Below are positions 1 through 64,000 of a stretch of DNA of 64,000 nucleotides, piece after piece (position 1 is the stretch's first letter; each line of letters opens with the position of its first letter). The notes under the pieces were generated by a model, which did not search any database, had not been told where the DNA came from, and was given only the letters and a program-made list of their open reading frames with translations. The position numbers and the translations under genes were made by a program. The stretch comes from Acidobacteriota bacterium (GTDB lineage Bacteria; Acidobacteriota; Terriglobia; Terriglobales; Acidobacteriaceae): assembly GCA_003225175.1 (NCBI GenBank), contig QIBA01000033.1:1-64000 (forward strand), written 5' to 3'.

Positions 1-300
1 GACGTGCCTAGCCAGAGCGCATGGATGGATGGAACGGCGAACGGATATCCATCCTATGTGGTAAGTGACGGCGTCACCACGCACCACACGTATGGCTTCG
101 GGATCTACTCATTCTTCAATCAGGGAATCTACATCATCGAGGACGCCGCGATGACGGTGCCGGTTGCGAGCGGAGTGGCGGTCCACGATGCCGGAACCGT
201 CCTTTTGAATGGCAAGGGGGAGATCACCCACGTTGTGAATGACACAGGGAGCGCCGCGACCAAGCCTGGTGCTTTGAACCCGGTGACCGCTTATCCATAG
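1..300 (+). CDS. C-terminal end of a secreted or cell-surface protein (partial)
   Basis: The frame is open through the left edge of the window and ends in TAG, so this is the last 99 or so codons of a longer gene. The text is rich in Gly, Tyr, Thr and Asn and has no charged clusters. It contains the stretch YGFGIYSFFNQGIYI and later VLLNGKGEITHVVN, the style of an extracellular beta-rich domain. From memory it resembles the C-terminus of large secreted Acidobacteria proteins of the pectate-lyase or 'adenylyl cyclase'-labelled kind, but I cannot confirm this. The first possible start inside the window is a GTG at position 4, which I think is internal. The function is unknown. Confidence 0.6.
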   Translation, partial: DVPSQSAWMDGTANGYPSYVVSDGVTTHHTYGFGIYSFFNQGIYIIEDAAMTVPVASGVAVHDAGTVLLNGKGEITHVVNDTGSAATKPGALNPVTAYP

Positions 301-612
301 CCATCAGCACGGAGAATAACGAGGATTGAAGACCGGGAATCCACTTTTTTGGGAAACTGCGAGCGAAAGCCGAGGAAAGGTGCGTCACCCGGCCCGGTCT
401 CTGCTCTCCTGGGAAAAGTGCACACGGAGGAGCTTTATCAGGATCCCGGAGAGCAGGCCGAATCCCATAGCGGGAACGGGTTGGCTAAGCTTTCAGCTGT
501 TGGGTGCTGGCTGCTGGCTTCACGCAAACCAAAACGGCACTCGGGTAACTCTCACACCAACTGGCTGCCGCTGGTCTTCGGAGCGATGGCCCCTGCAGGC
601 GCTCAGTGGCAG
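301..612. other. Intergenic stretch without a convincing gene
   Basis: Two overlapping plus-strand frames exist here, but their proteins look like random translation (many Trp, Cys, Arg and Ser, no hydrophobic periodicity) and neither has a ribosome binding site. The only structure I see is a run of 'gctgctggctt'-type repeats at 488-524, listed separately. Confidence 0.5.
488..524. repeat. 'ggctgctggc'-type low-complexity repeat copy
   Basis: A short tract built from near-copies of agctttcagctg and ggtgctggctgctggctt. Similar tracts occur inside nrdJ at 49664-49696 and 50211-50245. The intergenic inverted repeats near 52.6, 53.3 and 57.1 kb share the cagctgtcagc flavour. Confidence 0.45.
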
Positions 613-1533
613 CTAGTACTTCTTACCTCTATTCATCAGCTTGGCCAGGTTGACTTCCAGATTGAAAGCTACCGAGTCGAGCGCTAAATGCACGCTGTGC
701 GTGTATCCGATTTGGAAATCGAAAATTTTGTCGGGGGAGTACTCAATCCAGGCGGAGCCGCCGTTGTCATGTGTGAGGGAGGCGTCGCCCGTGGTTTCGG
801 CGGCAAGTTCGTATGCTCGTCCATTCTTACCTGTGCCGGCCGTAGTCGTTGACTTCTTTGCGACAAGTTTGCTGAACATCTTCTGCTGTCCGGAGGGAAG
901 CACGTCGTAGAGGCTGCCGCCCACGCTAAAGTTGCCGCCCAGGTCGATCTTGCTGCCGCCGGTGAACTGGCTCACAAAGCCCAAGGTCGTGAACGGACGA
1001 TGGAAAGACTTTGTGTCGGTCAGGCCGTTCGACAGGCCGAGTTCGAGGAAAGGAGTTAGACGATCAAAGTCGTGCTCGAGGTGATTGTTCCACCCATAAT
1101 TTGGACGGCCGGTGCTTACGCCCTTCGTAGTGCTGCCCGTAGGAGCGGTTACCGTGAGCGTGGAGTTGTAATTCGCGGCATCGCCGGTCGTCTTGAACTT
1201 CATGTCCATGTAGATGTTGCCCAGGCTGTTTAACGAGCTGGAGGTGCCCTTGGTTGTCGTTGTGCCCGTGGTGGTCGTTGGCGTTGACGAAGAGACGAAC
1301 GACAAGGGCACGCCCATGTCTACGCCCCAGTGTTCGTTGAAGTTGTAGCCGACGTTCGATCCCAGATCGAGCACTCGCTCCTGGGAGTTGGCGCTGCCTT
1401 CGAAGTTCAGCGTGGAGGTCCACCCGGTTTCGTCGGCGTCCTTCTGGTTGGTGGGCGCGTTCTGCGCAAGTACGGATGTGGCTAAAAATGCTAGTAAAGA
1501 AACTGCTGCAAATCTGCGAATCACGATGGACAC
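613..1533 (-). CDS. Putative outer-membrane beta-barrel-like secreted protein
   Basis: 306 residues with a clear Sec signal peptide: basic MSIVIRR, a hydrophobic core to about residue 20, and cleavage near VLAQN. The mature part alternates polar and aromatic residues in short segments, for example LDLGSNVGYNF and FDFQIGYTHSVHLAL near the C-terminus. It also has Thr/Ser-rich loops, including one Thr-rich stretch around residues 85-95. This is the pattern of an outer-membrane barrel or porin-like protein. It is read away from the small basic protein at 1771, and 237 bases separate the two starts. I do not recognise a named family; a transporter-like barrel is the best guess. Confidence 0.7.
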   Translation of the reverse strand: MSIVIRRFAAVSLLAFLATSVLAQNAPTNQKDADETGWTSTLNFEGSANSQERVLDLGSNVGYNFNEHWGVDMGVPLSFVSSSTPTTTTGTTTTKGTSSSLNSLGNIYMDMKFKTTGDAANYNSTLTVTAPTGSTTKGVSTGRPNYGWNNHLEHDFDRLTPFLELGLSNGLTDTKSFHRPFTTLGFVSQFTGGSKIDLGGNFSVGGSLYDVLPSGQQKMFSKLVAKKSTTTAGTGKNGRAYELAAETTGDASLTHDNGGSAWIEYSPDKIFDFQIGYTHSVHLALDSVAFNLEVNLAKLMNRGKKY

Positions 1534-1770
1534 ACTCCCGGCTTTGGTTTTGTTGCTTGCTGTTTTGCAGAGAGAGTATTAAAGACAACCTTGCCAGGCG
1601 TCGAGGGTACCGGAGTGATATGTACGTTTGGACGAATTCGATTGTTTTGCCGGAAGGGCCGCCCGACCCAGATACGCACACTACTTCAGTAACTTTGATC
1701 GTACCCACATCCAATACACACTCACCTTGTGGATGCTATCGACTGGAGACCGAAACAAAAGGAGTTCGCA

Positions 1771-2019
1771 ATGAAGAAAATCTCGCTTATTTTCACGACC
1801 GCTGTTTTCGTCGGTGTGATGAGCTTGCAAGCATACGGGCAAGGACACTCTGGGACGCGCTCTAACCGTGGCGCTCAGCTTCACGGCCAAGATCGGGCGA
1901 ATGAAGTCCACTCTCTAAACGCCGCCAAAAAGAAAGGCAAGAAAGGCAAGAAAAGCCACAAATTTGGCTTTCACCACAACGATAAGGATAAAGGCAAGGG
2001 GAAAGGCGACAACAGGTAA
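1771..2019 (+). CDS. Small secreted Lys/His-rich basic protein
   Basis: 82 residues, starting at the ATG preceded by a strong Shine-Dalgarno (aaaaggag, six bases upstream); an in-frame upstream start would lack one. MKKISLIFTTAVFVGVMSLQAYG is a signal peptide. The mature peptide is extremely basic, with KKKGKKGKK and a KDKGKGKGD tail plus several His. It is followed by a good rho-independent terminator, so it is probably a single-gene transcript. Short basic exported proteins of this sort are common in Acidobacteria but their role is unknown; binding of anionic surface polymers or nucleic acid would be speculation. Confidence 0.7.
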   Translation: MKKISLIFTTAVFVGVMSLQAYGQGHSGTRSNRGAQLHGQDRANEVHSLNAAKKKGKKGKKSHKFGFHHNDKDKGKGKGDNR

Positions 2020-2054
2020 CGCTGAATCCACGCTTCTCACCAGTATCTTGTCTG

Positions 2055-2092
2055 AAACCGCTGAGCCTTGCCGCTCAGCGGTTTTCTTTGTT
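2055..2092 (+). terminator. Rho-independent terminator
   Basis: A perfect 10-bp stem (aaccgctgag / ctcagcggtt) with an 8-base loop is followed by ttctttgttt. It lies 36 bases after the small basic protein gene. Confidence 0.8.
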
Positions 2093-2241
2093 TGAGAGCA
2101 CGGGAGAGCACGGGGGCATCCAGGAGGTTCCCATTCTGGTCCTAGAAGATCAGGAGAAGCTGCTGAAGTGGAGGACAGCAGACGGAACCTTTTACTCTCA
2201 TGGCCTCGTGAGGCGAAAGTTTCTGCTGTCCCCGTTTGATT

Positions 2242-2496
2242 TCAGTCTTTAATTGACGGCGGACTTCCACCTGTACGACGCTCACCTAGTCGCCTTCCTG
2301 CAGACTCCGCTATCACCCCGAGCCCCACAGATGCCGCTGCGAGAACTAGACCGTCGATCTCGGCGAGTAGCCGATCTACCTTCGCAAACTCGCTGATGGC
2401 TCTTCCACCCCAAAAGAAAGCGATCCCCGCAATCCCAAATAGACCCCGAGCAATTCCTCGAAGTAGAGAACTCGCAAACTTATTTGATTGAGGCAC
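2242..2496 (-). CDS. Hypothetical small membrane protein
   Basis: 84 residues. Residues 12-30 (LLRGIARGLFGIAGIAFFWGG) and 48-63 (DGLVLAAASVGLGVIAES) could be two membrane helices separated by a charged helix (EFAKVDRLLAEID), with a basic tail. There is no competing frame over this stretch and the composition is protein-like. I do not recognise the family and the start is not backed by a clear ribosome binding site, so the gene is likely but not certain. Confidence 0.45.
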   Translation of the reverse strand: MPQSNKFASSLLRGIARGLFGIAGIAFFWGGRAISEFAKVDRLLAEIDGLVLAAASVGLGVIAESAGRRLGERRTGGSPPSIKD

Positions 2497-2537
2497 TCGG
2501 CGAATTATGACATCAATAGCTTGGCCCCATACGTCGT

Positions 2538-3404
2538 CTAGTCGTCGTCGTGCTCAGGCTCCGTGTGCTGGGCTTCTGAGACATGGCAGCGACGCTCGCT
2601 GTGAATTCGCATCTCGCGGCTGTTTTCCAGGTCTTCGAAGTTGCCGCTGAAGTAGCTGCTGCTCCAGTAGGCTTTCTTCGCGATCTGTGCTGCAACTGTC
2701 TTCGCCATCTGAAGGTTGTCGGCAAAGACCACGACGCGTGCTCCCTTGTCGAGGAGAGGCAGCCGTCCGTCAGTGTTGGCTGCATCGGCTTCGTCCTTCT
2801 GAACGTTCACTGCGCAAGCGACCGTGTCGGCGCGGAAGGCTTCGGGTGCACGCGCATCGACGAAGACAGCCGTGAAGTCGCGATTGAAGATGTAAGCAAA
2901 GCCGTCCAGATCGGTTTGCACCGTGTTGCCCAGGGCGCGCCATACCGGCAGGCCGAGTTGATAGCGCAAAACGTTGGTGAATCCATAATTATCGTGTAGC
3001 GCTTTTGCCACTCTCTTGCTCTTGCCGCAAGAGGGTCCGTTGCAGGTGAGGACCAACGGTGCGTCAGCTGGATATCGGGCGGCGATCTCTCCAGATTCAT
3101 GCTGCACGTTGTTGGGATCAGCGGTCGAGTCTGGAGGTATGTTGATGGCGCCGGGAATGTGCGAAATCGCATACTCCTGGGGAAAGCGGACGTCGAGAAC
3201 CGGAGGCGTGCGCTGCGCCAGAAAGTCCACCAGCTGAGCCGTGGTGATTTCCATCCCCGGCTGGTTGGCCTCGAGCAGGCTGGTGTGAGCGATATCTGGA
3301 ATGGGACACTGCGCCTGAACGGGACTGAGCACAATAAAGAAGATAGCCAGCACGGCAGCGAAGATCGGGACATAGCGGGCGGATTGCTTCGGAATAGAAT
3401 TCAT
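2538..3404 (-). CDS. Secreted tandem rhodanese-domain protein
   Basis: 288 residues. An N-terminal signal or anchor (residues 10-32) is followed by a rhodanese domain at about 52-150 with LDVRFPQEYAISHIPGAINIP and the active-site loop CNGPSCGKS (Cys121). The CxxxxC form of the loop resembles periplasmic rhodaneses that handle sulfur or redox groups. A second rhodanese-like repeat at about 160-250 keeps FVDARAPEAF but has VVFADNLQMAK where the catalytic Cys loop should be, so it is probably inactive. The tail is acidic and His-containing. A periplasmic sulfurtransferase or redox role is inferred from the family. It is transcribed away from the regulator at 3556. Confidence 0.82.
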   Translation of the reverse strand: MNSIPKQSARYVPIFAAVLAIFFIVLSPVQAQCPIPDIAHTSLLEANQPGMEITTAQLVDFLAQRTPPVLDVRFPQEYAISHIPGAINIPPDSTADPNNVQHESGEIAARYPADAPLVLTCNGPSCGKSKRVAKALHDNYGFTNVLRYQLGLPVWRALGNTVQTDLDGFAYIFNRDFTAVFVDARAPEAFRADTVACAVNVQKDEADAANTDGRLPLLDKGARVVVFADNLQMAKTVAAQIAKKAYWSSSYFSGNFEDLENSREMRIHSERRCHVSEAQHTEPEHDDD

Positions 3405-3555
3405 ATTTCCTCCTCTGGAAGCTGCAGGTTTGCGCTGCGGCCGAGCTGTGGCAATGTTTCGGGTGTGATTTGCCAGTGATTACGAAGTGAAGATGTAAGC
3501 AGCAGGAAGGAAAAGCTTTTTGGGGTAGAATCAGACCTCTCCCCGAGGCCCTTCG

Positions 3556-5475
3556 ATGCGTCCGGCGACGCAAATTCCGACTGTAATCCGGTTTGAGGAC
3601 TACGAGCTAGATCTCTCTACCGAAGAGCTGCGCAAGAACGGCTTTTCTCTCAAGCTGCAGCCGCAGCCATTCAAAATTCTCGCCTATCTCGCGATGCACC
3701 CGGGTGCGCTGGTCACGCGGCAGGAGCTCCGCGATCATGTCTGGACGGGCGATACCTTCGTAGATTTTGATCTCGCCATCAATCAGGCAATTAAGCAGAT
3801 TCGCGCGGTCCTCAACGACGATGCCGAGCGACCGCGGATTATCGCCACTCTGCCGCGACGAGGCTACAGGTTCATCGCCAAGGCTGAGGCGACCACTGCG
3901 CCTGAGATCAGCTCACGGCCGCCTCTGCGGGACGTGCCCCAAACCGCAGAGCCGCTGCCAAAATCTATTGACGCCCCACTGCGAAGGCGCCACTGGATCA
4001 CTTTGGCAGTAGCGATCGTTGCGACTGCACTGTTGCTCGCCGCTTTGATTGGCTATCGCCTAGCGAGAAGCAGCCGGCAAGCGGGACAGGTTCGGCTGGT
4101 TGTCCTGCCATTCGAGAATCTCACAGGCGATCCCGGCCAGGAGTATTTCGCCGATGGCATGACCGAGGAGATGATCGCGCAGCTTGGGGCGATGGACCCA
4201 AATCGGCTCGGAGTGATCGCCCGCACCTCAGCCGTGAAGTACAAGAACAGCGGCAAAGGCATCGACCAGATTGGGCAGGAACTTGGAGTGGATTACGTAC
4301 TCGAAGGCAGCGTGCGCGAGGCAGCTTCGCGGGCGCGCATCACGGCGCAGTTGATTCGAGTGAGCGACCAGATGCATGTATGGTCTGAGAGCTTCGACCG
4401 CGACTTCAAAGACATCGTTGCCCTGCAAGCCGACGTTGCCCAGGCGATCGCCTCCCGCATCGACGTAGGCCTGCGACCGCCTCAGGTTCAGACCGCACAG
4501 TCGGGGCAAACAAACTGGGAGGCATATTCGGCGTATCTGAAAGGACGCCATTTCCTGCTGGACAACAAAAGCAACGCGACCATCGCTCTGGCCGTGCAGT
4601 ATTTCCAGCGGGCGATCGCACTCGATACAAACTTCGCACTCGGCTATTCCGGATTAGCCGACGCTTATGCCGAACAGGCCGATGCGGACTTGGATCCGGC
4701 AAAAGCATTTGCATTATCCAAGCAGGCTACGGTGCGCGCTCTGAGCATCAGTCCAAATCTCGCCGAGGCGCATGTCTCGCTCGCGAACGAGCTTTTTTAC
4801 GGCGAGTGGAAGTGGACAGAGGCGGAGAGCCAATACAAGCGCGCGCTCGAACTGAAACCAACCTACGAAGAGGCGCACCACTCCTACTCGCATTACCTCA
4901 CGCTAGCCGGTCGCCATCAGGAGGCGCTGCAGGAGTCGCGAAGGCTGCTGGAGCTGGACCCGCTGTCCTCGCACATGAATTCCCATATGGGACTGGCGTT
5001 GCTGCGGGCCGGGCGCTTCGACGAAGCATTAGCGCAGTTCAAGAAGACGATTGCGTTGGATCCCAACTATGTGCGCGTGTACCAGCACATGGGCTACGCC
5101 TACGAATGGCACAGAATGTTGCCGGAAGCGATCGCCGCCTACCGTAAAGGCGTAAGCCTGGCAGGCGAGACGCTGGAGGTCCAGGCAGATCTTGCCCGCG
5201 CCCTGATCGAAGGCGGCGAGCGCGAGCAAGGTACACGGATCTTGCGCCATCTCGAGGCGGAGAGTGCAAGTCGTTATATTTCGCCCGTAGATTTGGCGGG
5301 CATCTACACCGCCCTCGGAGATCGCGATCGAGCACTCACGCTGCTCGAAACCGCCTTGCAGCAGCGCAACGCAGCTCTGCTGTATCTTCCCCAGCGTATC
5401 GAGTTCGAGTCGCTGCACGACGAACCACGCTTTGCCCGCCTCCTTCGCGAGGTGGGCGCTCCGGCAGGCCCTTAG
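3556..5475 (+). CDS. CadC/ToxR-like winged-helix regulator with TolB-like and TPR domains
   Basis: 639 residues. Residues 12-108 form an OmpR-type winged helix (FEDYELDLSTEELRKNG; later RPRIIATLPRRGYRFIA, the typical C-terminal hairpin). There is a single membrane helix at about 149-170 (WITLAVAIVATALLLAALIG). A TolB-N/FlgO-like domain follows at about 180-300 with VVLPFENLTGDPGQEYFADG, then TPR repeats to the C-terminus (ALDPNYVRVYQHMGYAY and similar). The architecture is that of one-component membrane-bound transcription factors abundant in Acidobacteria: DNA binding inside, sensing outside. The ligand and targets are unknown. The gene is monocistronic and convergent with the histidine kinase gene. 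Confidence 0.88.
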   Translation: MRPATQIPTVIRFEDYELDLSTEELRKNGFSLKLQPQPFKILAYLAMHPGALVTRQELRDHVWTGDTFVDFDLAINQAIKQIRAVLNDDAERPRIIATLPRRGYRFIAKAEATTAPEISSRPPLRDVPQTAEPLPKSIDAPLRRRHWITLAVAIVATALLLAALIGYRLARSSRQAGQVRLVVLPFENLTGDPGQEYFADGMTEEMIAQLGAMDPNRLGVIARTSAVKYKNSGKGIDQIGQELGVDYVLEGSVREAASRARITAQLIRVSDQMHVWSESFDRDFKDIVALQADVAQAIASRIDVGLRPPQVQTAQSGQTNWEAYSAYLKGRHFLLDNKSNATIALAVQYFQRAIALDTNFALGYSGLADAYAEQADADLDPAKAFALSKQATVRALSISPNLAEAHVSLANELFYGEWKWTEAESQYKRALELKPTYEEAHHSYSHYLTLAGRHQEALQESRRLLELDPLSSHMNSHMGLALLRAGRFDEALAQFKKTIALDPNYVRVYQHMGYAYEWHRMLPEAIAAYRKGVSLAGETLEVQADLARALIEGGEREQGTRILRHLEAESASRYISPVDLAGIYTALGDRDRALTLLETALQQRNAALLYLPQRIEFESLHDEPRFARLLREVGAPAGP

Positions 5476-5680
5476 CGGGACAGGTGAGAAAGGATCTTGA
5501 TACCTAAATAAGACGGCAGCACCCGGCCCACTTTTTCCCATTTTGGTTTTTGCAGCGGGAGGCTCCACTCATCGCGGTGTTCGATGAGTGGGTTATCCAG
5601 AACGTCTCGTCTATAATGCGCCGCGTGCCGCGCGATCTGATCCGAATCTACGGTTTTCAGGTCTGAATCCAACTGCTTCC

Positions 5681-7531
5681 TCACGCCGTTTGTCGTTCTT
5701 CCTCGACTGTTGCTGAAGACAGCGCGGATTTCGCCGGAATAAATACTGAAAATACGGTTCTGCAATTTGGTCCTGGCCAGCCTCCGCTGTGAACCGAAAT
5801 CGATCCGCCGTGGCTCTGGATAATGTCTTTCGAGAGCCACAATCCGAGTCCGGTGCCAGTTTCTGTCTTGGTTGTGTATAACGGCTCGAAAATTTTGCTT
5901 TTGTCTACCGGGTGGATACCGGAACCCGAATCGGCAACCGTGATACGAACGCCCCGAACACCTGGATTTCGCCAATCTTGTGAATTCCTGATACGGATCG
6001 TGATTCGGCCCCGATTGCCAACCGCATCAATCGCGTTGGCGATAAGATTTGAGAACACTTTCCGAATCTCACCGGGGAATGCGGATACTTCATTGTGCGT
6101 CTGGTAGTCCCGTTTCAGGTCTATTAGTCTAGATTGCAGTCTGTGCGCGTATAGGGCGAGCACTTCATCCATAACCTCTGCAGGAAGCACAGGAACAGCA
6201 GAGGCGGTGTCGCGGTAAAAGCCCAACGTGCGCCGTGTCATGTCTGCCATGCGAGCCAGTTCCTGATCGACTACGTCGAGTTGTCTTTGGGTTTTTTCGT
6301 CAAGAGACTTGTTCTTGCGAATGAGATAGACAAGGTTCGTCACCGCTTCAAGCGGATTATTGAGTTCGTGGGCAATGGTTGCTCCCAAGCGTCCGATGGC
6401 GGCCATCTTCTCCGAGCGCCGGAGAATCTCCTCGTTGCGTTTGCGTTCTGTGATATCCATGACAATGCCGAGACAATGGGACTTGCCAGTCTCGTCGTGA
6501 TACAACTCCCCACGTTCACTCAGCCACACGACTTGCCCATCAGGTCTGAGCAGCCGGAGTTCGATGTCCGCGCTGCCCTCACGAAGCAGCCGCTCGATTG
6601 CCGCGTCAACTTTCGGTTTGTCTTCCGGGTGAATTACCTTCCTCCAGCTCTCAAATTTTCCATCCGGCGCAAGCTCACGCAATGCGGGTAACTGGGCGAA
6701 CCAGGTTACCCCACCGGTTTCCACATCCCAGTCGAACGCTGTGACGTTCGCCATAGCGTGCGCGGCACGAAATCGCTCCTCGCTCGACCGCAGTGCGGCC
6801 TCGGCACGTTTGCCCTCGGTGAAGTCGCGAGCAACAGTCGCCGCTTCGACAATAGTTCCTTGCTCGTCGAATATAGGAGAAATCGAGAGTGAGATATGAA
6901 GGCGTCTTCCGTCTTTGGTTACGCGTTCTGTATCGAAATGCCCAATTCTCTCTCCGCGCCTGAGTCGTTGCAGAATCTCATCGACTTCGGTCGCCTTCTC
7001 TGGCGGAGCTAGCAGTGCAACGTTCTTGCCGATTATTTCCCCCGGCGTATATCCAAAAAGCTGCTCCGCCGCTCGGTTCCAAGTGAGGACAATTCCATCG
7101 AGACTCTTGTTGTAAATCGCATCGTCCGAAGACTCTACAACAGCCGCAAACTGTTTTGTACGCTCATCGGCGATCTTCTGCGCCTTGGATTTCTGTTTGG
7201 CGATACTGCTGATGACGAGCGCCACAAGTGCGAAAAAGAGAAGGCGTAGGAGATCATTACCCCGATATGCAAACGCGTATTGCGGCGGTAGCAGGAAAAA
7301 GTCCACAACCGCAGCCGAGAGAATTGTCGCGAACAGCGCGGCGCCAAAACCACATATCCGCGCGCTGAGCGCCACCGCCGCAAAGAAGAATATAAAAGGC
7401 AGCGACTTTGCCGGCCCCAGCGAATTCAACACCAGCGCAGCAAGAACAAACAGTGCTGCTGCCCCATATCGGACAAACCAGTGCGACGATCCCAAGTCGG
7501 CTTTCAAGTTTGAGTCGAGAGGTACGCGCAT
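5681..7531 (-). CDS. Membrane PAS-domain sensor histidine kinase
   Basis: 616 residues. Residues 20-110 hold four hydrophobic segments of the DUF4118/KdpD-like membrane module. Two PAS/PAC domains follow (about 123-240 and 250-362, ending in ITERKRNEE), then HisKA with phospho-acceptor His388 in ATIAHELNNPLEAV. The HATPase domain has an N-box around Asn495-Asn499, G1 DSGSGI (534-539) and G2 TGTGLGLW (558-565). All catalytic motifs are intact. The receiver gene at 7539 lies only 7 bases upstream on the same strand, so the two form a two-component operon. The second PAS has the ERGELYHDETGK pattern of PAS_3. The signal is unknown. Confidence 0.92.
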   Translation of the reverse strand: MRVPLDSNLKADLGSSHWFVRYGAAALFVLAALVLNSLGPAKSLPFIFFFAAVALSARICGFGAALFATILSAAVVDFFLLPPQYAFAYRGNDLLRLLFFALVALVISSIAKQKSKAQKIADERTKQFAAVVESSDDAIYNKSLDGIVLTWNRAAEQLFGYTPGEIIGKNVALLAPPEKATEVDEILQRLRRGERIGHFDTERVTKDGRRLHISLSISPIFDEQGTIVEAATVARDFTEGKRAEAALRSSEERFRAAHAMANVTAFDWDVETGGVTWFAQLPALRELAPDGKFESWRKVIHPEDKPKVDAAIERLLREGSADIELRLLRPDGQVVWLSERGELYHDETGKSHCLGIVMDITERKRNEEILRRSEKMAAIGRLGATIAHELNNPLEAVTNLVYLIRKNKSLDEKTQRQLDVVDQELARMADMTRRTLGFYRDTASAVPVLPAEVMDEVLALYAHRLQSRLIDLKRDYQTHNEVSAFPGEIRKVFSNLIANAIDAVGNRGRITIRIRNSQDWRNPGVRGVRITVADSGSGIHPVDKSKIFEPLYTTKTETGTGLGLWLSKDIIQSHGGSISVHSGGWPGPNCRTVFSVFIPAKSALSSATVEEERQTA

Positions 7532-7538
7532 TCTGGCT

Positions 7539-8027
7539 TCAGGTTCGGTTCCGCTTCAGTCGTTCCAACAGGAGATCGGGATGGATTGGTTTGGCCCACA
7601 GCTCAAATGCATATCCCTCGTGGCTCGCCTCCCTCATTAAGTCGCGTGCCTGGGCTTGGCCTGAGAGCAATATGATCCGCGTTTTCGGGTATCGAGAACG
7701 AATTGATTTTGCCAACTCGATTCCGTTTATTCCGGGCATTACAACATCGGTAATTAGGATGTCGGGAGCGCGGTCTTGTGCCTGATCCAAAGCGCGTTCG
7801 CCGTCATGCACCGCGATTGCGTCAAAATCGCCGCTGTCGTTGAGGATCTCGGCGAGGGTGTCGGCGATCAGACTCTCGTCATCAACCACAAGGACAGTTC
7901 GTCTGAGACGCTGTTCTGCAGGACCTGTGCTCCTGGCTGGAAATTCGTTTTTGGGAAATCCCTGTTGCTGCGGAAGTACCAAGATTATGCTCATGCGCGC
8001 TTGTCTTCTCGCAATTGCGAGCCCCAT
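7539..8027 (-). CDS. Single-domain response regulator
   Basis: 162 residues counted from the first ATG; the real start may be the second Met (7994). Apart from a 40-residue N-terminal extension it is a plain receiver: acidic pair DD49-50 in VLVVDDES, phospho-acceptor Asp94 in DILITDVVMPG, conserved Ser in ILLSGQ and Lys in LWAKPIHPD. It has no output domain. It is co-transcribed with and immediately upstream of the histidine kinase, which is its probable partner. It could act as a phospho-relay or by protein interaction. Confidence 0.88.
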   Translation of the reverse strand: MGLAIARRQARMSIILVLPQQQGFPKNEFPARSTGPAEQRLRRTVLVVDDESLIADTLAEILNDSGDFDAIAVHDGERALDQAQDRAPDILITDVVMPGINGIELAKSIRSRYPKTRIILLSGQAQARDLMREASHEGYAFELWAKPIHPDLLLERLKRNRT

Positions 8028-8237
8028 TCACGAACCATCTACTCCGAGCCCAACCATTGGCCTATCTACCTGAGATGCTGTCTATTGGCAACACGTTAGC
8101 CAACTCTGCACTCGAACCCGGCAACTAAGGTATGGGATTCATTTCAAAAATGGAGTCTCACTTCTCCACGCGAAAAATGCTGTCGGAACGCATTAACCGC
8201 GAAAGACTACTCCGCAGACGCGCCCTTTCGAACCCAT

Positions 8238-9071
8238 ATGCAAGAACGTAAGACCCGGATTCTTTTCGCTGATGACGAACCTGGCATTCGAATGACATTG
8301 CCGCTCATTCTGGAGCAGGAAGGTTTCGAAGTGTCAGTGGCAGCTACGGTTGCCGAAGCGCTGGCCTACATCAACCGAGATTCATTCGATGTGTTATTGG
8401 CAGACCTAAACATAGGCGAGAAGGGAGACGGATTCACCTTGATCAGTGCCATGCGCCGCGTTCAGCCGAGCGCGGTCACACTGATTCTCACCGGGTATCC
8501 CGATTTCGCAACAGCACTGGAAGCCATACGAAACCAGGTTGACGACTATCTGACAAAACCGACTAACGTGAAGCAGCTCGTCGAGACGATTAAGGAAAAA
8601 TCCAAACAACCCCGGCACGTTATCCCTCTACAGGTTAAGCGCGTCTCAACCATCTTGCGTGAGAGCATCGATGAGATCACGGATGAATGGCTCAGGGAAA
8701 CAAGCCAGAACACAATGCTTTCTTCCGTTAGCCTCAGCCAGAAGGAGCGACTCGATCACATTCGTTTGATCATCGAAGAGCTTGCGAAACGAATCGAGGC
8801 TGGACCAAACGTGATTGCTGACAACGCGAAAAAAGGCGCTACAAGACACGGTCAGGAGCGCTATGAACAGGGCTATACCGTGCGGCGTATCGCGATCGAA
8901 GCGCGACTCCTGCACGTTGTCATCTCGCGCGTCCTGCACAAGCATCTTCTCGCCGTTGACATGAGCACCTGCATCTCCGACATGATGCTGATGGGCGAGG
9001 GCCTCCACGAAGAATTCGAGGAGTCGATCCGCGCTTTTGAAGAGCAATCAGGCTATGGCAAGACGGCGTGA
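8238..9071 (+). CDS. Response regulator fused to an RsbRD-N-like domain
   Basis: 277 residues. Residues 7-125 are a receiver domain (ILFADDEPG; phospho-acceptor Asp56 in DVLLADLNIG; Thr in LILTGYP; Lys in YLTKPTNV). The second half (about 135-270) is all-helical with STILRESIDEITDEWLRET and later GYTVRRIAIEARLLHVVISRVL. It looks like the sensory RsbRD N-terminal domain found in RsbR-type stressosome proteins and in some kinases. Receiver plus this domain, with no DNA-binding or enzymatic part, is unusual. It is transcribed divergently from the kinase/receiver pair and is followed by a frameshifted receiver gene. Confidence 0.82.
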   Translation: MQERKTRILFADDEPGIRMTLPLILEQEGFEVSVAATVAEALAYINRDSFDVLLADLNIGEKGDGFTLISAMRRVQPSAVTLILTGYPDFATALEAIRNQVDDYLTKPTNVKQLVETIKEKSKQPRHVIPLQVKRVSTILRESIDEITDEWLRETSQNTMLSSVSLSQKERLDHIRLIIEELAKRIEAGPNVIADNAKKGATRHGQERYEQGYTVRRIAIEARLLHVVISRVLHKHLLAVDMSTCISDMMLMGEGLHEEFEESIRAFEEQSGYGKTA

Positions 9072-9096
9072 TAGAAACTGGCCATATAGAAAGTTG

Positions 9097-9398
9097 ATGG
9101 CCAAACGTATTTTGTCGATCTCATATGACCCGTCGTTGCTTCTGACGCGCCAATTGCTTCTTCAGCAAATGAGTCATGAAGTGAGATCTGCGGAGGGATT
9201 CGCGAAGGCTTGGGAAATTTGTAGCGAACAGGCTGGCCGATTCGATCTGATTATTTTGGGGCATTCGGTACCTCATAGTGATAAAGAACCCATCATCGCC
9301 CACATCACGAAGGCGACGTTCGCGGCGCAACCCGCTCAGTAGATGCAAGTGATCCAATAGGCTTCTTGGTTGCCGTTCGGGAAATGCTGTCAGAGTAA
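9097..9398 (+). pseudogene. Frameshifted small receiver-like gene
   Basis: The frame beginning MAKRILSISYDPSLLLTRQ reads as a degenerate receiver (RFDLIILGHSVPHSDKEPII) and stops at a TAG ending at 9342. The missing C-terminal helix is found one frame away: from 9342 the bases read DASDPIGFLVAVREMLSE and end in TAA at 9396-9398. This is the normal ending of this small receiver family. A single-base loss somewhere around 9300-9340 explains both halves. It could be a real pseudogene or a sequencing error. The receiver lacks the usual Asp phospho-acceptor (GHS at that place), so even the ancestor was an atypical receiver. Confidence 0.7.
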
Positions 9399-9440
9399 TT
9401 GGCCTAAGACTCAACGAACATCCAATTGTCATTTTGGGAT

Positions 9441-10241
9441 ATGGCAATGGTAGAACTTCCTCGGTTCAGGCTGCTCGCCCTCCTGATGGCGTGTGCCACC
9501 CTGCTCCTAACCAAAGTGCTGAGTGCTGAGCAGGTCCCTGTGCGCCACAAGGAAGGGCTGATGCATGGCTTTCTCGCGCTGCGCACTCTTGAAGGCAAAA
9601 GCCTCGCCGACGGCGAGATGACCCAGATTGCAGAGGGTAATCGCGTCACGAGCCATCTGATCTTTCGCTTCAAAGATGGTTCGCTCTATGACGACAAGGC
9701 CATATTTTCTCAAAGCGGTAGTTTCCGGCTTTTGAACGACCATCTCATCGAGCGAGGTCCATCGTTCAAGCAGCCCATGGAAACGTCAATCGACGCATCC
9801 ACGGACACAATCACAGTGCACTACAAAGATCGCGGCGACGGGGAGAAAGTGATCAGGCGGCAGCTCAAACTGCCGCCCGACCTTGCCAATGGCATGCTTC
9901 TGACGCTGGTGAAGCACATCCAACCAAGTCTGCCGCAAACGACTGTGTCCCAGTTGGCGACCACCCCTAAGCCGCGGTTGGTTAAGCTCGTTATCCTTCC
10001 ACAAGGCGAAGAATCGTTGTCGAGCGGTAGCACCGAACATAAAGCCATGCACTACGTTGTGAAGGTCAAAATCGGAGGTGTCGCTGGGTTATTAGCGCCT
10101 ATCTTAGGCAAGCAGCCGCCAGACATGCAGGTATGGGTTCTCAGTGGCGAAGCGCCAGCGTTCGTCAAGTTGGAAGGGCCACTCTACAACGGCGGCCCCA
10201 TTTGGCGGGTCCAGTTAGCAGCTCCGGCCACAATCCCCTAA
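9441..10241 (+). CDS. Conserved hypothetical secreted protein
   Basis: About 266 residues from the ATG at 9441; a Met five codons upstream and one two codons downstream are alternatives. The N-terminus is a signal peptide (LLALLMACATLLLTKVLSAEQ). The mature part is beta-rich and polar with YDDKAIFSQSGSFRLLNDHLIERGPSF and later APAFVKLEGPLYNGGPIWRVQL, the texture of a DUF3108-like periplasmic beta protein. No catalytic motif is visible. It is separated from the receiver remnant by about 40 bases and may stand alone. I do not assign a function. Confidence 0.7.
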   Translation: MAMVELPRFRLLALLMACATLLLTKVLSAEQVPVRHKEGLMHGFLALRTLEGKSLADGEMTQIAEGNRVTSHLIFRFKDGSLYDDKAIFSQSGSFRLLNDHLIERGPSFKQPMETSIDASTDTITVHYKDRGDGEKVIRRQLKLPPDLANGMLLTLVKHIQPSLPQTTVSQLATTPKPRLVKLVILPQGEESLSSGSTEHKAMHYVVKVKIGGVAGLLAPILGKQPPDMQVWVLSGEAPAFVKLEGPLYNGGPIWRVQLAAPATIP

Positions 10242-10537
10242 CTGAGTGGGGCGCCACTCTTCGTGTCTTTCGAAGGGTGCACGGAAACAGGGTGGAACAA
10301 CTGTTTTTTTGATTTATTTTTGGTCGAGCTCGCAACATGAAGGTTATCGGGCAACTTGACAATGATGCGCGGCGCCTTCGGCGCACTAGATTCCTTCTGC
10401 GCCAAGCAAACCCACCCGCCAGCACACCCAGAATCAATGTTCGGACCAAAATTGAACGCATCCCATTAATTCTAGGCTTGGCTGGAAAAAGATGAGCCCA
10501 GCCGGGACGCGCTCTCCGCCTAACGGAAACTGAGTGT

Positions 10538-10592
10538 TGGTGGACCCGGTCGAGATCGAACCGACGACCTTCCCGGCGTGCCGGGACGCGCT
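10538..10592 (-). pseudogene. Degenerate tRNA 3'-half (tRNA-Ala-like remnant)
   Basis: On the minus strand this reads a recognisable anticodon-arm remnant, variable region, T-arm (GTCGG TTCGATC TCGAC), acceptor 3' strand CGGGTCC and ACCA. It copies the neighbouring tRNA-Ala nearly base for base over the T-arm. The anticodon loop is one base short and no 5' acceptor strand is present in the 26 bases that separate it from the intact gene. It is either the relic of a tandem tRNA or an att-like duplicate. Confidence 0.65.
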
Positions 10593-10618
10593 AGCGCTAT
10601 TATCAAAACCTGAGTAAT

Positions 10619-10694
10619 TGGTGGACCTGGTCGGGATCGAACCGACGACCTCTTCCATGCCATGGAAGCGCGCTCCCAGCTGCGCCACAGGCCC
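10619..10694 (-). tRNA. tRNA-Ala(GGC)
   Basis: A 76-nt cloverleaf with encoded CCA. The acceptor stem GGGCCTG/CAGGTCC includes the G3-U70 pair that defines alanine tRNAs. The D-stem is GCGC/GCGC. The anticodon stem CTTCC/GGAAG carries the loop ATGGCAT, giving anticodon GGC with the A32-U38 pair typical of this isoacceptor. The T-arm GTCGG/CCGAC has loop TTCGATC. All stems pair, so the gene looks functional. Confidence 0.97.
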
Positions 10695-10807
10695 ACTGTG
10701 AGGAAGGACGATAGGACAGCTCTTATTCTCGCCTGCGCCGGGGGCTTCGGTCAATCAACGCTCTTGGGGTCGAGCGGTTCGGTTGCCACCAGGAGTATCC
10801 TTTTCAT

Positions 10808-11551
10808 GTGATCAGGGGCAGCCTTCTTCTCTTAACCATCGCCATATCGGCCTTCTGTTCTGCGCAGACGTCGTATCCGCCAGGCAATCCGCCAATTTCT
10901 TCGCAGGCTGGTTCACGCCCTCTCAGCGCGCCGCCTCCGGTTGCAAATCCGACGATTACGCCAACACCATCGCCGTCGAACTCGGGCGACCTTGGCGCGA
11001 TCCTGCAAAGGCTTGAGCAGGAGACCAGCGGCCTGAATGCTGACGTGGGCAAGCTGCGCGTGGAGAAGTGGAAGGTCGATTCGGCGACTAAGCATCAGGC
11101 TTCGGAGAACATCGGCTCTGTGCAGCGCAATGTGACTGCAGCGTTGCCCGGACTTATCGCCGCTGTACGCACAACACCGCAAAGCCTGGCTGCCAACTTC
11201 AAGCTCTATCGCAATCTGAATGCGCTCTATGATGTGGTCGCGTCCGTGAGTGAATCGGCGGGCGCGTTTGGCAAGCGCGAAGAATACGATTTGATGGTCC
11301 CGCATGCCTCCGCATTGGATGAATATCGGCGCAACTACGGAGAGTATCTGCAGCAGATGACTGCCACTGCGGATGACCGCATGGCGGCCGCCGAGCGCGA
11401 AAAAGCCGCTGCTATTGCTGCCCAGCAACAGGCACCGCCGAAAAAGATTGTTGTGGACGACGACGAGCCTGCGCCGCCTCCGAAGAAGAAAAAGACGACC
11501 AAGAAAAGCGCCGCAAACCCTTCAACCACAGGGGCTTCGACCCCAAAGTGA
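10808..11551 (+). CDS. Secreted hypothetical protein with coiled middle and basic tail
   Basis: 247 residues from a GTG start (10808). A signal peptide (SLLLLTIAISAFCSAQ) leads into a Pro-rich linker (residues 22-58). A helical segment follows with heptad-like LGAILQRLEQETSGLNADVGKLRVEKWKVD, then more helices to about 200. The C-terminus alternates acidic and very basic patches (VVDDDEPAPPPKKKKTTKK). No known domain is evident. The pattern suggests a periplasmic helical protein with a tail that may touch DNA, peptidoglycan or membrane; that is inference only. The gene lies upstream of the sigma-factor operon but is separated from it by 214 bases containing a separate promoter. Confidence 0.65.
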   Translation: MIRGSLLLLTIAISAFCSAQTSYPPGNPPISSQAGSRPLSAPPPVANPTITPTPSPSNSGDLGAILQRLEQETSGLNADVGKLRVEKWKVDSATKHQASENIGSVQRNVTAALPGLIAAVRTTPQSLAANFKLYRNLNALYDVVASVSESAGAFGKREEYDLMVPHASALDEYRRNYGEYLQQMTATADDRMAAAEREKAAAIAAQQQAPPKKIVVDDDEPAPPPKKKKTTKKSAANPSTTGASTPK

Positions 11552-11690
11552 AACTAAAGTAAGCTTGCAACCGCGCATCGAATCGGGTTCTCTATAACAT
11601 CAGAGTTTTTGGGGGCTGCTGCGTTCTCGTGTAACACAGCATGCAGCGTCCTTTAGGTGTGCCCGAACCAGTGAGGGGCGTGGCATTCCG

Positions 11691-11719
11691 GGAACTTTCC
11701 CTGGAGCTCTGGGGTCTAT
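11691..11719 (+). promoter_or_regulatory. Sigma-E (ECF)-type promoter of the sigma factor operon
   Basis: GGAACTT (11691-11697), a 16-base spacer and GTCTAT (11714-11719). The Escherichia coli sigma-E consensus, from general knowledge, is GGAACTT-N15/16-GTCTAA, so this differs by one base. It lies about 45 bases upstream of the ECF sigma factor start and suggests autoregulation. Confidence 0.75.
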
Positions 11720-11765
11720 CCGCATAGAGGTTGTGTGTTGCCAAGACGGGGAGACCTGCTAAGTT

Positions 11766-12494
11766 ATGGGTAGCGCCGTGAGAAGCATGGCGGGAGTTAC
11801 TACGTTGGCAAACCTCGCAAGCGCGATATCAGCACGTGCCGCGGAGACGTCGTTTATCGCTGAGCTGAAAGCCGGCTCAGAAGACGCTTATGAGTGGCTG
11901 ATCGCGCACTATCACCAGCCCGTGTATGGACTGGTGTATCGCATCCTTAATGATCCGGCTGATGCGGCAGACACAACTCAGGAGGTTTTTCTCAAGGTCT
12001 TCCGCGGCATAAAGCGCTTTCACGGCGAAGCGAGCCTCAAGACCTGGATTTACCGCATCGCGCTGCACGAGGCGTCGAACCAGCGCCGCTGGTGGTTTCG
12101 CCACAAGCGTCGCGAGACAACGATGGAAGCTCCGATCGGCGAAGAAGATCGTCAGGGATTTGCGCTCAAAGAGACTTTGGTTGACGAGCACGATTCGCCC
12201 TTCGATTGCACGGCGCACGAGGAGGTTCGCATCAAGGTCGAGCGGGAGTTGGCGCAGGTCGCCGAGCCCTACCGCACAACCGTCGTGTTGCGGGATATCG
12301 AGGGACTCTCCTATGAAGAGATTGCCGAGATCCTGCAGGTTTCACTCGGTACGGTGAAGTCGAGACTAATGCGTGGACGCTTCGCGCTCAAGAAACGTCT
12401 TGAGGATTACGCCAGGCAAGCGGGCCGCGATCTGGGCCTGAAGGTTCCCAGCCACGGCGCTCGAGTGGCATCACTGGAGGTCGGAAGCAAGTAA
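11766..12494 (+). CDS. rpoE: ECF (sigma-E type) RNA polymerase sigma factor
   Basis: 242 residues. Region 2 includes YEWLIAHYHQPVYGLVYRILNDPADAADTTQEVFLKVF and the -10-binding FHGEASLKTWIYRIALHEASNQRR. Region 4 carries YRTTVVLRDIEGLSYEEIAEILQVSLGTVKSRLMRGR, a complete helix-turn-helix for the -35 element. An N-terminal extension of about 25 residues precedes region 2. The gene overlaps the following zf-HC2 anti-sigma gene by one base (taatg), the classic sigma/anti-sigma arrangement. A sigma-E-like promoter just upstream implies that it drives its own operon. It is likely an envelope-stress regulator. Confidence 0.93.
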   Translation: MGSAVRSMAGVTTLANLASAISARAAETSFIAELKAGSEDAYEWLIAHYHQPVYGLVYRILNDPADAADTTQEVFLKVFRGIKRFHGEASLKTWIYRIALHEASNQRRWWFRHKRRETTMEAPIGEEDRQGFALKETLVDEHDSPFDCTAHEEVRIKVERELAQVAEPYRTTVVLRDIEGLSYEEIAEILQVSLGTVKSRLMRGRFALKKRLEDYARQAGRDLGLKVPSHGARVASLEVGSK

Positions 12495-13141
12495 TGGACT
12501 GCAAACAAGCCAAGTCGAAGTTGTCCACGTATCTAGACGGGGCCGTGAGCGGTCATGAGATGCGCGTAATTTCTGCGCACCTGGAAAGCTGCAGCCCCTG
12601 CAACACAAGCTATCTTTCCCTGCAGCGCACGCAAGCGCTGTTGTCCTCAATTGGGACGCGCAAGGCGCCCAGCGACCTTCCGCTCCGGTTGAAGATCGCG
12701 ATTCAGCAGGAGCGCTCGCGCAGCGCAGCCCGCACGCTGCAAAATATCGCCCTGCGAATCGAACACGCAATCAATACATTCATGCTGCCCGCCACTGCCG
12801 GGCTCACAACCGCCGTGATCATGTTCGGCGTGCTCATTGGATTCTTCGCGATTCCCGAAGTGGCAGACGACATCCCAACCTCGCTGTACACACCGCCGCG
12901 ACTCTCGAACGGACCATATGAGATCCAGGGGATTGACGGCCCAGTGCTGATCGAAGCGAGCGTGGATTCAAGTGGACGCGTGCTCGATTACCGCATTTTG
13001 TCGGGCCATGACAGTGACGCTGTACGCGTGAAGATCGACAACGCGCTGATCTTCACCACGTTCGAACCGGCGCGCGCCTTCGGCGCGCCAGCCAGCGGTC
13101 ACGTGGTGCTAGCCTTCTCGACCGTGAATGTGAAGGGATAA
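12494..13141 (+). CDS. zf-HC2 transmembrane anti-sigma factor with TonB-like C-terminus
   Basis: 215 residues. The N-terminal zinc anti-sigma motif is H29-x3-C33-x2-C36 (HLESCSPC), within MDCKQAKSKLSTYLDGAVSGHE. A membrane helix at about 101-120 (TTAVIMFGVLIGFFAIPEV) separates a cytoplasmic sigma-binding part from a periplasmic domain. That domain (about 135-215, GPVLIEASVDSSGRVLDYRILSG) has the fold signature of TonB C-terminal domains. It starts inside the stop codon of the sigma gene, so the two are translationally coupled. The TonB-like sensor end is a less common addition and could detect envelope state; this is inferred. Confidence 0.88.
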   Translation: MDCKQAKSKLSTYLDGAVSGHEMRVISAHLESCSPCNTSYLSLQRTQALLSSIGTRKAPSDLPLRLKIAIQQERSRSAARTLQNIALRIEHAINTFMLPATAGLTTAVIMFGVLIGFFAIPEVADDIPTSLYTPPRLSNGPYEIQGIDGPVLIEASVDSSGRVLDYRILSGHDSDAVRVKIDNALIFTTFEPARAFGAPASGHVVLAFSTVNVKG

Positions 13142-13158
13142 GTTAAACAATAACGGAG

Positions 13159-13189
13159 CGCCGGGCGTCCTCGCCCGGCGTTTTTGTTT
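13159..13189 (+). terminator. Rho-independent terminator of the sigma/anti-sigma operon
   Basis: A perfect 9-bp GC-rich stem (cgccgggcg / cgcccggcg) with loop tcct, followed by tttttgtttg. It lies between convergent genes. Confidence 0.88.
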
Positions 13190-13234
13190 GATAAGAGAAC
13201 GCCTCGGTCACCAGACCAGATGGGAGAGGGCTCT

Positions 13235-14665
13235 CTAGAAAAGGTTCCAGAGGTACTGATTGTAAACATCATGGTGATACTGCACTTCAGGAGTCTTTAC
13301 GAACGTGCCGAGCAGACGTGGACAACGATCGGCGGAGGCCTTCTTCAGGTCGGCGTATCGGCTCTTTACGTCTTCGCCAAGAAGCTTCGTCGTCCACTCC
13401 GCAGTCATGAAGTTATCAAGAGCTGTGTAGATGTTGTCTGGCAGGTACCGTTCGGCCTGTCGCAGATTCTTGATTTTGGCTATATCTCCTTGCAATCCCG
13501 TGCGAAAAACCGCGTACATCACCATGTATGGATTCGCATCAGGGCTTACTGATCGCACTTCCACGCGTGACGTTTTTTCGTTACCGATTGGAACACGGAT
13601 CATGGATCCGCGATCCACTGGCGATGCCTTGATCTGGTTTGGCGCCTCGAAGTGCGGGTCGAGACGGCGATAGGCGTTCACGCTGGCATTAAGCATCAGG
13701 CAGATGTCGTTGCCGTGAGTGAGAATCCGATCGACGAACGACCACGCAATTTTTGCGAGCTTCTCTTCCCCTTCTTTGTCCCAGAAGACATTCTTGCCGT
13801 TCTTGCTGACGGAGACGTTCGTGTGCATGCCGCTGCCGTTCACGCCAACGACTGGTTTGGGAAGAAACGATGCCGTGAATCCCATTTTGGTGGCCACCTG
13901 CCGGCAGATCAGCTTGTAGAGCTGGATCTGATCGGCGGCTGCGACAGCTTCACCATAGCTGTAGTTGATTTCAAATTGGGAAGGCGCGACTTCGGGATGG
14001 TCCTTTTCATTCTGGAAGCCCATCGACCGCTGTACTTCTGCCGTCGTATCGATGAAGGTGCGCAGCGGATCTCCGGGAAGCGAATGATAATAGCCGCCCG
14101 TGTTCACGTACTCAAACTTGCCTGTTTCGTGGTAGCGGCGTTCGGCGTCTGGTCCTTGAAAGAGGAAGCCTTCGATCTCGTTGGCGGCGTTCAGCGTGTA
14201 GCCTTCAGTCTTAAAAAGATTCTCCGCCCACTGTTTGAACATGCCGCGAATATCGGCGGTGTAGGGGGTTCCGCCTTTGTCGATGACATCTCCGAAAACC
14301 AGCACCTTGCCAGCGCCGAAAACATCAGCCGGAGCCCAGTAGAACGCGCTCCAATCGATCCCGAGGCGCAAGTCGCTCTCGCGCTGCGCGGTGAACCCGC
14401 GGATTGAAGACCCGTCAAAAGTGAGGTTATCGTAACTGCGCAAAAGAAACTTTTTGTCGTAATCGAGCATGTGCAGTCGACCTTCAAGGTCGCTGAACAG
14501 CACGGTCACGGCTTTAATGCGCTTTTCATCCGTGAGATAGCGCAGGAGCTCTTCCTGTATCTGGTCGAAGGGAATGCGCGTCTTGCGCTGCTCTTTCGCT
14601 TTGAGATTGAGATCCTCCAACTCGTCGTAAGGAATGGCCAGGAAATTACGCAGTTCGGTCGACAT
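13235..14665 (-). CDS. glnA: Glutamine synthetase, type I-like
   Basis: 476 residues from the ATG at 14665, chosen because GAGGAG lies just upstream; a TTG four codons earlier is unlikely. It makes glutamine from glutamate, ammonia and ATP. Signatures are DGSSIRGF (84-91), the metal-binding ANEIEGF (Glu163/Glu165), PSQFEINYS (Glu232) and the ATP-loop NGSGMHTN (276-283). I do not see the adenylylation-site tyrosine motif (NLYDLP) of enterobacterial enzymes: the region reads AERYLPDNIYTALDNF. It may therefore be regulated differently. It is divergent from the amino-acid permease at 15138, suggesting linked nitrogen metabolism. Confidence 0.93.
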   Translation of the reverse strand: MSTELRNFLAIPYDELEDLNLKAKEQRKTRIPFDQIQEELLRYLTDEKRIKAVTVLFSDLEGRLHMLDYDKKFLLRSYDNLTFDGSSIRGFTAQRESDLRLGIDWSAFYWAPADVFGAGKVLVFGDVIDKGGTPYTADIRGMFKQWAENLFKTEGYTLNAANEIEGFLFQGPDAERRYHETGKFEYVNTGGYYHSLPGDPLRTFIDTTAEVQRSMGFQNEKDHPEVAPSQFEINYSYGEAVAAADQIQLYKLICRQVATKMGFTASFLPKPVVGVNGSGMHTNVSVSKNGKNVFWDKEGEEKLAKIAWSFVDRILTHGNDICLMLNASVNAYRRLDPHFEAPNQIKASPVDRGSMIRVPIGNEKTSRVEVRSVSPDANPYMVMYAVFRTGLQGDIAKIKNLRQAERYLPDNIYTALDNFMTAEWTTKLLGEDVKSRYADLKKASADRCPRLLGTFVKTPEVQYHHDVYNQYLWNLF

Positions 14666-15137
14666 GCATCTCCTCAAGGTGGAATAAAGGGCCGTGGCAA
14701 CAGTGCAGAATCAAGCCATCAGACTACCGTGAGCCTGCACCTAACCAATATAAATTTAATTGATGGAGGATATATGAACGGTTTTCTCGGAAATTGTTTC
14801 CAGCTCGTTGCGTTTTCTATTACCAGCGTTTCGCGTTATGAGCAACAGGCATTATTTCGCAGAAGAAGCGCTTTCTGTAGAATTGTCCAACGATGAGTTG
14901 CGTTGGTCCAGTTTTGTCCCGAGTCTCGATCGGCGTTTTTCTCGCCGGAGTGGCCGGGTCATTGGTGGTGGTCCGCGATCAGTTTCTTCGAGGACGTGGC
15001 TCTGCTGTTCGAAGAAGATGGTGATCTCGACGTTGACGCTGCTACTACCCGAGCGTAGAGTTGAGCAGGCAAACCACTGAACCCTGTCAGTTCTCCCCAC
15101 TGACGCTGGGACGAATCAGGCAGCCGGTCTGCTAAGA
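14666..15137. other. Divergent intergenic region, no convincing gene
   Basis: 472 bases between glnA and the permease. The part nearest glnA is AT-rich (tataaatttaattgatgg around 14750), as expected for a promoter, but I could not place paired -35/-10 or sigma-54 elements. A 43-codon frame at 14893-15024 has one hydrophobic stretch but no ribosome binding site. Nothing else stands out. Confidence 0.5.
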
Positions 15138-17492
15138 ATGTCCTCTGGTTCCCAGAACTTACCGCCTTCCAACCGGGTACGAATCGTAGTCGCCTCCTCG
15201 GTGGCGCTAACGTTCATTTCGTTCTGGCGCGCGGCGGCCATCGTCCTGAACGATCTCGGCTCGTCGGCGTACTACGTTGGCGGCATAGCCGAAGATGCGT
15301 TTGGACGAACAGCTCCCTGGTTCATCCTCGGGGTGATGCTGTTCTCCTTTGCCGTACGCGCGGTGTACGTCGAGAGCTGCTCGATGTTTGTGCGCGGCGG
15401 CGTGTACCGCGTTGTGAAGGAAGCGCTGGGTGGAACGCTCGCAAAACTGAGCGTCTCAGCGCTGATGTTTGACTACATTCTCACGGGACCGATCTCCGGC
15501 GTTTCGGCCGGACAATACATCGCGGGCCTCATCAATGAGCTCTTTAGTAAAGCTGACGCTCACGGTTGGATTGGTCCCGGCTTCCACGCGATGTTTCACG
15601 GCACACCGCAAGTGAACGTGAATGCAACCGCCGTCGTGATCTGCCTTGCGGTGACGCTGTATTACTGGTGGGAGAACATCAAAGGCATCGAAGAGTCAAG
15701 CGACAAGGCTCTGCGCGTTATGCAGATCACCACTGTCATGGTGGTCCTTCTGCTCGGATGGGCGGTAGTCACTTTGATGAAGATCGGTGGCTCGATCCCA
15801 CCTCTGCCAACGCCGGCTAACCTTCACTTCAACGAAACCTCCCTCGGCTTTCTGGCTCACACGAGCCTTGCCACTAACTTCGGATTGTTCGGAATTCTCA
15901 TGGCATTCGGACATTCCGTTCTTGCCATGAGTGGTGAAGAAACGCTCGCCCAGGTGAATCGTGAAATCGCTCATCCGAAGCTGAAGAACCTCAAGCGGGC
16001 AGCGATCATTGTTGCCATCTACAGCTTTTTGTTCACCGGCGTCGGAACCATGCTTGCAGTGATGATTATTCCGCAGAACGTTCCAGTCTCCAGCTATGAG
16101 AACAATCTTCTCGCCGAACTGGTGATGTGGTTCAGCGGCCCGCTCTTCCTGAAGCTCTTGTTCCGCACCTTTGTCGTGGTCGTCGGCTTCCTGATTCTGT
16201 CAGGCGCGATCAACACCTCAATCATCGGATCGAATGGCGTGTTGAATCGAGTTTCTGAAGACGGCGTCCTTACTGACTGGTTCCGGAAACCGCAGAAAAG
16301 ATATGGAACCAGCTATCGCATCGTGAACCTGATCGTAGGCCTGCAGATCATCACGATTCTGTTGAGTCGCGGCGATGTGAATGTCCTCGGTGAAGCGTAT
16401 GCATTCGGCGTGATCTGGAGCTTCACCTTCAACAGCGTAGCTATGCTCGTGTTGCGCTTCAAATACAAAGGTGAACGCGGTTGGAAGGTACCTCCGAACA
16501 TCAGTATCGCGGGTAGAGAGGTTCCTCTTGGCTTGCTCTCTGTCTTCATGGTGCTGCTCACGACAGCGCTCGTGAACTTGGCCACAAAGAAGATAGCGAC
16601 CATTACCGGCCTAATGTTCGCGGCTGCATTCTTTGCCATCTTCACCATCTCCGAGCGCGTGAATGCCCGCAAGTTCAAGCATGCGGAAAAGGAGATGAAG
16701 GAACACTTCCAGCTCCTGCACGAAGAACGAATTGAGCGCGAAGCAGTCGGTATCCGTCCGGACTGCACGCTTGTCACCGTTCGTGACTACAACACGCTAT
16801 TGCAGCTGCGATGGGTTTTACAGAATACCGACACGACAGAGAACGACGTTGTAGTCCTTGCTGCCCGGCTTACAGGACCAGGAAGCGGCGAGGTTGATCT
16901 CTCTACCGAACAGATCTTCAGCGATCACGAGCAGACGCTGTTCACCAAATGTGTGAGCATCGCCGAGAGCTACGGCAAACACATTTCGTTGATGGTCGTG
17001 CCCGCGCGCGATGTCTTCTCGGCTATCGTCCAGACCGCAAATTCTCTCCTGGCAGCGCGTGTTGTAGCCGGACTCTCCACAAAAATGACAGCCGAGGAGC
17101 AGGCATTCCGCATGGGCCAGGCGTGGGAAGCTGCGCCTCCGCCAAAGCATCAGTTTGTGTTTCAAGTCGTGAAGCCAGGTCCAGAGGTACAGAGTTTCCG
17201 TATCGGTCCGCACACTCCCGACCTCAAGACGGAAGACGTGATGCTCGTGCATCGTCTATGGCTGGACGCACGCCGTCAGGCAGGAACAGAAGAACTACAT
17301 CACCACGACATCGTGACACTCGCGCTCACGCGGCTTGCAGCAGATTACTCGCGCGATCGGCAATCAATTCTGAAGGAGCTCCGAAGTCGCGGAGATGGTT
17401 TGGTGGGAAAGACACCACCACGCGTCGGACCAACAGGTAAACCGCTTCCCAATCCCGTTTCGGTACCGCCCACTCATCCGCGATCCAAATAG
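15138..17492 (+). CDS. APC-superfamily amino-acid permease with a large cytoplasmic domain
   Basis: 784 residues. The first 530 or so hold about 12 hydrophobic segments of an amino-acid/polyamine/cation permease (VALTFISFWRAAAIVLNDLGSSAYYVGGIAEDAFG at the start). The remaining 250 residues are soluble: a charged helix (FKHAEKEMKEHFQLLHEERIERE) leads into DCTLVTVRDYNTLLQLRWVL and later ISLMVVPARDVFSAIVQTANSLLAARVVAGL. This layout is reminiscent of a universal-stress-protein-like nucleotide-binding fold and may regulate transport. The closing 30 residues are Pro/Lys-rich. The substrate is not determinable from sequence. The gene is divergent from glnA. Confidence 0.85.
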   Translation: MSSGSQNLPPSNRVRIVVASSVALTFISFWRAAAIVLNDLGSSAYYVGGIAEDAFGRTAPWFILGVMLFSFAVRAVYVESCSMFVRGGVYRVVKEALGGTLAKLSVSALMFDYILTGPISGVSAGQYIAGLINELFSKADAHGWIGPGFHAMFHGTPQVNVNATAVVICLAVTLYYWWENIKGIEESSDKALRVMQITTVMVVLLLGWAVVTLMKIGGSIPPLPTPANLHFNETSLGFLAHTSLATNFGLFGILMAFGHSVLAMSGEETLAQVNREIAHPKLKNLKRAAIIVAIYSFLFTGVGTMLAVMIIPQNVPVSSYENNLLAELVMWFSGPLFLKLLFRTFVVVVGFLILSGAINTSIIGSNGVLNRVSEDGVLTDWFRKPQKRYGTSYRIVNLIVGLQIITILLSRGDVNVLGEAYAFGVIWSFTFNSVAMLVLRFKYKGERGWKVPPNISIAGREVPLGLLSVFMVLLTTALVNLATKKIATITGLMFAAAFFAIFTISERVNARKFKHAEKEMKEHFQLLHEERIEREAVGIRPDCTLVTVRDYNTLLQLRWVLQNTDTTENDVVVLAARLTGPGSGEVDLSTEQIFSDHEQTLFTKCVSIAESYGKHISLMVVPARDVFSAIVQTANSLLAARVVAGLSTKMTAEEQAFRMGQAWEAAPPPKHQFVFQVVKPGPEVQSFRIGPHTPDLKTEDVMLVHRLWLDARRQAGTEELHHHDIVTLALTRLAADYSRDRQSILKELRSRGDGLVGKTPPRVGPTGKPLPNPVSVPPTHPRSK

Positions 17493-17499
17493 GCCGGGC

Positions 17500-18366
17500 T
17501 CAGCCGATCAGTTTTTTCAGGGCGTCGGCATAGGCAACCGGCAGATCTTGCACCGCAATGCTGGTGAGCGATTTGTAGAGCGTCAGGAGTTCGGGCTGCT
17601 CCTTCAGCACGTCGAGATGTTTGCGCAAGGTGGCAATGTCTCCGCGGCGCAGAGGCCCGCTGAATGCTTCCTGGGGAGTACCGAGAAGGCAGTTCTCGAT
17701 CGTCTGGCGAACGATCGGTCCCATCAATTGGCGCGACTTACGTCCATCGAAACCCGCGAGTTTTCCAACTTGCTGAGCGGCAGCTATTAAAGCCACCAAG
17801 GCAGGAGACGAAAAGAATCCGAACAGGTGATAAACAGGCTTCAGCTCGGTTGGAACGCGAAACGGCTTCCCTCCAAGAGTGCGAATGATCGCGCTGGCCG
17901 CAACCAGACCGTCGCGGTCGCCTTCCAGCCCGAATGGCACTCCGTTCAATTCCGGATTGGAACCGTACACAAATGTCATTAACGGATGCGCCGAGGCGAC
18001 ACTTGCGCCCACTTCCCTGAGCGGAGCCAGGGCATCGCACCCGAGAGCGCCGCTGCAATGAATCGCGATCTTGCGCTTCCAGTCGCGACCCACGGCGATC
18101 CGGCTGGCAACTTCCGAGATGGCATCATCCGGCACACATATCCAAGTTGTTGTGGTGGCGAATTGCGCATCGCGGAGAGTGATCACATGCGCGCCGACTC
18201 GCTTGGCGAGCTTGCGCGCACGCGAGATGGACTGCGCGTTGTCGCGAGAAACAATCGCGGCAACACGGTGCCCGCTGCGACGGAAAGCTATAGCCAAGGC
18301 AGTTGCCAGAGTTCCGGCGCCGATGATCGTCGTATCGATGGACCGGTTGCGCTTGGCGGCTGTCAT
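17500..18366 (-). CDS. Rossmann-fold DUF2520-type protein
   Basis: 288 residues. The N-terminus has a dinucleotide-binding pattern (TTIIGAGTLATALAIAFRRSGH, residues 12-33). A second conserved piece, IHCSGALGCDAL and SAHPLMTF, is typical of the NADP-reductase-like half. The C-terminal half (GFFSSPALVALIAAAQQVGKLAGFD and GPLRRGDIATLRKHLDVL) matches the DUF2520 all-helical domain as I remember it. It is annotated elsewhere as a putative ketopantoate-reductase-like or short-chain oxidoreductase, but the reaction is unknown. It ends 8 bases from the permease's convergent stop. Confidence 0.85.
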   Translation of the reverse strand: MTAAKRNRSIDTTIIGAGTLATALAIAFRRSGHRVAAIVSRDNAQSISRARKLAKRVGAHVITLRDAQFATTTTWICVPDDAISEVASRIAVGRDWKRKIAIHCSGALGCDALAPLREVGASVASAHPLMTFVYGSNPELNGVPFGLEGDRDGLVAASAIIRTLGGKPFRVPTELKPVYHLFGFFSSPALVALIAAAQQVGKLAGFDGRKSRQLMGPIVRQTIENCLLGTPQEAFSGPLRRGDIATLRKHLDVLKEQPELLTLYKSLTSIAVQDLPVAYADALKKLIG

Positions 18367-18379
18367 GAGATGGTGAGAG

Positions 18380-19003
18380 ATGTTGATTCGCGACAGAATG
18401 TTAACCTATCGCTTCATGCCTAACAGTCGGACGCACGCAAAGAGCAAGCTAGTCCATTTTCCTCAACCGAAGTACGCCAAAATTCTGTCTCGCAAAATTG
18501 GATATCGAGGCAAGGTATACACGGTAGTCGCAGATAAAGTTCGCGAACCCGAGGGAGTTGTCGCCTTGCGAGAGATCATTCGCCATCACGGGTCGGTGGT
18601 TGTGTTGGCAGTCGACGATTCCGCATCCGAGCCGCGGGTGCTCCTCGAACGTCAGTATCGTTATGCGGCGGACGATTATCTATGGGAGTTGCCGGCCGGC
18701 CATATCGATCCAGGAGAGAAGCCGGCAGCGGCAGCGAAACGAGAGCTGCTGGAAGAGACGGGACTTACCGCAAAACACTGGAAACGAGCACTGAAGTTTT
18801 ACGTCAGCCCAGGCATATTAGACGAGACGATGGAAATCTATCTGGCCACCGATCTGACCCAAGGAAAGGCTCAGCTGGAAGATGATGAGCGCATCCAAAC
18901 GAAGTTCTTCCCGCTGCCGGCCGCACTGAAGATGGCGCAAAACGGAACCATCCGAGACGCCAAGACGCTCGCATCACTATTCTGGTTGGATTCAGCGCTT
19001 TAG
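18380..19003 (+). CDS. NUDIX hydrolase, ADP-ribose pyrophosphatase-like
   Basis: Up to 207 residues; the ATG at 18416 is an equally plausible start, because conservation seems to begin around KYAKILSRKIGYRGKVYTVVADKV. The NUDIX box is complete: G-x5-E-x7-REU-x-EE-x-GU as GHIDPGEKPAAAAKRELLEE followed by TGL. Upstream VLLERQYRYAADDYLWELPAG is characteristic of ADP-ribose pyrophosphatases (NudF/YqkG type). It would hydrolyse ADP-ribose or a related nucleoside diphosphate. It is divergent from the DUF2520 gene with only 13 bases between starts. Confidence 0.9.
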   Translation: MLIRDRMLTYRFMPNSRTHAKSKLVHFPQPKYAKILSRKIGYRGKVYTVVADKVREPEGVVALREIIRHHGSVVVLAVDDSASEPRVLLERQYRYAADDYLWELPAGHIDPGEKPAAAAKRELLEETGLTAKHWKRALKFYVSPGILDETMEIYLATDLTQGKAQLEDDERIQTKFFPLPAALKMAQNGTIRDAKTLASLFWLDSAL

Positions 19004-19073
19004 CACCCATCAATCAAGCTGGCGTTTAGTTTTTTCGGATGACTCCGAAGCGCCATCGAGCATGTTTACTGCT

Positions 19074-19102
19074 TTGACAACATTGTTACGTTGTTGGATA
19101 AT
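19074..19102 (+). promoter_or_regulatory. Sigma-70 promoter of the cold-shock gene
   Basis: TTGACA (19074-19079), a 17-base spacer and GATAAT (19097-19102). The predicted transcript starts near 19109, giving a 5' leader of about 160 nt before the csp start codon. Confidence 0.75.
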
Positions 19103-19270
19103 TCTAAGTAACCAGTAACCTCACTAGGACCCCAAGAATTACCCCTCGCGCCGTTCCCCTGCTCACTTCGGGCGTGTGAAGTAAGTCTCCTTGTGCAGTC
19201 CCCAAGGGTGGTCTGGAAGTTCGGGTCCCGGCACCTGCTGTTCGGCCCCAGAAGGAAAAATAGGAAAAGT

Positions 19271-19486
19271 ATGCAAGCGACGCGAATTAAAGGCACTGTG
19301 AAGTGGTTTAACAATGCTAAGGGTTTTGGATTCATTGGTCAGGAAAGTGGACCAGATGTATTTGTCCACTACAGCGCCGTCAAGTCCGAGGGCTATAAGA
19401 GCCTGCAGGAAGGCGATCAGGTCGAATTTGAGATCGTGCAGGGTCAAAAGGGCCCCCAAGCCGACAATGTGACCAAGCTGAACTAG
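19271..19486 (+). CDS. cspA: Cold-shock domain protein (CspA family)
   Basis: 71 residues, a single cold-shock domain. RNP1 is KGFGFI and RNP2 is VFVHY, preceded by GTVKWFNNA; the C-terminus [15 protein letters not shown] is standard. The start was set at the ATG preceded by an aggaaaag purine tract, because the upstream in-frame codons belong to the leader. Such proteins bind single-stranded RNA/DNA and act as RNA chaperones. The roughly 160-nt leader is about the length of the temperature-responsive cspA leader of E. coli. A strong terminator follows, so the gene is a single transcription unit. Confidence 0.95.
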
Positions 19487-19506
19487 CGAGGTCGAAAGTT
19501 ATCCAG

Positions 19507-19535
19507 AACCCAGCCGAAATGGCTGGGTTTTTTAT
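19507..19535 (+). terminator. Rho-independent terminator of csp
   Basis: A perfect 9-bp stem (aacccagcc / ggctgggtt) with loop gaaat and a following tttttta run. Confidence 0.9.
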
Positions 19536-19576
19536 TTGCCGTAAGGCCAAGGAATTTAGAATTACGACGCACCTCC

Positions 19577-21331
19577 ATGGAAAATCGCAACATCGCTGCT
19601 GTGTTCTATGAAACCGCCGACCTGATGGAGATTCGCGGCGATGATCCATTTCGCATTCGCTCCTATCGCCGTGCGGCTGAAGCTGTGGAAGGACTACCCA
19701 CGCGCGTAGCCGACATTGCTGCAGACACAAAGAAGCTGCTTGAGATCCCGGGCATAGGCAAGAGTATGGCCGGAAACATTCAGCAACTTCTAAAAGAAGG
19801 CAATTTCCCTCTTCACGCCGAGCTGCTCCAGAAATATCGACCTTCCATGTTGGAGCTTTTGAAAATCCAGGGACTCGGCCCTAAGACGATCGCTTTGATC
19901 TGGGACGCATACCAAGTGTGTGACGTCGACGGTATAGAGAAGCTGGGTCGTGAAGGAAAAATCCGAGAACTTCCGCGCATGGGAGAGAAGCATGAGCAGA
20001 GAATCCTCAGGGGCATCGAGGAGTATCGCCGCATCTCCGGACGCTTTCTTCTTGACGCGGCTGAACGCACAGCACAGAAGATCAAAGAGTTTCTCGCGGA
20101 AATGCCCGGCATTGAGAAGATCACCGCGGCTGGTTCCCTGCGTCGAGGACGAGAGACCGTCGGAGATCTCGACATTCTGATAACGGGCCCATGTTGTGCC
20201 GATGAGCATCTGGAGCCGTTGCTCGATCGAATCCTAACCTTCCCCGGGATCAGCGAAGTGCTTGCCAAGGGTGGGAACAAGGTGAGCTTCCGGTTGCGTG
20301 GAGGAATGCAGGTAGACGTTCGCACCTTAAAGCCTGAGTCCTTCGGTGCAGCACTGCAGTACTTCACTGGATCGAAGAGTCACAATGTGTCAATCCGCCA
20401 GCGCGCATTAAAGATGGGCTATTCGTTGAGTGAGTACGCGCTTACACGAGTTGCAGACGGCACTCACGTCGCTAGCGCAACCGAAGAGGAAGTCTATGCT
20501 GCGTTGAAGCTCGATTACATTCCTCCGGAGCTCCGCGAAAATCAAGGTGAAATCGAGGCAGCTGAGAAGCACCTGCTTCCGCACCTGATTGAGCTCCCGG
20601 ATATTCGTGGCGACGTGCATATGCACACCCTCGAAACCGACGGCCGCTGCACGATCGAAGAGATGGCCGGTGCGGCCCGCGAGCGCGGCTACGAGTACAT
20701 GGCCATCACTGACCACTCGAAGAATCTGGCGTTTGCCAACGGACTCGACGACAAGCGGGCGGTGGAGCATATCCGCAAAATTCGCGAGGCCAATAAACAC
20801 AGCGACGGTATCAAGATATTCGCTGGAATTGAAGTAGACATTCTGGCTGACGGGCAACTCGATCTCTCCGGTGATGTGCTTGGCGAAATGGATCTCGTGA
20901 TTGCGAGTATCCATTCGCATTTCCAGCAGGAACCACAGCAGATGACAGATCGCTTGTTACGCGCGATTACCAGCGGGCACATTTCTATCCTCGGCCATCC
21001 CACTGGGCGTATTCTGTTGCGACGCGAGGGTTACGATTTCGATTTTGACGCGATCTTAAGAGCTGCCGCGACTCACAATGTAGCGATGGAACTCAATGCA
21101 TATCCCGATCGTCTGGATTTATCTGATCGTCACCTGAAGATGGCGAAAGGACGCGGCGTGAAGATCGTCATCAACACTGATTCGCACCACACGTTGCATC
21201 TCGAGAAGATGCGATTTGGGATCATACAGGCCCGTCGCGCGTGGCTTACCAGCGAGGATGTGCTAAACACACTCCCTGTCAGGCAGTTTGCCGAAGCCAT
21301 GACACGGCATTCGCGTACAGCCGTCGCATGA
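19577..21331 (+). CDS. polX: PolX-type DNA polymerase/3'-5' exonuclease (Pol X + PHP)
   Basis: 584 residues. N-terminal helix-hairpin-helix elements (LLEIPGIGKSMAGNI at 54-68 and LLKIQGLGPKTIALI) precede the X-family nucleotidyltransferase core GSLRRGRETVGDLDIL. Catalytic aspartates are Asp197 and Asp199, and a third is at Asp247 (MQVDVRT). The C-terminal PHP metal-phosphoesterase domain starts at about 343 with DVHMHT (His348, His350) and has ITDHS (Asp379-His380), GIEVDIL, IASIHSH and TDSHH. Bacterial PolX enzymes fill small gaps in base-excision repair and have PHP-dependent exonuclease activity. All key residues are present. Confidence 0.93.
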   Translation: MENRNIAAVFYETADLMEIRGDDPFRIRSYRRAAEAVEGLPTRVADIAADTKKLLEIPGIGKSMAGNIQQLLKEGNFPLHAELLQKYRPSMLELLKIQGLGPKTIALIWDAYQVCDVDGIEKLGREGKIRELPRMGEKHEQRILRGIEEYRRISGRFLLDAAERTAQKIKEFLAEMPGIEKITAAGSLRRGRETVGDLDILITGPCCADEHLEPLLDRILTFPGISEVLAKGGNKVSFRLRGGMQVDVRTLKPESFGAALQYFTGSKSHNVSIRQRALKMGYSLSEYALTRVADGTHVASATEEEVYAALKLDYIPPELRENQGEIEAAEKHLLPHLIELPDIRGDVHMHTLETDGRCTIEEMAGAARERGYEYMAITDHSKNLAFANGLDDKRAVEHIRKIREANKHSDGIKIFAGIEVDILADGQLDLSGDVLGEMDLVIASIHSHFQQEPQQMTDRLLRAITSGHISILGHPTGRILLRREGYDFDFDAILRAAATHNVAMELNAYPDRLDLSDRHLKMAKGRGVKIVINTDSHHTLHLEKMRFGIIQARRAWLTSEDVLNTLPVRQFAEAMTRHSRTAVA

Positions 21332-21378
21332 AAGCCAAAATCGGCATCTTAGGATGAGAGTTGCTCGAAGGAGGAAGC

Positions 21379-22068
21379 ATGGCGAGCCCAACTAGTCCGA
21401 AAATGAAGAAGGCGGAGGCGACACGGTTCGACGCCGGCCACGTGCCCATGAGCGAAGAACTGGACAGTGCACGCTGGAGTCTTCCCCCGATTGTCCCAGT
21501 GGTCATCGCCGCAGTTGTGCTGGCCATTATTGTAGGCGTGTATCTCCTCTCTTCGAGAAATCCACCAACTTCAACCGGTTCGGCAATTCGAGTAGTTGCC
21601 CTACCTCTGCACATTGAATCTAAAGGTTCGATTGCTCCGGGACAGGAAGGCACCTTGGATCAAAATGTCGAGAAACGAGACTCAGTCCTGGTCAACATTG
21701 CAATCGATGTGAAGAACGCCATCGGAAAGCCGATGTACATCAAAAACATTGAGGGCAAGCTCGTAGCCGAAAAAGGAGAGTTTAACGACAGCGCCGCTCC
21801 GGCATCGGATTATGAGCGCATTGTTCAGGCCTATCCTCAGCTGGCTATCCCCGACGCAAAGCCTCTGCAGTCGGAATCTAGGATTGACGCACAGGCCGAT
21901 CAGCAGGGAGTAGTCGTCTTCAGCTTTCCGCTAGCACGCGAAGATTGGGATAAACGGAAGTCGCTTCAGGCAACGGTTAACTTTTACGATCACGCACCCC
22001 TCGTGATCGATGCCACGCAGATAGCGGCAGCTCAGGAAACAACGCTTCCAACGAGAGTCATGAAATAA
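21379..22068 (+). CDS. Membrane-anchored hypothetical protein
   Basis: 229 residues from the ATG at 21379, which has an excellent ribosome binding site (gaaggagg). A cytoplasmic N-terminus of about 35 residues leads to one membrane helix (VPVVIAAVVLAIIVGVYLL). An extracytoplasmic beta-sandwich-like domain follows with VLVNIAIDVKNAIGKPMYIKNIEGKL and VVVFSFPLAREDWDKRKSLQATVNFYD, the look of a periplasmic DUF with an FG-type fold. No catalytic motif is seen. It lies between polX and the sortase pair. The function is unknown. Confidence 0.75.
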   Translation: MASPTSPKMKKAEATRFDAGHVPMSEELDSARWSLPPIVPVVIAAVVLAIIVGVYLLSSRNPPTSTGSAIRVVALPLHIESKGSIAPGQEGTLDQNVEKRDSVLVNIAIDVKNAIGKPMYIKNIEGKLVAEKGEFNDSAAPASDYERIVQAYPQLAIPDAKPLQSESRIDAQADQQGVVVFSFPLAREDWDKRKSLQATVNFYDHAPLVIDATQIAAAQETTLPTRVMK

Positions 22069-22357
22069 GATTCTGGTACGTCGGCCTACATTTTTTCTGG
22101 TTCAGAGCTGCTTCTTTGGGGGCAAATTCAGTTCGTACGCAACTTGGGCTATGAAATTGCATAGGGACTGTACGGTCGAGTGTGGTACTCGGCTGGAGCA
22201 ATCATAGTACTCAAGCAGTAACTAGCTGATTCCGGGAGCTTTGTCCGGCTCAGATGCTTTTTCCGAGTCGCACGACGCGTTCGGAATTTGCCTGACAAAA
22301 AATGGAATCGCGATTCTCATTTGTAGTAACTAAGTAATTAAGTATTTTCACCGCGCC

Positions 22358-22693
22358 ATGAAGAATGCTCGTGCCTTCATACTTTTTTTGTTACTCGCCA
22401 TTGCTGCGCCATTTGCGGCGCATTATCGTGCCTGGTCTCTGACTGCGTCTCAAGGAAGGCCGGTTACCGTATGCGGGCCAGTCCAAACTTCCGGGGGGAA
22501 TTTTACTTCCATCGAGTCACAGCGAAAGCTCGCCTCCAGTGCTATTGCTCAAGGTCGCGCCAACTCACAATCAAATGAATCTCTCGACCTACCCGCAGGG
22601 AGCAGCTCTCTGCCGCTGCTCTCAGTAATCGGTTTCGGAATCTTTTTGGGCGGCCTCATTTCAGCGCTGCGCACTCGTCCAGCTCACAAGTAG
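22358..22693 (+). CDS. Small sortase-substrate-like surface protein
   Basis: 111 residues. A signal peptide (residues 1-22) and a short Ser/Gln/Asn-rich middle are followed by a cell-wall-sorting-like C-terminus: LPAGS (78-82), a hydrophobic span (85-104, PLLSVIGFGIFLGGLISAL) and a basic tail RTRPAHK. LPxxG/S, then a hydrophobic segment, then a charged tail is how sortase substrates are built. The adjacent downstream gene encodes a sortase, which supports this reading. In a diderm the acceptor is not the thick wall of Gram-positives, so the anchoring target is unknown. Confidence 0.65.
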   Translation: MKNARAFILFLLLAIAAPFAAHYRAWSLTASQGRPVTVCGPVQTSGGNFTSIESQRKLASSAIAQGRANSQSNESLDLPAGSSSLPLLSVIGFGIFLGGLISALRTRPAHK

Positions 22694-22733
22694 AGCTTTC
22701 CCACGTTTAAATCCGGGCATCCAACCTACGGGG

Positions 22734-23450
22734 TTGGCTCATTCGCTAGCTGCTATGGAAAGTATGAACCAAAAAGGGGCCGGCAACTCTCAGCTGCATG
22801 TTGAATGGCACAAGCTTCTACGACGCACGCGCGAAGGGGCTATTAAGCAGAGAGTGTCTGGTGCATTGATTGTGCTGGGTGCCGTTCTGCTTGGATACGT
22901 AGGATCCGAGTATGCGGCCATGTACCGGGAGCAGCAGGCACTACACCGGCAATGGCTGGAGCAACAGAGCTCTTCCCTTGCAGGTGCCCTGTGCCCCGTT
23001 TCCAGGCACGATGGATTGACGCGTGTCTCGATTCCCAAAATCGATCTCGATGTCATCGTGGTCGAGGGAACCAATCACAAAGCCCTGCGGCTAGGTCCGG
23101 GCCATCTCAAAGGCACTCCGTCTCCTGGGGAAGCCGGCAATTCTGTGATCTCCGCTCACCGCGACACTTTCTTTCGTCACATCTATGAGCTCAAGGACGG
23201 TGATCAAATTCAGGTGCGGCGAGATGGGCATACTTACACGTTCCAGGTAACCGGCAAGAAAATCGTGATGCCGAATGACGTGTCGGTGCTGAAGAAGACG
23301 TCCGATGCGCGCCTCACCTTGATTACCTGCTATCCCATTTATTACATCGGCCCAGCTCCGAAACGGCTCGTAGTTTTCTCGAAGCTGATTAATACCTCAA
23401 AAGCCAGTGAGCGCGCACAAACGACTCCCAGGACGCGCCACCACTCGTAG
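22734..23450 (+). CDS. Class D-like sortase (transpeptidase)
   Basis: 238 residues from a TTG; ATGs at 22755 and 22764 are possible starts. An N-terminal membrane helix (about 43-62, GALIVLGAVLLGYVGSEYAA) anchors the enzyme outside the cytoplasm. The sortase core has ISAHRDTFFRHIYEL with catalytic His142, LTLITCYPI with Cys199, and APKRLVVFS with Arg211, the complete His-Cys-Arg triad. It would cleave a sorting signal and attach the protein to an amine acceptor. The only candidate substrate nearby is the small LPAGS protein 40 bases upstream; the two look co-transcribed. Confidence 0.9.
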   Translation: MAHSLAAMESMNQKGAGNSQLHVEWHKLLRRTREGAIKQRVSGALIVLGAVLLGYVGSEYAAMYREQQALHRQWLEQQSSSLAGALCPVSRHDGLTRVSIPKIDLDVIVVEGTNHKALRLGPGHLKGTPSPGEAGNSVISAHRDTFFRHIYELKDGDQIQVRRDGHTYTFQVTGKKIVMPNDVSVLKKTSDARLTLITCYPIYYIGPAPKRLVVFSKLINTSKASERAQTTPRTRHHS

Positions 23451-23486
23451 CCATTCCTCAGCAGTAAGAGCAGCTAGAATCGTCTT

Positions 23487-24551
23487 GTGCATACCTGTGA
23501 TGTTGTCATCGCCGGCGCCGGAATCATCGGCCTATCTGTTGCTATAGAACTTCGACGCGCAGGCGCGACAGTCGCGGTTCTGGACCGTGGTGAACCGGGT
23601 CGCGAGGCCTCCAGCGCAGCGGCTGGAATGCTCGTCGTCGACGATCCGGAAACCGATCCCAAATTGAAACCCCTGACGCGGCTCAGTGCGTCAATATATC
23701 CCGCATTCGTCGAGGAACTGGAACTCCGCTCAGGAATAAAGGTCGAACTTGAGAACCGTGGCACGCTATATATCGGCCGGAGTGACGAGGATTTGTCATC
23801 TCACCCGCTCTCCACTACCGAGCTGCAGAGTCTTGAGCCTGGATTGGCCGATCTCCCGCGAGTCTGTTTCCTGCAAGAGCAGACCGTCAATCCTCTGCTT
23901 CTGCTGCAGGCAGCGCTGGTGGCGGCAAAGAGGATGGGCGTAGTGGTTCATCATGAAGCCTTGGTGGAACGGGTGAGCGTTGCGGCAACATGCGACTTGG
24001 AAGTAAGAACCAGTGCTGGTCCTTATGCTGCTGCGACGTTCGTAAATTGCGCAGGCGCCTGGGCAGCTGACATCAAGGGGGTTGCCGTTCCTTCGCATCC
24101 GGTCAAGGGACAAATGTTGACTGTGATTCCGGCCGACAGCAATTTGCGCCATGTTGTGCGCTCCCGCGAAGTTTATTTGCTTCCCAGAAGGACTGGCCGA
24201 ATCCTGATTGGTGCGAGTGTCCAGCAAGCAGGATTCGACAAAACGGTAGAGCCGGACGTCATCCAACAACTGCATCAGGCAGCGTCAAATCTCGTACCAT
24301 CGCTGGGAGAGGCAAAGATGATTGAAGCCTGGGCGGGACTGCGGCCGGGCTCTCCTGACGGGCTTCCTATTATTGGCCCCGGATCTTTGCCCGGCACATA
24401 TGTAGCGACCGGGCATTTCCGAAATGGGATTCTCCTGGCCCCAATTACTGCCGCCGTTATCTCTGAGTTGATTCAGGGACGCCAGAGCCGGATCGACCTG
24501 CTTCCATTCTCGCCTTCTCGATTTGTCGGCAATCGAGCTTTGGCCGGATAG
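23487..24551 (+). CDS. thiO: FAD-dependent glycine oxidase-like protein
   Basis: 354 residues from a GTG start. The N-terminus is the FAD Rossmann motif DVVIAGAGIIGLSVAIELRRAGATVAVLD, followed by REASSAAAGML, typical of the DAO/ThiO group. Near the C-terminus AWAGLRPGSPDGLPIIGP and YVATGHFRNGILLAPITA form the second FAD/substrate wall. The best match is glycine oxidase ThiO, which makes iminoglycine for thiamine thiazole, but no thi genes are nearby in this window. Another D-amino-acid oxidase is therefore possible. Confidence 0.82.
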   Translation: MHTCDVVIAGAGIIGLSVAIELRRAGATVAVLDRGEPGREASSAAAGMLVVDDPETDPKLKPLTRLSASIYPAFVEELELRSGIKVELENRGTLYIGRSDEDLSSHPLSTTELQSLEPGLADLPRVCFLQEQTVNPLLLLQAALVAAKRMGVVVHHEALVERVSVAATCDLEVRTSAGPYAAATFVNCAGAWAADIKGVAVPSHPVKGQMLTVIPADSNLRHVVRSREVYLLPRRTGRILIGASVQQAGFDKTVEPDVIQQLHQAASNLVPSLGEAKMIEAWAGLRPGSPDGLPIIGPGSLPGTYVATGHFRNGILLAPITAAVISELIQGRQSRIDLLPFSPSRFVGNRALAG

Positions 24552-24555
24552 TCAG

Positions 24556-25533
24556 TCAGGCAGCGAAGTCCGCAGTAACAGCGGTTGGAAATAGTTCCCG
24601 CAGTTCCGTTGCACTGGCCGACACTTTGAACAGCTCTTGCGCACTCTGCGCCACGCGCATCTTGTATGGCTGCTCGCCAGTCATCAGGTCGCCGTTAATA
24701 TGCTGGTCGAGTGAACGTCGCACGACTTCAAACAACAAGGTTACTCCTGGCGAGAAGCGCGCCCATCGCCGATCGTAAAAAGTTGTGTAGAAACGGCGCC
24801 AGTCACCATCGCGAAAGGTGACGAGGGCGGCAGCAAGAGTGCTGCCATGCTCCAGGGCGAACACTTCGCAACGCGCTCCTTCCTCACTACAGATCGCCAC
24901 CATGAAGTCGGCACGCAGCGGATCATGGAAGAGTTCGTCAGAGCTCGATTGGGCCGTGCGAGTTCGGTAAATACCTGACACGATCCGGGAGTTACCCGAG
25001 TACTGACTGATGCGCAGACCCATACGCTCCAACTTGCGCAGACGACTGAACGCCCGCGGGTGATATCGAACGAGTTGTTCCGATGTGATCTGCGATCTAT
25101 GCAAACGCGGTGCCCTGCTGAAGAAGCTCTTTGGGAGATTCTCCCAACCGGGCATTTCTGGACGGCAGATCGCAGTGATCGACAATGGCAGACCAATGGA
25201 TGCTACTTTCTGCCACGCTGCCCAGAGCGATGCGGGATCACCGATTGCCAGATAGTCACGATAATCAAAGAGAGCTTCCCCTGCAAAACTCAGGAGGCGG
25301 GAGCCCTTCTGGATGACCAAAGGGAGAATCGCCGCACCGTTGTCATCCTCCGCAACGATGAAGTGAGGCTCTTCACGTTCGCCAAAGATTTTTGCCGCAA
25401 GAAAACTCCATCGATAACTTTGAAACAAACTCAAATTCGGACTCATGAGCGAGTCCCACATCGGTCTGAGCGTCTCGATTTCCGCGACGGTACGGGCCAC
25501 GCGCAACTTCAGCAAGAACAATTTCTCCGGCAA
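24556..25533 (-). CDS. CelD/BcsL-type GNAT acetyltransferase
   Basis: 325 residues. The central block (IVSGIYRTRTAQSSS and FMVAICSEEGARCEVFALEHGSTLAAALVTFRDGDWRRFYTTFYDRRWARFSPGVTLLFEVV) is the GNAT-fold 'Acetyltransf_6' signature seen in CelD/BcsL and FemAB-like proteins. The N-terminal half (MWDSLMSPNLSLFQSYRW) carries the other typical stretch. The role in this family is usually N-acylation in polysaccharide, cellulose or sphingoid-like pathways. I see no pathway neighbours, so the substrate is open. It ends 4 bases from the convergent thiO stop. Confidence 0.83.
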   Translation of the reverse strand: MPEKLFLLKLRVARTVAEIETLRPMWDSLMSPNLSLFQSYRWSFLAAKIFGEREEPHFIVAEDDNGAAILPLVIQKGSRLLSFAGEALFDYRDYLAIGDPASLWAAWQKVASIGLPLSITAICRPEMPGWENLPKSFFSRAPRLHRSQITSEQLVRYHPRAFSRLRKLERMGLRISQYSGNSRIVSGIYRTRTAQSSSDELFHDPLRADFMVAICSEEGARCEVFALEHGSTLAAALVTFRDGDWRRFYTTFYDRRWARFSPGVTLLFEVVRRSLDQHINGDLMTGEQPYKMRVAQSAQELFKVSASATELRELFPTAVTADFAA

Positions 25534-25717
25534 TCTTTGTGATGAAGACGTTGGACGGTCTGGGCGATGAACTGGATTAGACGCGCTGAGTTACACATGA
25601 GGATGTAACCTGAGTAGCTCGAAACCAACGGGTGATACTTGCCCGCTGAAGGCACACTTCGCTCCGGTGGCAAACCCTGGAAGCTAATCCCTGCTAACTG
25701 TTACAATGCTAATTGAA

Positions 25718-25736
25718 ATTGAAATTCATTTTCAAT
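25718..25736 (+). promoter_or_regulatory. Putative Fur box
   Basis: The 19-bp near-palindrome ATTGAAATT-C-ATTTTCAAT has 8 of 9 paired positions. Its core TGAAATTCATTTTCA is close to the Fur 7-1-7 motif TGATAATNATTATCA. It lies 9 bases before the first gene of an iron operon, where a repressor would block initiation. Confidence 0.6.
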
Positions 25737-25745
25737 ACCTAACCG

Positions 25746-27014
25746 ATGTTGCAAGCCGTTATTGTCACCCTGCGTGAAGGCGTCGAAGCAGCTCTGATTG
25801 TCGGAATCACGCTGGCTTATCTCTCAAAAATGCAGCGTCCTGAGTTGCGCCGCGTCGTGTATGCCGCCTTAGGAGCAGCTTTCATCTGCAGTATTGGCGT
25901 CGCCGTATTGTTGTCCCGGACCCAGTTTAATCAGGACATCTTTGAGGGCTGGGTCATGCTGGTAGCGGCGTTCTTCGTCATAAGCATGATCTGGTTCATG
26001 AGCCGGGCGGCTAAGCGGCTCAAAGGCGAAATCGAAGGCAAAGTCGGAGGTTTGGCGAGCGGAGGACGGACATTCGGGCTGTTTCTGTTCATCTTCCTAA
26101 TGGTGTTGCGCGAGGGTGTGGAAACAGTCTTGATTCTGGCAGCCGTCGAGTTCAACTCTACCCAACTCCTGAGCTTCATGGGAACGATAATCGGCGTGCT
26201 GCTGGCAATCGTCTTTGGTGTGATGTTCGTAAAAGGCAGCATACGCATCGATCTGCGTCGTTTCTTTCGTGTAACAACGGTCATTTTGATCTTCGTTGCG
26301 GCTCAGCTTCTTGTTTCCGGATTGCACGAGCTTTCCGAAAATGGCGTGCTTCCTTCGAGCCGTGAAGAAATGGCCCTGATCGGCCCTATTGTTCGCAACG
26401 ATCTGTTCTTCTTCGTGACGATTCTCGCGTTGGCAGCGCTGATGATCCTCTTTGACCAGCGCAGGCGACAAGGCAGTGGACCACTTCTCCCGGGATCAGG
26501 CGCGACAGATTCTCGGGCATTCCAGCGAAAGGCATTGTGGTCGGCACGAAAGGAACGGCTCTGGTCGACTGCTGTCTATAGCTCGTCATTCATCTTCATT
26601 GTTCTCGTGACGGCTGAATTCATCTACGCCAAGAGCACTACTTCGGTGACCCCTGCTCGCGAAGTGGCGTTTGTCGGCGGCCAGGTCTCGATCCCGATGA
26701 GCGAAGTCTCTGATGGTGAGCTGCATCGCTATTCCGCGAATTTGGAGAGTAAGAAAGTATTCTTTGTGATTTTTAAGAAGCCCGACGGCAAAGTCGTCAC
26801 CGTGCTGGATGCCTGTCAGATCTGTGGTCCGGTAGGCTTTTACAAGAGCGGCAATCAGATCATTTGCAAGAACTGCTCTGCGCCGATCAATGCTCAGTCG
26901 GTGGGCCAGTCCGGCGGTTGCAATCCTATTCCGCTCACATCGTCAACCAATGGTGAGCAGATCACGATTAGCCAGGCGGATCTCTCCCGCGAAGCTCCGA
27001 GTTCGGCGAAGTAG
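25746..27014 (+). CDS. FTR1-family iron permease fused to a DUF2318 domain
   Basis: 422 residues. The first 295 are polytopic (about seven helices) with both iron-permease REGxE motifs, LREGVEAALIVG (10-14) and LREGVETVLILA (122-126). Residues 305-400 form an extracytoplasmic DUF2318 domain with CQIC (357-360), CKNC (374-377) and Cys392. This Cys-rich module is known beside FTR1/P19-type iron importers and probably binds heme or iron. In Campylobacter the P19 locus carries FTR1, DUF2318 and FtsX/ABC components as separate proteins; here two are one polypeptide. No P19 gene is present. Confidence 0.9.
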   Translation: MLQAVIVTLREGVEAALIVGITLAYLSKMQRPELRRVVYAALGAAFICSIGVAVLLSRTQFNQDIFEGWVMLVAAFFVISMIWFMSRAAKRLKGEIEGKVGGLASGGRTFGLFLFIFLMVLREGVETVLILAAVEFNSTQLLSFMGTIIGVLLAIVFGVMFVKGSIRIDLRRFFRVTTVILIFVAAQLLVSGLHELSENGVLPSSREEMALIGPIVRNDLFFFVTILALAALMILFDQRRRQGSGPLLPGSGATDSRAFQRKALWSARKERLWSTAVYSSSFIFIVLVTAEFIYAKSTTSVTPAREVAFVGGQVSIPMSEVSDGELHRYSANLESKKVFFVIFKKPDGKVVTVLDACQICGPVGFYKSGNQIICKNCSAPINAQSVGQSGGCNPIPLTSSTNGEQITISQADLSREAPSSAK

Positions 27015-27020
27015 GACATC

Positions 27021-28274
27021 GTGTTTCTCCGCCTCCTCTACCAATCTTTCCGCCGACAACAGCGGCGCAAACTCTTAGCCGGAATAGCTGTCACGTTGGG
27101 AGTCGCCGTGGCGACGGCCATGATCGCTGTTGGCGTGGATGTCGGCGATAAGATCAATCGCGAGCTACGCAGATATGGGGCAAACCTTGTGGTTTATCCA
27201 GCCGATGCAGCACTCTCTGTGCGCATTGGCGACCAGGAATTGAAACCCGCATCCGGTGGAACTCACCTCAAAGAATCTTCCCTGTCCAACATTAGAGGAA
27301 TCTTCTGGGGCCATAACATCCTGGCATTTGCTCCCTTTCTCGAGACGCAGTTGCCGACTCGATCGGGGACAATCCGTGTAATTGGCACGTACTTCGACAA
27401 GCAGCTCCGTTTTGGAACAGAAGAGTTCTCAACTGGAGTGGAAAAGATGTATCCATGGTGGAAGGTGCAAGGGAGCTGGCCAACGGACGGCAGTAGTGAT
27501 TTGCTGATCGGATCGCAATTAGCGTCTCGAATTGGGAACCAGGTGGGAGACTCGATCGATCTGCTTGGGTCGAGTGCGCGAATCCGCGGCATTCTGACAA
27601 CTGGAGGCGCCGAAGATAACGCCATCGTTGCTCCACTCGCTCTGGTACAGCAATTACTCCATGCGCCGGATGCGGTTGACAAGATTTATGTGAGCGCGCT
27701 GACCAAGCCGGAAGACGCGTTTGCCCGCCGCGATCCCGAGCGCATGACGGCCGCCGACCGCGACCGATGGTATTGCTCGCCTTATGCTAATTCTATTGCG
27801 CTCCAGTTGCGCGAAATTTTTCCCGGAGCGCGCGCCCAGCAGATTCGTCAAGCCGCGCAGAACGAAGGCACGATCCTTTCGCACATTTCAGGAATGATGT
27901 TGCTGATTGCAGTGGCATCGCTGATCGCCGCCGCTTTAGCCGTTTCTGCTGCGATGGCGACTACGATTCTGGAGCGACGTCAGGAGGTCGGCCTGATGAA
28001 GTCATTAGGGGCAACGGCTTCGACGATTGCGTCCCTATTTGTTTGCGAGGCAACGCTACTTGCGCTAGGCGCGGGAATTCTTGGATTCTTGCTGGGCGAT
28101 GCGATCGCCCAGCGCATCGGCCAGGCAGTGTTCCATTCCGGCGTTGCCATTACTCCAGTCCTGCTCCCGATGGTGATCTTTCTTGCTCTGCTTGTCACAA
28201 TTGCAGGCAGCGCGGCGGCGATTCGCCGTGCGCTCAAGCTCGATCCCGTGCTTGTCCTGCGGGGTGACGCATGA
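27021..28274 (+). CDS. FtsX/MacB-type ABC transporter permease (first of two)
   Basis: 417 residues, GTG start six bases after the FTR1 stop. The topology is that of MacB/LolC permeases: one N-terminal helix (about 18-42, LLAGIAVTLGVAVATAMIAVGVDVG), a large periplasmic domain (about 45-285), then three helices (about 290-315, 340-365 and 375-405) ending PVLVLRGDA. ILERRQEVGLMKSLGAT is the cytoplasmic coupling loop that contacts the ATPase. It overlaps the next permease gene by four bases (atga). With the ATPase two genes on it forms a mechanotransmission-type ABC complex serving the iron system. Confidence 0.88.
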   Translation: MFLRLLYQSFRRQQRRKLLAGIAVTLGVAVATAMIAVGVDVGDKINRELRRYGANLVVYPADAALSVRIGDQELKPASGGTHLKESSLSNIRGIFWGHNILAFAPFLETQLPTRSGTIRVIGTYFDKQLRFGTEEFSTGVEKMYPWWKVQGSWPTDGSSDLLIGSQLASRIGNQVGDSIDLLGSSARIRGILTTGGAEDNAIVAPLALVQQLLHAPDAVDKIYVSALTKPEDAFARRDPERMTAADRDRWYCSPYANSIALQLREIFPGARAQQIRQAAQNEGTILSHISGMMLLIAVASLIAAALAVSAAMATTILERRQEVGLMKSLGATASTIASLFVCEATLLALGAGILGFLLGDAIAQRIGQAVFHSGVAITPVLLPMVIFLALLVTIAGSAAAIRRALKLDPVLVLRGDA

Positions 28275-29377
28275 GCGTGCGCGCATCGATGTTTTTTCAT
28301 GTACTAAAGCGCGGACTGCTGGGCCGCGGTAACCGTCCGCTGATCGCCTTTATCGCATTGAGCGTTGCCGCCACGATGATTACGGCTATGCTCAGTCTCT
28401 ACCAGGGTCTGGAAGACAAATTGAACAGGGATTTCCGCTCCTACGGCGCAAACATCACACTTGCTGCGCCTGATGGAAAGAATCTGCCCAGCGATGCCGT
28501 AGCACGCGCTCGCTCCATTCTCGGATCCGAGGCGCTGGTGGTTCCATTTGCCTTCGCGGTCACGCACACGAATCGCGACGAACCAATCGTCGTCGCTGGA
28601 ACGGAGATGGATCAGGTCCGGCTACTCAATTCGTGGTGGTCCGTTTCGAAATGGCCCAGCGGCGACGATCAGGCTTTGACCGGAGTGCGAGCGGAGTCGC
28701 ATCTCCAGGTAGATCACGGCGGTTTTGATTTAGCATTCGCGGGACGCTCTCTTCACCTCCAATACTATGGCACGTTAAAGACCGGATCGGACGACGAAGA
28801 TCGCGTTCTTATTTCTCTCAAGATATTCGAGCACTGGACCGGAATCGGGCCGTCGATCCTCGAGATCTCGCTCCCCGGGTCGCGCGATCAAATAACCACC
28901 GCGATCTCGCAACTCCAAGTGGTGTTCCCCGACATGCAGGTTCGACCGGTGCGGCAGTTGCTTCAGGCACAGGGTGCCGTAGTGAGCCGCATGCGTTCTA
29001 TCATGCTCGCTTCCACTCTGCTGATTGCGCTAACGGTCGCTCTGTGCGTCTTTTCGACCCTGACCTCTTCGGTTCTTGAGCGACGTCGCGACTTCGCCGT
29101 AATGAAAGCTATCGGATCCTCTCAGAGCACGGTCAACGCTCTGTTTGCGGGAGAGGCGTTGACCGTCGCGCTGTGCGCTGCGCTGGTGGGGTATCCTCTC
29201 GGATCTGTGCTCGCCGCATTGATCTCTGAGATTAACTTCCATGCAGTCGTGACACCACGGCTAAGCGTGCTGCCTCTCGTAATCTCTACAGACATTATTC
29301 TGGCGTTGCTGGCGGCAATCGTTCCGCTGGCGCGCTTGCAACGAATCGAACCAGCAGGCATCCTTAAGGGAGAGTAA
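28271..29377 (+). CDS. FtsX/MacB-type ABC transporter permease (second)
   Basis: 368 residues. The architecture matches the preceding gene: an N-terminal helix (about 19-40, LIAFIALSVAATMITAMLSLYQG), a periplasmic domain, and three C-terminal helices with the coupling segment VLERRRDFAVMKAIGSS. It is shorter in the periplasmic part than its partner, so the two probably form a heterodimer. It starts in the atga overlap with the first permease and its TAA overlaps the ATPase start by one base (taatg). The whole set is therefore translationally coupled. Confidence 0.88.
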   Translation: MSVRASMFFHVLKRGLLGRGNRPLIAFIALSVAATMITAMLSLYQGLEDKLNRDFRSYGANITLAAPDGKNLPSDAVARARSILGSEALVVPFAFAVTHTNRDEPIVVAGTEMDQVRLLNSWWSVSKWPSGDDQALTGVRAESHLQVDHGGFDLAFAGRSLHLQYYGTLKTGSDDEDRVLISLKIFEHWTGIGPSILEISLPGSRDQITTAISQLQVVFPDMQVRPVRQLLQAQGAVVSRMRSIMLASTLLIALTVALCVFSTLTSSVLERRRDFAVMKAIGSSQSTVNALFAGEALTVALCAALVGYPLGSVLAALISEINFHAVVTPRLSVLPLVISTDIILALLAAIVPLARLQRIEPAGILKGE

Positions 29378-30603
29378 TGTCCATCGAGATCATCAACGTA
29401 CGGAAGCTGTATCCGGCGAGCCAGCGCGGGCAGGCGGGCGAAATACGCGCGCTCGACGGTGTCTCACTTTCCGTGCGTAAGGGTGAATGGCTTGCGATTA
29501 TGGGGCCCTCGGGTTCCGGTAAGTCTTCTCTGGTAAACCTGATCGGATGTCTCGATCGTCCCACTTCGGGAGACATCTTCATCGATGGCAGGGATCTCGG
29601 CGAATTCTCCGGCTCAGAACTGAATCGCTTTCGCGCAGAGAAGATCGGATTTGTCTTTCAGCAGTTCCATCTCATTCCCTACCTCACTGCGCTGGAAAAC
29701 GTGATGCTGGCGCAGTACTTCCACTCGATGACTGACAAGAAAGAGGCACTGGAAGCTCTCGACCGTGTTGGACTTAAAGAGCGCGCGCATCATTTACCAG
29801 CACAGCTCTCCGGCGGCGAGCAGCAGAGAGTCTGCATTGCCCGCGCGTTGATCAACGATCCCAGCATCATTCTGGCCGATGAGCCGACCGGAAACCTCGA
29901 TGCCAAGAACGAGGAAATCGTTCTCAAGCAGTTGCGAGATCTCCATCAACAAGGACGAACGATTGTGATGGTGACGCACGATCCTGTCGTGGCACGACTC
30001 GCCGATCGTTCCGTCGAACTGCATCACGGACAAATCGCGCATCAGCAAACCTTCACGATGTCGGACGAGATGCAGATCGACGAAGTGCTCGAAGAGATCT
30101 GGACGCTGCATGAGAATGGTGAGCTCGCGGAAGTTGGGCGCATGGAGGTCGATGGAGCACTGCCAGTCTCCCTCGCTGTGGATCGCATGGAACAGCTTGG
30201 ACTAGTAAAGAAGCGGGCTCATGGAGCTGCCGACCACACGCACAAGGATGTACTCAACCGCTGCCACGAGGCCATCCATCCAGCCACGTATTCGCACCAG
30301 CACGGCGAGTTCATTGTCGATTTCACTCCCGCAGGCGAGCAGCGCGCTGCAGATGTGATTCGCCGTCATCGCCTGGCAGAACGGCTATTCACGCAAACTT
30401 TGAAAGTGCAGAACGAAGACGAGATCGAGCAACAGGCGTGCAAGTTCGAGCACATCCTCTCGCCGGAAGTGACGGAAAAAATCTGTTCATTTCTCGGACA
30501 TCCGACTAGCTGTCCTCATGGCAGTCCTATTCCCGCCGGCGAGTGCTGCGAAAAAGCAGGACGCGCTTCCGATCACGCTGTCGCCCAAAGCCGCGCTCAT
30601 TAG
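29377..30603 (+). CDS. ABC ATPase fused to a DtxR/MntR-like metal-sensor domain
   Basis: 408 residues. Residues 1-225 are a LolD/MacB-type ATPase: Walker A GPSGSGKS (43-50), Q-loop GFVFQQF, signature LSGGEQQR (144-151), Walker [13 protein letters not shown] (164-175) and His201. From about 229 a DtxR-family regulator follows. The winged helix has [14 protein letters not shown] and [11 protein letters not shown]. The dimer/metal domain has RHRLAERLF (His331, Glu335), [10 protein letters not shown] (Cys355, Glu358, His359) and [14 protein letters not shown]. These residues correspond to metal ligands of DtxR (His79, Glu83, Cys102, Glu105, His106). A His-rich insert (287-310) splits the two halves. 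Metal sensing attached directly to the transporter ATPase is the striking feature. Confidence 0.9.
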
Positions 30604-30624
30604 TCGAGGACTCCTTTAGCTCAC

Positions 30625-30661
30625 AACGGAGAGCCGGGCGTGCGCGTCCGGCGCTCCGTTT
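30625..30661 (+). terminator. Probable terminator after the iron operon
   Basis: A 13-position stem (aacggagagccgg / ccggcgctccgtt) with one mismatch and a 10-base loop, followed by a short T-rich tract (ttt, then caatt). The T-run is weak, so termination strength is uncertain. Confidence 0.6.
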
Positions 30662-30735
30662 CAATTCCCAACCTGCCAGTGGTTGTCAGCTCACAACTGA
30701 GGGTACTTTTGCCCGCTCTGTTAAGCTTCCCTGCC

Positions 30736-32775
30736 ATGAATCCTCGTCTCCTGACCATCATTTTCGTTCTGACGCTCGCTGTCCTCGCGAAGCCGCAACA
30801 GAAAGCGTCGCCAACTCCCGAATTTCCCAGCGACATTCCCAAAGACGCGCGCGTTCGCACTGTTCTGAGCGATAAGACACCCTCTGGCCAGGATGCGGTC
30901 TGGACCACCTCCGATGGGATCATCCACGAGTTCTTCCAGTTCAACGATCGCGGACGGGGCCCCAAGATCTACACAAACTACAAACTCGACGTGAAGGGTC
31001 TCGTAATCGCCGAAGACTCTAAAGGCGTTGACTACATGAAGAATCCCGTCGAGGAGCATTTCTCGCTCGACGGCACAAACGCTTCATGGAAGAACCAGGC
31101 TGAGGACACGCACCTATCCAACGCTTCTGGCAAGGCTTACGTCGACCTCGACGGCGGCCCCGAGTCGTTGGCGCTGCTAACCCGAGCTGCCCTGAAGAAT
31201 GGCGGCGAAATTGATCTGTTGCCATCAGGACAAGTCGCGGTCCGCAACGTGAAGTCAGTACCCATCGAAGCGAACGGCGCGAAGCTCACAGCAACACTCT
31301 ACGAAGTTTCGGGACTGGGCTATGAGCCTGCATACCTCTGGCTCGATGAAGACCAGCAATTCTTTGCGACTACCTATGGTTGGAGCAGCACAGCGCGTCA
31401 GGGATTTGAGTCGGTTGTTCCGACTCTGCACAAAGCCCAACAGCAAGTGGAGAATGCTCGCGCTGCCGAACTAGCCCGAGCACTGACTCACGCCCCGACG
31501 GGCGATGTAGTAATAAAGAATGTGAATCTTTTCGACTCGGAGAAGGCGAAGATCCTTCCTAGGCAACGCGTAGCAGTGCATGGCGATCGCATCGTTTCGA
31601 TTGCTCCCGAAACTGGTCAAACTGCGCCGGCGAACGCTGAAGTCATCGACGGTTCAGGCAAAACGCTGCTGCCGGGACTCTGGGACCTGCACGCCCAGCT
31701 CTTCCCGTTGAATGCCTTTATGGATGTGGCTGCAGGAGTGACCACCGTTCGTGACATGGGCAACAGCATCGAGGATCTCACCACATTGCGGCAGCACATC
31801 GAAGACGGCACGCAGATCGGGCCGCGTGTCGTGCGTGCGGGCTTCATCGACGGACCAGGTGCGTTTGAAGGTCCTATTAAAGTGCTCGCAGCAACTCCGC
31901 AGGAGGCTCTGGCGCGTGTCGATCGCTACGCCGATCTTGGCTATGTGCAGATCAAGATCTACAGCTCAGTGAAGCCCGAGCTCGTGCCGATCATCGTCAA
32001 CGAGGCGCACAAGCGCGGCCTGCGCGTCAGCGGGCATGTTCCCGCAGGGATGGTTGCCGAGCAGTTCATCCGCGATGGCGCTGACGAGATTCAGCACATG
32101 AACTTCGTCTTCCTGAACTTCATGCCCGACATAAAGGAGACGCGCACTCCCGAACGATTTATCGCGCCCGGCAAGCGAGGCGCTGATCTCGATTTGAACA
32201 GTCCGCAGGTGAACAACTTCATCGCGCTGCTGAAAGAACGCCATATCGTAATCGACGCAACAATGGGAGTCTGGGAAAGCACCTACACCGACCGCCAGGG
32301 CCAAGTTGCCAGAATAGATCAGCCCATCTTCGATCGTTTACCAGTGCAGGCGCAGCGGGGTATCAAAGCTGGAGGCGGTTCACTGCCGGTTCCCGATGAT
32401 GCCACCGACAAACAGTACCGCGCCTCTTACGCAAAGATGGAAGCGATGTTGAAGAAGCTCTATGACAGCGGCGTTCAGCTGGTTTCGGGTACTGACGCCG
32501 GCAACGGATATGCACTGCATCGCGAACTTGAAATCTACACGCATGCGGGAATCTCGGCGTCCGAGGTGCTCCGTATGGCGACTCTCGAGGGTGCGCGCGT
32601 GATGCACATGGATAAGGACTTCGGCTCGGTGACGACGGGCAAGTACGCCGACATGATCTTGGTCAATGGCGATCCGACAACTCAAATCAGCGACATTCGC
32701 AGAATCGACCTCGTGATGAAAAATGGCAAGCTGCTCCGTCCCGCGGAGCTCTACCACGCCATTGGCGTGCAGTGA
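30736..32775 (+). CDS. Secreted amidohydrolase-superfamily protein
   Basis: 679 residues from the ATG at 30736, which begins a good signal peptide (LLTIIFVLTLAVLAKP). Residues 30-250 are an extra N-terminal domain of unknown type. From about 257 the amidohydrolase barrel begins (VVIKNVNLFD). Metal-site candidates are Lys407 (IKIYS), His434 (SGHVPAG), His454 (IQHMNF) and the Asp in SGTDAGNG. The usual HxH on strand 1 is here LWDLHAQ (His319-Ala-Gln321), so the second His is replaced by Gln. The C-terminus TTGKYADMILVNGDP is typical. It is probably a periplasmic peptidase- or imidase-like hydrolase; the substrate is unknown. Confidence 0.85.
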   Translation: MNPRLLTIIFVLTLAVLAKPQQKASPTPEFPSDIPKDARVRTVLSDKTPSGQDAVWTTSDGIIHEFFQFNDRGRGPKIYTNYKLDVKGLVIAEDSKGVDYMKNPVEEHFSLDGTNASWKNQAEDTHLSNASGKAYVDLDGGPESLALLTRAALKNGGEIDLLPSGQVAVRNVKSVPIEANGAKLTATLYEVSGLGYEPAYLWLDEDQQFFATTYGWSSTARQGFESVVPTLHKAQQQVENARAAELARALTHAPTGDVVIKNVNLFDSEKAKILPRQRVAVHGDRIVSIAPETGQTAPANAEVIDGSGKTLLPGLWDLHAQLFPLNAFMDVAAGVTTVRDMGNSIEDLTTLRQHIEDGTQIGPRVVRAGFIDGPGAFEGPIKVLAATPQEALARVDRYADLGYVQIKIYSSVKPELVPIIVNEAHKRGLRVSGHVPAGMVAEQFIRDGADEIQHMNFVFLNFMPDIKETRTPERFIAPGKRGADLDLNSPQVNNFIALLKERHIVIDATMGVWESTYTDRQGQVARIDQPIFDRLPVQAQRGIKAGGGSLPVPDDATDKQYRASYAKMEAMLKKLYDSGVQLVSGTDAGNGYALHRELEIYTHAGISASEVLRMATLEGARVMHMDKDFGSVTTGKYADMILVNGDPTTQISDIRRIDLVMKNGKLLRPAELYHAIGVQ

Positions 32776-32793
32776 TATTTGGTTGTGACAGCT

Positions 32794-34059
32794 TTATCGT
32801 GAAGCGAGCTCGGCAAGGACGTGCGCCAGAACGCGCGTTCCATTGCTGATCGCCTCAGGCGAGGCGTACTCATCAGGCCGGTGGCTGATGCCCTCCCGGC
32901 ATGGAATGAAGATCATTCCGGTTGGAGCGATTCGCGACATGAATAGCGAGTCGTGATAGGCGCGACTTACCATTTTCCTGAATCGAAGCTGATTGCTTCT
33001 GCATGCACCCTCGATTCCCTCCACCACATCAGGCGCGCATTGGCCCGGAGCATCTGCATTCACAATCTCGATTTGAACGTCTACAGATCGACTGGCTGCA
33101 ACTTCGTCGCATTCTTGACGAATGAGTCGGAAGACAGTTTCGCGACGCTGTTCATCGATATCCCGAAGATCTACTTCCAGCCGCACGTGGCTCGGGATAC
33201 TGTTCACCGCCGAGGGGAAGACATCGCACACACCGGTGGTGCCGACGGTGTCCCGCGAACCAGTTGACTTCACGGAAGACTCGATCGCGAGAATGATCTC
33301 TGAAGCCGCGCACAAAGCGTCGTGGCGGTCAGGCATCAGAACTCCACCGGCATGGCCTCCCTGCCCTTCTATCAGGATGCGCAAACTTGCCGGAGCGGCA
33401 ATTGCCGTGACTACGCCAATATCCAGTTGCTCCTGTTCCAGCAGAGGGGCTTGCTCAATGTGCAGTTCGACAAAGCTGCTGTAGTACCCACGCTGAAGTT
33501 GCACGTGCTGCAAATCTCCGCTGAATCCTGCTGCCTTGCGAGTGTCACATAGTGTCTGGCCGCCTTTGTCCTTCAGCTTCTCGTCAACCGAAGCATCGCG
33601 GTTGCCTGAAAGAAGTCTGCTGCCAAGACAGCCGACGCCGAATCGCGTCGGCTCCTCGGAGGTGAAAATGAGCAGCTCGATGGGACGCTTTGGCGAGAAC
33701 CCAGCCTGCTTGAGAGCGCGAATCGCCTCGAGTCCGCCGAGTACGCCGACAGTGCCATCAAATCGCCCAGCATTGGGTATGGCATCGATGTGAGAGCCTG
33801 TTCCGACTGCAGCCTCGCTGAGTCGGTCTCCATGCCAGCGGGCAAAGGTATTGCCAACGGCGTCTTCGCGGATTGCGAGTCCGGTGGCGGCGCAAAGGCC
33901 TTTTACATAATCGCGAGCCCGAAGGTCCGCCTCAGAAAAAACGATTCGAGTCACTGCAGGAGGTGCAGCGTCCGAAAGCGTCGCTAACGTTGCCAGCTCT
34001 TGATGGAGCCGATCGCCGTTAATGATGATTCGCGTCGATTGAACAGATAACGCGCACAT
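32794..34059 (-). CDS. M20-family Zn hydrolase (N-carbamoyl-amino-acid amidohydrolase/allantoate type)
   Basis: 422 residues from the ATG at 34059; the frame is open 19 codons further upstream but that part has no protein character. Metal and catalytic residues follow the family order: His90 in GTGSHIDAIPNAG, Asp101 in GRFDGTVGVLGG, Glu135-Glu136 in TSEEPTRFG and His200 in ELHIEQAP. The dimerisation (lid) domain has GQGGHAGG. SRAYHDSLFMSRIAPTGMIFIPCREGISH is the C-terminal signature of this subgroup. It would hydrolyse an N-carbamoyl amino acid or a ureide. No hydantoinase or allantoinase gene is adjacent. Confidence 0.88.
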   Translation of the reverse strand: MCALSVQSTRIIINGDRLHQELATLATLSDAAPPAVTRIVFSEADLRARDYVKGLCAATGLAIREDAVGNTFARWHGDRLSEAAVGTGSHIDAIPNAGRFDGTVGVLGGLEAIRALKQAGFSPKRPIELLIFTSEEPTRFGVGCLGSRLLSGNRDASVDEKLKDKGGQTLCDTRKAAGFSGDLQHVQLQRGYYSSFVELHIEQAPLLEQEQLDIGVVTAIAAPASLRILIEGQGGHAGGVLMPDRHDALCAASEIILAIESSVKSTGSRDTVGTTGVCDVFPSAVNSIPSHVRLEVDLRDIDEQRRETVFRLIRQECDEVAASRSVDVQIEIVNADAPGQCAPDVVEGIEGACRSNQLRFRKMVSRAYHDSLFMSRIAPTGMIFIPCREGISHRPDEYASPEAISNGTRVLAHVLAELASR

Positions 34060-34245
34060 TAGAAGATTCGGAAAGTGAATTATAAGCGCAGCAGATGCGT
34101 CCAGCGTCGGTGGCACCGATTCGTCAAGGAAAAGAGTCAGAATTCAACGATCTCTGACCGCATCCAAACTCTCCGCTGTTATTTTCGCTGTTCTTGCCTT
34201 CTCGTCTATGCACGCCCTATGAATACCGCTGGTGATGATGTCGCA

Positions 34246-34284
34246 CAAAAGCAAAACGGCACGAGCAGGTTCGCTCATGCCGTT
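34246..34284 (-). terminator. Rho-independent terminator of the TonB-family gene
   Basis: A 12-position stem (aacggcacgagc / gctcatgccgtt) with one mismatch and loop aggttc. Read on the minus strand it is followed by ttttgcttttg. It starts 25 bases after the TonB-protein stop. Confidence 0.82.
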
Positions 34285-34308
34285 AAATTCTTCTGATAAG
34301 TACTTACT

Positions 34309-35328
34309 TCAGAAGAGTCTAAACTCCACTTCCACGCTGATGGCTACCGCCACCGGCTTGCCGTCTTTCTCAGCTGGCTCAAACTTCCACGTGCGGACCG
34401 CTTCTAGCGCCTTTTCATCAAGTCCCATGCCCAGTCCATGCTCGACTTTGAGTCCTCGCGGACGTCCACTGGCATCAACGATGAGCCCCAGAACTACTTT
34501 GCCCTGATACTTCGCCTTGCGAGCTTCTTCCGAGTACTCCGGATCCGGCTTATAGATCGCGCGAGGAGCAGTTACACCACCAATGCCGGGACGGAAGACT
34601 CCGCCGCCGTATCCGCCGCCAGAACCAGGTCCAACGCCACCTCCGGCTCCAGAGCCGATTCCGCCACCGCTTCCAGAGCCAATACCAGATCCGGCCCCAA
34701 CGCCGTTCGATGGAGGTCCAGCGATTACCGGGGACTTCGGATCGCCAAAGTTCGGCAGATTATTATTCGCCAGTTTCACCTGTGGAGGCATCACTACAGT
34801 TGGCTCGGCCGTGAGCTTGGGATGTTCGTTACGAATGACGACCTCTGGAGGCGTGATCTGCTCCATCGCCGGCTTGGGTATGCGTCCCTTGGGAGCGATG
34901 ACTTTGTCGCGATCGCCACCCCCGCCGCCGCCTTGCAGTGTCGGCATCTGCTTAGGTGTCATCGGCATGTACTCGGAGATGTCCGGAGCGATAACAATAA
35001 CAGTCTCTTTCTTCGCCTCCTGGTAAACCTTGTGCCCCAAGATAGAGGCAGCAAGCAGAGCTGCGATAATTCCAGCATGCACAACCACCGAAGATGTGCG
35101 CGCGACTTTCCGATTGTCATAGGCACCCCAGATGCTGCGAACTGGAACTGGACGGGATGTCAGCTTGAGCGGTGGTAATTTTTCTGGAAAGAAAACGTCG
35201 CGAAGATTCTCTTTCAGAGATTGAAAGAGCGACCCCTCCGCCTTCAAACCAAAGTTGGGTACACTTGCTGGTACCCGCCTCCGGACCGGAGAACTTTCAG
35301 TGGGGGCGATCAAAACCTGGTTTGCCAT
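34309..35328 (-). CDS. TonB-family energy-transducing protein
   Basis: 339 residues from the ATG at 35328. A cytoplasmic N-terminus with VRSIWGAYDNRKVARTSS leads to one membrane helix (about 82-105, VVVHAGIIAALLAASILGHKVY). A periplasmic linker of Pro-rich and then very Gly-rich sequence follows. The TonB C-terminal domain (about 265-339) has YSEEARKAKYQGKVVLGLIVDASGRPRG and ALEAVRTWKFEPA. TonB proteins pass proton-motive-force energy to outer-membrane receptors. The Gly/Ser repeat region replaces the usual Pro-Glu/Pro-Lys spacer. No ExbB/ExbD genes are adjacent. Confidence 0.88.
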   Translation of the reverse strand: MANQVLIAPTESSPVRRRVPASVPNFGLKAEGSLFQSLKENLRDVFFPEKLPPLKLTSRPVPVRSIWGAYDNRKVARTSSVVVHAGIIAALLAASILGHKVYQEAKKETVIVIAPDISEYMPMTPKQMPTLQGGGGGGDRDKVIAPKGRIPKPAMEQITPPEVVIRNEHPKLTAEPTVVMPPQVKLANNNLPNFGDPKSPVIAGPPSNGVGAGSGIGSGSGGGIGSGAGGGVGPGSGGGYGGGVFRPGIGGVTAPRAIYKPDPEYSEEARKAKYQGKVVLGLIVDASGRPRGLKVEHGLGMGLDEKALEAVRTWKFEPAEKDGKPVAVAISVEVEFRLF

Positions 35329-35688
35329 AAAAACTTTTTCTGGACCCATTCAGCCGATTCCGCTCGTCGCGTTGGGAGTGGCTGCTTACCTTCTTCCGAT
35401 GAATTCTTCAGTCCTTATGTTGCTCGCGCAGCAACTCTGAGCATTGCGAGTTTGTCAAGATGTCAGACTAAAAAATCATCGAAAAGTTTCCGAAAAGCTC
35501 AAAAAAACCGAGCAACTCTTCCCACAATTTGGCATCAGCGAAATAGCCCTTTGCCGACACCACCTCAGCATCGCTTGTTAGATGCGAGCAAACGACGACA
35601 GAACCACAGATATGGTTATGTGTGGAAACCCATCCCCTATAATGAAGTTTCCCGCCTTTTTAGTGTGAGGAGTAGATAACGACCGGGC
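35329..35688. other. Divergent intergenic region between the TonB gene and ileS
   Basis: 360 bases without a convincing gene. The only signal I can point to is a TATAAT at 35638-35643, about 45 bases before the ileS start (listed separately). I looked for a T-box leader and found no T-box core sequence. Confidence 0.5.
35638..35643 (+). promoter_or_regulatory. Possible -10 box of the ileS promoter
   Basis: A perfect TATAAT lies at this position. The best -35 candidates 16-18 bases upstream (around 35615-35621, ttatgt) match poorly, so the promoter is only suggested. A gaggag at 35665-35670 is too far from the start codon to be a standard ribosome binding site. Confidence 0.4.
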
Positions 35689-38535
35689 ATGCCCTCTGAA
35701 TTGAAAGACACGCTGAATCTGCCGAAAACCAGCTTCGCCATGAAGGCGAATCTGCCTCAAAACGAGCCAAAAAGGCTCGAATTCTGGAAGAAAATCGGCA
35801 TATATCAGCGTATTCGAGAAGCGCGAAAAGGTGCGCCTAAATATCATCTGCACGATGGTCCCCCGTATGCCAACGGCGAGATCCACCTCGGTCATGCCCT
35901 AAATAAGTCGCTGAAAGATTTCGTCGTGAAATCGAAGACAATGGCCGGCTTTGACGCGCCATACATCCCGGGATGGGATTGTCACGGCCTTCCCATCGAA
36001 ATCAAAGTCGACGAAAAACTTGGCCGCAAAAAGCTGGAGATGGCTCCGACGGCGGTGCGTCGTGCATGTCGCGAGTACGCAGAAAAATATCTCAATCTGC
36101 AGAGCGAACAGTTTCAGCGCATCGGCGTCTTCGGCGATTTCGAGCATCCGTACTCGACGATGTCACCTCAATACGAGTCGGTGATCGCGCGCGTCTTCTT
36201 TGACTTCTGGGAAAACGGATTCGTCTACAAGGGACTTCGTCCCGTCTATTGGTGCATCGTCGATCGCACCGCACTCGCCGAAGCCGAAGTCGAATACGAA
36301 CAGCACACCAGTCCCAGCGTATGGGTGAAGTACGCGCTCACGAGTAAGCCGGAGGCGATCGATCCTGCGCTCGCCGGCAAATGCGTCAACACCATCATCT
36401 GGACGACGACTCCGTGGACGCTTCCTGCGTCGATGGCGGTAGCTTTCCATCCTGCTTACGACTACGTTGCGCTAGAAGACGCAGGAAACGTTTACATCAT
36501 CGCTGAAGGGCTCCTCGAAGCGACGCGGGAGCACACTGGACTGCAGAACGGTAGTGTCATAGCACGCTTCCCGGGACGCAAATTGGAAGGCACAACCTTC
36601 CAGCATCCATTTCTGGATCGCAAGATCCTGGGAGTTCTCGCCGATTATGTAACGCTCGAGCAAGGCACAGGTGCGGTTCACACCGCTCCCTCGCACGGTG
36701 CAGACGATTTTTATACCGGCGTCAAATACGGGCTCGACCAAACCTGCAATGTCGATGCCGAGGGACGCCTGCGCAACGGCCTGCCCGAGTACAACAGCAA
36801 GACCGTATTTGAAGCCAACCAGCCGATTATCGAGTTATTGAAAGCGCGTCATGTGTTGATGGGCGAAGAAAAGATCACGCACTCGTACCCGCACTGCTGG
36901 CGTTGCCACAATCCCGTGATCTTCCGTGCCACCGAGCAGTGGTTTATCGGCATGGAGAGCCCGATGCACGGCTCGACCCTGCGTGAGCGCGCGCGCGAAG
37001 AGATTCGCAAGACCGAGTGGGATCCGGCCTGGGGAGAGGAACGCATCTCGAACATGGTGGCGATGCGTCCCGACTGGTGCATTTCGCGCCAGCGCGTGTG
37101 GGGCGTTCCCATTCCGATCTTCTTCTGCCAAGGGTGCAATCAGCCTCTGCGCTCGAAAGAGGCAAACGAAGCGGTAGTCAAGCTGTTCGCAGCACAAGGC
37201 GCGGACGCGTGGTACACGCGCAATGTAAAGGACATCGTTCCTGCCAATGTGAAATGCCAGAACTGCGGCGCGCAAAACTTCCGCAAAGAGTTCGACATCA
37301 TCGACGTCTGGTTTGAGTCGGGTTCAAGTTGGGCGGTAGTGATGAAAGATGCCGTCGCCGACATGTACATCGAGGGCGGAGACCAGCATCGCGGATGGTT
37401 TCAGTCTTCCCTGCTCTGCTCTGTAGGCACACGTAATCGAGCGCCATACCGCCTCGCCGTGACCTGCGGATGGACGCTCGACCCTCAAGGCCGCGCCATG
37501 TCGAAGTCACTCGGCAACGGAGTAGATCCTGTAGAGGTCGCAGAGAAGCTCGGCGCCGAAATTGTGAGGTTATGGGTTGCGTCCGTTGATTTCCGCGAAG
37601 ACATGCACGCCTCTGATGAGTTAATGAGGCGCGTCGCCGATAACTATCGCGACATCCGCAACGCTTTTCGCTGGATCCTCGGCAATCTTGACGGCTTTAA
37701 TCCCGCGCAAGATCAGGTGCCGTTCGAGGAAACGGAATCCATCGACCAGTACATGCTGCTCCTCACCTCCGACCTGGTGAAGGACGTGCTTCGCTGGTAC
37801 GAACAGTTCGAGTTCCATCGCATCTACCAGCGCCTCATCGCCTTCCGCACCAGCGAGCTGAGCAACTTTTACTTCGACGTGCTCAAGGACCGTCTGTACA
37901 CGTATCCGCGCACATCATGCGCACGACGCTCCGGACAGACTGCGATCTGGCGCATCGGGCAAGTGCTCGTCCGTCTGGTCGCGCCGATCATGAGCTTCAC
38001 GGCCGAAGAGGTGTGGGAATTCATGCCATTTATGGGCGAGAAGCCTGAGAGCGTGCACCTCGCGCTCTTCCCCACAGCCGAAGAGGTCTTGGGAAATACC
38101 GAGCGCCAGCCTGACCGGCAGGGACAATCCGTGCCCTCAGACACTGATCGTATACGGGCCGATTGGCAACGACTTCTACTGGTTCGTGAAGAAGTGTTTC
38201 GCGCTCTGGAGACCGCGCGCAAAGACAAAGTTATCGGCAGCGGGCTGCAAGCCAAGGTCGCGATCTCTGCTCCACTCGAGACGCATGGTCTGCTCGAAAA
38301 ATATTTCGCAACCCTGCGATATCTGTTCATCGTCTCTCAAGTAGAGCTGCAACAGCTTCCCAGCAATGGAAATGGATCGGGTCTCAAAATTGAAGTGTCG
38401 CCGGCGGACGGAACGAAATGCGAACGCTGCTGGAACTACTCGACCCAGGTTGGGAGCGATGCCGAATATCCAACGGTGTGCGAGCGCTGCAGCGCAGCCC
38501 TGCACGAGATGGAAGACAGGGAGAGCGTTCGGTAG
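35689..38535 (+). CDS. ileS: Isoleucyl-tRNA synthetase
   Basis: 948 residues, normal length for the bacterial type with a zinc finger. The N-terminus KDTLNLPKTSFAMKANLPQNEP is canonical. HIGH is HLGH (66-69) in YANGEIHLGHALNKSLKDF. The class I KMSKS is AMSKS at about 603-607. The editing domain begins around residue 200 and includes TTPWTLPASMAVAFHP. The C-terminal zinc motif is CERCWNY followed later by CERC. It charges tRNA-Ile. It sits upstream of lspA, a common neighbour in many bacteria. Confidence 0.96.
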   Translation: MPSELKDTLNLPKTSFAMKANLPQNEPKRLEFWKKIGIYQRIREARKGAPKYHLHDGPPYANGEIHLGHALNKSLKDFVVKSKTMAGFDAPYIPGWDCHGLPIEIKVDEKLGRKKLEMAPTAVRRACREYAEKYLNLQSEQFQRIGVFGDFEHPYSTMSPQYESVIARVFFDFWENGFVYKGLRPVYWCIVDRTALAEAEVEYEQHTSPSVWVKYALTSKPEAIDPALAGKCVNTIIWTTTPWTLPASMAVAFHPAYDYVALEDAGNVYIIAEGLLEATREHTGLQNGSVIARFPGRKLEGTTFQHPFLDRKILGVLADYVTLEQGTGAVHTAPSHGADDFYTGVKYGLDQTCNVDAEGRLRNGLPEYNSKTVFEANQPIIELLKARHVLMGEEKITHSYPHCWRCHNPVIFRATEQWFIGMESPMHGSTLRERAREEIRKTEWDPAWGEERISNMVAMRPDWCISRQRVWGVPIPIFFCQGCNQPLRSKEANEAVVKLFAAQGADAWYTRNVKDIVPANVKCQNCGAQNFRKEFDIIDVWFESGSSWAVVMKDAVADMYIEGGDQHRGWFQSSLLCSVGTRNRAPYRLAVTCGWTLDPQGRAMSKSLGNGVDPVEVAEKLGAEIVRLWVASVDFREDMHASDELMRRVADNYRDIRNAFRWILGNLDGFNPAQDQVPFEETESIDQYMLLLTSDLVKDVLRWYEQFEFHRIYQRLIAFRTSELSNFYFDVLKDRLYTYPRTSCARRSGQTAIWRIGQVLVRLVAPIMSFTAEEVWEFMPFMGEKPESVHLALFPTAEEVLGNTERQPDRQGQSVPSDTDRIRADWQRLLLVREEVFRALETARKDKVIGSGLQAKVAISAPLETHGLLEKYFATLRYLFIVSQVELQQLPSNGNGSGLKIEVSPADGTKCERCWNYSTQVGSDAEYPTVCERCSAALHEMEDRESVR

Positions 38536-38687
38536 AGAACATTAGGTCGCTTCATCGGCACGATTTAGAGTCGATGCCATGATACGAACAAGACTCGACC
38601 AGTGGTAACGAACTATCTCCTGTGGCAATCTTATAAAGGGATTCGGAGCTTATCAGTTAGACGTTTTGGGAGCGCAGTAGTTTAGGA

Positions 38688-39224
38688 ATGCCTACAGGGA
38701 CTCTACGAAAGTACGTTTTGCTGATTGCTGGAGTCGTGCTCGCCCTCGACCGGCTCAGCAAATGGATCATTGCCAACACGATTCCGCTGCACGACAGCAT
38801 CACAGTGATTCCCGGGCTGTTCAAGCTCACTCACGTTACTAACGGAGGCGCGGCTTTTGGTTTGTTTTCCGATTCCCCCTCCGAGCTGCGTATCGTATTT
38901 CTGATTTTCTTTTCGCTGCTCGCTCTTATCGTAGTTTCTGCCCTTCTCTGGCGACATACGCAGGGCCTGAACAGCACAGCTTTTGCGCTGTCTCTCATCC
39001 TCGGTGGAGCCCTTGGGAATCTATGGGATCGTGTGCTCTCCGGACACGTAGTCGATTTCCTGGAGTTTTACATCGGCCAATACGTCTGGCCTGACTTCAA
39101 CATCGCCGACAGCGCGATTGTGATAGGCGCTGCCATCCTTATGGTCGAGATTCTTTTTGCGCCCAAACACCATAAGGCCTACGAGGAAAGCGCCCTGCCT
39201 CAGCCTACTTCTGAGGCTGATTAA
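38688..39224 (+). CDS. lspA: Lipoprotein signal peptidase (signal peptidase II)
   Basis: 178 residues with four membrane helices. Conserved motifs are DRLSKW (21-26), TNGGAAFG (51-58), GALGNLWDRVLSGHVVDFLEF with catalytic Asp123, and DFNIADSAIVIG with catalytic Asp141. It cleaves the signal peptide of diacylglyceryl-modified prolipoproteins in the inner membrane. The gene follows ileS at 152 bases; the gap has no strong terminator, so co-transcription is possible. Confidence 0.96.
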   Translation: MPTGTLRKYVLLIAGVVLALDRLSKWIIANTIPLHDSITVIPGLFKLTHVTNGGAAFGLFSDSPSELRIVFLIFFSLLALIVVSALLWRHTQGLNSTAFALSLILGGALGNLWDRVLSGHVVDFLEFYIGQYVWPDFNIADSAIVIGAAILMVEILFAPKHHKAYEESALPQPTSEAD

Positions 39225-39280
39225 TCTTAGTGGAATGAGTTCCACCCTGTTGAAAATATCGGAGAGTACACCGCTTCGGC

Positions 39281-39468
39281 AGGGGCATCGGGTTCAGCCG
39301 TGCCATTAAAGGAGTGCTGGTGTTCATGGGTTTAGCCCCTGAGATTAGAAGCTCAGATCGCGAGGATAACTAGCCTCACAGGAAAATATTGGGCGGCATC
39401 GTCAGACCGTAACGGCTAAAGCCGTGCATTGATCTAGCTGCTTAATGGCGGCTGAACCCGATGCCCTT
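39281..39468. mobile_element. MITE-like inverted-repeat element or degenerate hairpin repeat
   Basis: The left arm 39281-39309 (starting aggggcatcgggttcagcc) and right arm 39442-39468 (ending gaacccgatgccctt) are near-perfect reverse complements, differing by a two-base gap and a terminal base. They bracket about 130 bases that include the small palindrome acggctaaagccgt. There is no coding frame inside. Short non-coding elements with terminal inverted repeats of this kind are usually mobile repeats; I see only this copy in the window. Confidence 0.6.
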
Positions 39469-39545
39469 TCCTAAAACATCAAAGAGAATACATTTCCCAG
39501 CTGCGGACGTGGCACTTGCAGCGCTGATGTCAATGTCCAGCAGAT

Positions 39546-39850
39546 TTGCACAGTGCTGCGAAAAGTGCACAGATCGACACGTCTCGTAAGTTTGCTCAGA
39601 GTGTAGATAGAACCTTGGAGCTGCTGAGCGCGGTGTTGCGCCGAGCGGAAGTCTCACCGCGCAATTCGCCGATCTTAGAGAGGATCATCACGCTCTGCTT
39701 CCTGCCTTGGGAACCGAGCATCGCACGTTGCTAGCGGATGAGATAGACCGCATCACTAACAGCCTGAATACGCTGCGCGAGCAGATCATCGCCTGGCGCG
39801 AAAGAGATACTACTACTCCGGTGCCCATACGCGAGCCACAGCAGGCATGA
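39546..39850 (+). pseudogene. Decayed small gene, frameshifted
   Basis: From 39546 one frame reads a helical protein-like text (SAQIDTSRKFAQSVDRTL, then LLSAVLRRAEVSPR) but drifts into nonsense. From about 39660 the protein-like text continues in another frame (QFADLREDHHALLPALGTEH, then LADEIDRITNSLNTLREQ) and stops at TGA 39848-39850. The second frame has no start codon after its upstream stop. A frameshifted small helical protein, perhaps 90-100 residues originally, is the simplest reading. The family is not recognised. Confidence 0.4.
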
Positions 39851-39852
39851 CC

Positions 39853-40101
39853 TTATTCCGCATCTTTTGTTTTGAGCCGCGACTTGTTCTCTTCGATGAA
39901 GGCGCGTAGTTCATCGACAGACCCCAAAAGTCGCATCCACTGCTCGTAATACAACGTGACAGGAAACCGGCCCAGACCATACACGCTTACTCCACCTTTT
40001 TCACTCACACGAAATTCCAGATTCCTGGACTTGCGTGATGTGAGCTTAGCTTCGAGTTCCGCGATTCGCGCTTTCAGTTGCTCAGGAGTTGGTTCAGACA
40101 T
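39853..40101 (-). CDS. Small conserved-looking hypothetical protein
   Basis: 82 residues from the ATG at 40101 (an upstream Met adds seven). Residues 4-22 form a charged helix (PEQLKARIAELEAKL). A small beta sheet follows (RNLEFRVSEKGGVSVYGLGRFPVTLYYEQWMRLL), then a C-terminal helix (VDELRAFIEENKSRLK). The alternation and well-formed helix ends make it a real gene in my judgement. The beta part looks like a compact domain seen in small uncharacterised proteins of soil bacteria. No function can be named. Confidence 0.65.
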   Translation of the reverse strand: MSEPTPEQLKARIAELEAKLTSRKSRNLEFRVSEKGGVSVYGLGRFPVTLYYEQWMRLLGSVDELRAFIEENKSRLKTKDAE

Positions 40102-40274
40102 GGCGAACATTGTATCGAGCAAGACCTATACTCGGGCAATCCGATCCTATTGAAGTCCCACAACGCTGACAGTATTGCGACGATACTGCGATACTCGCGC
40201 CCCATTTGTTGCAGAACGTAACCGCTGAGTCTCCTTTGATCCCGCTGATAAGAACAATCCGAGGCAAGCAAGAA

Positions 40275-40496
40275 TTAGCGGTTTACCGAGCGGGGATGGA
40301 AATCGCAGACGTGATCGTAGTGGCCCCGCAGCGCGTCGGCAGTAAAGCCAGCGCGAAGGGTCTTGCTACAGCGCGAGCACACGGCTACAAGCCGACGATC
40401 GTTACTGGCGGCAGGCCAGATCACCACTTCGGGCGGCGATAATGATCCGGGCTCCGCGCCCACCAATGTCCTTACGATGTGTTGGAACAATGTCAC
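40275..40496 (-). CDS. Possible small zinc-finger protein
   Basis: A frame of up to 73 residues whose C-terminal 40 look genuine: LVAVCSRCSKTLRAGFTADALRGHYDHVCDFHP. This has a CxxC knuckle followed 17-21 residues later by H-x4-C, as in small zinc-binding domains. The N-terminal part and the start codon are unclear; there is no ribosome binding site. A plus-strand frame overlaps. I rate it as possible only. Confidence 0.3.
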   Translation of the reverse strand: MTLFQHIVRTLVGAEPGSLSPPEVVIWPAASNDRRLVAVCSRCSKTLRAGFTADALRGHYDHVCDFHPRSVNR

Positions 40497-40647
40497 TGCT
40501 TACATCATCCGCCTGAAATGCGGTTCCGCGGCATCTCAAACCGGTCGCACGCGTTACTGCGGAACGCCATTCCTGTTACCGGCAGGGAAGCCCAAATTAC
40601 CCGGTTCCATCTTTAGTGCCGCTGGAGACGAAAGGGCGGCTGTCAGA
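40497..40647. other. Stretch with no assigned feature
   Basis: Together with 40102-40274 this is the rest of the roughly 550-base gap between the small hypothetical gene and the selenoprotein. I see only noise frames here. It is listed so that the gap is not mistaken for a missed gene. Confidence 0.4.
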
Positions 40648-41370
40648 CTAATGCAACTGGGACAAAGAGATCTTCAGCTCCTCGGGATGGAACCCAAAGG
40701 GGCCTGGACGGCTCTTGTAAACGATGCGTCCGTCTTTATCAATCAAATAAATCCGATCAGGCCAGCCGGTGTAAGCCTGCTCCGCGGTGTTATCGAAGTT
40801 ATCAATCAGCGCGGGAAATTTGATACCAAGCTTGCGCACGCACATGCCTGCAACCTGTTCGCGCTCTCCCATGCTCTTTGGGCTGGCAAAGACGACTCTA
40901 TCGCGAACATTGCTCTGCATCTGCCAGACGTCGCTGGGGTGCGCTTCCAGAATGTACAGGACGTAAAACTGCACACGCTGACCATATTCGTCGTAAAGCT
41001 TGTTGAGTGCGGGAACCTCCCGCCGAAATGGCGGTCAAGTGTAACTGCCGAAGACCAGGACTACTGGTTTGTCGTTCCGCAGAGATGCGAGGCTAACATG
41101 TGCGCTCTTGTCCAGAGTGGCAAGCGTGAAGTCTGGCGCAGGATCGCCGACGTTCAAATGTCCAGCACGGGCGCGTGTCCACATGGTTTCAAAGGGCGCG
41201 ATCAAGAAGATCGCCGAAGGCATCTTCATCATGAATCGCCCAAATTCCGCGGGCGATCGATGCATTGCGTGATTTACGGAGAAGAGAAGCGCAGCATACC
41301 CCACGATCAATAAGAGCAAAACCGCGCCTATGATGCGGTGCAGCATTTGTCGTTTGGCGGGTGTCTCCAT
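40648..41370 (-). CDS. Deiodinase-family selenoprotein (Sec encoded by in-frame TGA)
   Basis: 240 residues if the TGA at 41037-41035 is read as selenocysteine (Sec112). A membrane anchor at about 12-32 (IIGAVLLLLIVGYAALLFSV) precedes a thioredoxin-fold domain: VGDPAPDFTL, then KPVVLVFGSYT-U-PPFRREV, LYDEYGQRVQFYVLYI, LEAHPSDVW, and FPALIDNFDNTAEQAYTGWPDR with IYLIDKDGRIVYK. Vertebrate iodothyronine deiodinases have FGSCT-U-PPF and the same EAHPSD motif, so the alignment across the TGA is unambiguous. The two halves are in the same frame and no other stop intervenes. It is probably a periplasm-facing redox enzyme; dehalogenation is not implied. A 316-codon plus-strand frame overlaps it and is spurious. 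Confidence 0.88.
41000..41034 (-). promoter_or_regulatory. Putative bacterial SECIS element
   Basis: Immediately 3' of the TGA on the minus strand, bases 12-26 after it form GCGGG-AGGTT-CCCGC (41023 to 41009), a perfect 5-bp stem with a GGU-containing loop. In the E. coli fdhF SECIS the essential GGU loop lies at about 19-21 bases after the UGA; here it is at 18-20. A second possible hairpin, CCGCC-ATTTC-GGCGG, starts right after the TGA and would compete with it. Confidence 0.7.
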
Positions 41371-41436
41371 GGCGATGGCTCGTAAGTCTAACGATTGCGC
41401 AACAAATAATCGCTAATATTTTCGCGTTAGCGGATC

Positions 41437-41799
41437 TTATTGAGGATGCGTCGACGTCCCACCAAGCCGATCGCAGCAGTCCGTCAAGGCCTTTTGCTCT
41501 GTAGCCGTTAGACTCAGGAACTCCACCCCGCAACGAAAACCAGAGCAATCTCGAACCATAGCGCTTACCCCGAGCCTCTGGCTGGATTCGGGAAGAATGA
41601 ACTCGATCTGTAGCATCTGGCCTACCTGCAGCTCAGCCGGAATATAGATCGCCATGCCTGCTTCCGAGAGGTCATGACTGCGTCCCTGCAGCACACAGCG
41701 GCGCTGCTGCACAACCGTGAACAGCTTGATCGGAAAGTTCACGCGGAAGCGCTGCGAGCGGCGTACACCTGTGCCCATATTGATTGACGAGGACGACAT
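41437..41799 (-). CDS. PilZ-domain protein
   Basis: 120 residues. The N-terminal RRSQRFRV supplies the RxxxR c-di-GMP-binding motif and HDLSEAGMAIY supplies the D/NxSxxG motif. A beta-barrel-like remainder follows (VGQMLQIEFILPES, RDCSGFRCGVEFLSL). PilZ proteins bind cyclic di-GMP and act on motility, secretion or polysaccharide export. It is a stand-alone domain without an effector part. It lies upstream of the selenoprotein gene on the same strand, 66 bases away, and is probably not functionally linked. Confidence 0.88.
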   Translation of the reverse strand: MSSSSINMGTGVRRSQRFRVNFPIKLFTVVQQRRCVLQGRSHDLSEAGMAIYIPAELQVGQMLQIEFILPESSQRLGVSAMVRDCSGFRCGVEFLSLTATEQKALTDCCDRLGGTSTHPQ

Positions 41800-42398
41800 C
41801 CTGCCGCAGCTTAGGCGGCATTCTCAAGCCATTCAAATCACAGTGGTAACACTGTTTGCAAAACTTTGGTGTATCTAGCCTGCTTCAGAGCGATTTCGCT
41901 GAATTCCAGATCAGGAATGTACCGTTGACTAATCCGGTTCCAACATATATCCATTTGCGAGCCGCACCGTTTTCCTCCATAGACATTGATTCACTAGGTC
42001 GCAACCGTCGTTCGCCTGCCCACATTTTTGGCGATCTCAGAATCTGAAGGACTTAGCGTTGAGATCCCACCGAGATCCCCCGGGGATCCTGGAGCCGAAG
42101 CGATTGGAACTCAACACTTGTGCTATTCCCGCGAGTTAACCAGAGGTTCGTGACCAGGCCGCTTGTTCCCAAATTGGAACTTCGATCCACCTCTCGATGA
42201 TGGCCAGATGGCCAGGTAAAAGCAAGGTTCGTCCGTTGCTCTACAACTCTACAACTTTTCCGCTCGTGTCTCTTCAAGCAGTTACAGAGGAGAAAGAAAA
42301 TGTTTTTGTTATCCGTTGCTCTACCGGAGAACGCCCGGTTTATCGACTCGCGGGATCCTCGTACATGTGCCTTGGAAAAGGTTCCAGCACGACGGAGT
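41800..42398. other. Long intergenic stretch, nothing identified
   Basis: 599 bases between PilZ and the NUDIX gene. Short frames exist on both strands but their translations lack protein character. The only oddity is the small local repeat gagatcccaccgagatcccccggggatc at 42060-42088, split here as gagatccc repeated twice followed by ggggatc. Confidence 0.45.
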
Positions 42399-42863
42399 CT
42401 AAGAAGAGGATGAGGACTCTAAGGCTCGGTGAACGGCCCAGCGATGACTTCCGTGGGAAAGGGCTTCCCGTGCCTTGGCGGCATCCATCCAGATTAGTTC
42501 GTGATCGAGCTCTGTCTGAGGGCCATGACCGGCAATGGTCGCTTCGATGAAAAAACTGTCTTTTTCGAAGTACTCGCCTTCTTCGATCGAGTAGCAGATC
42601 TCCATCGCCCGTCCGACCAGTGCTACGGCATCGAGGATGAATCCACATTCCTCGCGAGCCTCGCGGATTATTGTCTGCTCTGGATTCTCTCCCGCTTCCA
42701 TGCCGCCGCCCGGCAAGTAACATGCGAGCGGCGTGCGGACAATGGCAAACAACCCAACCTCATTGCGGACTAAAGCATAGGCGCTGGGCCGGAGTCGATA
42801 AGGAGCGCCAGGTACACGAGTTCCGAAAATGGGAAAGTCGGACAAGGACAAAAACCGAACCAA
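42399..42863 (-). CDS. NUDIX hydrolase
   Basis: 154 residues. The NUDIX box is complete in LPGGGMEAGENPEQTIIREA followed by REECGF (G-x5-E-x7-REU-x-EE-x-G). The N-terminal YRLRPSAYALVRNEVGLFAIVRTPLACY is the usual lead-in strand pair. HELIWMDAAKAREALSHGSHRWAVHRAL is the C-terminal helix. The specificity is unknown; the SLSDFPIFGTRVPG start is reminiscent of housekeeping NUDIX enzymes of firmicute type. It is not in an operon. Confidence 0.85.
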   Translation of the reverse strand: MVRFLSLSDFPIFGTRVPGAPYRLRPSAYALVRNEVGLFAIVRTPLACYLPGGGMEAGENPEQTIIREAREECGFILDAVALVGRAMEICYSIEEGEYFEKDSFFIEATIAGHGPQTELDHELIWMDAAKAREALSHGSHRWAVHRALESSSSS

Positions 42864-42964
42864 GCGGTCCCCCGCTCCGCTTTGAAAAGTAGAACTGGGT
42901 AAACGAGCGGCTGCGGAGTAGGGGTTAGTATTGCCTGAGCGACGCGAGGAACTGTCTTCGGTCG

Positions 42965-43693
42965 CTACTTTTTCACTTCCACTGGCTTAAGTAGCTTAAA
43001 GCTGAGCGCATATTCGGCTGGAATGACGATCTCCTTGTTGCCGGTGAAAGCCGTACCTGCTGTGCCGGCTCCAGCACCTGCCAACGCTCCGATAGCAGCG
43101 CCTTTGCCGCCGCCAGCGAGTCCGCCGATGAGGGCACCCAGTCCGGCGCCGCCGCCGATCAGCGTGGCTGAACGTTTGCCTTTACCCTTTTCTGACCGCG
43201 CGAATGACGCGGTGCTGACGGGAACGTTCTGGCCGTTGATCGTCACAGACGTGAGCCTCAGTTGGAGCATCGCTCCACCTTTGAAGCGTCCAAGCGGATG
43301 CGCAGCAACTACGGTTCCGGTGGCGCTCGCACCGTCTGGAATCACTAACGTGCCGCCGACTTCCACGGGACGAGCAACTGTCGCTGTAAAACTGTCTCCG
43401 TCCTGACTGATCTTTGAGCCCAGTTGTTGTGCGGTTCGCACAGTGATCACCGTGTTCTCCGGAATTGTGACTGGACCTGACTCAGCGGAGGATCGCGTCT
43501 TGAGCGTAGGGGAAGGGGCAACTGCTGTCTTGGAAGCGCTGGAGCTTTCTCCCGCAGTTCCGGGGGTAGAAGTTGCTGTCGGCTGGCCCGCAGGAGCTGG
43601 TTCGTTACTGCTCCCGGACTTATTTCCACAAGCCGCCGAGAAAATACAAAGCGTGGCAACTAACGCAAATTTTCTGAAATTTTTCGGGATCAA
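42965..43693 (-). CDS. Glycine-zipper lipoprotein
   Basis: 242 residues from a TTG at 43693, chosen because GAGGAGA sits at normal spacing and the following residues form a lipoprotein signal (KFALVATLCIFSAAC, lipobox Cys near residue 20). The frame stays open upstream to 43930 but that text is Cys/Arg/His-rich and not protein-like. A Ser/Thr/Pro linker is followed by a beta domain (PENTVITVRTAQQLGSKISQDGDSFTATV). A glycine-zipper stretch (GGGAGLGALIGGLAGGGKGAA) sits near 190-215. Such zippers insert into or span the outer membrane. Confidence 0.72.
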   Translation of the reverse strand: MIPKNFRKFALVATLCIFSAACGNKSGSSNEPAPAGQPTATSTPGTAGESSSASKTAVAPSPTLKTRSSAESGPVTIPENTVITVRTAQQLGSKISQDGDSFTATVARPVEVGGTLVIPDGASATGTVVAAHPLGRFKGGAMLQLRLTSVTINGQNVPVSTASFARSEKGKGKRSATLIGGGAGLGALIGGLAGGGKGAAIGALAGAGAGTAGTAFTGNKEIVIPAEYALSFKLLKPVEVKK

Positions 43694-43944
43694 GCGGTTC
43701 TCTCCTCGTCGAAAGCGAAATCGATCGCGCTCGTACGTACTGGCGCACAGAACGTGGCAAGCCATTGTAACGGGAGCCAGGCACAGTCGCTCATGGCGGG
43801 CTTGGTTCCGTTGCCGCAGGCACTGCCGCTCACAGGCCGAAGATGCGACCCCGAGGTAAGAAGTTGCTGCCGGCAGATGGATGACGGAAGCCGCAAAGTG
43901 AAACAAACAGAGAATTCTGCTGTACGACAACTGCTTTTCGTCTC

Positions 43945-44694
43945 TTAACCGGCGACTTCCTCGAGCTGCTTTGTATCAACATCGAAGTTGGAGTAAACGT
44001 GCTGGACGTCGTCATGATCCTCCAAGGCTTCGAGCAGTCGAATCATTGTGTTAGCGGCGTGTCCTTCCAGCTTGATGTAGTTCTGGGGAATCATCGAAAT
44101 CTCGGCGAGTGAAGTCTCTACATTGGCCCCTTTGATCGCGTTGAGTACGCTCTCAAAGGCTGCGGGATCAGTGACGATTTCCCAATCATTGCCATCGTCG
44201 CGAAGATCTTCACCACCGTTCTCGAGGACCAGCGACATAAGATCGTCCTCCTTTGCCACTGACTTCGGCACCACTATGTAGCCCTTCTTGTGAAACATCC
44301 AGGCCACAGAGCCAGCTTCACCAAGGTTTCCACCGTTCTTGCCGAAGGCGTGGCGGATCTCGCTGACGGTACGATTGCGATTATCGGTCGTGACATCGAC
44401 CAGGAGCGCCACACCACCCGGGCCGTAGCCCTCGAAGAGAATTTCCTCGTAAGTTGCGCCAGGGAGCTCGCCAGTGCCGCGCTGAACTGCGCGCTTGATG
44501 TTGTCGGCAGGCATGTTTTCAGCCTTGGCAGCGGCGATGGCCGTGCGCAAACGGGGATTACCCTCAGGGTCTCCGCCGCCTGACTTAGCGGCCATGGTGA
44601 TTTCCTTGATTAGCCGCGTGAATGTCTTGCCGCGCTTAGCATCCAGCGCGCCCTTTTTGTGCTTGATTGTGGCCCATTTTGAGTGGCCAGACAT
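43945..44694 (-). CDS. yebC: YebC/PmpR-family regulator (TACO1-like)
   Basis: 249 residues. The start MSGHSKWATIKHKKGALDAKRGKTFTRLIKEI is diagnostic. The rest keeps family stretches such as NIKRAVQRGTGELPGATYEEILFEGYGPGG, DVTTDNRNRTVSEIRHAFGKNGGNLGE and the closing DDVQHVYSNFDV. Members act in translation of difficult codon runs or as DNA-binding regulators. It is a conserved single-copy gene with no operon partner here. Confidence 0.95.
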   Translation of the reverse strand: MSGHSKWATIKHKKGALDAKRGKTFTRLIKEITMAAKSGGGDPEGNPRLRTAIAAAKAENMPADNIKRAVQRGTGELPGATYEEILFEGYGPGGVALLVDVTTDNRNRTVSEIRHAFGKNGGNLGEAGSVAWMFHKKGYIVVPKSVAKEDDLMSLVLENGGEDLRDDGNDWEIVTDPAAFESVLNAIKGANVETSLAEISMIPQNYIKLEGHAANTMIRLLEALEDHDDVQHVYSNFDVDTKQLEEVAG

Positions 44695-44792
44695 GCAACA
44701 ACCTCAGAAGCGAATTTGATATGTAGTTGGACGCTGATAATCCGCATCCGCATGAGAACAAACGAGAAGTATAGCACGCAACAAAAGCCTAC

Positions 44793-45272
44793 TCAGCGCG
44801 GCGGAGCCTGCGGAAGCTGCCTGCGTTTGAACGCATAAATCACCGCTAGCAGCGGCGGCGCCAGCAGGACGCCCCAGAACGGGATGACGATTCCGAGCGC
44901 AATGGGACAGAGAATCGAGGCCCAAATCGGTACCTTGTTGCTGCGCTTCATCAGGTACGGCTGAAGCACCAAGCCGTCGATGACAGCGATGATTGCGTAC
45001 AGCATGAAGACGTACAGCAGGTGCATCATCGCGTCGGATTGACTGGTAAATAGTGTCGATAACGCGGGCCCAATCACTGCGATCAGCGGACCGAAATTAG
45101 GAATGAATTGGCAGGCTCCGCCTATGATCGCCCAAACGAAGGCAAGAGGAACGCGGAGGATGAGCAGGCCGATAAGCCACATCGCGCCCACGGCAGCGGC
45201 ATCCTGCAAAGTGGCGATGAACCAATTCCTCAGGGCAGAACCGGTAGTACGCAGGTGCGTGCGAATTTCCAT
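44793..45272 (-). CDS. C-terminal half of an AI-2E-family permease
   Basis: 159 residues, about half the usual 340-370. It keeps the conserved second half: RNWFIATLQDAAAVGAMWLIGLLILRVPLAFVWAIIGG and QFIPNFGPLIAVIGPALS. Two more helix pairs and a short basic tail follow. In the frame upstream there are 12 codons and then TAG at 45311-45309, so no N-terminal half is encoded; purQ begins on the other strand at 45327. It is either a truncated gene or an unusual short version. Membrane helices are otherwise intact. Confidence 0.7.
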   Translation of the reverse strand: MEIRTHLRTTGSALRNWFIATLQDAAAVGAMWLIGLLILRVPLAFVWAIIGGACQFIPNFGPLIAVIGPALSTLFTSQSDAMMHLLYVFMLYAIIAVIDGLVLQPYLMKRSNKVPIWASILCPIALGIVIPFWGVLLAPPLLAVIYAFKRRQLPQAPPR

Positions 45273-45326
45273 GCAAAATCTGTTCTCGGGATCGTGTCGG
45301 CCACAATGCTAGACTGAAATTACACC

Positions 45327-46022
45327 ATGAAATTCGGCGTACTCGTCTTCCCGGGTTCCAATTGCGATCACGATGCCTATCACGTTATCGCTGCGGCGGC
45401 GAAGCAGCCTGTCACGTTCTTGTGGCATGCCAGCCACGACCTCCAGGATTGCGATGCCATCGTCGTGCCCGGCGGATTTGCCTACGGCGACTATCTGCGC
45501 ACCGGAGCGATCGCGAAGTTCGCTCCGATTATGCAGGAAGTGAATCGTTTTGCCGCCATCGGCGGCTTGGTGCTCGGCATCTGCAACGGCTTCCAGATCC
45601 TGTGCGAAGCTGGCCTATTGCCCGGTGCGCTGATGCGCAACGCAGGGTTGAAATATATCTGCAAGCCGGTGAAGCTTCGCGTCGAGAGCACGCACTCGCC
45701 TTTCACACATACCTGCACTCAGGGTGAAGTGGTGGAGATTCCGATTGGCCACATGGAAGGCAATTACTTCTGCGATGCGAATACGCTTGCAGAACTGAAT
45801 CGCGAGGAGCGCGTCATTTTCCGCTACTCGACAGCTGACGGGCGAATCACTCCAGATGCCAATCCCAACGGCTCAATCGAGAACATCGCTGGCATCTGCA
45901 ATGCTGGACGGAACGTGCTGGGCATGATGCCTCACCCGGATCGTAGCTCCGATCCGCTATTGGGAATGAACGACGGCTTTCGCATCTTCGAATCCATGGT
46001 CGGAGCGCTCGCGCACAAATAG
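45327..46022 (+). CDS. purQ: Phosphoribosylformylglycinamidine synthase I (PurQ subunit)
   Basis: 231 residues. It is a class I glutamine amidotransferase with catalytic Cys86 in LGICNGFQ. The triad is completed by GMMPHPDR, where the third residue is Asp instead of the more usual Glu. Start [15 protein letters not shown] and [17 protein letters not shown] are characteristic of PurQ. It supplies ammonia to PurL in purine synthesis. No purS or purL is present beside it. A small TPR gene follows after 3 bases. Confidence 0.95.
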
Positions 46023-46025
46023 CCT

Positions 46026-46334
46026 ATGGACCGCGTGGCAATGCTTCAGGAGATGCTTGCGCAGAACCCCAACGACGCTTTCGCGCGCTACGGCTTGGCG
46101 ATGGAATATGCCAATAAAGGCGATTCCGATACCGCTCTGAGCGAGTTTGCGCGGCTGATTGGGGCGAATCCCGACTACACGCCAGCGTACCAGATGTCCG
46201 CGCAGACGCTGATGAAAGCGGGCCGTGAGGTTGAAGCGCGCAAGATGCTCCAGGACGGCATCGCCTGCGCTTCTCGCACGCGAAATCAGCACGCTCTCGC
46301 CGAGATGCAAGCACTTCTCGACGAATTGCGATAA
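46026..46334 (+). CDS. Small TPR protein
   Basis: 102 residues containing about two tetratricopeptide-like helical repeats: AMLQEMLAQNPNDAFARYGLAMEYANKGDSDTALSEFARLI and ALMKAGREVEARKMLQDGIACA-like continuation. It begins 3 bases after the purQ stop and is presumably co-transcribed. TPR proteins mediate protein-protein contact; a role connected with purQ is not evident. Confidence 0.78.
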   Translation: MDRVAMLQEMLAQNPNDAFARYGLAMEYANKGDSDTALSEFARLIGANPDYTPAYQMSAQTLMKAGREVEARKMLQDGIACASRTRNQHALAEMQALLDELR

Positions 46335-46376
46335 TCTGCTCCGCTGCTCGTTTTCAAATCCAAACCGGGATCATAG

Positions 46377-48419
46377 ATGAGATTTCTTGTCCTGCTTTGC
46401 GTGTTTTCTGCCACTTCCCTGTTCGCAACACAATCCTCAACGACTAACGCAGCCCAATCCGGCCCGCCGTGGAACCTGATGCCTGTGCCTGCAAAAGTCG
46501 ATGCGGGCTCAGGACAGTGGGTGGTCCAACAGGGACTCACTATTGCGTTAAGCGGTGCCGATGATCCACGTGTCCGAAGCGCCGCGCAGCGATTTGTCGA
46601 TCACCTATCGCGCCAGAGTGGAATTCCGCTGCGCTACCTGACTGCCGAAGCGGGCAAGGCAACGATCCAGATCCAGTGCGATCGCATTGCCGAAAAAGTG
46701 CAAAAGCTTGGAGAGGACGAGTCGTACAAGCTGGATGTATCTGTCAGCGGCGCCAAGCTCGCCGCGCCAACGGCTATCGGTGTAATTCATGGACTGCAGA
46801 CGCTGTTGCAGCTTGTCTCACCCAGCCCCCAAGGATTTGCGGCTCCCGCCGTGCACATCGAAGACGCTCCACGATTCTCCTGGCGCGGGCTCCTGCTTGA
46901 TTCCTGTCGTCACTGGATGCCGGTCGAAGTCGTAAAACGCACTCTCGACGGCATGGAAGCAGTCAAGATGAACGTCCTCCATTTCCACCTGAGCGAGAAC
47001 CAGGGATTCCGTGTCGAGAGCAGGAAATTCCCAAAATTGCATGAAATGGGCTCCGCCGGTCACTACTACTCGCAGGAACAGATCAAGGAGCTGATCGCCT
47101 ACGCGCGCGATCGCGGCATTCGCGTGATGCCTGAGTTCGACATGCCCGGACACACTACGGCATGGTTCGTCGGCTATCCCGAATTGGCATCGGCACCCGG
47201 TCCATATGAAATCGAGACTAAATGGGGAGTCTTCGATCCGGCGATGGATCCCACGAAGGAATCCACGTACAAGTTCCTCGACAAATTCATCAAGGAAATG
47301 ACGGGACTATTTCCCGACGAGTTCTTTCACTTCGGCGGAGACGAGGTCAATGGCAAACAATGGGAGGCGAATTCCGAGATTCAGAGCTTCATGAAGTCGC
47401 ACAGCCTGAAGACCAACGAGGAGCTCCAGACGTACTTCACGCAGCGCGTCGTCAAGATCATTCTGAAATACAAGAAAACACCTGTCGGATGGGACGAAGT
47501 CCTTACTTCCGATCTACCGAAAGACGTGGTTGTTCACTCCTGGCGCGGACCAGAATCAGAGGCAAAAGCAGTGCAGCAAGGCAATCGCGCGCTACTTTCG
47601 AACGGTTATTACCTCGATCTGGCTGAGTCGGCCGAGAAGCATTACCTGAACGATCCGCTTGGCGGTGATGCTGCCAAGCTCTCGCCCGACCAGCAGAAGA
47701 TGATCCTCGGCGGAGAGGCATGTATGTGGTCGGAGATGGTGAGCGCCGAGAATGTCGATTCCCGTATCTGGCCGCGCACGGCAGTAGTCGCCGAACGCCT
47801 CTGGTCTCCCGCCGAGGTGCGCGATGTGGACTCGATGTATGCCCGCATGGAAGTCGTAAGCGAGCGGCTGGAGACGCTCGGGCTCACTCATCAATCGGCA
47901 TTGCACGCGATGAAAGAACGGCTCGCTCCACAGCACTTTGAGGCGCTCCGAACGTTGGGGACAACAATCGAGCCGGTCAAGGGATACTCCCGCTCAGGTA
48001 CGCAAAAATACGGTGCTGACGCTCCACTCAACCGCTTGCCCGATGCCGTGCCGCCGGAAAGCCTTGAAGGAAGGAAATTTGCGCGCTTAGTCGATCGCAT
48101 CGTCGCGGGAACTGTCTCCGATGACGACGTCGCGGTGGCACGAGACACCATGATCGACTGGAAGCTGAATCACGATCGCCTGTCGCCTGCGCTGCAGAAT
48201 TCGCTCCTGTCTGAGGACAGTCTGGTTTCGCAAAACCTCTCTACCGCAGCCACGATTGGGTTGCAAGCCCTTGATATGCTGGGCTCTCGCGCCTCGGTTC
48301 CGGCCGGCTGGGCGGATCAGCAGATGGCGCAGCTCGAAGCGATGAAGAAGGGACAGTCGGAACTTCTCCTGGTCGTCGTTACACCGATACAGAAACTCGT
48401 GCAGGCGGTAGGGAAATAG
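46377..48419 (+). CDS. Beta-N-acetylhexosaminidase, glycoside hydrolase family 20
   Basis: 680 residues with a signal peptide (MRFLVLLCVFSATSLFA). The N-terminal GH20b domain lies at about 33-160, and the (beta/alpha)8 catalytic domain begins at PRFSWRGLLLDSCRHW (165-180). The catalytic pair is Asp322-Glu323 in FHFGGDEVNG; MPEFDMPGHT and VPVGWDE-like KTPVGWDEVL complete the active site. It removes terminal N-acetylglucosamine from chitin, glycans or peptidoglycan fragments outside the cytoplasm. The C-terminal 100 residues are an additional helical region. Confidence 0.93.
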   Translation: MRFLVLLCVFSATSLFATQSSTTNAAQSGPPWNLMPVPAKVDAGSGQWVVQQGLTIALSGADDPRVRSAAQRFVDHLSRQSGIPLRYLTAEAGKATIQIQCDRIAEKVQKLGEDESYKLDVSVSGAKLAAPTAIGVIHGLQTLLQLVSPSPQGFAAPAVHIEDAPRFSWRGLLLDSCRHWMPVEVVKRTLDGMEAVKMNVLHFHLSENQGFRVESRKFPKLHEMGSAGHYYSQEQIKELIAYARDRGIRVMPEFDMPGHTTAWFVGYPELASAPGPYEIETKWGVFDPAMDPTKESTYKFLDKFIKEMTGLFPDEFFHFGGDEVNGKQWEANSEIQSFMKSHSLKTNEELQTYFTQRVVKIILKYKKTPVGWDEVLTSDLPKDVVVHSWRGPESEAKAVQQGNRALLSNGYYLDLAESAEKHYLNDPLGGDAAKLSPDQQKMILGGEACMWSEMVSAENVDSRIWPRTAVVAERLWSPAEVRDVDSMYARMEVVSERLETLGLTHQSALHAMKERLAPQHFEALRTLGTTIEPVKGYSRSGTQKYGADAPLNRLPDAVPPESLEGRKFARLVDRIVAGTVSDDDVAVARDTMIDWKLNHDRLSPALQNSLLSEDSLVSQNLSTAATIGLQALDMLGSRASVPAGWADQQMAQLEAMKKGQSELLLVVVTPIQKLVQAVGK

Positions 48420-48426
48420 CAAAGCG

Positions 48427-48717
48427 ATGTTTCGTCAAAAAGAGCAGCCGCAGCATGGCTACTCCATATTGAAGGGTGTGGAAGAGATGAGCGAACGGCG
48501 AGTGCGGCTCAGCACAGGCACCCTCTACGGAGCGTTGCGGCGGCTGTTGGACTATGGATGGATTACGCGGCACAGCGCCGACGACAAAGCGCGCGGCCGC
48601 CAGGATTATCGGCTTACCGCTCGAGGTCGCAAAATTCTCCAGCAGGAGATCGCGCGCTTGAAGCAGTTAACCCGGCTTGCCGGCTTACGTGTGATAGCAA
48701 CGGAGCAGCAAACATGA
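48427..48717 (+). CDS. PadR-family transcriptional regulator
   Basis: 96 residues. The winged helix is visible in HGYSILKGVEEMSERRVRLSTGTLYGALRRLLDYGWI followed by the wing (GRQDYRLTARGRKIL). The N-terminal helix is a few residues shorter than usual, and the family's first strand residues are not found upstream in frame. It overlaps the downstream membrane-protein gene by four bases (atga), a pairing frequent in Acidobacteria, where PadR regulators sit beside genes for their membrane partners. The repressor target is probably this operon. Confidence 0.85.
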   Translation: MFRQKEQPQHGYSILKGVEEMSERRVRLSTGTLYGALRRLLDYGWITRHSADDKARGRQDYRLTARGRKILQQEIARLKQLTRLAGLRVIATEQQT

Positions 48718-49262
48718 TCGCGCTTTACCGATGCTTACTCAGGCTCTATCCACGTGCGCACCGTTGCAAGTTCGCCAACGAGATGCTCGACGTCTTTGTC
48801 GAGGCCCAAGACGAGAACAAACGCAAGGGCATGTGCGAGCGCGCAACTTTTTATCTGCGGGAATTTTTCGGACTTGCCGGCGGGGCCGTGCGCGAGCAGC
48901 TCCAAGCCATCGGTTTTAGCGAACCACAGGGCTTAAAGATCGGAGGAATCATGATTCGACAGACCAGATGCCGCTTTCCGCGATCCGCCATCTTCATGAT
49001 GACAATCGTGTTCGTAATCGTCCTCGGAATGATCGCGAAGATACACGGAGTATCGCACTTCTACGGGAGGATCATCAGCGGTGAGCTGCCTCACAAGGCG
49101 TGGCAATGGCCCTCATACTACGGACTGATCTCGGGCATTGCTGTCTGTTTCCTGCTCGCCTGGACCTCCGGCGTTGTAGTGTGGGCCGTCGCCTACGCGA
49201 TGCGCCGAACCGCAGCCCAACAACTCGGCGACTTCGACGCCTGGCCGCAGGCAAGGCACTGA
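48714..49262 (+). CDS. PadR-coupled membrane protein
   Basis: 182 residues from the ATG overlapping the PadR stop. The start MIALYRCLLRLYPRAHRCKFANEMLDVFVEA is the N-terminal cytoplasmic segment also found ahead of ABC-type macrolide-exporter-like permeases in Acidobacteria (from memory). Two membrane helices follow (about 92-112, IFMMTIVFVIVLGMIAKIHG, and about 140-162, YYGLISGIAVCFLLAWTSGVV). No permease domain is present, so it resembles a stand-alone version of that N-terminal part. The function is unknown. Confidence 0.72.
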   Translation: MIALYRCLLRLYPRAHRCKFANEMLDVFVEAQDENKRKGMCERATFYLREFFGLAGGAVREQLQAIGFSEPQGLKIGGIMIRQTRCRFPRSAIFMMTIVFVIVLGMIAKIHGVSHFYGRIISGELPHKAWQWPSYYGLISGIAVCFLLAWTSGVVVWAVAYAMRRTAAQQLGDFDAWPQARH

Positions 49263-49279
49263 CGCTAGGAGCGAAAAAC

Positions 49280-49510
49280 CTATTCCAAATTGGGCCGCAA
49301 GTTTGCGGCGAGTAAGAGCTCGTCTACCTTTTCCGTCAAGCTCGCAATGAAACCTGCCAGACTGCCTGGCTCGGGTTGATACTCGATTTCCTCAACTGGT
49401 CTCAACAGCTCTTTCGTCTCGCGCATTCGGGGGAGTGCTCCTCTCGGCCAGAGGCAAACTGAATCGGGTGATCGGATGAAATAAACCAATATCACCAAGT
49501 CACCCACCAC
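49280..49510 (-). CDS. Hypothetical small protein
   Basis: 76 residues. The C-terminal half (EEIEYQPEPGSLAGFIASLTEKVDELLLAAN) looks like a real helical protein end, while the N-terminal half (VILVYFIRSPDSVCLWP) is less convincing. It lies 15 bases downstream of the nrdJ stop on the same strand, so it could be the last gene of that transcript. No family is recognised. Confidence 0.35.
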   Translation of the reverse strand: MVGDLVILVYFIRSPDSVCLWPRGALPRMRETKELLRPVEEIEYQPEPGSLAGFIASLTEKVDELLLAANLRPNLE

Positions 49511-49525
49511 AGCTTCGAACAGTCC

Positions 49526-52500
49526 TTAGCTACATCCGCTGGTGCTGCCGCAGCTCATGCATCTGTAGCAGCTTCCGTTGCGAGTCATGATGGAGCCGCA
49601 GACGTGGCACGAGGGCGCGTCGCCCAAGTCCACAATCTCGCGCAGTGCATCGGCGGGATGCACGCTGCCGGCTTCCAGCTTCCGGCTGCCGGCTAATCCA
49701 GGCTGTGCACCAGCGGGGAACGTGCTGACCGCGCTCTCAGGCGGCGCCGTCAAACTTCCGGCCGACGCGGCTGGATCCACGACTCCATTGCGTTTCAGCA
49801 TGCCTTCGAACAGATCGCCTTGTTCGGGCTCTACGAAGCGGAAGTGGAGCCAGCGGAAGATGTAGTCAGTAATCGATTTGGCGAAGCCGATCTTGCCGTT
49901 GCCGCTCCAGCCGCTGGGTTCGAAGCGGGTGTGCGCGAATTTCTCGCAGAGCACTTTCAGGGGCACGCCGTGTTGCAGAGCCAGCGAGACTGATGTTGCG
50001 AAGGCGTCCATGAGTCCGGAGACTGTGGAGCCTTCTTTGGCCATCTTGATGAAGATTTCGCCCGGCTGTCCGTTGGGATAGAGACCTACAGTGATGTAGC
50101 CCTCGTGCCCAGCGATGGAGAACTTGTGCGTGAGAGAGGCGCGCTCTTCGGGCAAGCGATGGCGCACGGCTTTCGGTGGCCCATTTTGGTCCTGGACTTC
50201 TGGCACGATCTGCTGGCTGGCTACTGGCTGCTGGCCGCTGGCTTTTGTGTCTTTTGCTTTGTTTCCGTCTGACACGTTGAGTGGCTGTGCGCCCTTGGAG
50301 CCGTCGCGGTAGATGGCTACGGCCTTCAGGCCCTGGCGCCAGGATTCAATGTACGCCTCGGCAATCTCTTCAATGGTTGCATCGTTCGGCAGATTGACGG
50401 TCTTTGAGATCGCGCCGGAGATGAACGGCTGCGTGGCCGCCATCATCTTGATGTGGCCCCTGTAATGGATGGAGCGCGTTCCCTTGGACGGCTTGAAGCT
50501 GCAGTCAAAGACGGGCAGGTGCTCGTCCTTAAGACCTGGAGCGCCTTCGATGGTGCCGGTGGCGTCGATGTAGCTGACGATGTTGTTGGCCTGCTCACCG
50601 GAGTAGCCGAGTTTGAATAGAGCCGTCGGAACGGTGTTGTTGACGATTTTGATCATGCCGCCGCCGACCAGCTTCTTGTACTTAACGAGTGCCAAATCGG
50701 GCTCGATGCCTGTGGTGTCGCAGTCCATCATGAAGCCGATCGTGCCCGTTGGTGCGAGCACTGTGACCTGCGAATTGCGATAACCGTGCTTCTCGCCGTG
50801 TGTGAGCGCGTTATCCCAAGCTTCCTTGCTGGCTTCGATCAGCTTGGGCAATTGCTTATCGTTCACCACAGAGGACACAGAAGAACCAATGTTGTTGACG
50901 CTTGCTCTGTGCATCCTGATTACGTCCAGGAATGGCTCGCGGTTGACATAGAAGCCGGGGCAGGCTGCGCCGGTGATCTCTGCGGTTTGCGTAAGCGGAG
51001 TCGCCGGAGCTAGCTGCGTGCACAGCTCCGCGATCTGGGACGACTGGTAGTACGCCTCGCCGCACATGATGGCCGTTACGCAGGCGGCGTAGTCGCGTCC
51101 GGCATCGGAATCGTATGGAAGACCTGCGGCCATCAGCAATCCGCCGAGATTGGCGTAGCCGAGTCCCAGCGGGCGGTAGTCGTGCGAGTTGCGCGCGATT
51201 GCTTCGGTCGGATAGCCCGAGCTATCCACCAGGATCTCCTGCGCTGTGATCAGCAAGTCGCAGGCAAACTTGTAGGCTTCGATGTCGAAGCTGTTGTTCG
51301 TGTAGAACTTCAGCAGGTTGATGCTGGCGAGATTGCAGGCCGAATCGTCGAGGAACATGTACTCCGAGCAGGGATTCGAAGCATTGATGCGCGCCGTGTT
51401 TTTCGACGTGTGCCACTTGTTGATGGTGGTGTCGTACTGCATGCCGGGATCGCCGCAGTAGTACGTTGCTTCTGCGATCTTGCGGAGCAGATCTTTGGCC
51501 TTCTTCGACGCGAACGGCTTCTTCTCCTTCACGCTGCGGGTAAAGAAGTTCTCGTCGTTGATAGCCGCGTTCATGAATTCGTCGGTCACCCGCACCGAGT
51601 TGTTTGCGTTCTGGAAGAAGATCGACGAATAGGCCGGTGAGTCTGGTGTGCTGCCGTCGTAACCTTCGCGGATCAGCGCCCAGGCTTTAGCCTCTTCCTC
51701 CCGCTTGCAATCGATGAACTCTTCGATGTCGGGGTGATCGACATTCAGGATCACCATCTTGGCTGCACGCCGAGTTTTCCCGCCTGATTTGATCACGCCG
51801 GCAAAGGCGTCGAATCCGCGCATGAAGCTCAGAGGACCTGACGCTGTGCCTCCGCCGGAGAGCTGCTCGGTCGAAGAGCGCAGAGGAGAAAGATTGGTGC
51901 CGGTTCCCGATCCCCACTTGAAGAGCATGCCTTCGGTCTTGGCCAATGTAAGAATGGAGTCGAGTGAGTCTTTCACCGAGTTGATGAAGCAGGCGGAGCA
52001 CTGCGGATTACGATATCCGGTCACGCCAAACTGCACGCTTCCCAATTCGGGATTCCAGTGCCAGTTCTGCGCGTCGGAGTTGGGCTCGAGACGGTCGCAT
52101 CCTACGTTGAACCATACCGGCGAATTGAACGCAGCGCGCTGGTCGAGGAGGATGTAGGCGAGCTCGTCATGAAATGTGTCGGCATCCGAGCGAGTGGCAA
52201 AGTAGCGGCCATTGACTCCCCAGTCGCGAATGGTCTCGGCCACCCGGCCCACCAGGGCGCGAACTCCGCTTTCGCGTTCGGGGGTTCCCACGGCTCCATG
52301 CAGATACTTGCTGGCAACGATGTTGGTTGCGGTCATCGACCAATCTTTAGGAGTCTCTACATTTTTCTGCTCAAAGATCGTCTTGCCCTGTGCGTCGGTA
52401 ATCGACGCCGTACGCAGCTCCCACTGGAACTGGTCGTAGGGCGATGTACCCGGCTTGGTGAAGTAACGACGGAATTGGAGACCTGGCGCTTTCTTAGTTG

Positions 52501-52576
52501 CAGGGGTGGAGGCTGCGGGCACCGTCTTCGCGGTTGCTCCGGTTGCCACTTGCGTCTTATGAATACTTTCCGCCAT
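49526..52576 (-). CDS. nrdJ: Vitamin B12-dependent (class II) ribonucleotide reductase
   Basis: 1016 residues. It reduces ribonucleotides using adenosylcobalamin. Catalytic-barrel signatures include [36 protein letters not shown] and [21 protein letters not shown]. The C-terminal TSCPD-type region carries the zinc-like [21 protein letters not shown]. Two spots in the linkers after the catalytic core (about residues 778-789 and 961-971) are encoded by copies of a low-complexity GC-rich repeat, giving QQPVASQQ and [10 protein letters not shown]. The promoter lies about 350 bases upstream with tandem NrdR boxes. No class I nrdAB genes are in the window. Confidence 0.94.
   Translation of the reverse strand: [1016 protein letters not shown]
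49664..49696. repeat. Repeat copy inside nrdJ (linker, copy 1)
   Basis: Alternating gctgccggctt and ccagcttccgg units inside the nrdJ reading frame, encoding about residues 961-971 ([10 protein letters not shown]). The length keeps the frame. Confidence 0.5.
50211..50245. repeat. Repeat copy inside nrdJ (linker, copy 2)
   Basis: Units of tgctggctggctactggctgctggccgctggctt in short near-repeats, encoding about residues 778-789 (QQPVASQQ on the minus strand). It resembles the intergenic tract at 488-524. Confidence 0.5.
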
Positions 52577-52624
52577 GGGGCTCCTACTCAGGGATTCGCT
52601 GTTTTCAGTCTGCGATCGGCACTA

Positions 52625-52702
52625 GGCTGTCGGCTCTCGGCGTTCGGCCAGTAATCCGTTTTTTGAATTACAGAAAAACCGATTGGCCGAAAGCCGACAG
52701 CC
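52625..52702. repeat. Inverted-repeat element, copy D (nrdJ leader)
   Basis: The left arm 52625-52650 (ggctgtcggctctcggcg followed by ttcggcca) and right arm 52684-52702 (tggccgaaagccgacagcc) are imperfect reverse complements separated by about 33 AT-rich bases. They would form a hairpin in the nrdJ 5' leader. Confidence 0.65.
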
Positions 52703-52929
52703 ACTTCTTGGGGTCACCGCTGGCACCCTGTTAATGGTTTTTCTCATACGGACGCTCACCTCTGACCGTCCAAGGGGTCCGACGCAAATTGGATGATTTT
52801 GCGATTTGATGAATCCGAGATTTGCGGTCTTGGGAGACATCGCTTTGAAACTCACCCGATCGCAAAACCATTCCGATGGGGAGGGCTACTGCACCCGCTG
52901 CCTCGACTTTCAGGAGTGGGTGGAAACGT

Positions 52930-52958
52930 AAGTTACACCTGCATATTGGGTCTGTCAA
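52930..52958 (-). promoter_or_regulatory. Sigma-70 promoter of nrdJ
   Basis: On the minus strand TTGACA (52958-52953), a 17-base spacer and TAACTT (52935-52930). The -35 is perfect and the -10 is poor. Transcription would start near 52923, giving a leader of about 347 nt. The promoter is interleaved with two NrdR boxes. Confidence 0.6.
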
Positions 52959-52978
52959 TAGTCTAGCCCTATATATTG
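52939..52978 (-). promoter_or_regulatory. Tandem NrdR boxes
   Basis: The NrdR core is CWATATATWG. One copy at 52969-52978 (ctatatattg) is a perfect match. A second at 52939-52948 (ctgcatattg) matches 8 of 10. The starts are 30 bases apart, about three helical turns, as is usual for paired NrdR boxes. One lies just upstream of the -35 and the other in the -35/-10 spacer, which suits repression. Confidence 0.68.
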
Positions 52979-53080
52979 TAGCCGAAATGCAGAGCAGCTG
53001 CTGAACGGTTAACCCCTTGCTGTTCAATGCCCGACAGGACCGAACGGTTGTTTTTGGCGGAATTCGGATTGTTAATAATT

Positions 53081-53115
53081 TGTGGATAACAGGTGCGGCC
53101 CAGCCCGCACCTGTT
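53081..53115. promoter_or_regulatory. DnaA box and adjacent hairpin
   Basis: 53081-53089 is a perfect DnaA box (TTATCCACA on the minus strand). It abuts a perfect 11-bp stem, aacaggtgcgg / ccgcacctgtt (53088-53115), with a 6-base loop and no T-run. It lies about 125 bases upstream of the nrdJ -35. DnaA boxes control nrdAB in E. coli, so a similar role is possible, but one 9-mer can occur by chance. Confidence 0.4.
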
Positions 53116-53318
53116 CGTCGCAGTCACCACTCCAGCGTCGCCCGTTTAACGCCGTTGGAGGCATTCGACTCTAGGGCTGTCCGCTGCCGGAAGCAATGAC
53201 GCTTATCAGGGCAAAGCTGTGGACTGTTGTGGGTACTTCGGAAAAAAAGGCCGAGGCGAACACCCATTCGGCTTCGCTCAGGGCAAGCTGCGGTGACGCA
53301 GGACAGCTATCAGCACTG

Positions 53319-53392
53319 AGCTGTCAGCGTTCGGCCAGTAAGCTGTCTTGCTCAAACCAAGCGGACAGGCCGAAACCGCTTGCTGACAGCCC
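53319..53392. repeat. Inverted-repeat element, copy E
   Basis: The left arm 53319-53338 (agctgtcagcgttcggcca) and right arm 53368-53392 (ggccgaaaccgcttgctg followed by acagcc) mirror those of copy D. It lies just before the propeller-protein gene. A cattcggcttcgctcagggc tract precedes it. Confidence 0.6.
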
Positions 53393-53458
53393 GGCAGCCG
53401 CCTCTTCGTGACCTTCGTGTTCGCTCCTCGGCCAGTCTTTTCGCTTACACTTGAAAAT

Positions 53459-55828
53459 ATGGTTCAAGGCTTTCTGAAGGCGCTCTGCCTTCTTCTACTC
53501 TCCTCGGCCGTTTGGGCTGAGGGCACTCAGCTGTGGCAACAATCCAAGTTCGAAGAGTTTGAAAAAGGGACGAGCAATGGCGTCGCGATCTCAAGCGATG
53601 GCCGCTTGCAGCTCGCCCCATCGCTGAAATCAATTTACACATCACCTTCCACGTACATTTGGCAGGTTGTGAGCGACGCGCAAGGCAATGCCTATTTAGG
53701 AGCGGGATCGCCGGCTCGCGTATATCGCGTGACTCCGGACGGCAAGGCGGCCGTGATCTTCGAAGCCAAAGAGCTTCAGGTGCAGGCGCTCGCCATCGAT
53801 AGCGACGGCACGATCTACGCAGCTACCTCTCCCGATGGGCGTGTGTACAAGCTCCAGCCCAACTCGCCTGCTCCCGAAAAGAAGAAAGCAAAGAAAGAAG
53901 AGGCCACGCCATCCGAATCGACGGTTTCGAAGACCGAGACAGCCGAGGATATGTACAAGTCTTCTGTCTTCTTCGATCCCAAAACGAAATACATCTGGGA
54001 CATTGAACTTGATCCGGCTGGTCCGATGTACGTTGCTACCGGCGATAATGGGCAGATCTTCAAAGTTGAGAAAAACGGAGAAGGATCGGTCTTCTTCAAG
54101 AGCGACGAAGCGCATATCCGTTGCCTGGCTCTGGTGAAGTCAACCTCCGAGCAAGAAGATGGCAAGCGCAATAAAAAGGCTGCGCCCGCATTGAGCACTG
54201 TGATTGCCGGGTCGGACGGCAGCGGGCTTGTGTATCGGATTCCGCCGGCGGGCGAGGCTTTCGTTTTGTATAGCGCTCCCAAGAAAGAGATCACCGCGCT
54301 CGCCACCGACTCTGCCGGTAACATCTTCGCTGCTGGTGTGGGAGAAAAGCGCGGGGCAGCGACTCCGGTTCCACAGCCTCCACCTCCTATCGGTGCCAGT
54401 GTTCCTGCCGTGGCTTCGGCTCCTCCGCCCGCTCTGCCCGGACAGCTAAGCGGAGGTTCCGAGATCTACTTGATCTCCAGCGATGGATCCCCGAGCCGCA
54501 TCTGGACGTCGAAGGACGATCTTGTGTACGCGCTCACCTTCGGGCCGGATGGACAGCTGCTTGCGGGTACCGGCAATCGCGGCCACATTTATGCCGTGAC
54601 GCCGAATTCCAGAACGGAAATTTACCGCGATCTGGTGAAGCTCAGTGCCAACCAGATTACGTCGATGGCTCGGGCCAGCAATGGGGCGGTGTATGCAGTG
54701 ACGGCCAATCTGGGAAAGCTATTTGTGCTCGGCCCTGGACGCGATCAGGCAGGAACGTATGAAAGCGACGTCTTCGATGCCAAGAGCTTCTCGCAGTGGG
54801 GACGTCCGCAAGTGCGTGGTGCCGGCGATTTTGATTTCTTTGCCCGCAGTGGGAATGTCGACAATCCCGATCGCAACTGGAGTCCATGGACCAAGATCGA
54901 TCTCAAAACGGCCGGGCGGCTGTCGATCCCGGCGGCGCGCTTTGTGCAATGGAAAGTGTCGTTACATCCTGGAAATCCGAATACCCAGATCGAAAACGTG
55001 GCGATCAATTACCTGCCGAAGAATATTGCTCCCGTAATGGAGGATATCAACGTGCAAGTTGGCGCGCGCATCACCTCTTTGCCTGTGCAGAAACCAACCA
55101 GCGAGAGCGTAAACATTCCCTTGGGAAATACGCCGACGGTTGCGGCGCCTGTACGCTTTGACACGCCGCCGTCGGCGGTCAAAGATCGTGACTACATTGC
55201 CATGCGCTGGGGCGCACATGACGACAATGACGACGACCTTGTCTACTCCATCTACTACCGAGGCGACAACGAGAGCGATTGGAAGCTGCTGAAGGACAAC
55301 ATCACTGAGAAGTATTACTCGTGGGATTCGAGCCTGCTGCCGGATGGAGGGTATGTAGTGCGCATCGTGGCCTCGGACGCTGCTTCGCACTCGCCAGACG
55401 AGGCGCTCAGTGACGAGAAGATTAGTTCACGCTTTGAAGTCGACAGCACGCCTCCTGTGGTTCAATCCCTCCAAGCCAAGGTGGAGGGAAACACCATGCA
55501 CATCAGCTTCCGCGCCGCTGACAGTTTTTCACCCATTAAACGCGCTGAATACTCAATCGACGCCGGCGAATGGCATTACGTGGAGCCCGTAGGAAAGCTT
55601 TCCGACTCACCAACGGAGGAGTACGACTTTTCGGCTGCTCTGTTGCCGCCTGGGGAGTCTCAAGTCATCCTTGCGGACAATGCCAAAAAACCGGGCAAGC
55701 GGTCGCGTATGCGTGATGGTGGTGGCGACGATCCAAGCCAAGTCGTCAATTCTGGCGAGCACGTTATAGTCGTGCGCGTTTGGGATCGCTTCGACAATAT
55801 GTCAGCGGCAAAAACGGTCACGAAGTAA
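53459..55828 (+). CDS. Secreted propeller-like protein of unknown function
   Basis: 789 residues from the ATG at 53459, which begins a signal peptide (FLKALCLLLLSSAVWAEG). The N-terminal 430 residues have repeated blades of the pattern 'D..G.IYAAT..GRVYKL' (for example TIYAATSPDGRVYKLQ, MYVATGDNGQIFKVEK and LLAGTGNRGHIYAV). These are typical of SMP-30/NHL or PQQ-like propellers. Two Lys/Pro-rich loops interrupt it. Residues 560-780 contain fibronectin-like segments (YIAMRWGAHDDNDDDLVYSIYYRG and PPVVQSLQAKVEGNTMHISFRAAD). No catalytic motif is visible. It is likely an extracellular or periplasmic binding protein. Confidence 0.75.
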   Translation: MVQGFLKALCLLLLSSAVWAEGTQLWQQSKFEEFEKGTSNGVAISSDGRLQLAPSLKSIYTSPSTYIWQVVSDAQGNAYLGAGSPARVYRVTPDGKAAVIFEAKELQVQALAIDSDGTIYAATSPDGRVYKLQPNSPAPEKKKAKKEEATPSESTVSKTETAEDMYKSSVFFDPKTKYIWDIELDPAGPMYVATGDNGQIFKVEKNGEGSVFFKSDEAHIRCLALVKSTSEQEDGKRNKKAAPALSTVIAGSDGSGLVYRIPPAGEAFVLYSAPKKEITALATDSAGNIFAAGVGEKRGAATPVPQPPPPIGASVPAVASAPPPALPGQLSGGSEIYLISSDGSPSRIWTSKDDLVYALTFGPDGQLLAGTGNRGHIYAVTPNSRTEIYRDLVKLSANQITSMARASNGAVYAVTANLGKLFVLGPGRDQAGTYESDVFDAKSFSQWGRPQVRGAGDFDFFARSGNVDNPDRNWSPWTKIDLKTAGRLSIPAARFVQWKVSLHPGNPNTQIENVAINYLPKNIAPVMEDINVQVGARITSLPVQKPTSESVNIPLGNTPTVAAPVRFDTPPSAVKDRDYIAMRWGAHDDNDDDLVYSIYYRGDNESDWKLLKDNITEKYYSWDSSLLPDGGYVVRIVASDAASHSPDEALSDEKISSRFEVDSTPPVVQSLQAKVEGNTMHISFRAADSFSPIKRAEYSIDAGEWHYVEPVGKLSDSPTEEYDFSAALLPPGESQVILADNAKKPGKRSRMRDGGGDDPSQVVNSGEHVIVVRVWDRFDNMSAAKTVTK

Positions 55829-55996
55829 ACGTGGGGTTCCGGCCGGTATCAGGCTGAAAAGCGCAGTATTGTTAGGCTAACTTACACTCCATACTTCACG
55901 CATCAATTGATGATTTTTGGTCCGCTGCAGGCCGAGGGCATGGGCACGCTTACACCGGCCGAGGGCGGCCGGAACCCATGTAGTCCAAAGCTCCGA

Positions 55997-56002
55997 TATA
56001 AT
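55997..56002 (+). promoter_or_regulatory. Possible -10 box upstream of glpX
   Basis: A perfect TATAAT sits 67 bases before the glpX start. I found no matching -35 at 16-18 bases, so this is weak. Confidence 0.35.
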
Positions 56003-56068
56003 CGGCAGTTTCGTCTGCAGGCTGCTCCCACCTGCATAAGCATCAGCATCCTTATTGGAGGGTTCTCC

Positions 56069-57103
56069 ATGCCAAAAACCCAGGTCGACACGATTACCTC
56101 GCCTAACGGTCTTAGCCAAGCAATGGAGTTCGAACTCGCGCTCGAATTCACTCGCATCGTGGAAGAGGCGGCGATCGAATCGGCAAAAACGATGGGCATG
56201 GGGGACCGTCCTAAGTCGGACCAAGTCGCGACCGAGGCGATGCGCCGCGCGATGGATTCGGTGCCAATGCGTGGCACGATTGTCATCGGCGAAGGTGAAC
56301 GGGATCAGGCTCCGATGTTGTATATCGGCGAGAAGGTCGGAGCGAAACATCCCGAGAGCACGGCATTTCCGGAAGTGGATATCGCCGTTGATCCATTGGA
56401 AGGAACGAATCTGTGCGCTACGGGAGCCGCCAACGCGATTACTGTTCTCGCGGCTTCGGAACGCGGCGGGCTGCTGCACGCACCAGATTGCTACATGGAA
56501 AAGCTGGTTGTTGGACCGCCGTGCAAGGATGGAATCGATCTCGACGCTCCGGTGAAGTACAACTTGAAGATGATTGCCAAGAGCCTTGACCGCGATGTGA
56601 AAGACCTTGTGGTCATCGTGCTTGATCGTCCCAGGCACGAAAAGCTTATCTCCGAGATCCGCGCGACGGGGGCACGAATAAAGCTAATCGGCGACGGAGA
56701 TCTTTCGGCGGGAATCGCCGCGGCAGTGATGGGAACCGGTGTCCACGCGGTAATGGGTGTTGGTGGAGCGCCTGAAGGTGTAATAACCGCGGCTGCGATG
56801 CGCTGCCTGAACGGCGAGATCTTTGCGCGGCTGGTGGTGGACAAACCGGAGCTGGAAGAGCGAGTGAAGAATATGGGTATCAAGGATTCGAAGAAGGTTT
56901 ATCTCGCTAAAGACCTGGCGCCGGGCGAGAACATCGTTTTCGCCGCCACCGGCGTGACCGATGGATCGTTGCTCAAAGGCGTGCGCTTCTTTGGGGATGG
57001 AATCCGCACTCAGTCACTGGTCATGACGCGCAGTACAGGCAAGGTGCGCTTTATCGATAGCATCCACGTGCATCAGGAGCCGGATTTCAAGGTGCGTTTC
57101 TAG
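56069..57103 (+). CDS. glpX: Class II fructose-1,6-bisphosphatase
   Basis: 344 residues from the ATG at 56069, preceded by tggaggg; the frame is open 54 codons further upstream but that is leader. Metal/substrate motifs include [37 protein letters not shown] and [39 protein letters not shown]. The C-terminus [23 protein letters not shown] is standard. It converts fructose-1,6-bisphosphate to fructose-6-phosphate in gluconeogenesis. Confidence 0.95.
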
Positions 57104-57110
57104 AACCTAC

Positions 57111-57190
57111 AGCTGTCAGCTCGCAAGGTTTTCTCGTATCCTGCGGGATGCCATAGTGGCCGAAAGCAGATCGCCGAAAACCGACAGCCA
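57111..57190. repeat. Inverted-repeat element, copy F
   Basis: The left part agctgtcagctcgcaagg and the right part 57157-57190 (tggccgaaagcagatcgcc followed by gaaaaccgacagcca) match the right arms of copies D and E. It is more degraded than the other two and lies between glpX and the decarboxylase. Confidence 0.5.
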
Positions 57191-57198
57191 AAACAGAA

Positions 57199-58650
57199 AT
57201 GGGAAATACCAACAAGAAATCTCGCTTGGCCGCAGAGGAACTTCTTCGTAACGGCTGTATCGCACTCGACTGGATTGCTAAGTACCTGGAGCGTGCGCCG
57301 GAGTTTCCGGTACTCTCGCAAGTGAAGCCCGGCGAAGTGTTCGCGTCTCTTCCGCATCAGGCGCCCTCCGCTCCGGAACCGCTGCCAGCTATCCTGAGAG
57401 ACCTCGAAAGCAAGATCCTCCCGGGCATCACGCACTGGCAGTCACCAAATTTCTTCGCGTATTTCCCCGGCAACAGCTCGCCGCCTTCATTAGTTGGGGA
57501 TCTACTTTCGTCAGGCATCGGGGTGCAGGGAATGCTGTGGCTGACGAGTCCGGCCTGCACTGAACTCGAAATGCGCATGCTCGACTGGCTGGTTGAGATG
57601 CTCGACTTGCCCAAACATTTTCTGTCGACCAGTTCTGGCGGCGGTGTGATCCAGGATTCTGCTTCCAGCGCGAATCTCTGCGCTGTGCTTGCGGGTCGCG
57701 AGCGAGCGACGCACTTCGGGTCAAATGAGAATGGTTGCGATCAGCGACTGAGTGCGTATACGTCGGCTCAGGCACACTCCTCGATGGAGAAAGCCATTAA
57801 GGTTGCCGGGATTGGCCGCAAGAACCTGCGCGTAATCGAAGTGGATGAGCAGTTTCGGATGAGACCGGCGGCGCTGGCGCGAGCGATTCAACAAGACACG
57901 GCAGCGGGGCGTGTTCCCTGCTTTGTGGGTGCTACCGTCGGCACTACGTCCACAATGTCTATTGATCCTGTGCCAGAGATTGGGACGATTTGCCGCGAGC
58001 ACAATATCTGGCTGCATGTAGATGCCGCCATGGCAGGAACGGCAGCGCTTTGCGAAGAGTTCAGATCCATCCATAAAGGGCTCGAACTGGCAGACAGCTA
58101 CTGCTTCGATTGCCACAAGTGGATGTTCACGAACTTCGACTGCACCTGCTTCTACGTCCGCGACCGGAAAGAACTGACTGAAACGCTGACGATCACCCCT
58201 GAGTATCTACGCAATACAGCGTCAGCGACCGGCGCCGTCGTGGACTTTCGCGACTGGCACATTCCTCTCGGCCGGCGCTTTCGCGCGCTGAAATTGTGGC
58301 TTGTGATCCGCTCTTACGGTGTTGAAGGTCTGCGGGCGATGGTCCGGACTCACATCGAACTCACAAATGAATTCGTCAGCTGGCTTAGAGCCGATTCCCG
58401 CTTTGAGATTGTGGCTCCTGTTTCCTTGAATCTGGTTTGCTTCCGCCTGAAAGGTCCGGATTCAGCAAGCGAAGCTCTGATGCAGAGGCTGAATTCGTCA
58501 GGCAAGTTGTTTCTGTCCCACACCAAACTCAACGGACGATTTGTGATCCGCATGTGCATTGGTCAAACCTACACTGACGAGGAGCACGTACGTTCCGCCT
58601 GGCGGGAGATTCAGCAACATGCCACGGAACCGGCAATGGCTGCCGGATAA
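57199..58650 (+). CDS. PLP-dependent group II amino-acid decarboxylase
   Basis: 483 residues. It matches the aromatic-L-amino-acid/glutamate decarboxylase family. His193 (QAHSSMEKA) stacks on the cofactor, Asp275 (HVDAAMAGTAALCEEFR) contacts the pyridine nitrogen, and Lys307 (FDCHKWMFTNFDC) forms the Schiff base. FLSTSSGGGVIQDSASSANL is the phosphate-binding neighbourhood. The N-terminal PGITHWQSPNFFAYFPGNSSPPS is typical of tyrosine/tryptophan/DOPA decarboxylases. The substrate cannot be settled by eye. It follows glpX in the same direction after 95 bases. Confidence 0.9.
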   Translation: MGNTNKKSRLAAEELLRNGCIALDWIAKYLERAPEFPVLSQVKPGEVFASLPHQAPSAPEPLPAILRDLESKILPGITHWQSPNFFAYFPGNSSPPSLVGDLLSSGIGVQGMLWLTSPACTELEMRMLDWLVEMLDLPKHFLSTSSGGGVIQDSASSANLCAVLAGRERATHFGSNENGCDQRLSAYTSAQAHSSMEKAIKVAGIGRKNLRVIEVDEQFRMRPAALARAIQQDTAAGRVPCFVGATVGTTSTMSIDPVPEIGTICREHNIWLHVDAAMAGTAALCEEFRSIHKGLELADSYCFDCHKWMFTNFDCTCFYVRDRKELTETLTITPEYLRNTASATGAVVDFRDWHIPLGRRFRALKLWLVIRSYGVEGLRAMVRTHIELTNEFVSWLRADSRFEIVAPVSLNLVCFRLKGPDSASEALMQRLNSSGKLFLSHTKLNGRFVIRMCIGQTYTDEEHVRSAWREIQQHATEPAMAAG

Positions 58651-58730
58651 CAGGCACTTTCTGCATCTTTCTACGCGCCGCCGAAATCCAAACCCTCACT
58701 GTAGTATGGACTTGAGCGAGAGAGGCCTGA

Positions 58731-60338
58731 TTGGACCAGGAATGTCTTCCCTTCCGTGATGTGCCCGGCACCTCCCGCCTTTTTCTCGATTTTCTACGCG
58801 GTGATCCACAGGCTCGGCCCTTCTATCCCACCTCCACACTCTCCTTAGACGAGCTCGCAGCTAGAGCTGGCAGCGTGAGCATCCCGGTTGACCGTCGGCA
58901 ACGGGTCACGGACGTCCTGCTCAAACAAAATCTTGCCTGGAATGCAGGCCCGGAGGTTCTCAGCAACATCGAGAAACTTCGCGACGGAGCTTGTGCCGTT
59001 GTCAGCGGCCAGCAGATAGGTCTGTTTCTTGGACCGGCTTACACGCTTTATAAGGCCATCTCGATCATTCGGCTTTCACGCGAGCTCACGGCAAGAGGAG
59101 TGGAAGCGGTTCCGATCTTTTGGCTTGCCTCAGAGGACCACGATTTGGCCGAGGTAAACCATGTTTTCATGCCTGATACTCAGGGTGAGTTGCAGAGACT
59201 GGAAACGTCTTCCGAAGGCTGCCCCGGTTGTCCGGTCGGGACTGTGGTTCTTGGAAATGACCTCGGATGGCTCGCGGACCGACTGCAGGGGCTTGTTGGC
59301 GAATCGGAGACGATTGACCTAGTGCGCTCGAGTTACAGTCCGGGAAAGACGCTCTCCTCTTCCTTCGCGGCTTTGATGAGCAAGATCTTCTCTCGATATG
59401 GCTTGATCCTGCTGGAACCATCAGATAAAGAGCTCCATAAAATTGGTGCTCCGCTGCTGCGTTCGGCGGCCGAATACTCGGATGAGTTAACCCGCGCGCT
59501 GCTCTCACGATCAAAGGAGCTCGAAACAGCTGGTTATCATGCGCAGGTGAAGGTCACACAGGCGTCGACGCTTCTGTTTTTTTCCAGAGAGGAAAAGCGG
59601 CTCGCGATTCATCGGAAAAATGGAGCCTTCAGCGCCAACGGCCAGCAATGGTCCCAAAATGAGCTGCAGCGCCAGATTGAGTCTAATCCGGAATTATTCA
59701 CCGCAAATGTTTTGTTGAGACCGGTCCTGCAAGACTATCTGCTGCCGACAGCAGCGTACGTCGCTGGCCCCGCCGAGACCGCCTACTTTGCTCAGGTGCA
59801 GGTTGTTTACGAACGTCTGATGGGCCGGACCACGCCCGTTTGGCCTCGCTTCTCGACTACTTTGATCGAGGCGCGTCTCGCCAGCTGGATGCGCAAGTAC
59901 GGGCTCAGGCTGCGCGATGTGCTCCAACCTAAAGAAGACTTCCTGACGGCGCTGGCGCGGAGGACGATTCCCTCTGACATAAAAGATGATTTCGATCGTA
60001 GCCGCGAGCACCTCGAACGCCTGCTGACTCCACTACTCCGCGCTTTGGAAAAGCTCGATCCGACCGTCGGGTCGGCCGGCGAGATCGCGGCGCGCAAGAT
60101 GCGCCATCAACTTCAGCGACTGGAATCGCGAGCCGCACGCGCCCATCTCCGCCGCGAGCAGGTTCTGGACCGGCACGCGAGCATGCTCAGTTCACTGCTG
60201 TTTCCCGAAAGGGAACTTCAGGAGCGCCGGCTGGCGGGGATTTATTTTCTGGCTAAATATGGCGTCGACCTGATCGATCGTCTGCTCGAAGATTACCGTC
60301 CAGAATGCCACGACCATCAGGTGATTGCACTGGCGTAA
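58731..60338 (+). CDS. bshC: BshC, bacillithiol biosynthesis cysteine-adding enzyme
   Basis: 535 residues from a TTG; no better start is visible. CLPFRDVPGTSRLFLDFL at the N-terminus, GACAVVSGQQIGLFLGPAYTLYKAISII and AVPIFWLASEDHDLAEVNH are the class signature of BshC. The closing KAMRHQLQRLESRAARAHLRRE-like helix region is the coiled coil seen in this enzyme. BshC joins cysteine to glucosaminyl-malate. bshA and bshB are not in the window. Confidence 0.93.
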   Translation: MDQECLPFRDVPGTSRLFLDFLRGDPQARPFYPTSTLSLDELAARAGSVSIPVDRRQRVTDVLLKQNLAWNAGPEVLSNIEKLRDGACAVVSGQQIGLFLGPAYTLYKAISIIRLSRELTARGVEAVPIFWLASEDHDLAEVNHVFMPDTQGELQRLETSSEGCPGCPVGTVVLGNDLGWLADRLQGLVGESETIDLVRSSYSPGKTLSSSFAALMSKIFSRYGLILLEPSDKELHKIGAPLLRSAAEYSDELTRALLSRSKELETAGYHAQVKVTQASTLLFFSREEKRLAIHRKNGAFSANGQQWSQNELQRQIESNPELFTANVLLRPVLQDYLLPTAAYVAGPAETAYFAQVQVVYERLMGRTTPVWPRFSTTLIEARLASWMRKYGLRLRDVLQPKEDFLTALARRTIPSDIKDDFDRSREHLERLLTPLLRALEKLDPTVGSAGEIAARKMRHQLQRLESRAARAHLRREQVLDRHASMLSSLLFPERELQERRLAGIYFLAKYGVDLIDRLLEDYRPECHDHQVIALA

Positions 60339-60461
60339 CGGCTTCTTCAGAACGGTGCTGCGTATAATGTTTGGTATCTTTCGCCTCTAAATTGCGCCGC
60401 TACAACTCTGATATCTCGAAAAACAAGGGGGGATCAGGGTCGAATTGGCTGACAGGTTTGT

Positions 60462-61274
60462 ATGTCTCTTTTTTGGCTACGTATCGCCGTAGGTTTGTAT
60501 GGTCTCAGCATGCTCTACGCGCTCGTAGCGCTACTGCGACGCCGTGAAATTCTGTCGCGCGCAACTCTGCCAATCGCTGGCGTGGCGGTCACACTGCATT
60601 TCGTCGCTTTAGTGGAGGCGTTCATTGCCGGTGGCATGGCCGGCAATCCGCTGCATCAGTCGGAATCATTGCTTGCTTTTCTTATGATGCTGCTGTTCAT
60701 CGGGGTCTTCTACTTATATAGAACAACATCACCGGGCATCGTCGTTTTACCGATCGCTTTCCTGTTATCACTTTCTGCCGCATTGGCACAGAGCGCCCCA
60801 CCGGTGATTTCACCTCTATTGCGTAATGGGTGGATCTACACACACATCATCCTGATCCTGGTGGGATATTCCGCGCTATTTTTCAGTTTCATCGCAAGCG
60901 TCCTTTATCTGCTACACGAACGCAGCCTGAAACGCAAAGACCTGAACGGAATCGCCGGAAAACTTCCGGCCCTGGAGACAATCGACAACATCGGTTATCG
61001 CCTGCTCCTCATCGGCTTCCCATTCATGACCATCGGACTAATCGCGGGTTCCGTGATTGCCCAGATGGAGTACGGGTCCAGTTATTTCCAGGATCCCAAG
61101 ATCATCCTTAGCTTGCTGATGTGGGGCGTTTACACAGTGATGCTCTTCACGCGATGGAACTCCGGGTGGCGAGGACGCCGCGCCGCGTTGCTGTCTGCTT
61201 TTGCCTTCGCTGCTGCGCTTAGCGTCTGGGCAGCCAATTACTTCAGCGGCGTCCACAGGTTCGTCTCGCGATGA
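60462..61274 (+). CDS. hemX: HemX/CcsA-like cytochrome c assembly-type membrane protein
   Basis: 270 residues with about eight hydrophobic helices (LRIAVGLYGLSMLYALVALL first). The middle WIYTHIILILVGYSALFFSFIASVLYLLHERSLKRK matches the HemX/CcsA family. The heme-binding WWxWD motif of true CcsA proteins is absent (the place reads YGSSYFQDPKIILSLLMW), which fits HemX. The gene overlaps hemA by four bases (atga). HemX proteins sit before hemA in many bacteria and influence glutamyl-tRNA reductase level. Confidence 0.87.
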   Translation: MSLFWLRIAVGLYGLSMLYALVALLRRREILSRATLPIAGVAVTLHFVALVEAFIAGGMAGNPLHQSESLLAFLMMLLFIGVFYLYRTTSPGIVVLPIAFLLSLSAALAQSAPPVISPLLRNGWIYTHIILILVGYSALFFSFIASVLYLLHERSLKRKDLNGIAGKLPALETIDNIGYRLLLIGFPFMTIGLIAGSVIAQMEYGSSYFQDPKIILSLLMWGVYTVMLFTRWNSGWRGRRAALLSAFAFAAALSVWAANYFSGVHRFVSR

Positions 61275-62662
61275 AGCTCCAACTCCTCGGCGTGAACCAC
61301 AAGACCGCTCCTGTCGAAGTACGTGAACGGCTCGCAGTTCCGGAGTGGCGTCTGGAGGAGGCTACACGGAAGTTGCTGCAGCATACCGGGGTCGCGGAGT
61401 GCGTTGTCTTCTCGACTTGCAACCGCGTGGAGTTTGCCGTGGCTTCTGAAAGCGGCGTTGATCTGCACAGCTTCATTCGCGACTACCTGCTGACTGATGT
61501 ATCGGCATTGCGTGAGTATCTCTACGAACACAGCGGGGACGATGTCGTGCGACACGTCTTCCGCGTCGCAGCGAGTCTCGACTCGATGATCATAGGCGAG
61601 TCTCAGATCCTCGGACAGGTCAAGCATTCCTATGCCATCGGCAAAGCCGTAGGTTCAGTTCACTCGAACCTCGATGCCCTGCTCAGCCGCGCCTTTTCCG
61701 TAGCGAAGCGCGTGCGAACCGAAACCGCGATCGGCAGTTCCGTGGTATCTGTCGCATCCGTGGCAGTGGAACTGGCGAGGAAAATCTTCGGCAGCCTGCA
61801 TGGTCGAACGGTTTACGTCGTGGGCGCCGGTAAGATGAGTGAATTAGCTGCTCGCCATCTGCGATCGCACGGAGCCGAGACGATCTTTGTCTCCAATCGC
61901 ACACATGAAAGCGCACTGAGAATGGCGGAGCGAGTAGGCGGCACGGCGATTCATTTTGATCAGCTCTACGGCACTGCCGATCAGGCCGACATCGTGATCA
62001 CCTCCACCGGAGCGCCTCACGCAATCTTCCGGCGGGACCACGGCGAGTTGTTCATGCATCGCCGCAAGAACCGTCCGATGTTTTTCATCGACATCGCGGT
62101 TCCGCGCGACGTGGATGCGAGCATGAGCCAGGTGGAAGGAATTTTCGTCTATGACATTGACGATCTTCAGCATGTAGTCGAAGCCAATGTGAGCGATCGC
62201 GGACGCGAGGCTGCGCGCGCCGAGCAGTTAGTCGAGGAAGAAGTCGAGCGCTTCAGGCGGCGCATCCAGAGCTTGGATGCTGTCCCGACGATCGTGGCTC
62301 TGCAGCAACGACTTGAACAGATTCGACAGTCCGAAGTCGATCGGCTTCGTGGCCGACTCGGTCCGCTTTCCCCGGAACAAGAGACTGCGATCGAGAACCT
62401 CACTCGAAGTATTGTGAACAAGATCCTGCACGCTCCCATCACGACGCTCAAAGGCTTTAGCGGATCCGACCAGCTTGCCTCAACCGCGGAGTTTCTGCGT
62501 TCCATCTTTGGAATCGAGAACGATGCTTCGCACTGGAATGGAGCATCAGGCATCTCTAAGGACGACATCTCGAAGGCTTCTGATAAGCCGCTGGATCACA
62601 CGCTCTCCGTCGCCTCAGACGAGAACGAAATTGCCGAGCAGAAGCCCGGTTCTCGCCGCTAA
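61271..62662 (+). CDS. hemA: Glutamyl-tRNA reductase
   Basis: 463 residues. It makes glutamate-1-semialdehyde from Glu-tRNA, the first step of tetrapyrrole synthesis. Catalytic Cys50 lies in [26 protein letters not shown] at the start and [18 protein letters not shown] are family marks. The NADPH-binding Rossmann motif is [19 protein letters not shown]-terminal extension of about 50 residues is Ser/Asp/Lys-rich. It overlaps hemX by four bases and hemC by one base. Confidence 0.96.
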
Positions 62663-63597
62663 TGGCTCGCCTTCGTATCGGATCACGTGGATCTCAACTT
62701 GCCCTGTGGCAAGCTAATCACATCGCCGCCCTTTTGCGGGGACGAGGGCACGATGTATCTATCGAGGTAATTAAGACCACCGGCGACAAGATTACGGATG
62801 TAGCCTTGGCCAAGGTCGGGACCAAGGGTATGTTTACGAAAGAGATCGAAGAAGCCCTTTCGGAGCATCGTGTCGATCTCGCTGTGCACAGTCTGAAAGA
62901 CCTGCCTACGGAGCTCTCTCCCGGATTTCTGCTGGCGTCAGTACCAGAACGGGAAGATGCGCGAGATGCCTTCCTCTCTGTCCGCTATTCGCATCTTGAA
63001 AAGCTGCCAAAGAATGCGCGCCTCGGAACCAGCAGTCTGCGTCGCCAGGCACAGTTGCACTCACTCCGTGCCAACCTCGAGATCATTCCGCTTCGTGGTA
63101 ACGTCGATACTCGACTGCGAAAGCTCCACAGCGGCGAGTTTGATGCGATCATTTTGGCGGCTGCTGGCGTGACCAGATTGGGACTGACTCAGATGGTCCG
63201 GCACCATTTCGAACCGACAGAGATATGTCCCGCTGCCGGACAGGGCGCACTCGCGATCGAGACTCGCGCAGACGACGCTGCGACGATCGAGACGGTAACA
63301 TTCCTCGATCATCCGCACACGCGTGCAGCAGTCGCATGCGAACGAGCAACGCTGAATCGACTAGGCGGCGGATGCCAGGTCCCAATCGGAGCTTATGCGG
63401 AACCCACTCAGCGAGGCCTATTGCTCCAGGCCGTGGTCGCCAGTCCCGATGGAAGCTCGATCATTCGAGAAAAGAGAGAGGGGTCCGATCCAGAGCGGCT
63501 TGGAGTAGAAGTCGGGCAGGCCCTGCTCTCGCGAGGGGCCAGCAAAATCCTCGACACAGTTTACGGGAAAGAGGCTTCCGTACCTCAGCAACCGTAG
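62662..63597 (+). CDS. hemC: Hydroxymethylbilane synthase (porphobilinogen deaminase)
   Basis: 311 residues. It polymerises four porphobilinogens. The dipyrromethane cofactor is carried by Cys238 in [60 protein letters not shown] and [13 protein letters not shown] are complete active-site stretches. It follows hemA with a one-base overlap and precedes hemD by 17 bases in the tetrapyrrole operon. Confidence 0.96.
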
Positions 63598-63614
63598 TAT
63601 CCTGCTTTCTTCGC

Positions 63615-64000
63615 ATGGCAATGGCAAAGAAGAAACCCGTCGATCCCCAGGCGCACCGCGTGGCAGAGTTGGTCACTTCCGGCCCGCTGGCCGGCAAGCT
63701 CATTGTTGTGACACGCGCTCACAGACAAGCCGATGACCTTTGTTCTTTGCTGAAACAATTTGGTGCAGAGGTGATTGAAGCACCCGTCATCGAGATCCGC
63801 GAACCGGATTCATATGATGCGCTCGACACCGCACTTAAGGGCATCCTTCAATACGACTGGCTGATCCTCACCAGCGTGAACGGAGTGGAAGCGATGTTTT
63901 CGCGGCTCGAGCCGCTCGGCCTGAGTATCGATTCGCTCCAACATCTGAAGATTGCAGCCATCGGCCCGGCCACGGAACAGCGCATTCAGGATCATGGGCT
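63615..64000 (+). CDS. hemD: Uroporphyrinogen-III synthase (partial)
   Basis: 128 residues visible before the window ends; the gene continues to the right. The ATG at 63615 begins MAMAKKKPVDPQAHR, and the family core starts at GKLIVVTRAHRQADDLCSLLKQFGAEVIEAPVIEI, then DWLILTSVNGVEAMFSRL and IAAIGPATEQRI. These are typical HemD strands. It closes linear hydroxymethylbilane with inversion of ring D. It lies 17 bases after hemC. Confidence 0.93.
   Translation, partial: MAMAKKKPVDPQAHRVAELVTSGPLAGKLIVVTRAHRQADDLCSLLKQFGAEVIEAPVIEIREPDSYDALDTALKGILQYDWLILTSVNGVEAMFSRLEPLGLSIDSLQHLKIAAIGPATEQRIQDHG

Follow-up and report, generated by a model that had tools for sequence, protein, structure and literature searches.

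The 64,000-nucleotide stretch of DNA from a soil acidobacterium analysed here, referred to as the window, contains on its minus strand a gene which, judged by its sequence, is a member of the iodothyronine-deiodinase family (PF00837) and in which the UGA at codon 112 shows the kind of conservation typical of a selenocysteine (Sec) codon. The gene and its recoding site are located as follows.

40648..41370, minus strand: predicted selenoprotein gene of the deiodinase family (240 residues, Sec112, TAG stop codon)
41035..41037, minus strand: in-frame TGA, predicted Sec codon 112 (FGSYT-U-PPF), based on TGA conservation and Sec machinery in the genome

Read from 41370 to 40648, a single frame comprises 111 codons starting with ATG, the TGA at 41037-41035, and a further 128 codons followed by TAG. 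The first-pass annotation had described two minus-strand frames split by one TGA, and both coordinates and flanking text bear out that they lie in the same frame and constitute one gene. Its reading of a deiodinase motif likewise agrees with the translation: the text around the TGA is VVLVFGSYT-U-PPFRREV, and EAHPSD is also found in the protein. The observation of a TGA-interrupted deiodinase-like gene is thereby confirmed as real; standard annotation, ending at the TGA, would split such genes in two. When the window gene was compared with loci L049 and L053, dN/dS stayed under 0.1 both before and after the TGA; relative to L039, it was 0.06 downstream, with synonymous sites upstream being saturated. 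These ratios indicate that the half 3' of the TGA is under purifying selection. A plus-strand frame of 316 residues (40363-41313), lying antisense to this gene and without any match in Pfam, was discarded as a candidate.

The family assignment extends over the whole joined protein. PF00837 (T4_deiodinase) spans residues 10-239 (E value 2.8e-31, 109.1 bits, cut-off 27), which is the match across the junction that had been predicted for a search with the joined frame. The part behind the TGA alone scored 77.2 bits with PF00837; for the part in front of it, the Pfam scan gave no PF00837 match and just a weak one to AhpC-TSA. The best NCBIfam match was NF038285 (deiodinase_rel, deiodinase family protein; 199.2 bits, residues 50-236), which did not reach its curated cut-off of 250 bits and matched just positions 154-340 of the 347-position model. 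Within the PDB, phmmer returned mouse DIO3 (7.9e-20) and DIO2 (3e-18). AlphaFold2 was used to predict the structure from an alignment of 55 sequences, which took in 55 of the 58 distinct genes described below; the model had a mean pLDDT of 93.6 and a pTM of 0.88. In a Foldseek comparison of this model with the PDB, DIO2 (9h48) ranked first and DIO3 (4tr3) second, with TM scores by target length of 0.81 and 0.78, respectively, followed by ResA-type thiol oxidoreductases and, lower down, the 1-Cys peroxiredoxin AhpE. The window protein as modelled has the deiodinase fold. ResA/TlpA oxidoreductases, of which ResA is membrane-tethered, and AhpE share the thioredoxin-like fold and are the next-best structural matches, whereas their sequence match is weaker and mainly confined to the stretch around the active site; to our knowledge, they possess neither EAHPSD nor Sec.

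The loci used to assess codon 112 came from a scan of named genome contigs and from 200 sampled genomes belonging to the same family, of which the 30 best-scoring loci were taken, these 30 not being a random draw. The contig scan, performed with peptide patterns not touching the TGA, found 46 loci, the titles of which name Acidobacteria groups in 45 cases (two of them Bryobacterales) and Planctomycetota in one. Among the 77 loci examined, three do not cover codon 112. The 74 that do, a count which holds the window gene twice (L001 and L045) and some other genes doubled as well, show TGA in 73 cases and TGC in one (L025), with TAA and TAG absent, all three stop codons having been read through. 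The Cys form L025, from genome G056, encodes a protein 39% identical to the window protein. For the subsequent comparisons, four of the 77 strong-match loci that did not show the motif pattern were left out: L081, which nevertheless has TGA at codon 112, L093 and L094, where the match begins past the site at a contig end, and L097, where it is split over two frames. The 73 motif-bearing loci correspond to 58 distinct genes, 57 with TGA and one with a Cys codon. In the sample of 200 genomes, PF00837 matches were present in 81 and contained a TGA in 58; none of the match rows contained TAA or TAG. Across these homologues, the in-frame UGA at the putative catalytic, Cys-equivalent position is conserved.

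A predicted SECIS hairpin with a G-bearing apical loop lies just downstream of the UGA.

41009..41023, minus strand: SECIS-type hairpin, 6-bp stem, apical loop GGU (loop 41017-41015), based on codon bias and a recoding control

In the window, it comprises bases 14-28, counted after the U of UGA, which can pair into a 6-bp stem capped by a GGU loop; this arrangement appears similar to the element of E. coli fdhF, which has a loop GGU roughly as far from its UGA. The piece 3' of the TGA folds no better than its shuffles (z -0.5 to -1.1), and since its own fold energy is not unusual, the SECIS case rests on comparison. Specifically, the 57 distinct TGA genes display a strong codon bias in this region relative to usage elsewhere in the same genes, genes with another residue at a position being uncounted there: the codon for Arg116 ends in G in 47/56 (0.25 expected), that for Arg117 ends in G in 53/56 (0.25 expected), Glu118 is encoded by GAG in 53/53 (0.50 expected), the codon for Val119 ends in T in 49/51 (0.21 expected), and that for Pro120 in C or T in 53/53 (0.47 expected). 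A stem of at least 5 bp closing a GGT-bearing loop can be formed by 52 of the 57 genes; when the genes were recoded synonymously 200 times, such a stem occurred in 4.3% on average and in 17.5% at most. Five of these near genes fail the strict GGT-loop rule. By eye, five genes have GCT at codon 119, and in the four with CGG GAG GCT the stem is preserved and carries a GGC loop; L023 retains a stem with an AGUUG loop. Relatives with other residues at these positions form other stems around a GGU-bearing loop (e.g., L024, L098, L113, and L116). Among 42 more distant TGA genes, counted after dropping L124, already part of the family set, and L136, for which a wrong TGA had been selected, a stem of at least 6 bp around a G-bearing loop was found in 35, versus a recoded mean of 13.5 and a maximum of 25. 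GGT was in the loop of the longest stem in just 12 of these 35, with GGC, CGGGC, and others also being used.

The first-pass annotation had expected selA, selB, selC (tRNA-Sec), and selD in the genome, and all four were found. The genome, which has a size of 5.73 Mb and is 98.9% complete, carries tRNA-Sec on contig C44 (64.4 bits, gathering score 47; identified by ARAGORN as tRNA-SeC with anticodon tca), selB on C30 (377 bits), selA on C63 (554 bits), and selD on C38 (371 bits). Together with the conservation described above, this makes it very probable that the TGA at codon 112 is read as selenocysteine. The selD gene (L020, C38:136388-137308) has an in-frame TGA of its own, within VKAAG-U-ASKLSP, and is probably a selenoprotein gene itself. 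Of the 200 genomes sampled from the family, 53 contained both a PF00837 match bearing a TGA and selA over the cut-off, 5 the match only, 64 selA only, and 78 neither (Fisher p 2e-10, a statistic that ignores relatedness). As 64 of the 117 selA genomes have no TGA-form match, this gene does not explain in general why Sec is kept. Four of the five genomes with the match and without selA are incomplete (59-83%); in two of them tRNA-Sec scores 65-70 bits, in one it is borderline at 49 bits, and in one no match exceeds the gathering score. The fifth, G102 (98% complete), contains the TGA form and a borderline tRNA-Sec (50.2 bits), with selA not over the cut-off. In this genome (L139 / L083), selB seems to have no 5' part and lies close behind an unrelated frame of 846 residues, and TGA-form AhpD-like and deiodinase-like genes adjoin the apparently shortened selB; the locus represents either a decaying Sec locus, i.e., real loss, or a misassembly or assembly gap. 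In G056, the genome of the Cys form, selA and selB were below the cut-off, and the best tRNA-Sec match was borderline at 47.2 bits (gathering score 47), second-best matches elsewhere reaching 46.7-47.2.

The N-terminal part of the window protein contains a hydrophobic segment, as do the animal deiodinases, which have an N-terminal anchor.

41278..41334, minus strand: hydrophobic membrane anchor, residues 13-31, predicted N-in topology, based on hydropathy, charges, and the model helix

Its mean hydropathy is 2.6, three K/R residues precede and two follow it, and the predicted model shows a helix from residue 4 to 36. In 43 of 58 sequences, K/R residues are more numerous before the anchor than after it; numbers are equal in eight, and the bias is reversed in seven. 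This charge bias suggests a periplasmic location of the domain. The earlier proposal of an anchored periplasmic enzyme is thus reasonable as regards the anchor and the charge bias, while the placement in the periplasm is a prediction.

With DIO2 and DIO3, the window protein shares the fold, the motifs FGS-x-T-U-PPF and EAHPSD-x-W, and the position of Sec, whereas identity is only 30-32% and several functional residues differ. In DIO3, Glu200, His202, His219, Tyr197, Ser167, and Thr169 have been assigned roles in catalysis or binding, and Cys168 and Cys239 are candidate resolving residues (PMC12025243, PMC7506546). The equivalents of Glu200 (Glu142), His202 (His144), Tyr197, Ser167, and Thr169 are retained in the window protein, whereas His219 is replaced by Pro164, Cys168 by Tyr110, and Cys239 by Phe185. 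The family alignment shows, among others, Ser109, Thr111, Sec112, Pro113, Pro114, Phe115, Tyr139, Glu142, His144, and Arg206 to be invariant, and Tyr139, Glu142, and His144 were present in all 109 bacterial sequences of the tree set. In the set of the window family, the His219 position is Pro in 54/55 sequences, the Cys168 position (Ala in DIO2) is Tyr, Phe, or His in 55/55, and Cys is absent from the commonest residues listed for the Cys239 position. Among the 109 bacterial sequences, His at the His219 position was found in eight, including L148, and Cys at the Cys168 position in four. Cys177, the position of which is occupied by Leu in DIO2 and DIO3, is retained in 52 of the 58 distinct genes and in 25 of 29 planctomycete sequences, and in just 7 of 25 sequences of the wider phylum; L023, L024, and L026 have Phe there and L025 has Tyr. 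Any role of Cys177 is a guess. Because the equivalents of His219, Cys168, and Cys239 are replaced, "deiodinase" should be taken as a family name only for the window protein, and the caution on the substrate expressed in the first-pass annotation was justified. The residue pattern suggests that the window protein shares the selenol chemistry of the animal enzymes, is resolved by a different route, and probably acts on a substrate other than theirs.

It is well established for Sec decoding that SelB, together with Sec-tRNA, recognises a hairpin 3' of the UGA, which is then read as Sec. In the mechanism we propose, SelB with Sec-tRNA would bind the GGU-loop hairpin just 3' of the UGA, and UGA 112 would be decoded as Sec112, the N-terminal anchor holding the thioredoxin-fold domain in the periplasm. 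Sec112 would attack an oxidised or halogenated substrate, aided by the invariant Tyr139, Glu142, and His144, and the resulting Se-OH, Se-halide, or Se-S form would be resolved by the conserved Cys177 or an outside thiol. The first-pass interpretation as a deiodinase-like selenoprotein is supported by the PF00837 match across the junction, the Sec machinery, the TGA in 73/74 loci, and the hairpin; with high confidence, we consider the protein to be a selenoprotein of this family carrying out selenol redox chemistry of some kind, a statement that does not extend to one particular substrate. A peroxiredoxin- or thiol-reductase-like use of the predicted periplasmic selenol enzyme appears most likely, with somewhat better than even chances, followed by reductive dehalogenation of small aromatic substrates, for which we see perhaps one chance in four; thyroid-hormone-type deiodination is unlikely.

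In three of four regions of relatives that were examined, selD, selA, selB, a gene for an AhpD-like protein with a CPYU motif, and the deiodinase-like gene are arranged consecutively on the same strand within about 6 kb, tRNA-Sec preceding selD on the opposite strand. The fourth region was that of G102.

L140:961-7021 (G040): Sec island
L142:1915-7956 (G190): Sec island
L143:1816-7871 (G072): Sec island

By Pfam, the island proteins comprise SelA, SelB, AIRS, and CMD. A comparison over 3,000 bases showed L140 to be identical in DNA sequence to the KBS 83 locus L086, and parts of the island were also present in L071, L083, L087, and L088, with L087 being from Occallatibacter savannae. Beside two of the islands, frames resembling a transposase and a reverse transcriptase were recognised by eye. 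In the 53 genomes with both a TGA-form match and selA, the two are within 5 kb by hit coordinates in seven, far apart on one contig in three, and on different contigs in 43, the window's genome included. This genome also has an AhpD-like gene with CPYU and an in-frame TGA (L141, C41:80317-80826), which probably encodes a second selenoprotein; the TGA is followed by TTCCTG-CGGGTC-CAGGGA, a possible stem-loop that is present in relatives too.

Several alternatives to these readings were weighed. If the TGA were a true stop, the locus would encode two separate proteins or be a pseudogene of a Cys or Sec ancestor. Standard gene calling does end the frame at this codon, and the window hairpin alone folds no better than shuffles; against a stop argue the prevalence of TGA at codon 112 with no TAA or TAG, purifying selection downstream, the SECIS codon bias, and the presence of Sec machinery, which leave this explanation highly improbable. 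Sequencing error was rejected on the same sequence comparisons as stop, two proteins, and pseudogene; both error and pseudogene are very unlikely because the same TGA recurs in 73 of 74 loci and a SECIS-type hairpin accompanies it. Taking the protein as a selenoprotein, a true deiodinase or dehalogenase could use its selenol to strip iodine or another halogen off soil aromatics, as the animal enzymes do with thyroid hormones. DIO3 and DIO2 are its closest solved relatives by both sequence and fold, FGSxT-U-PPF, EAHPSDxW, Tyr139, Glu142, His144, and the GP turn are all retained, DIO3 His202, the counterpart of His144, matters for activity or substrate binding (PMC12025243, PMC7506546), and a few bacterial relatives do have His or Cys at the His219 or Cys168 position. 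Against this stand the replacements at these two positions and at Cys239 in the set of the window family and, among 25 recurring neighbour clusters from 42 sources, a minority of which was covered by a Pfam scan, the finding of no halogen-related cluster by eye; moreover, the authors describing the marine bacterial proteins expected a function other than thyroid-hormone deiodination (PMC1088965). On balance, we regard a true deiodinase or dehalogenase as possible but rather unlikely.

Equally tentative is a selenium-dependent peroxide or disulfide relay, in which the AhpD-like CPYU protein would give electrons to its deiodinase-like partner or take them from it. AhpD proteins are known to reduce peroxiredoxins. 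In 9 of the 58 genomes with a TGA-form deiodinase-like match, 99-294 bases separate the AhpD-like TGA match from the stretch matched in the deiodinase-like gene, and of the 26 genomes carrying the AhpD-like TGA form, 22 carry the deiodinase-like one as well (Fisher p 3e-10, a value that ignores relatedness). However, 36 genomes with the deiodinase-like TGA form lack the AhpD-like form, the window's genome has the two genes on separate contigs (C41 and C33), and shared Sec dependence could by itself account for the linkage. In addition, the AhpD-like proteins show by eye neither membrane anchor nor signal, whereas the deiodinase-like domain is probably periplasmic, which makes direct contact between the two doubtful. 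A family selenoprotein with some kind of selenol redox chemistry is the reading retained here.

Genes of the deiodinase family bearing TGA are known mainly from vertebrates and marine metagenomes; our counts show them to be common in one acidobacterial family (58 of 200 sampled genomes). A report from 2005 described Sec and Cys forms of deiodinase-like proteins from Sargasso Sea bacteria, together with bacterial SECIS elements (PMC1088965), and reviews from 2022 and 2026 list bacterial PF00837 selenoproteins with the motif UxxC, noting that what such selenoproteins do is for the most part unknown (PMC9312934, PMC13188914). A table published in 2008 gives no motif for them (PMC2398784). The Sargasso Sea/GOS proteins share PF00837, the active-site Sec, the SECIS element after the UGA, and the occurrence of Sec and Cys forms with those reported here (PMC1088965, PMC2398784). 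In contrast to the UxxC listed in the two reviews, the present motif is U-P-P-F without an adjacent cysteine, and the genes are from Acidobacteriota and in part located in a Sec island. A 2025 study reported three selenoprotein genes in Occallatibacter riparius, its main text not using the word deiodinase (PMC12013277), and our search of an open-access library found no paper combining deiodinase, Acidobacteria, and selenoprotein. The kind of gene has accordingly been known from bacteria since 2005; what merits further attention is the Sec island and the replacement of the resolving residues. The island in named isolates (KBS 83 and, in part, Occallatibacter savannae) offers an entry point to the role of the bacterial family, which bears on how the animal thyroid-hormone enzymes arose.

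In a FastTree phylogeny of 111 domains, DIO2 and DIO3 were placed inside the bacterial set, beside the planctomycete L148 (support 0.883). Together with L148, they belong to a 22-tip clade (0.907) that holds L023-L026 and is distinct from the clade of the window; the latter, with 57 tips, is sister to a 31-tip clade that surrounds the 22-tip clade. The tree says little about origin because inner support is partly low (0.447 at a 19-tip node), sampling is thin, and rooting was by midpoint. A search of plasmids gave one distant match, annotated as deiodinase-like, from Mycolicibacterium (28.9% identity). As a speculative extension to which we assign a low probability, a compact, possibly mobile Sec island of some Terriglobales-type acidobacteria might encode a self-contained selenium redox pathway, with the deiodinase-like protein being one reason for keeping Sec in these soil bacteria and the animal deiodinases deriving from the bacterial family.

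Two further frames flank the gene in the window.

41437..41799, minus strand: PilZ-domain protein, next gene upstream (PF07238, 3.8e-16)
39853..40122, minus strand: downstream frame of 89 residues without a Pfam match; only the window and L053 contribute to its neighbour cluster

The PilZ gene fell outside the recurring neighbour clusters of the 42 sources clustered, and by neighbour clustering and Pfam, the neighbours in the window (PilZ, the small frame, ileS, and lspA) gave no functional hint. A number of family genomes contain a second PF00837 type without TGA (e.g., G021:C67:155073-155504), in frames of mostly about 300-420 residues matching mainly profile positions 65-217. Some Planctomycetota (e.g., G626 and G714) have several TGA-form deiodinase-like genes per genome, many of them in longer frames, and some planctomycete TGA-form genes encode U-GPF instead of U-PPF.
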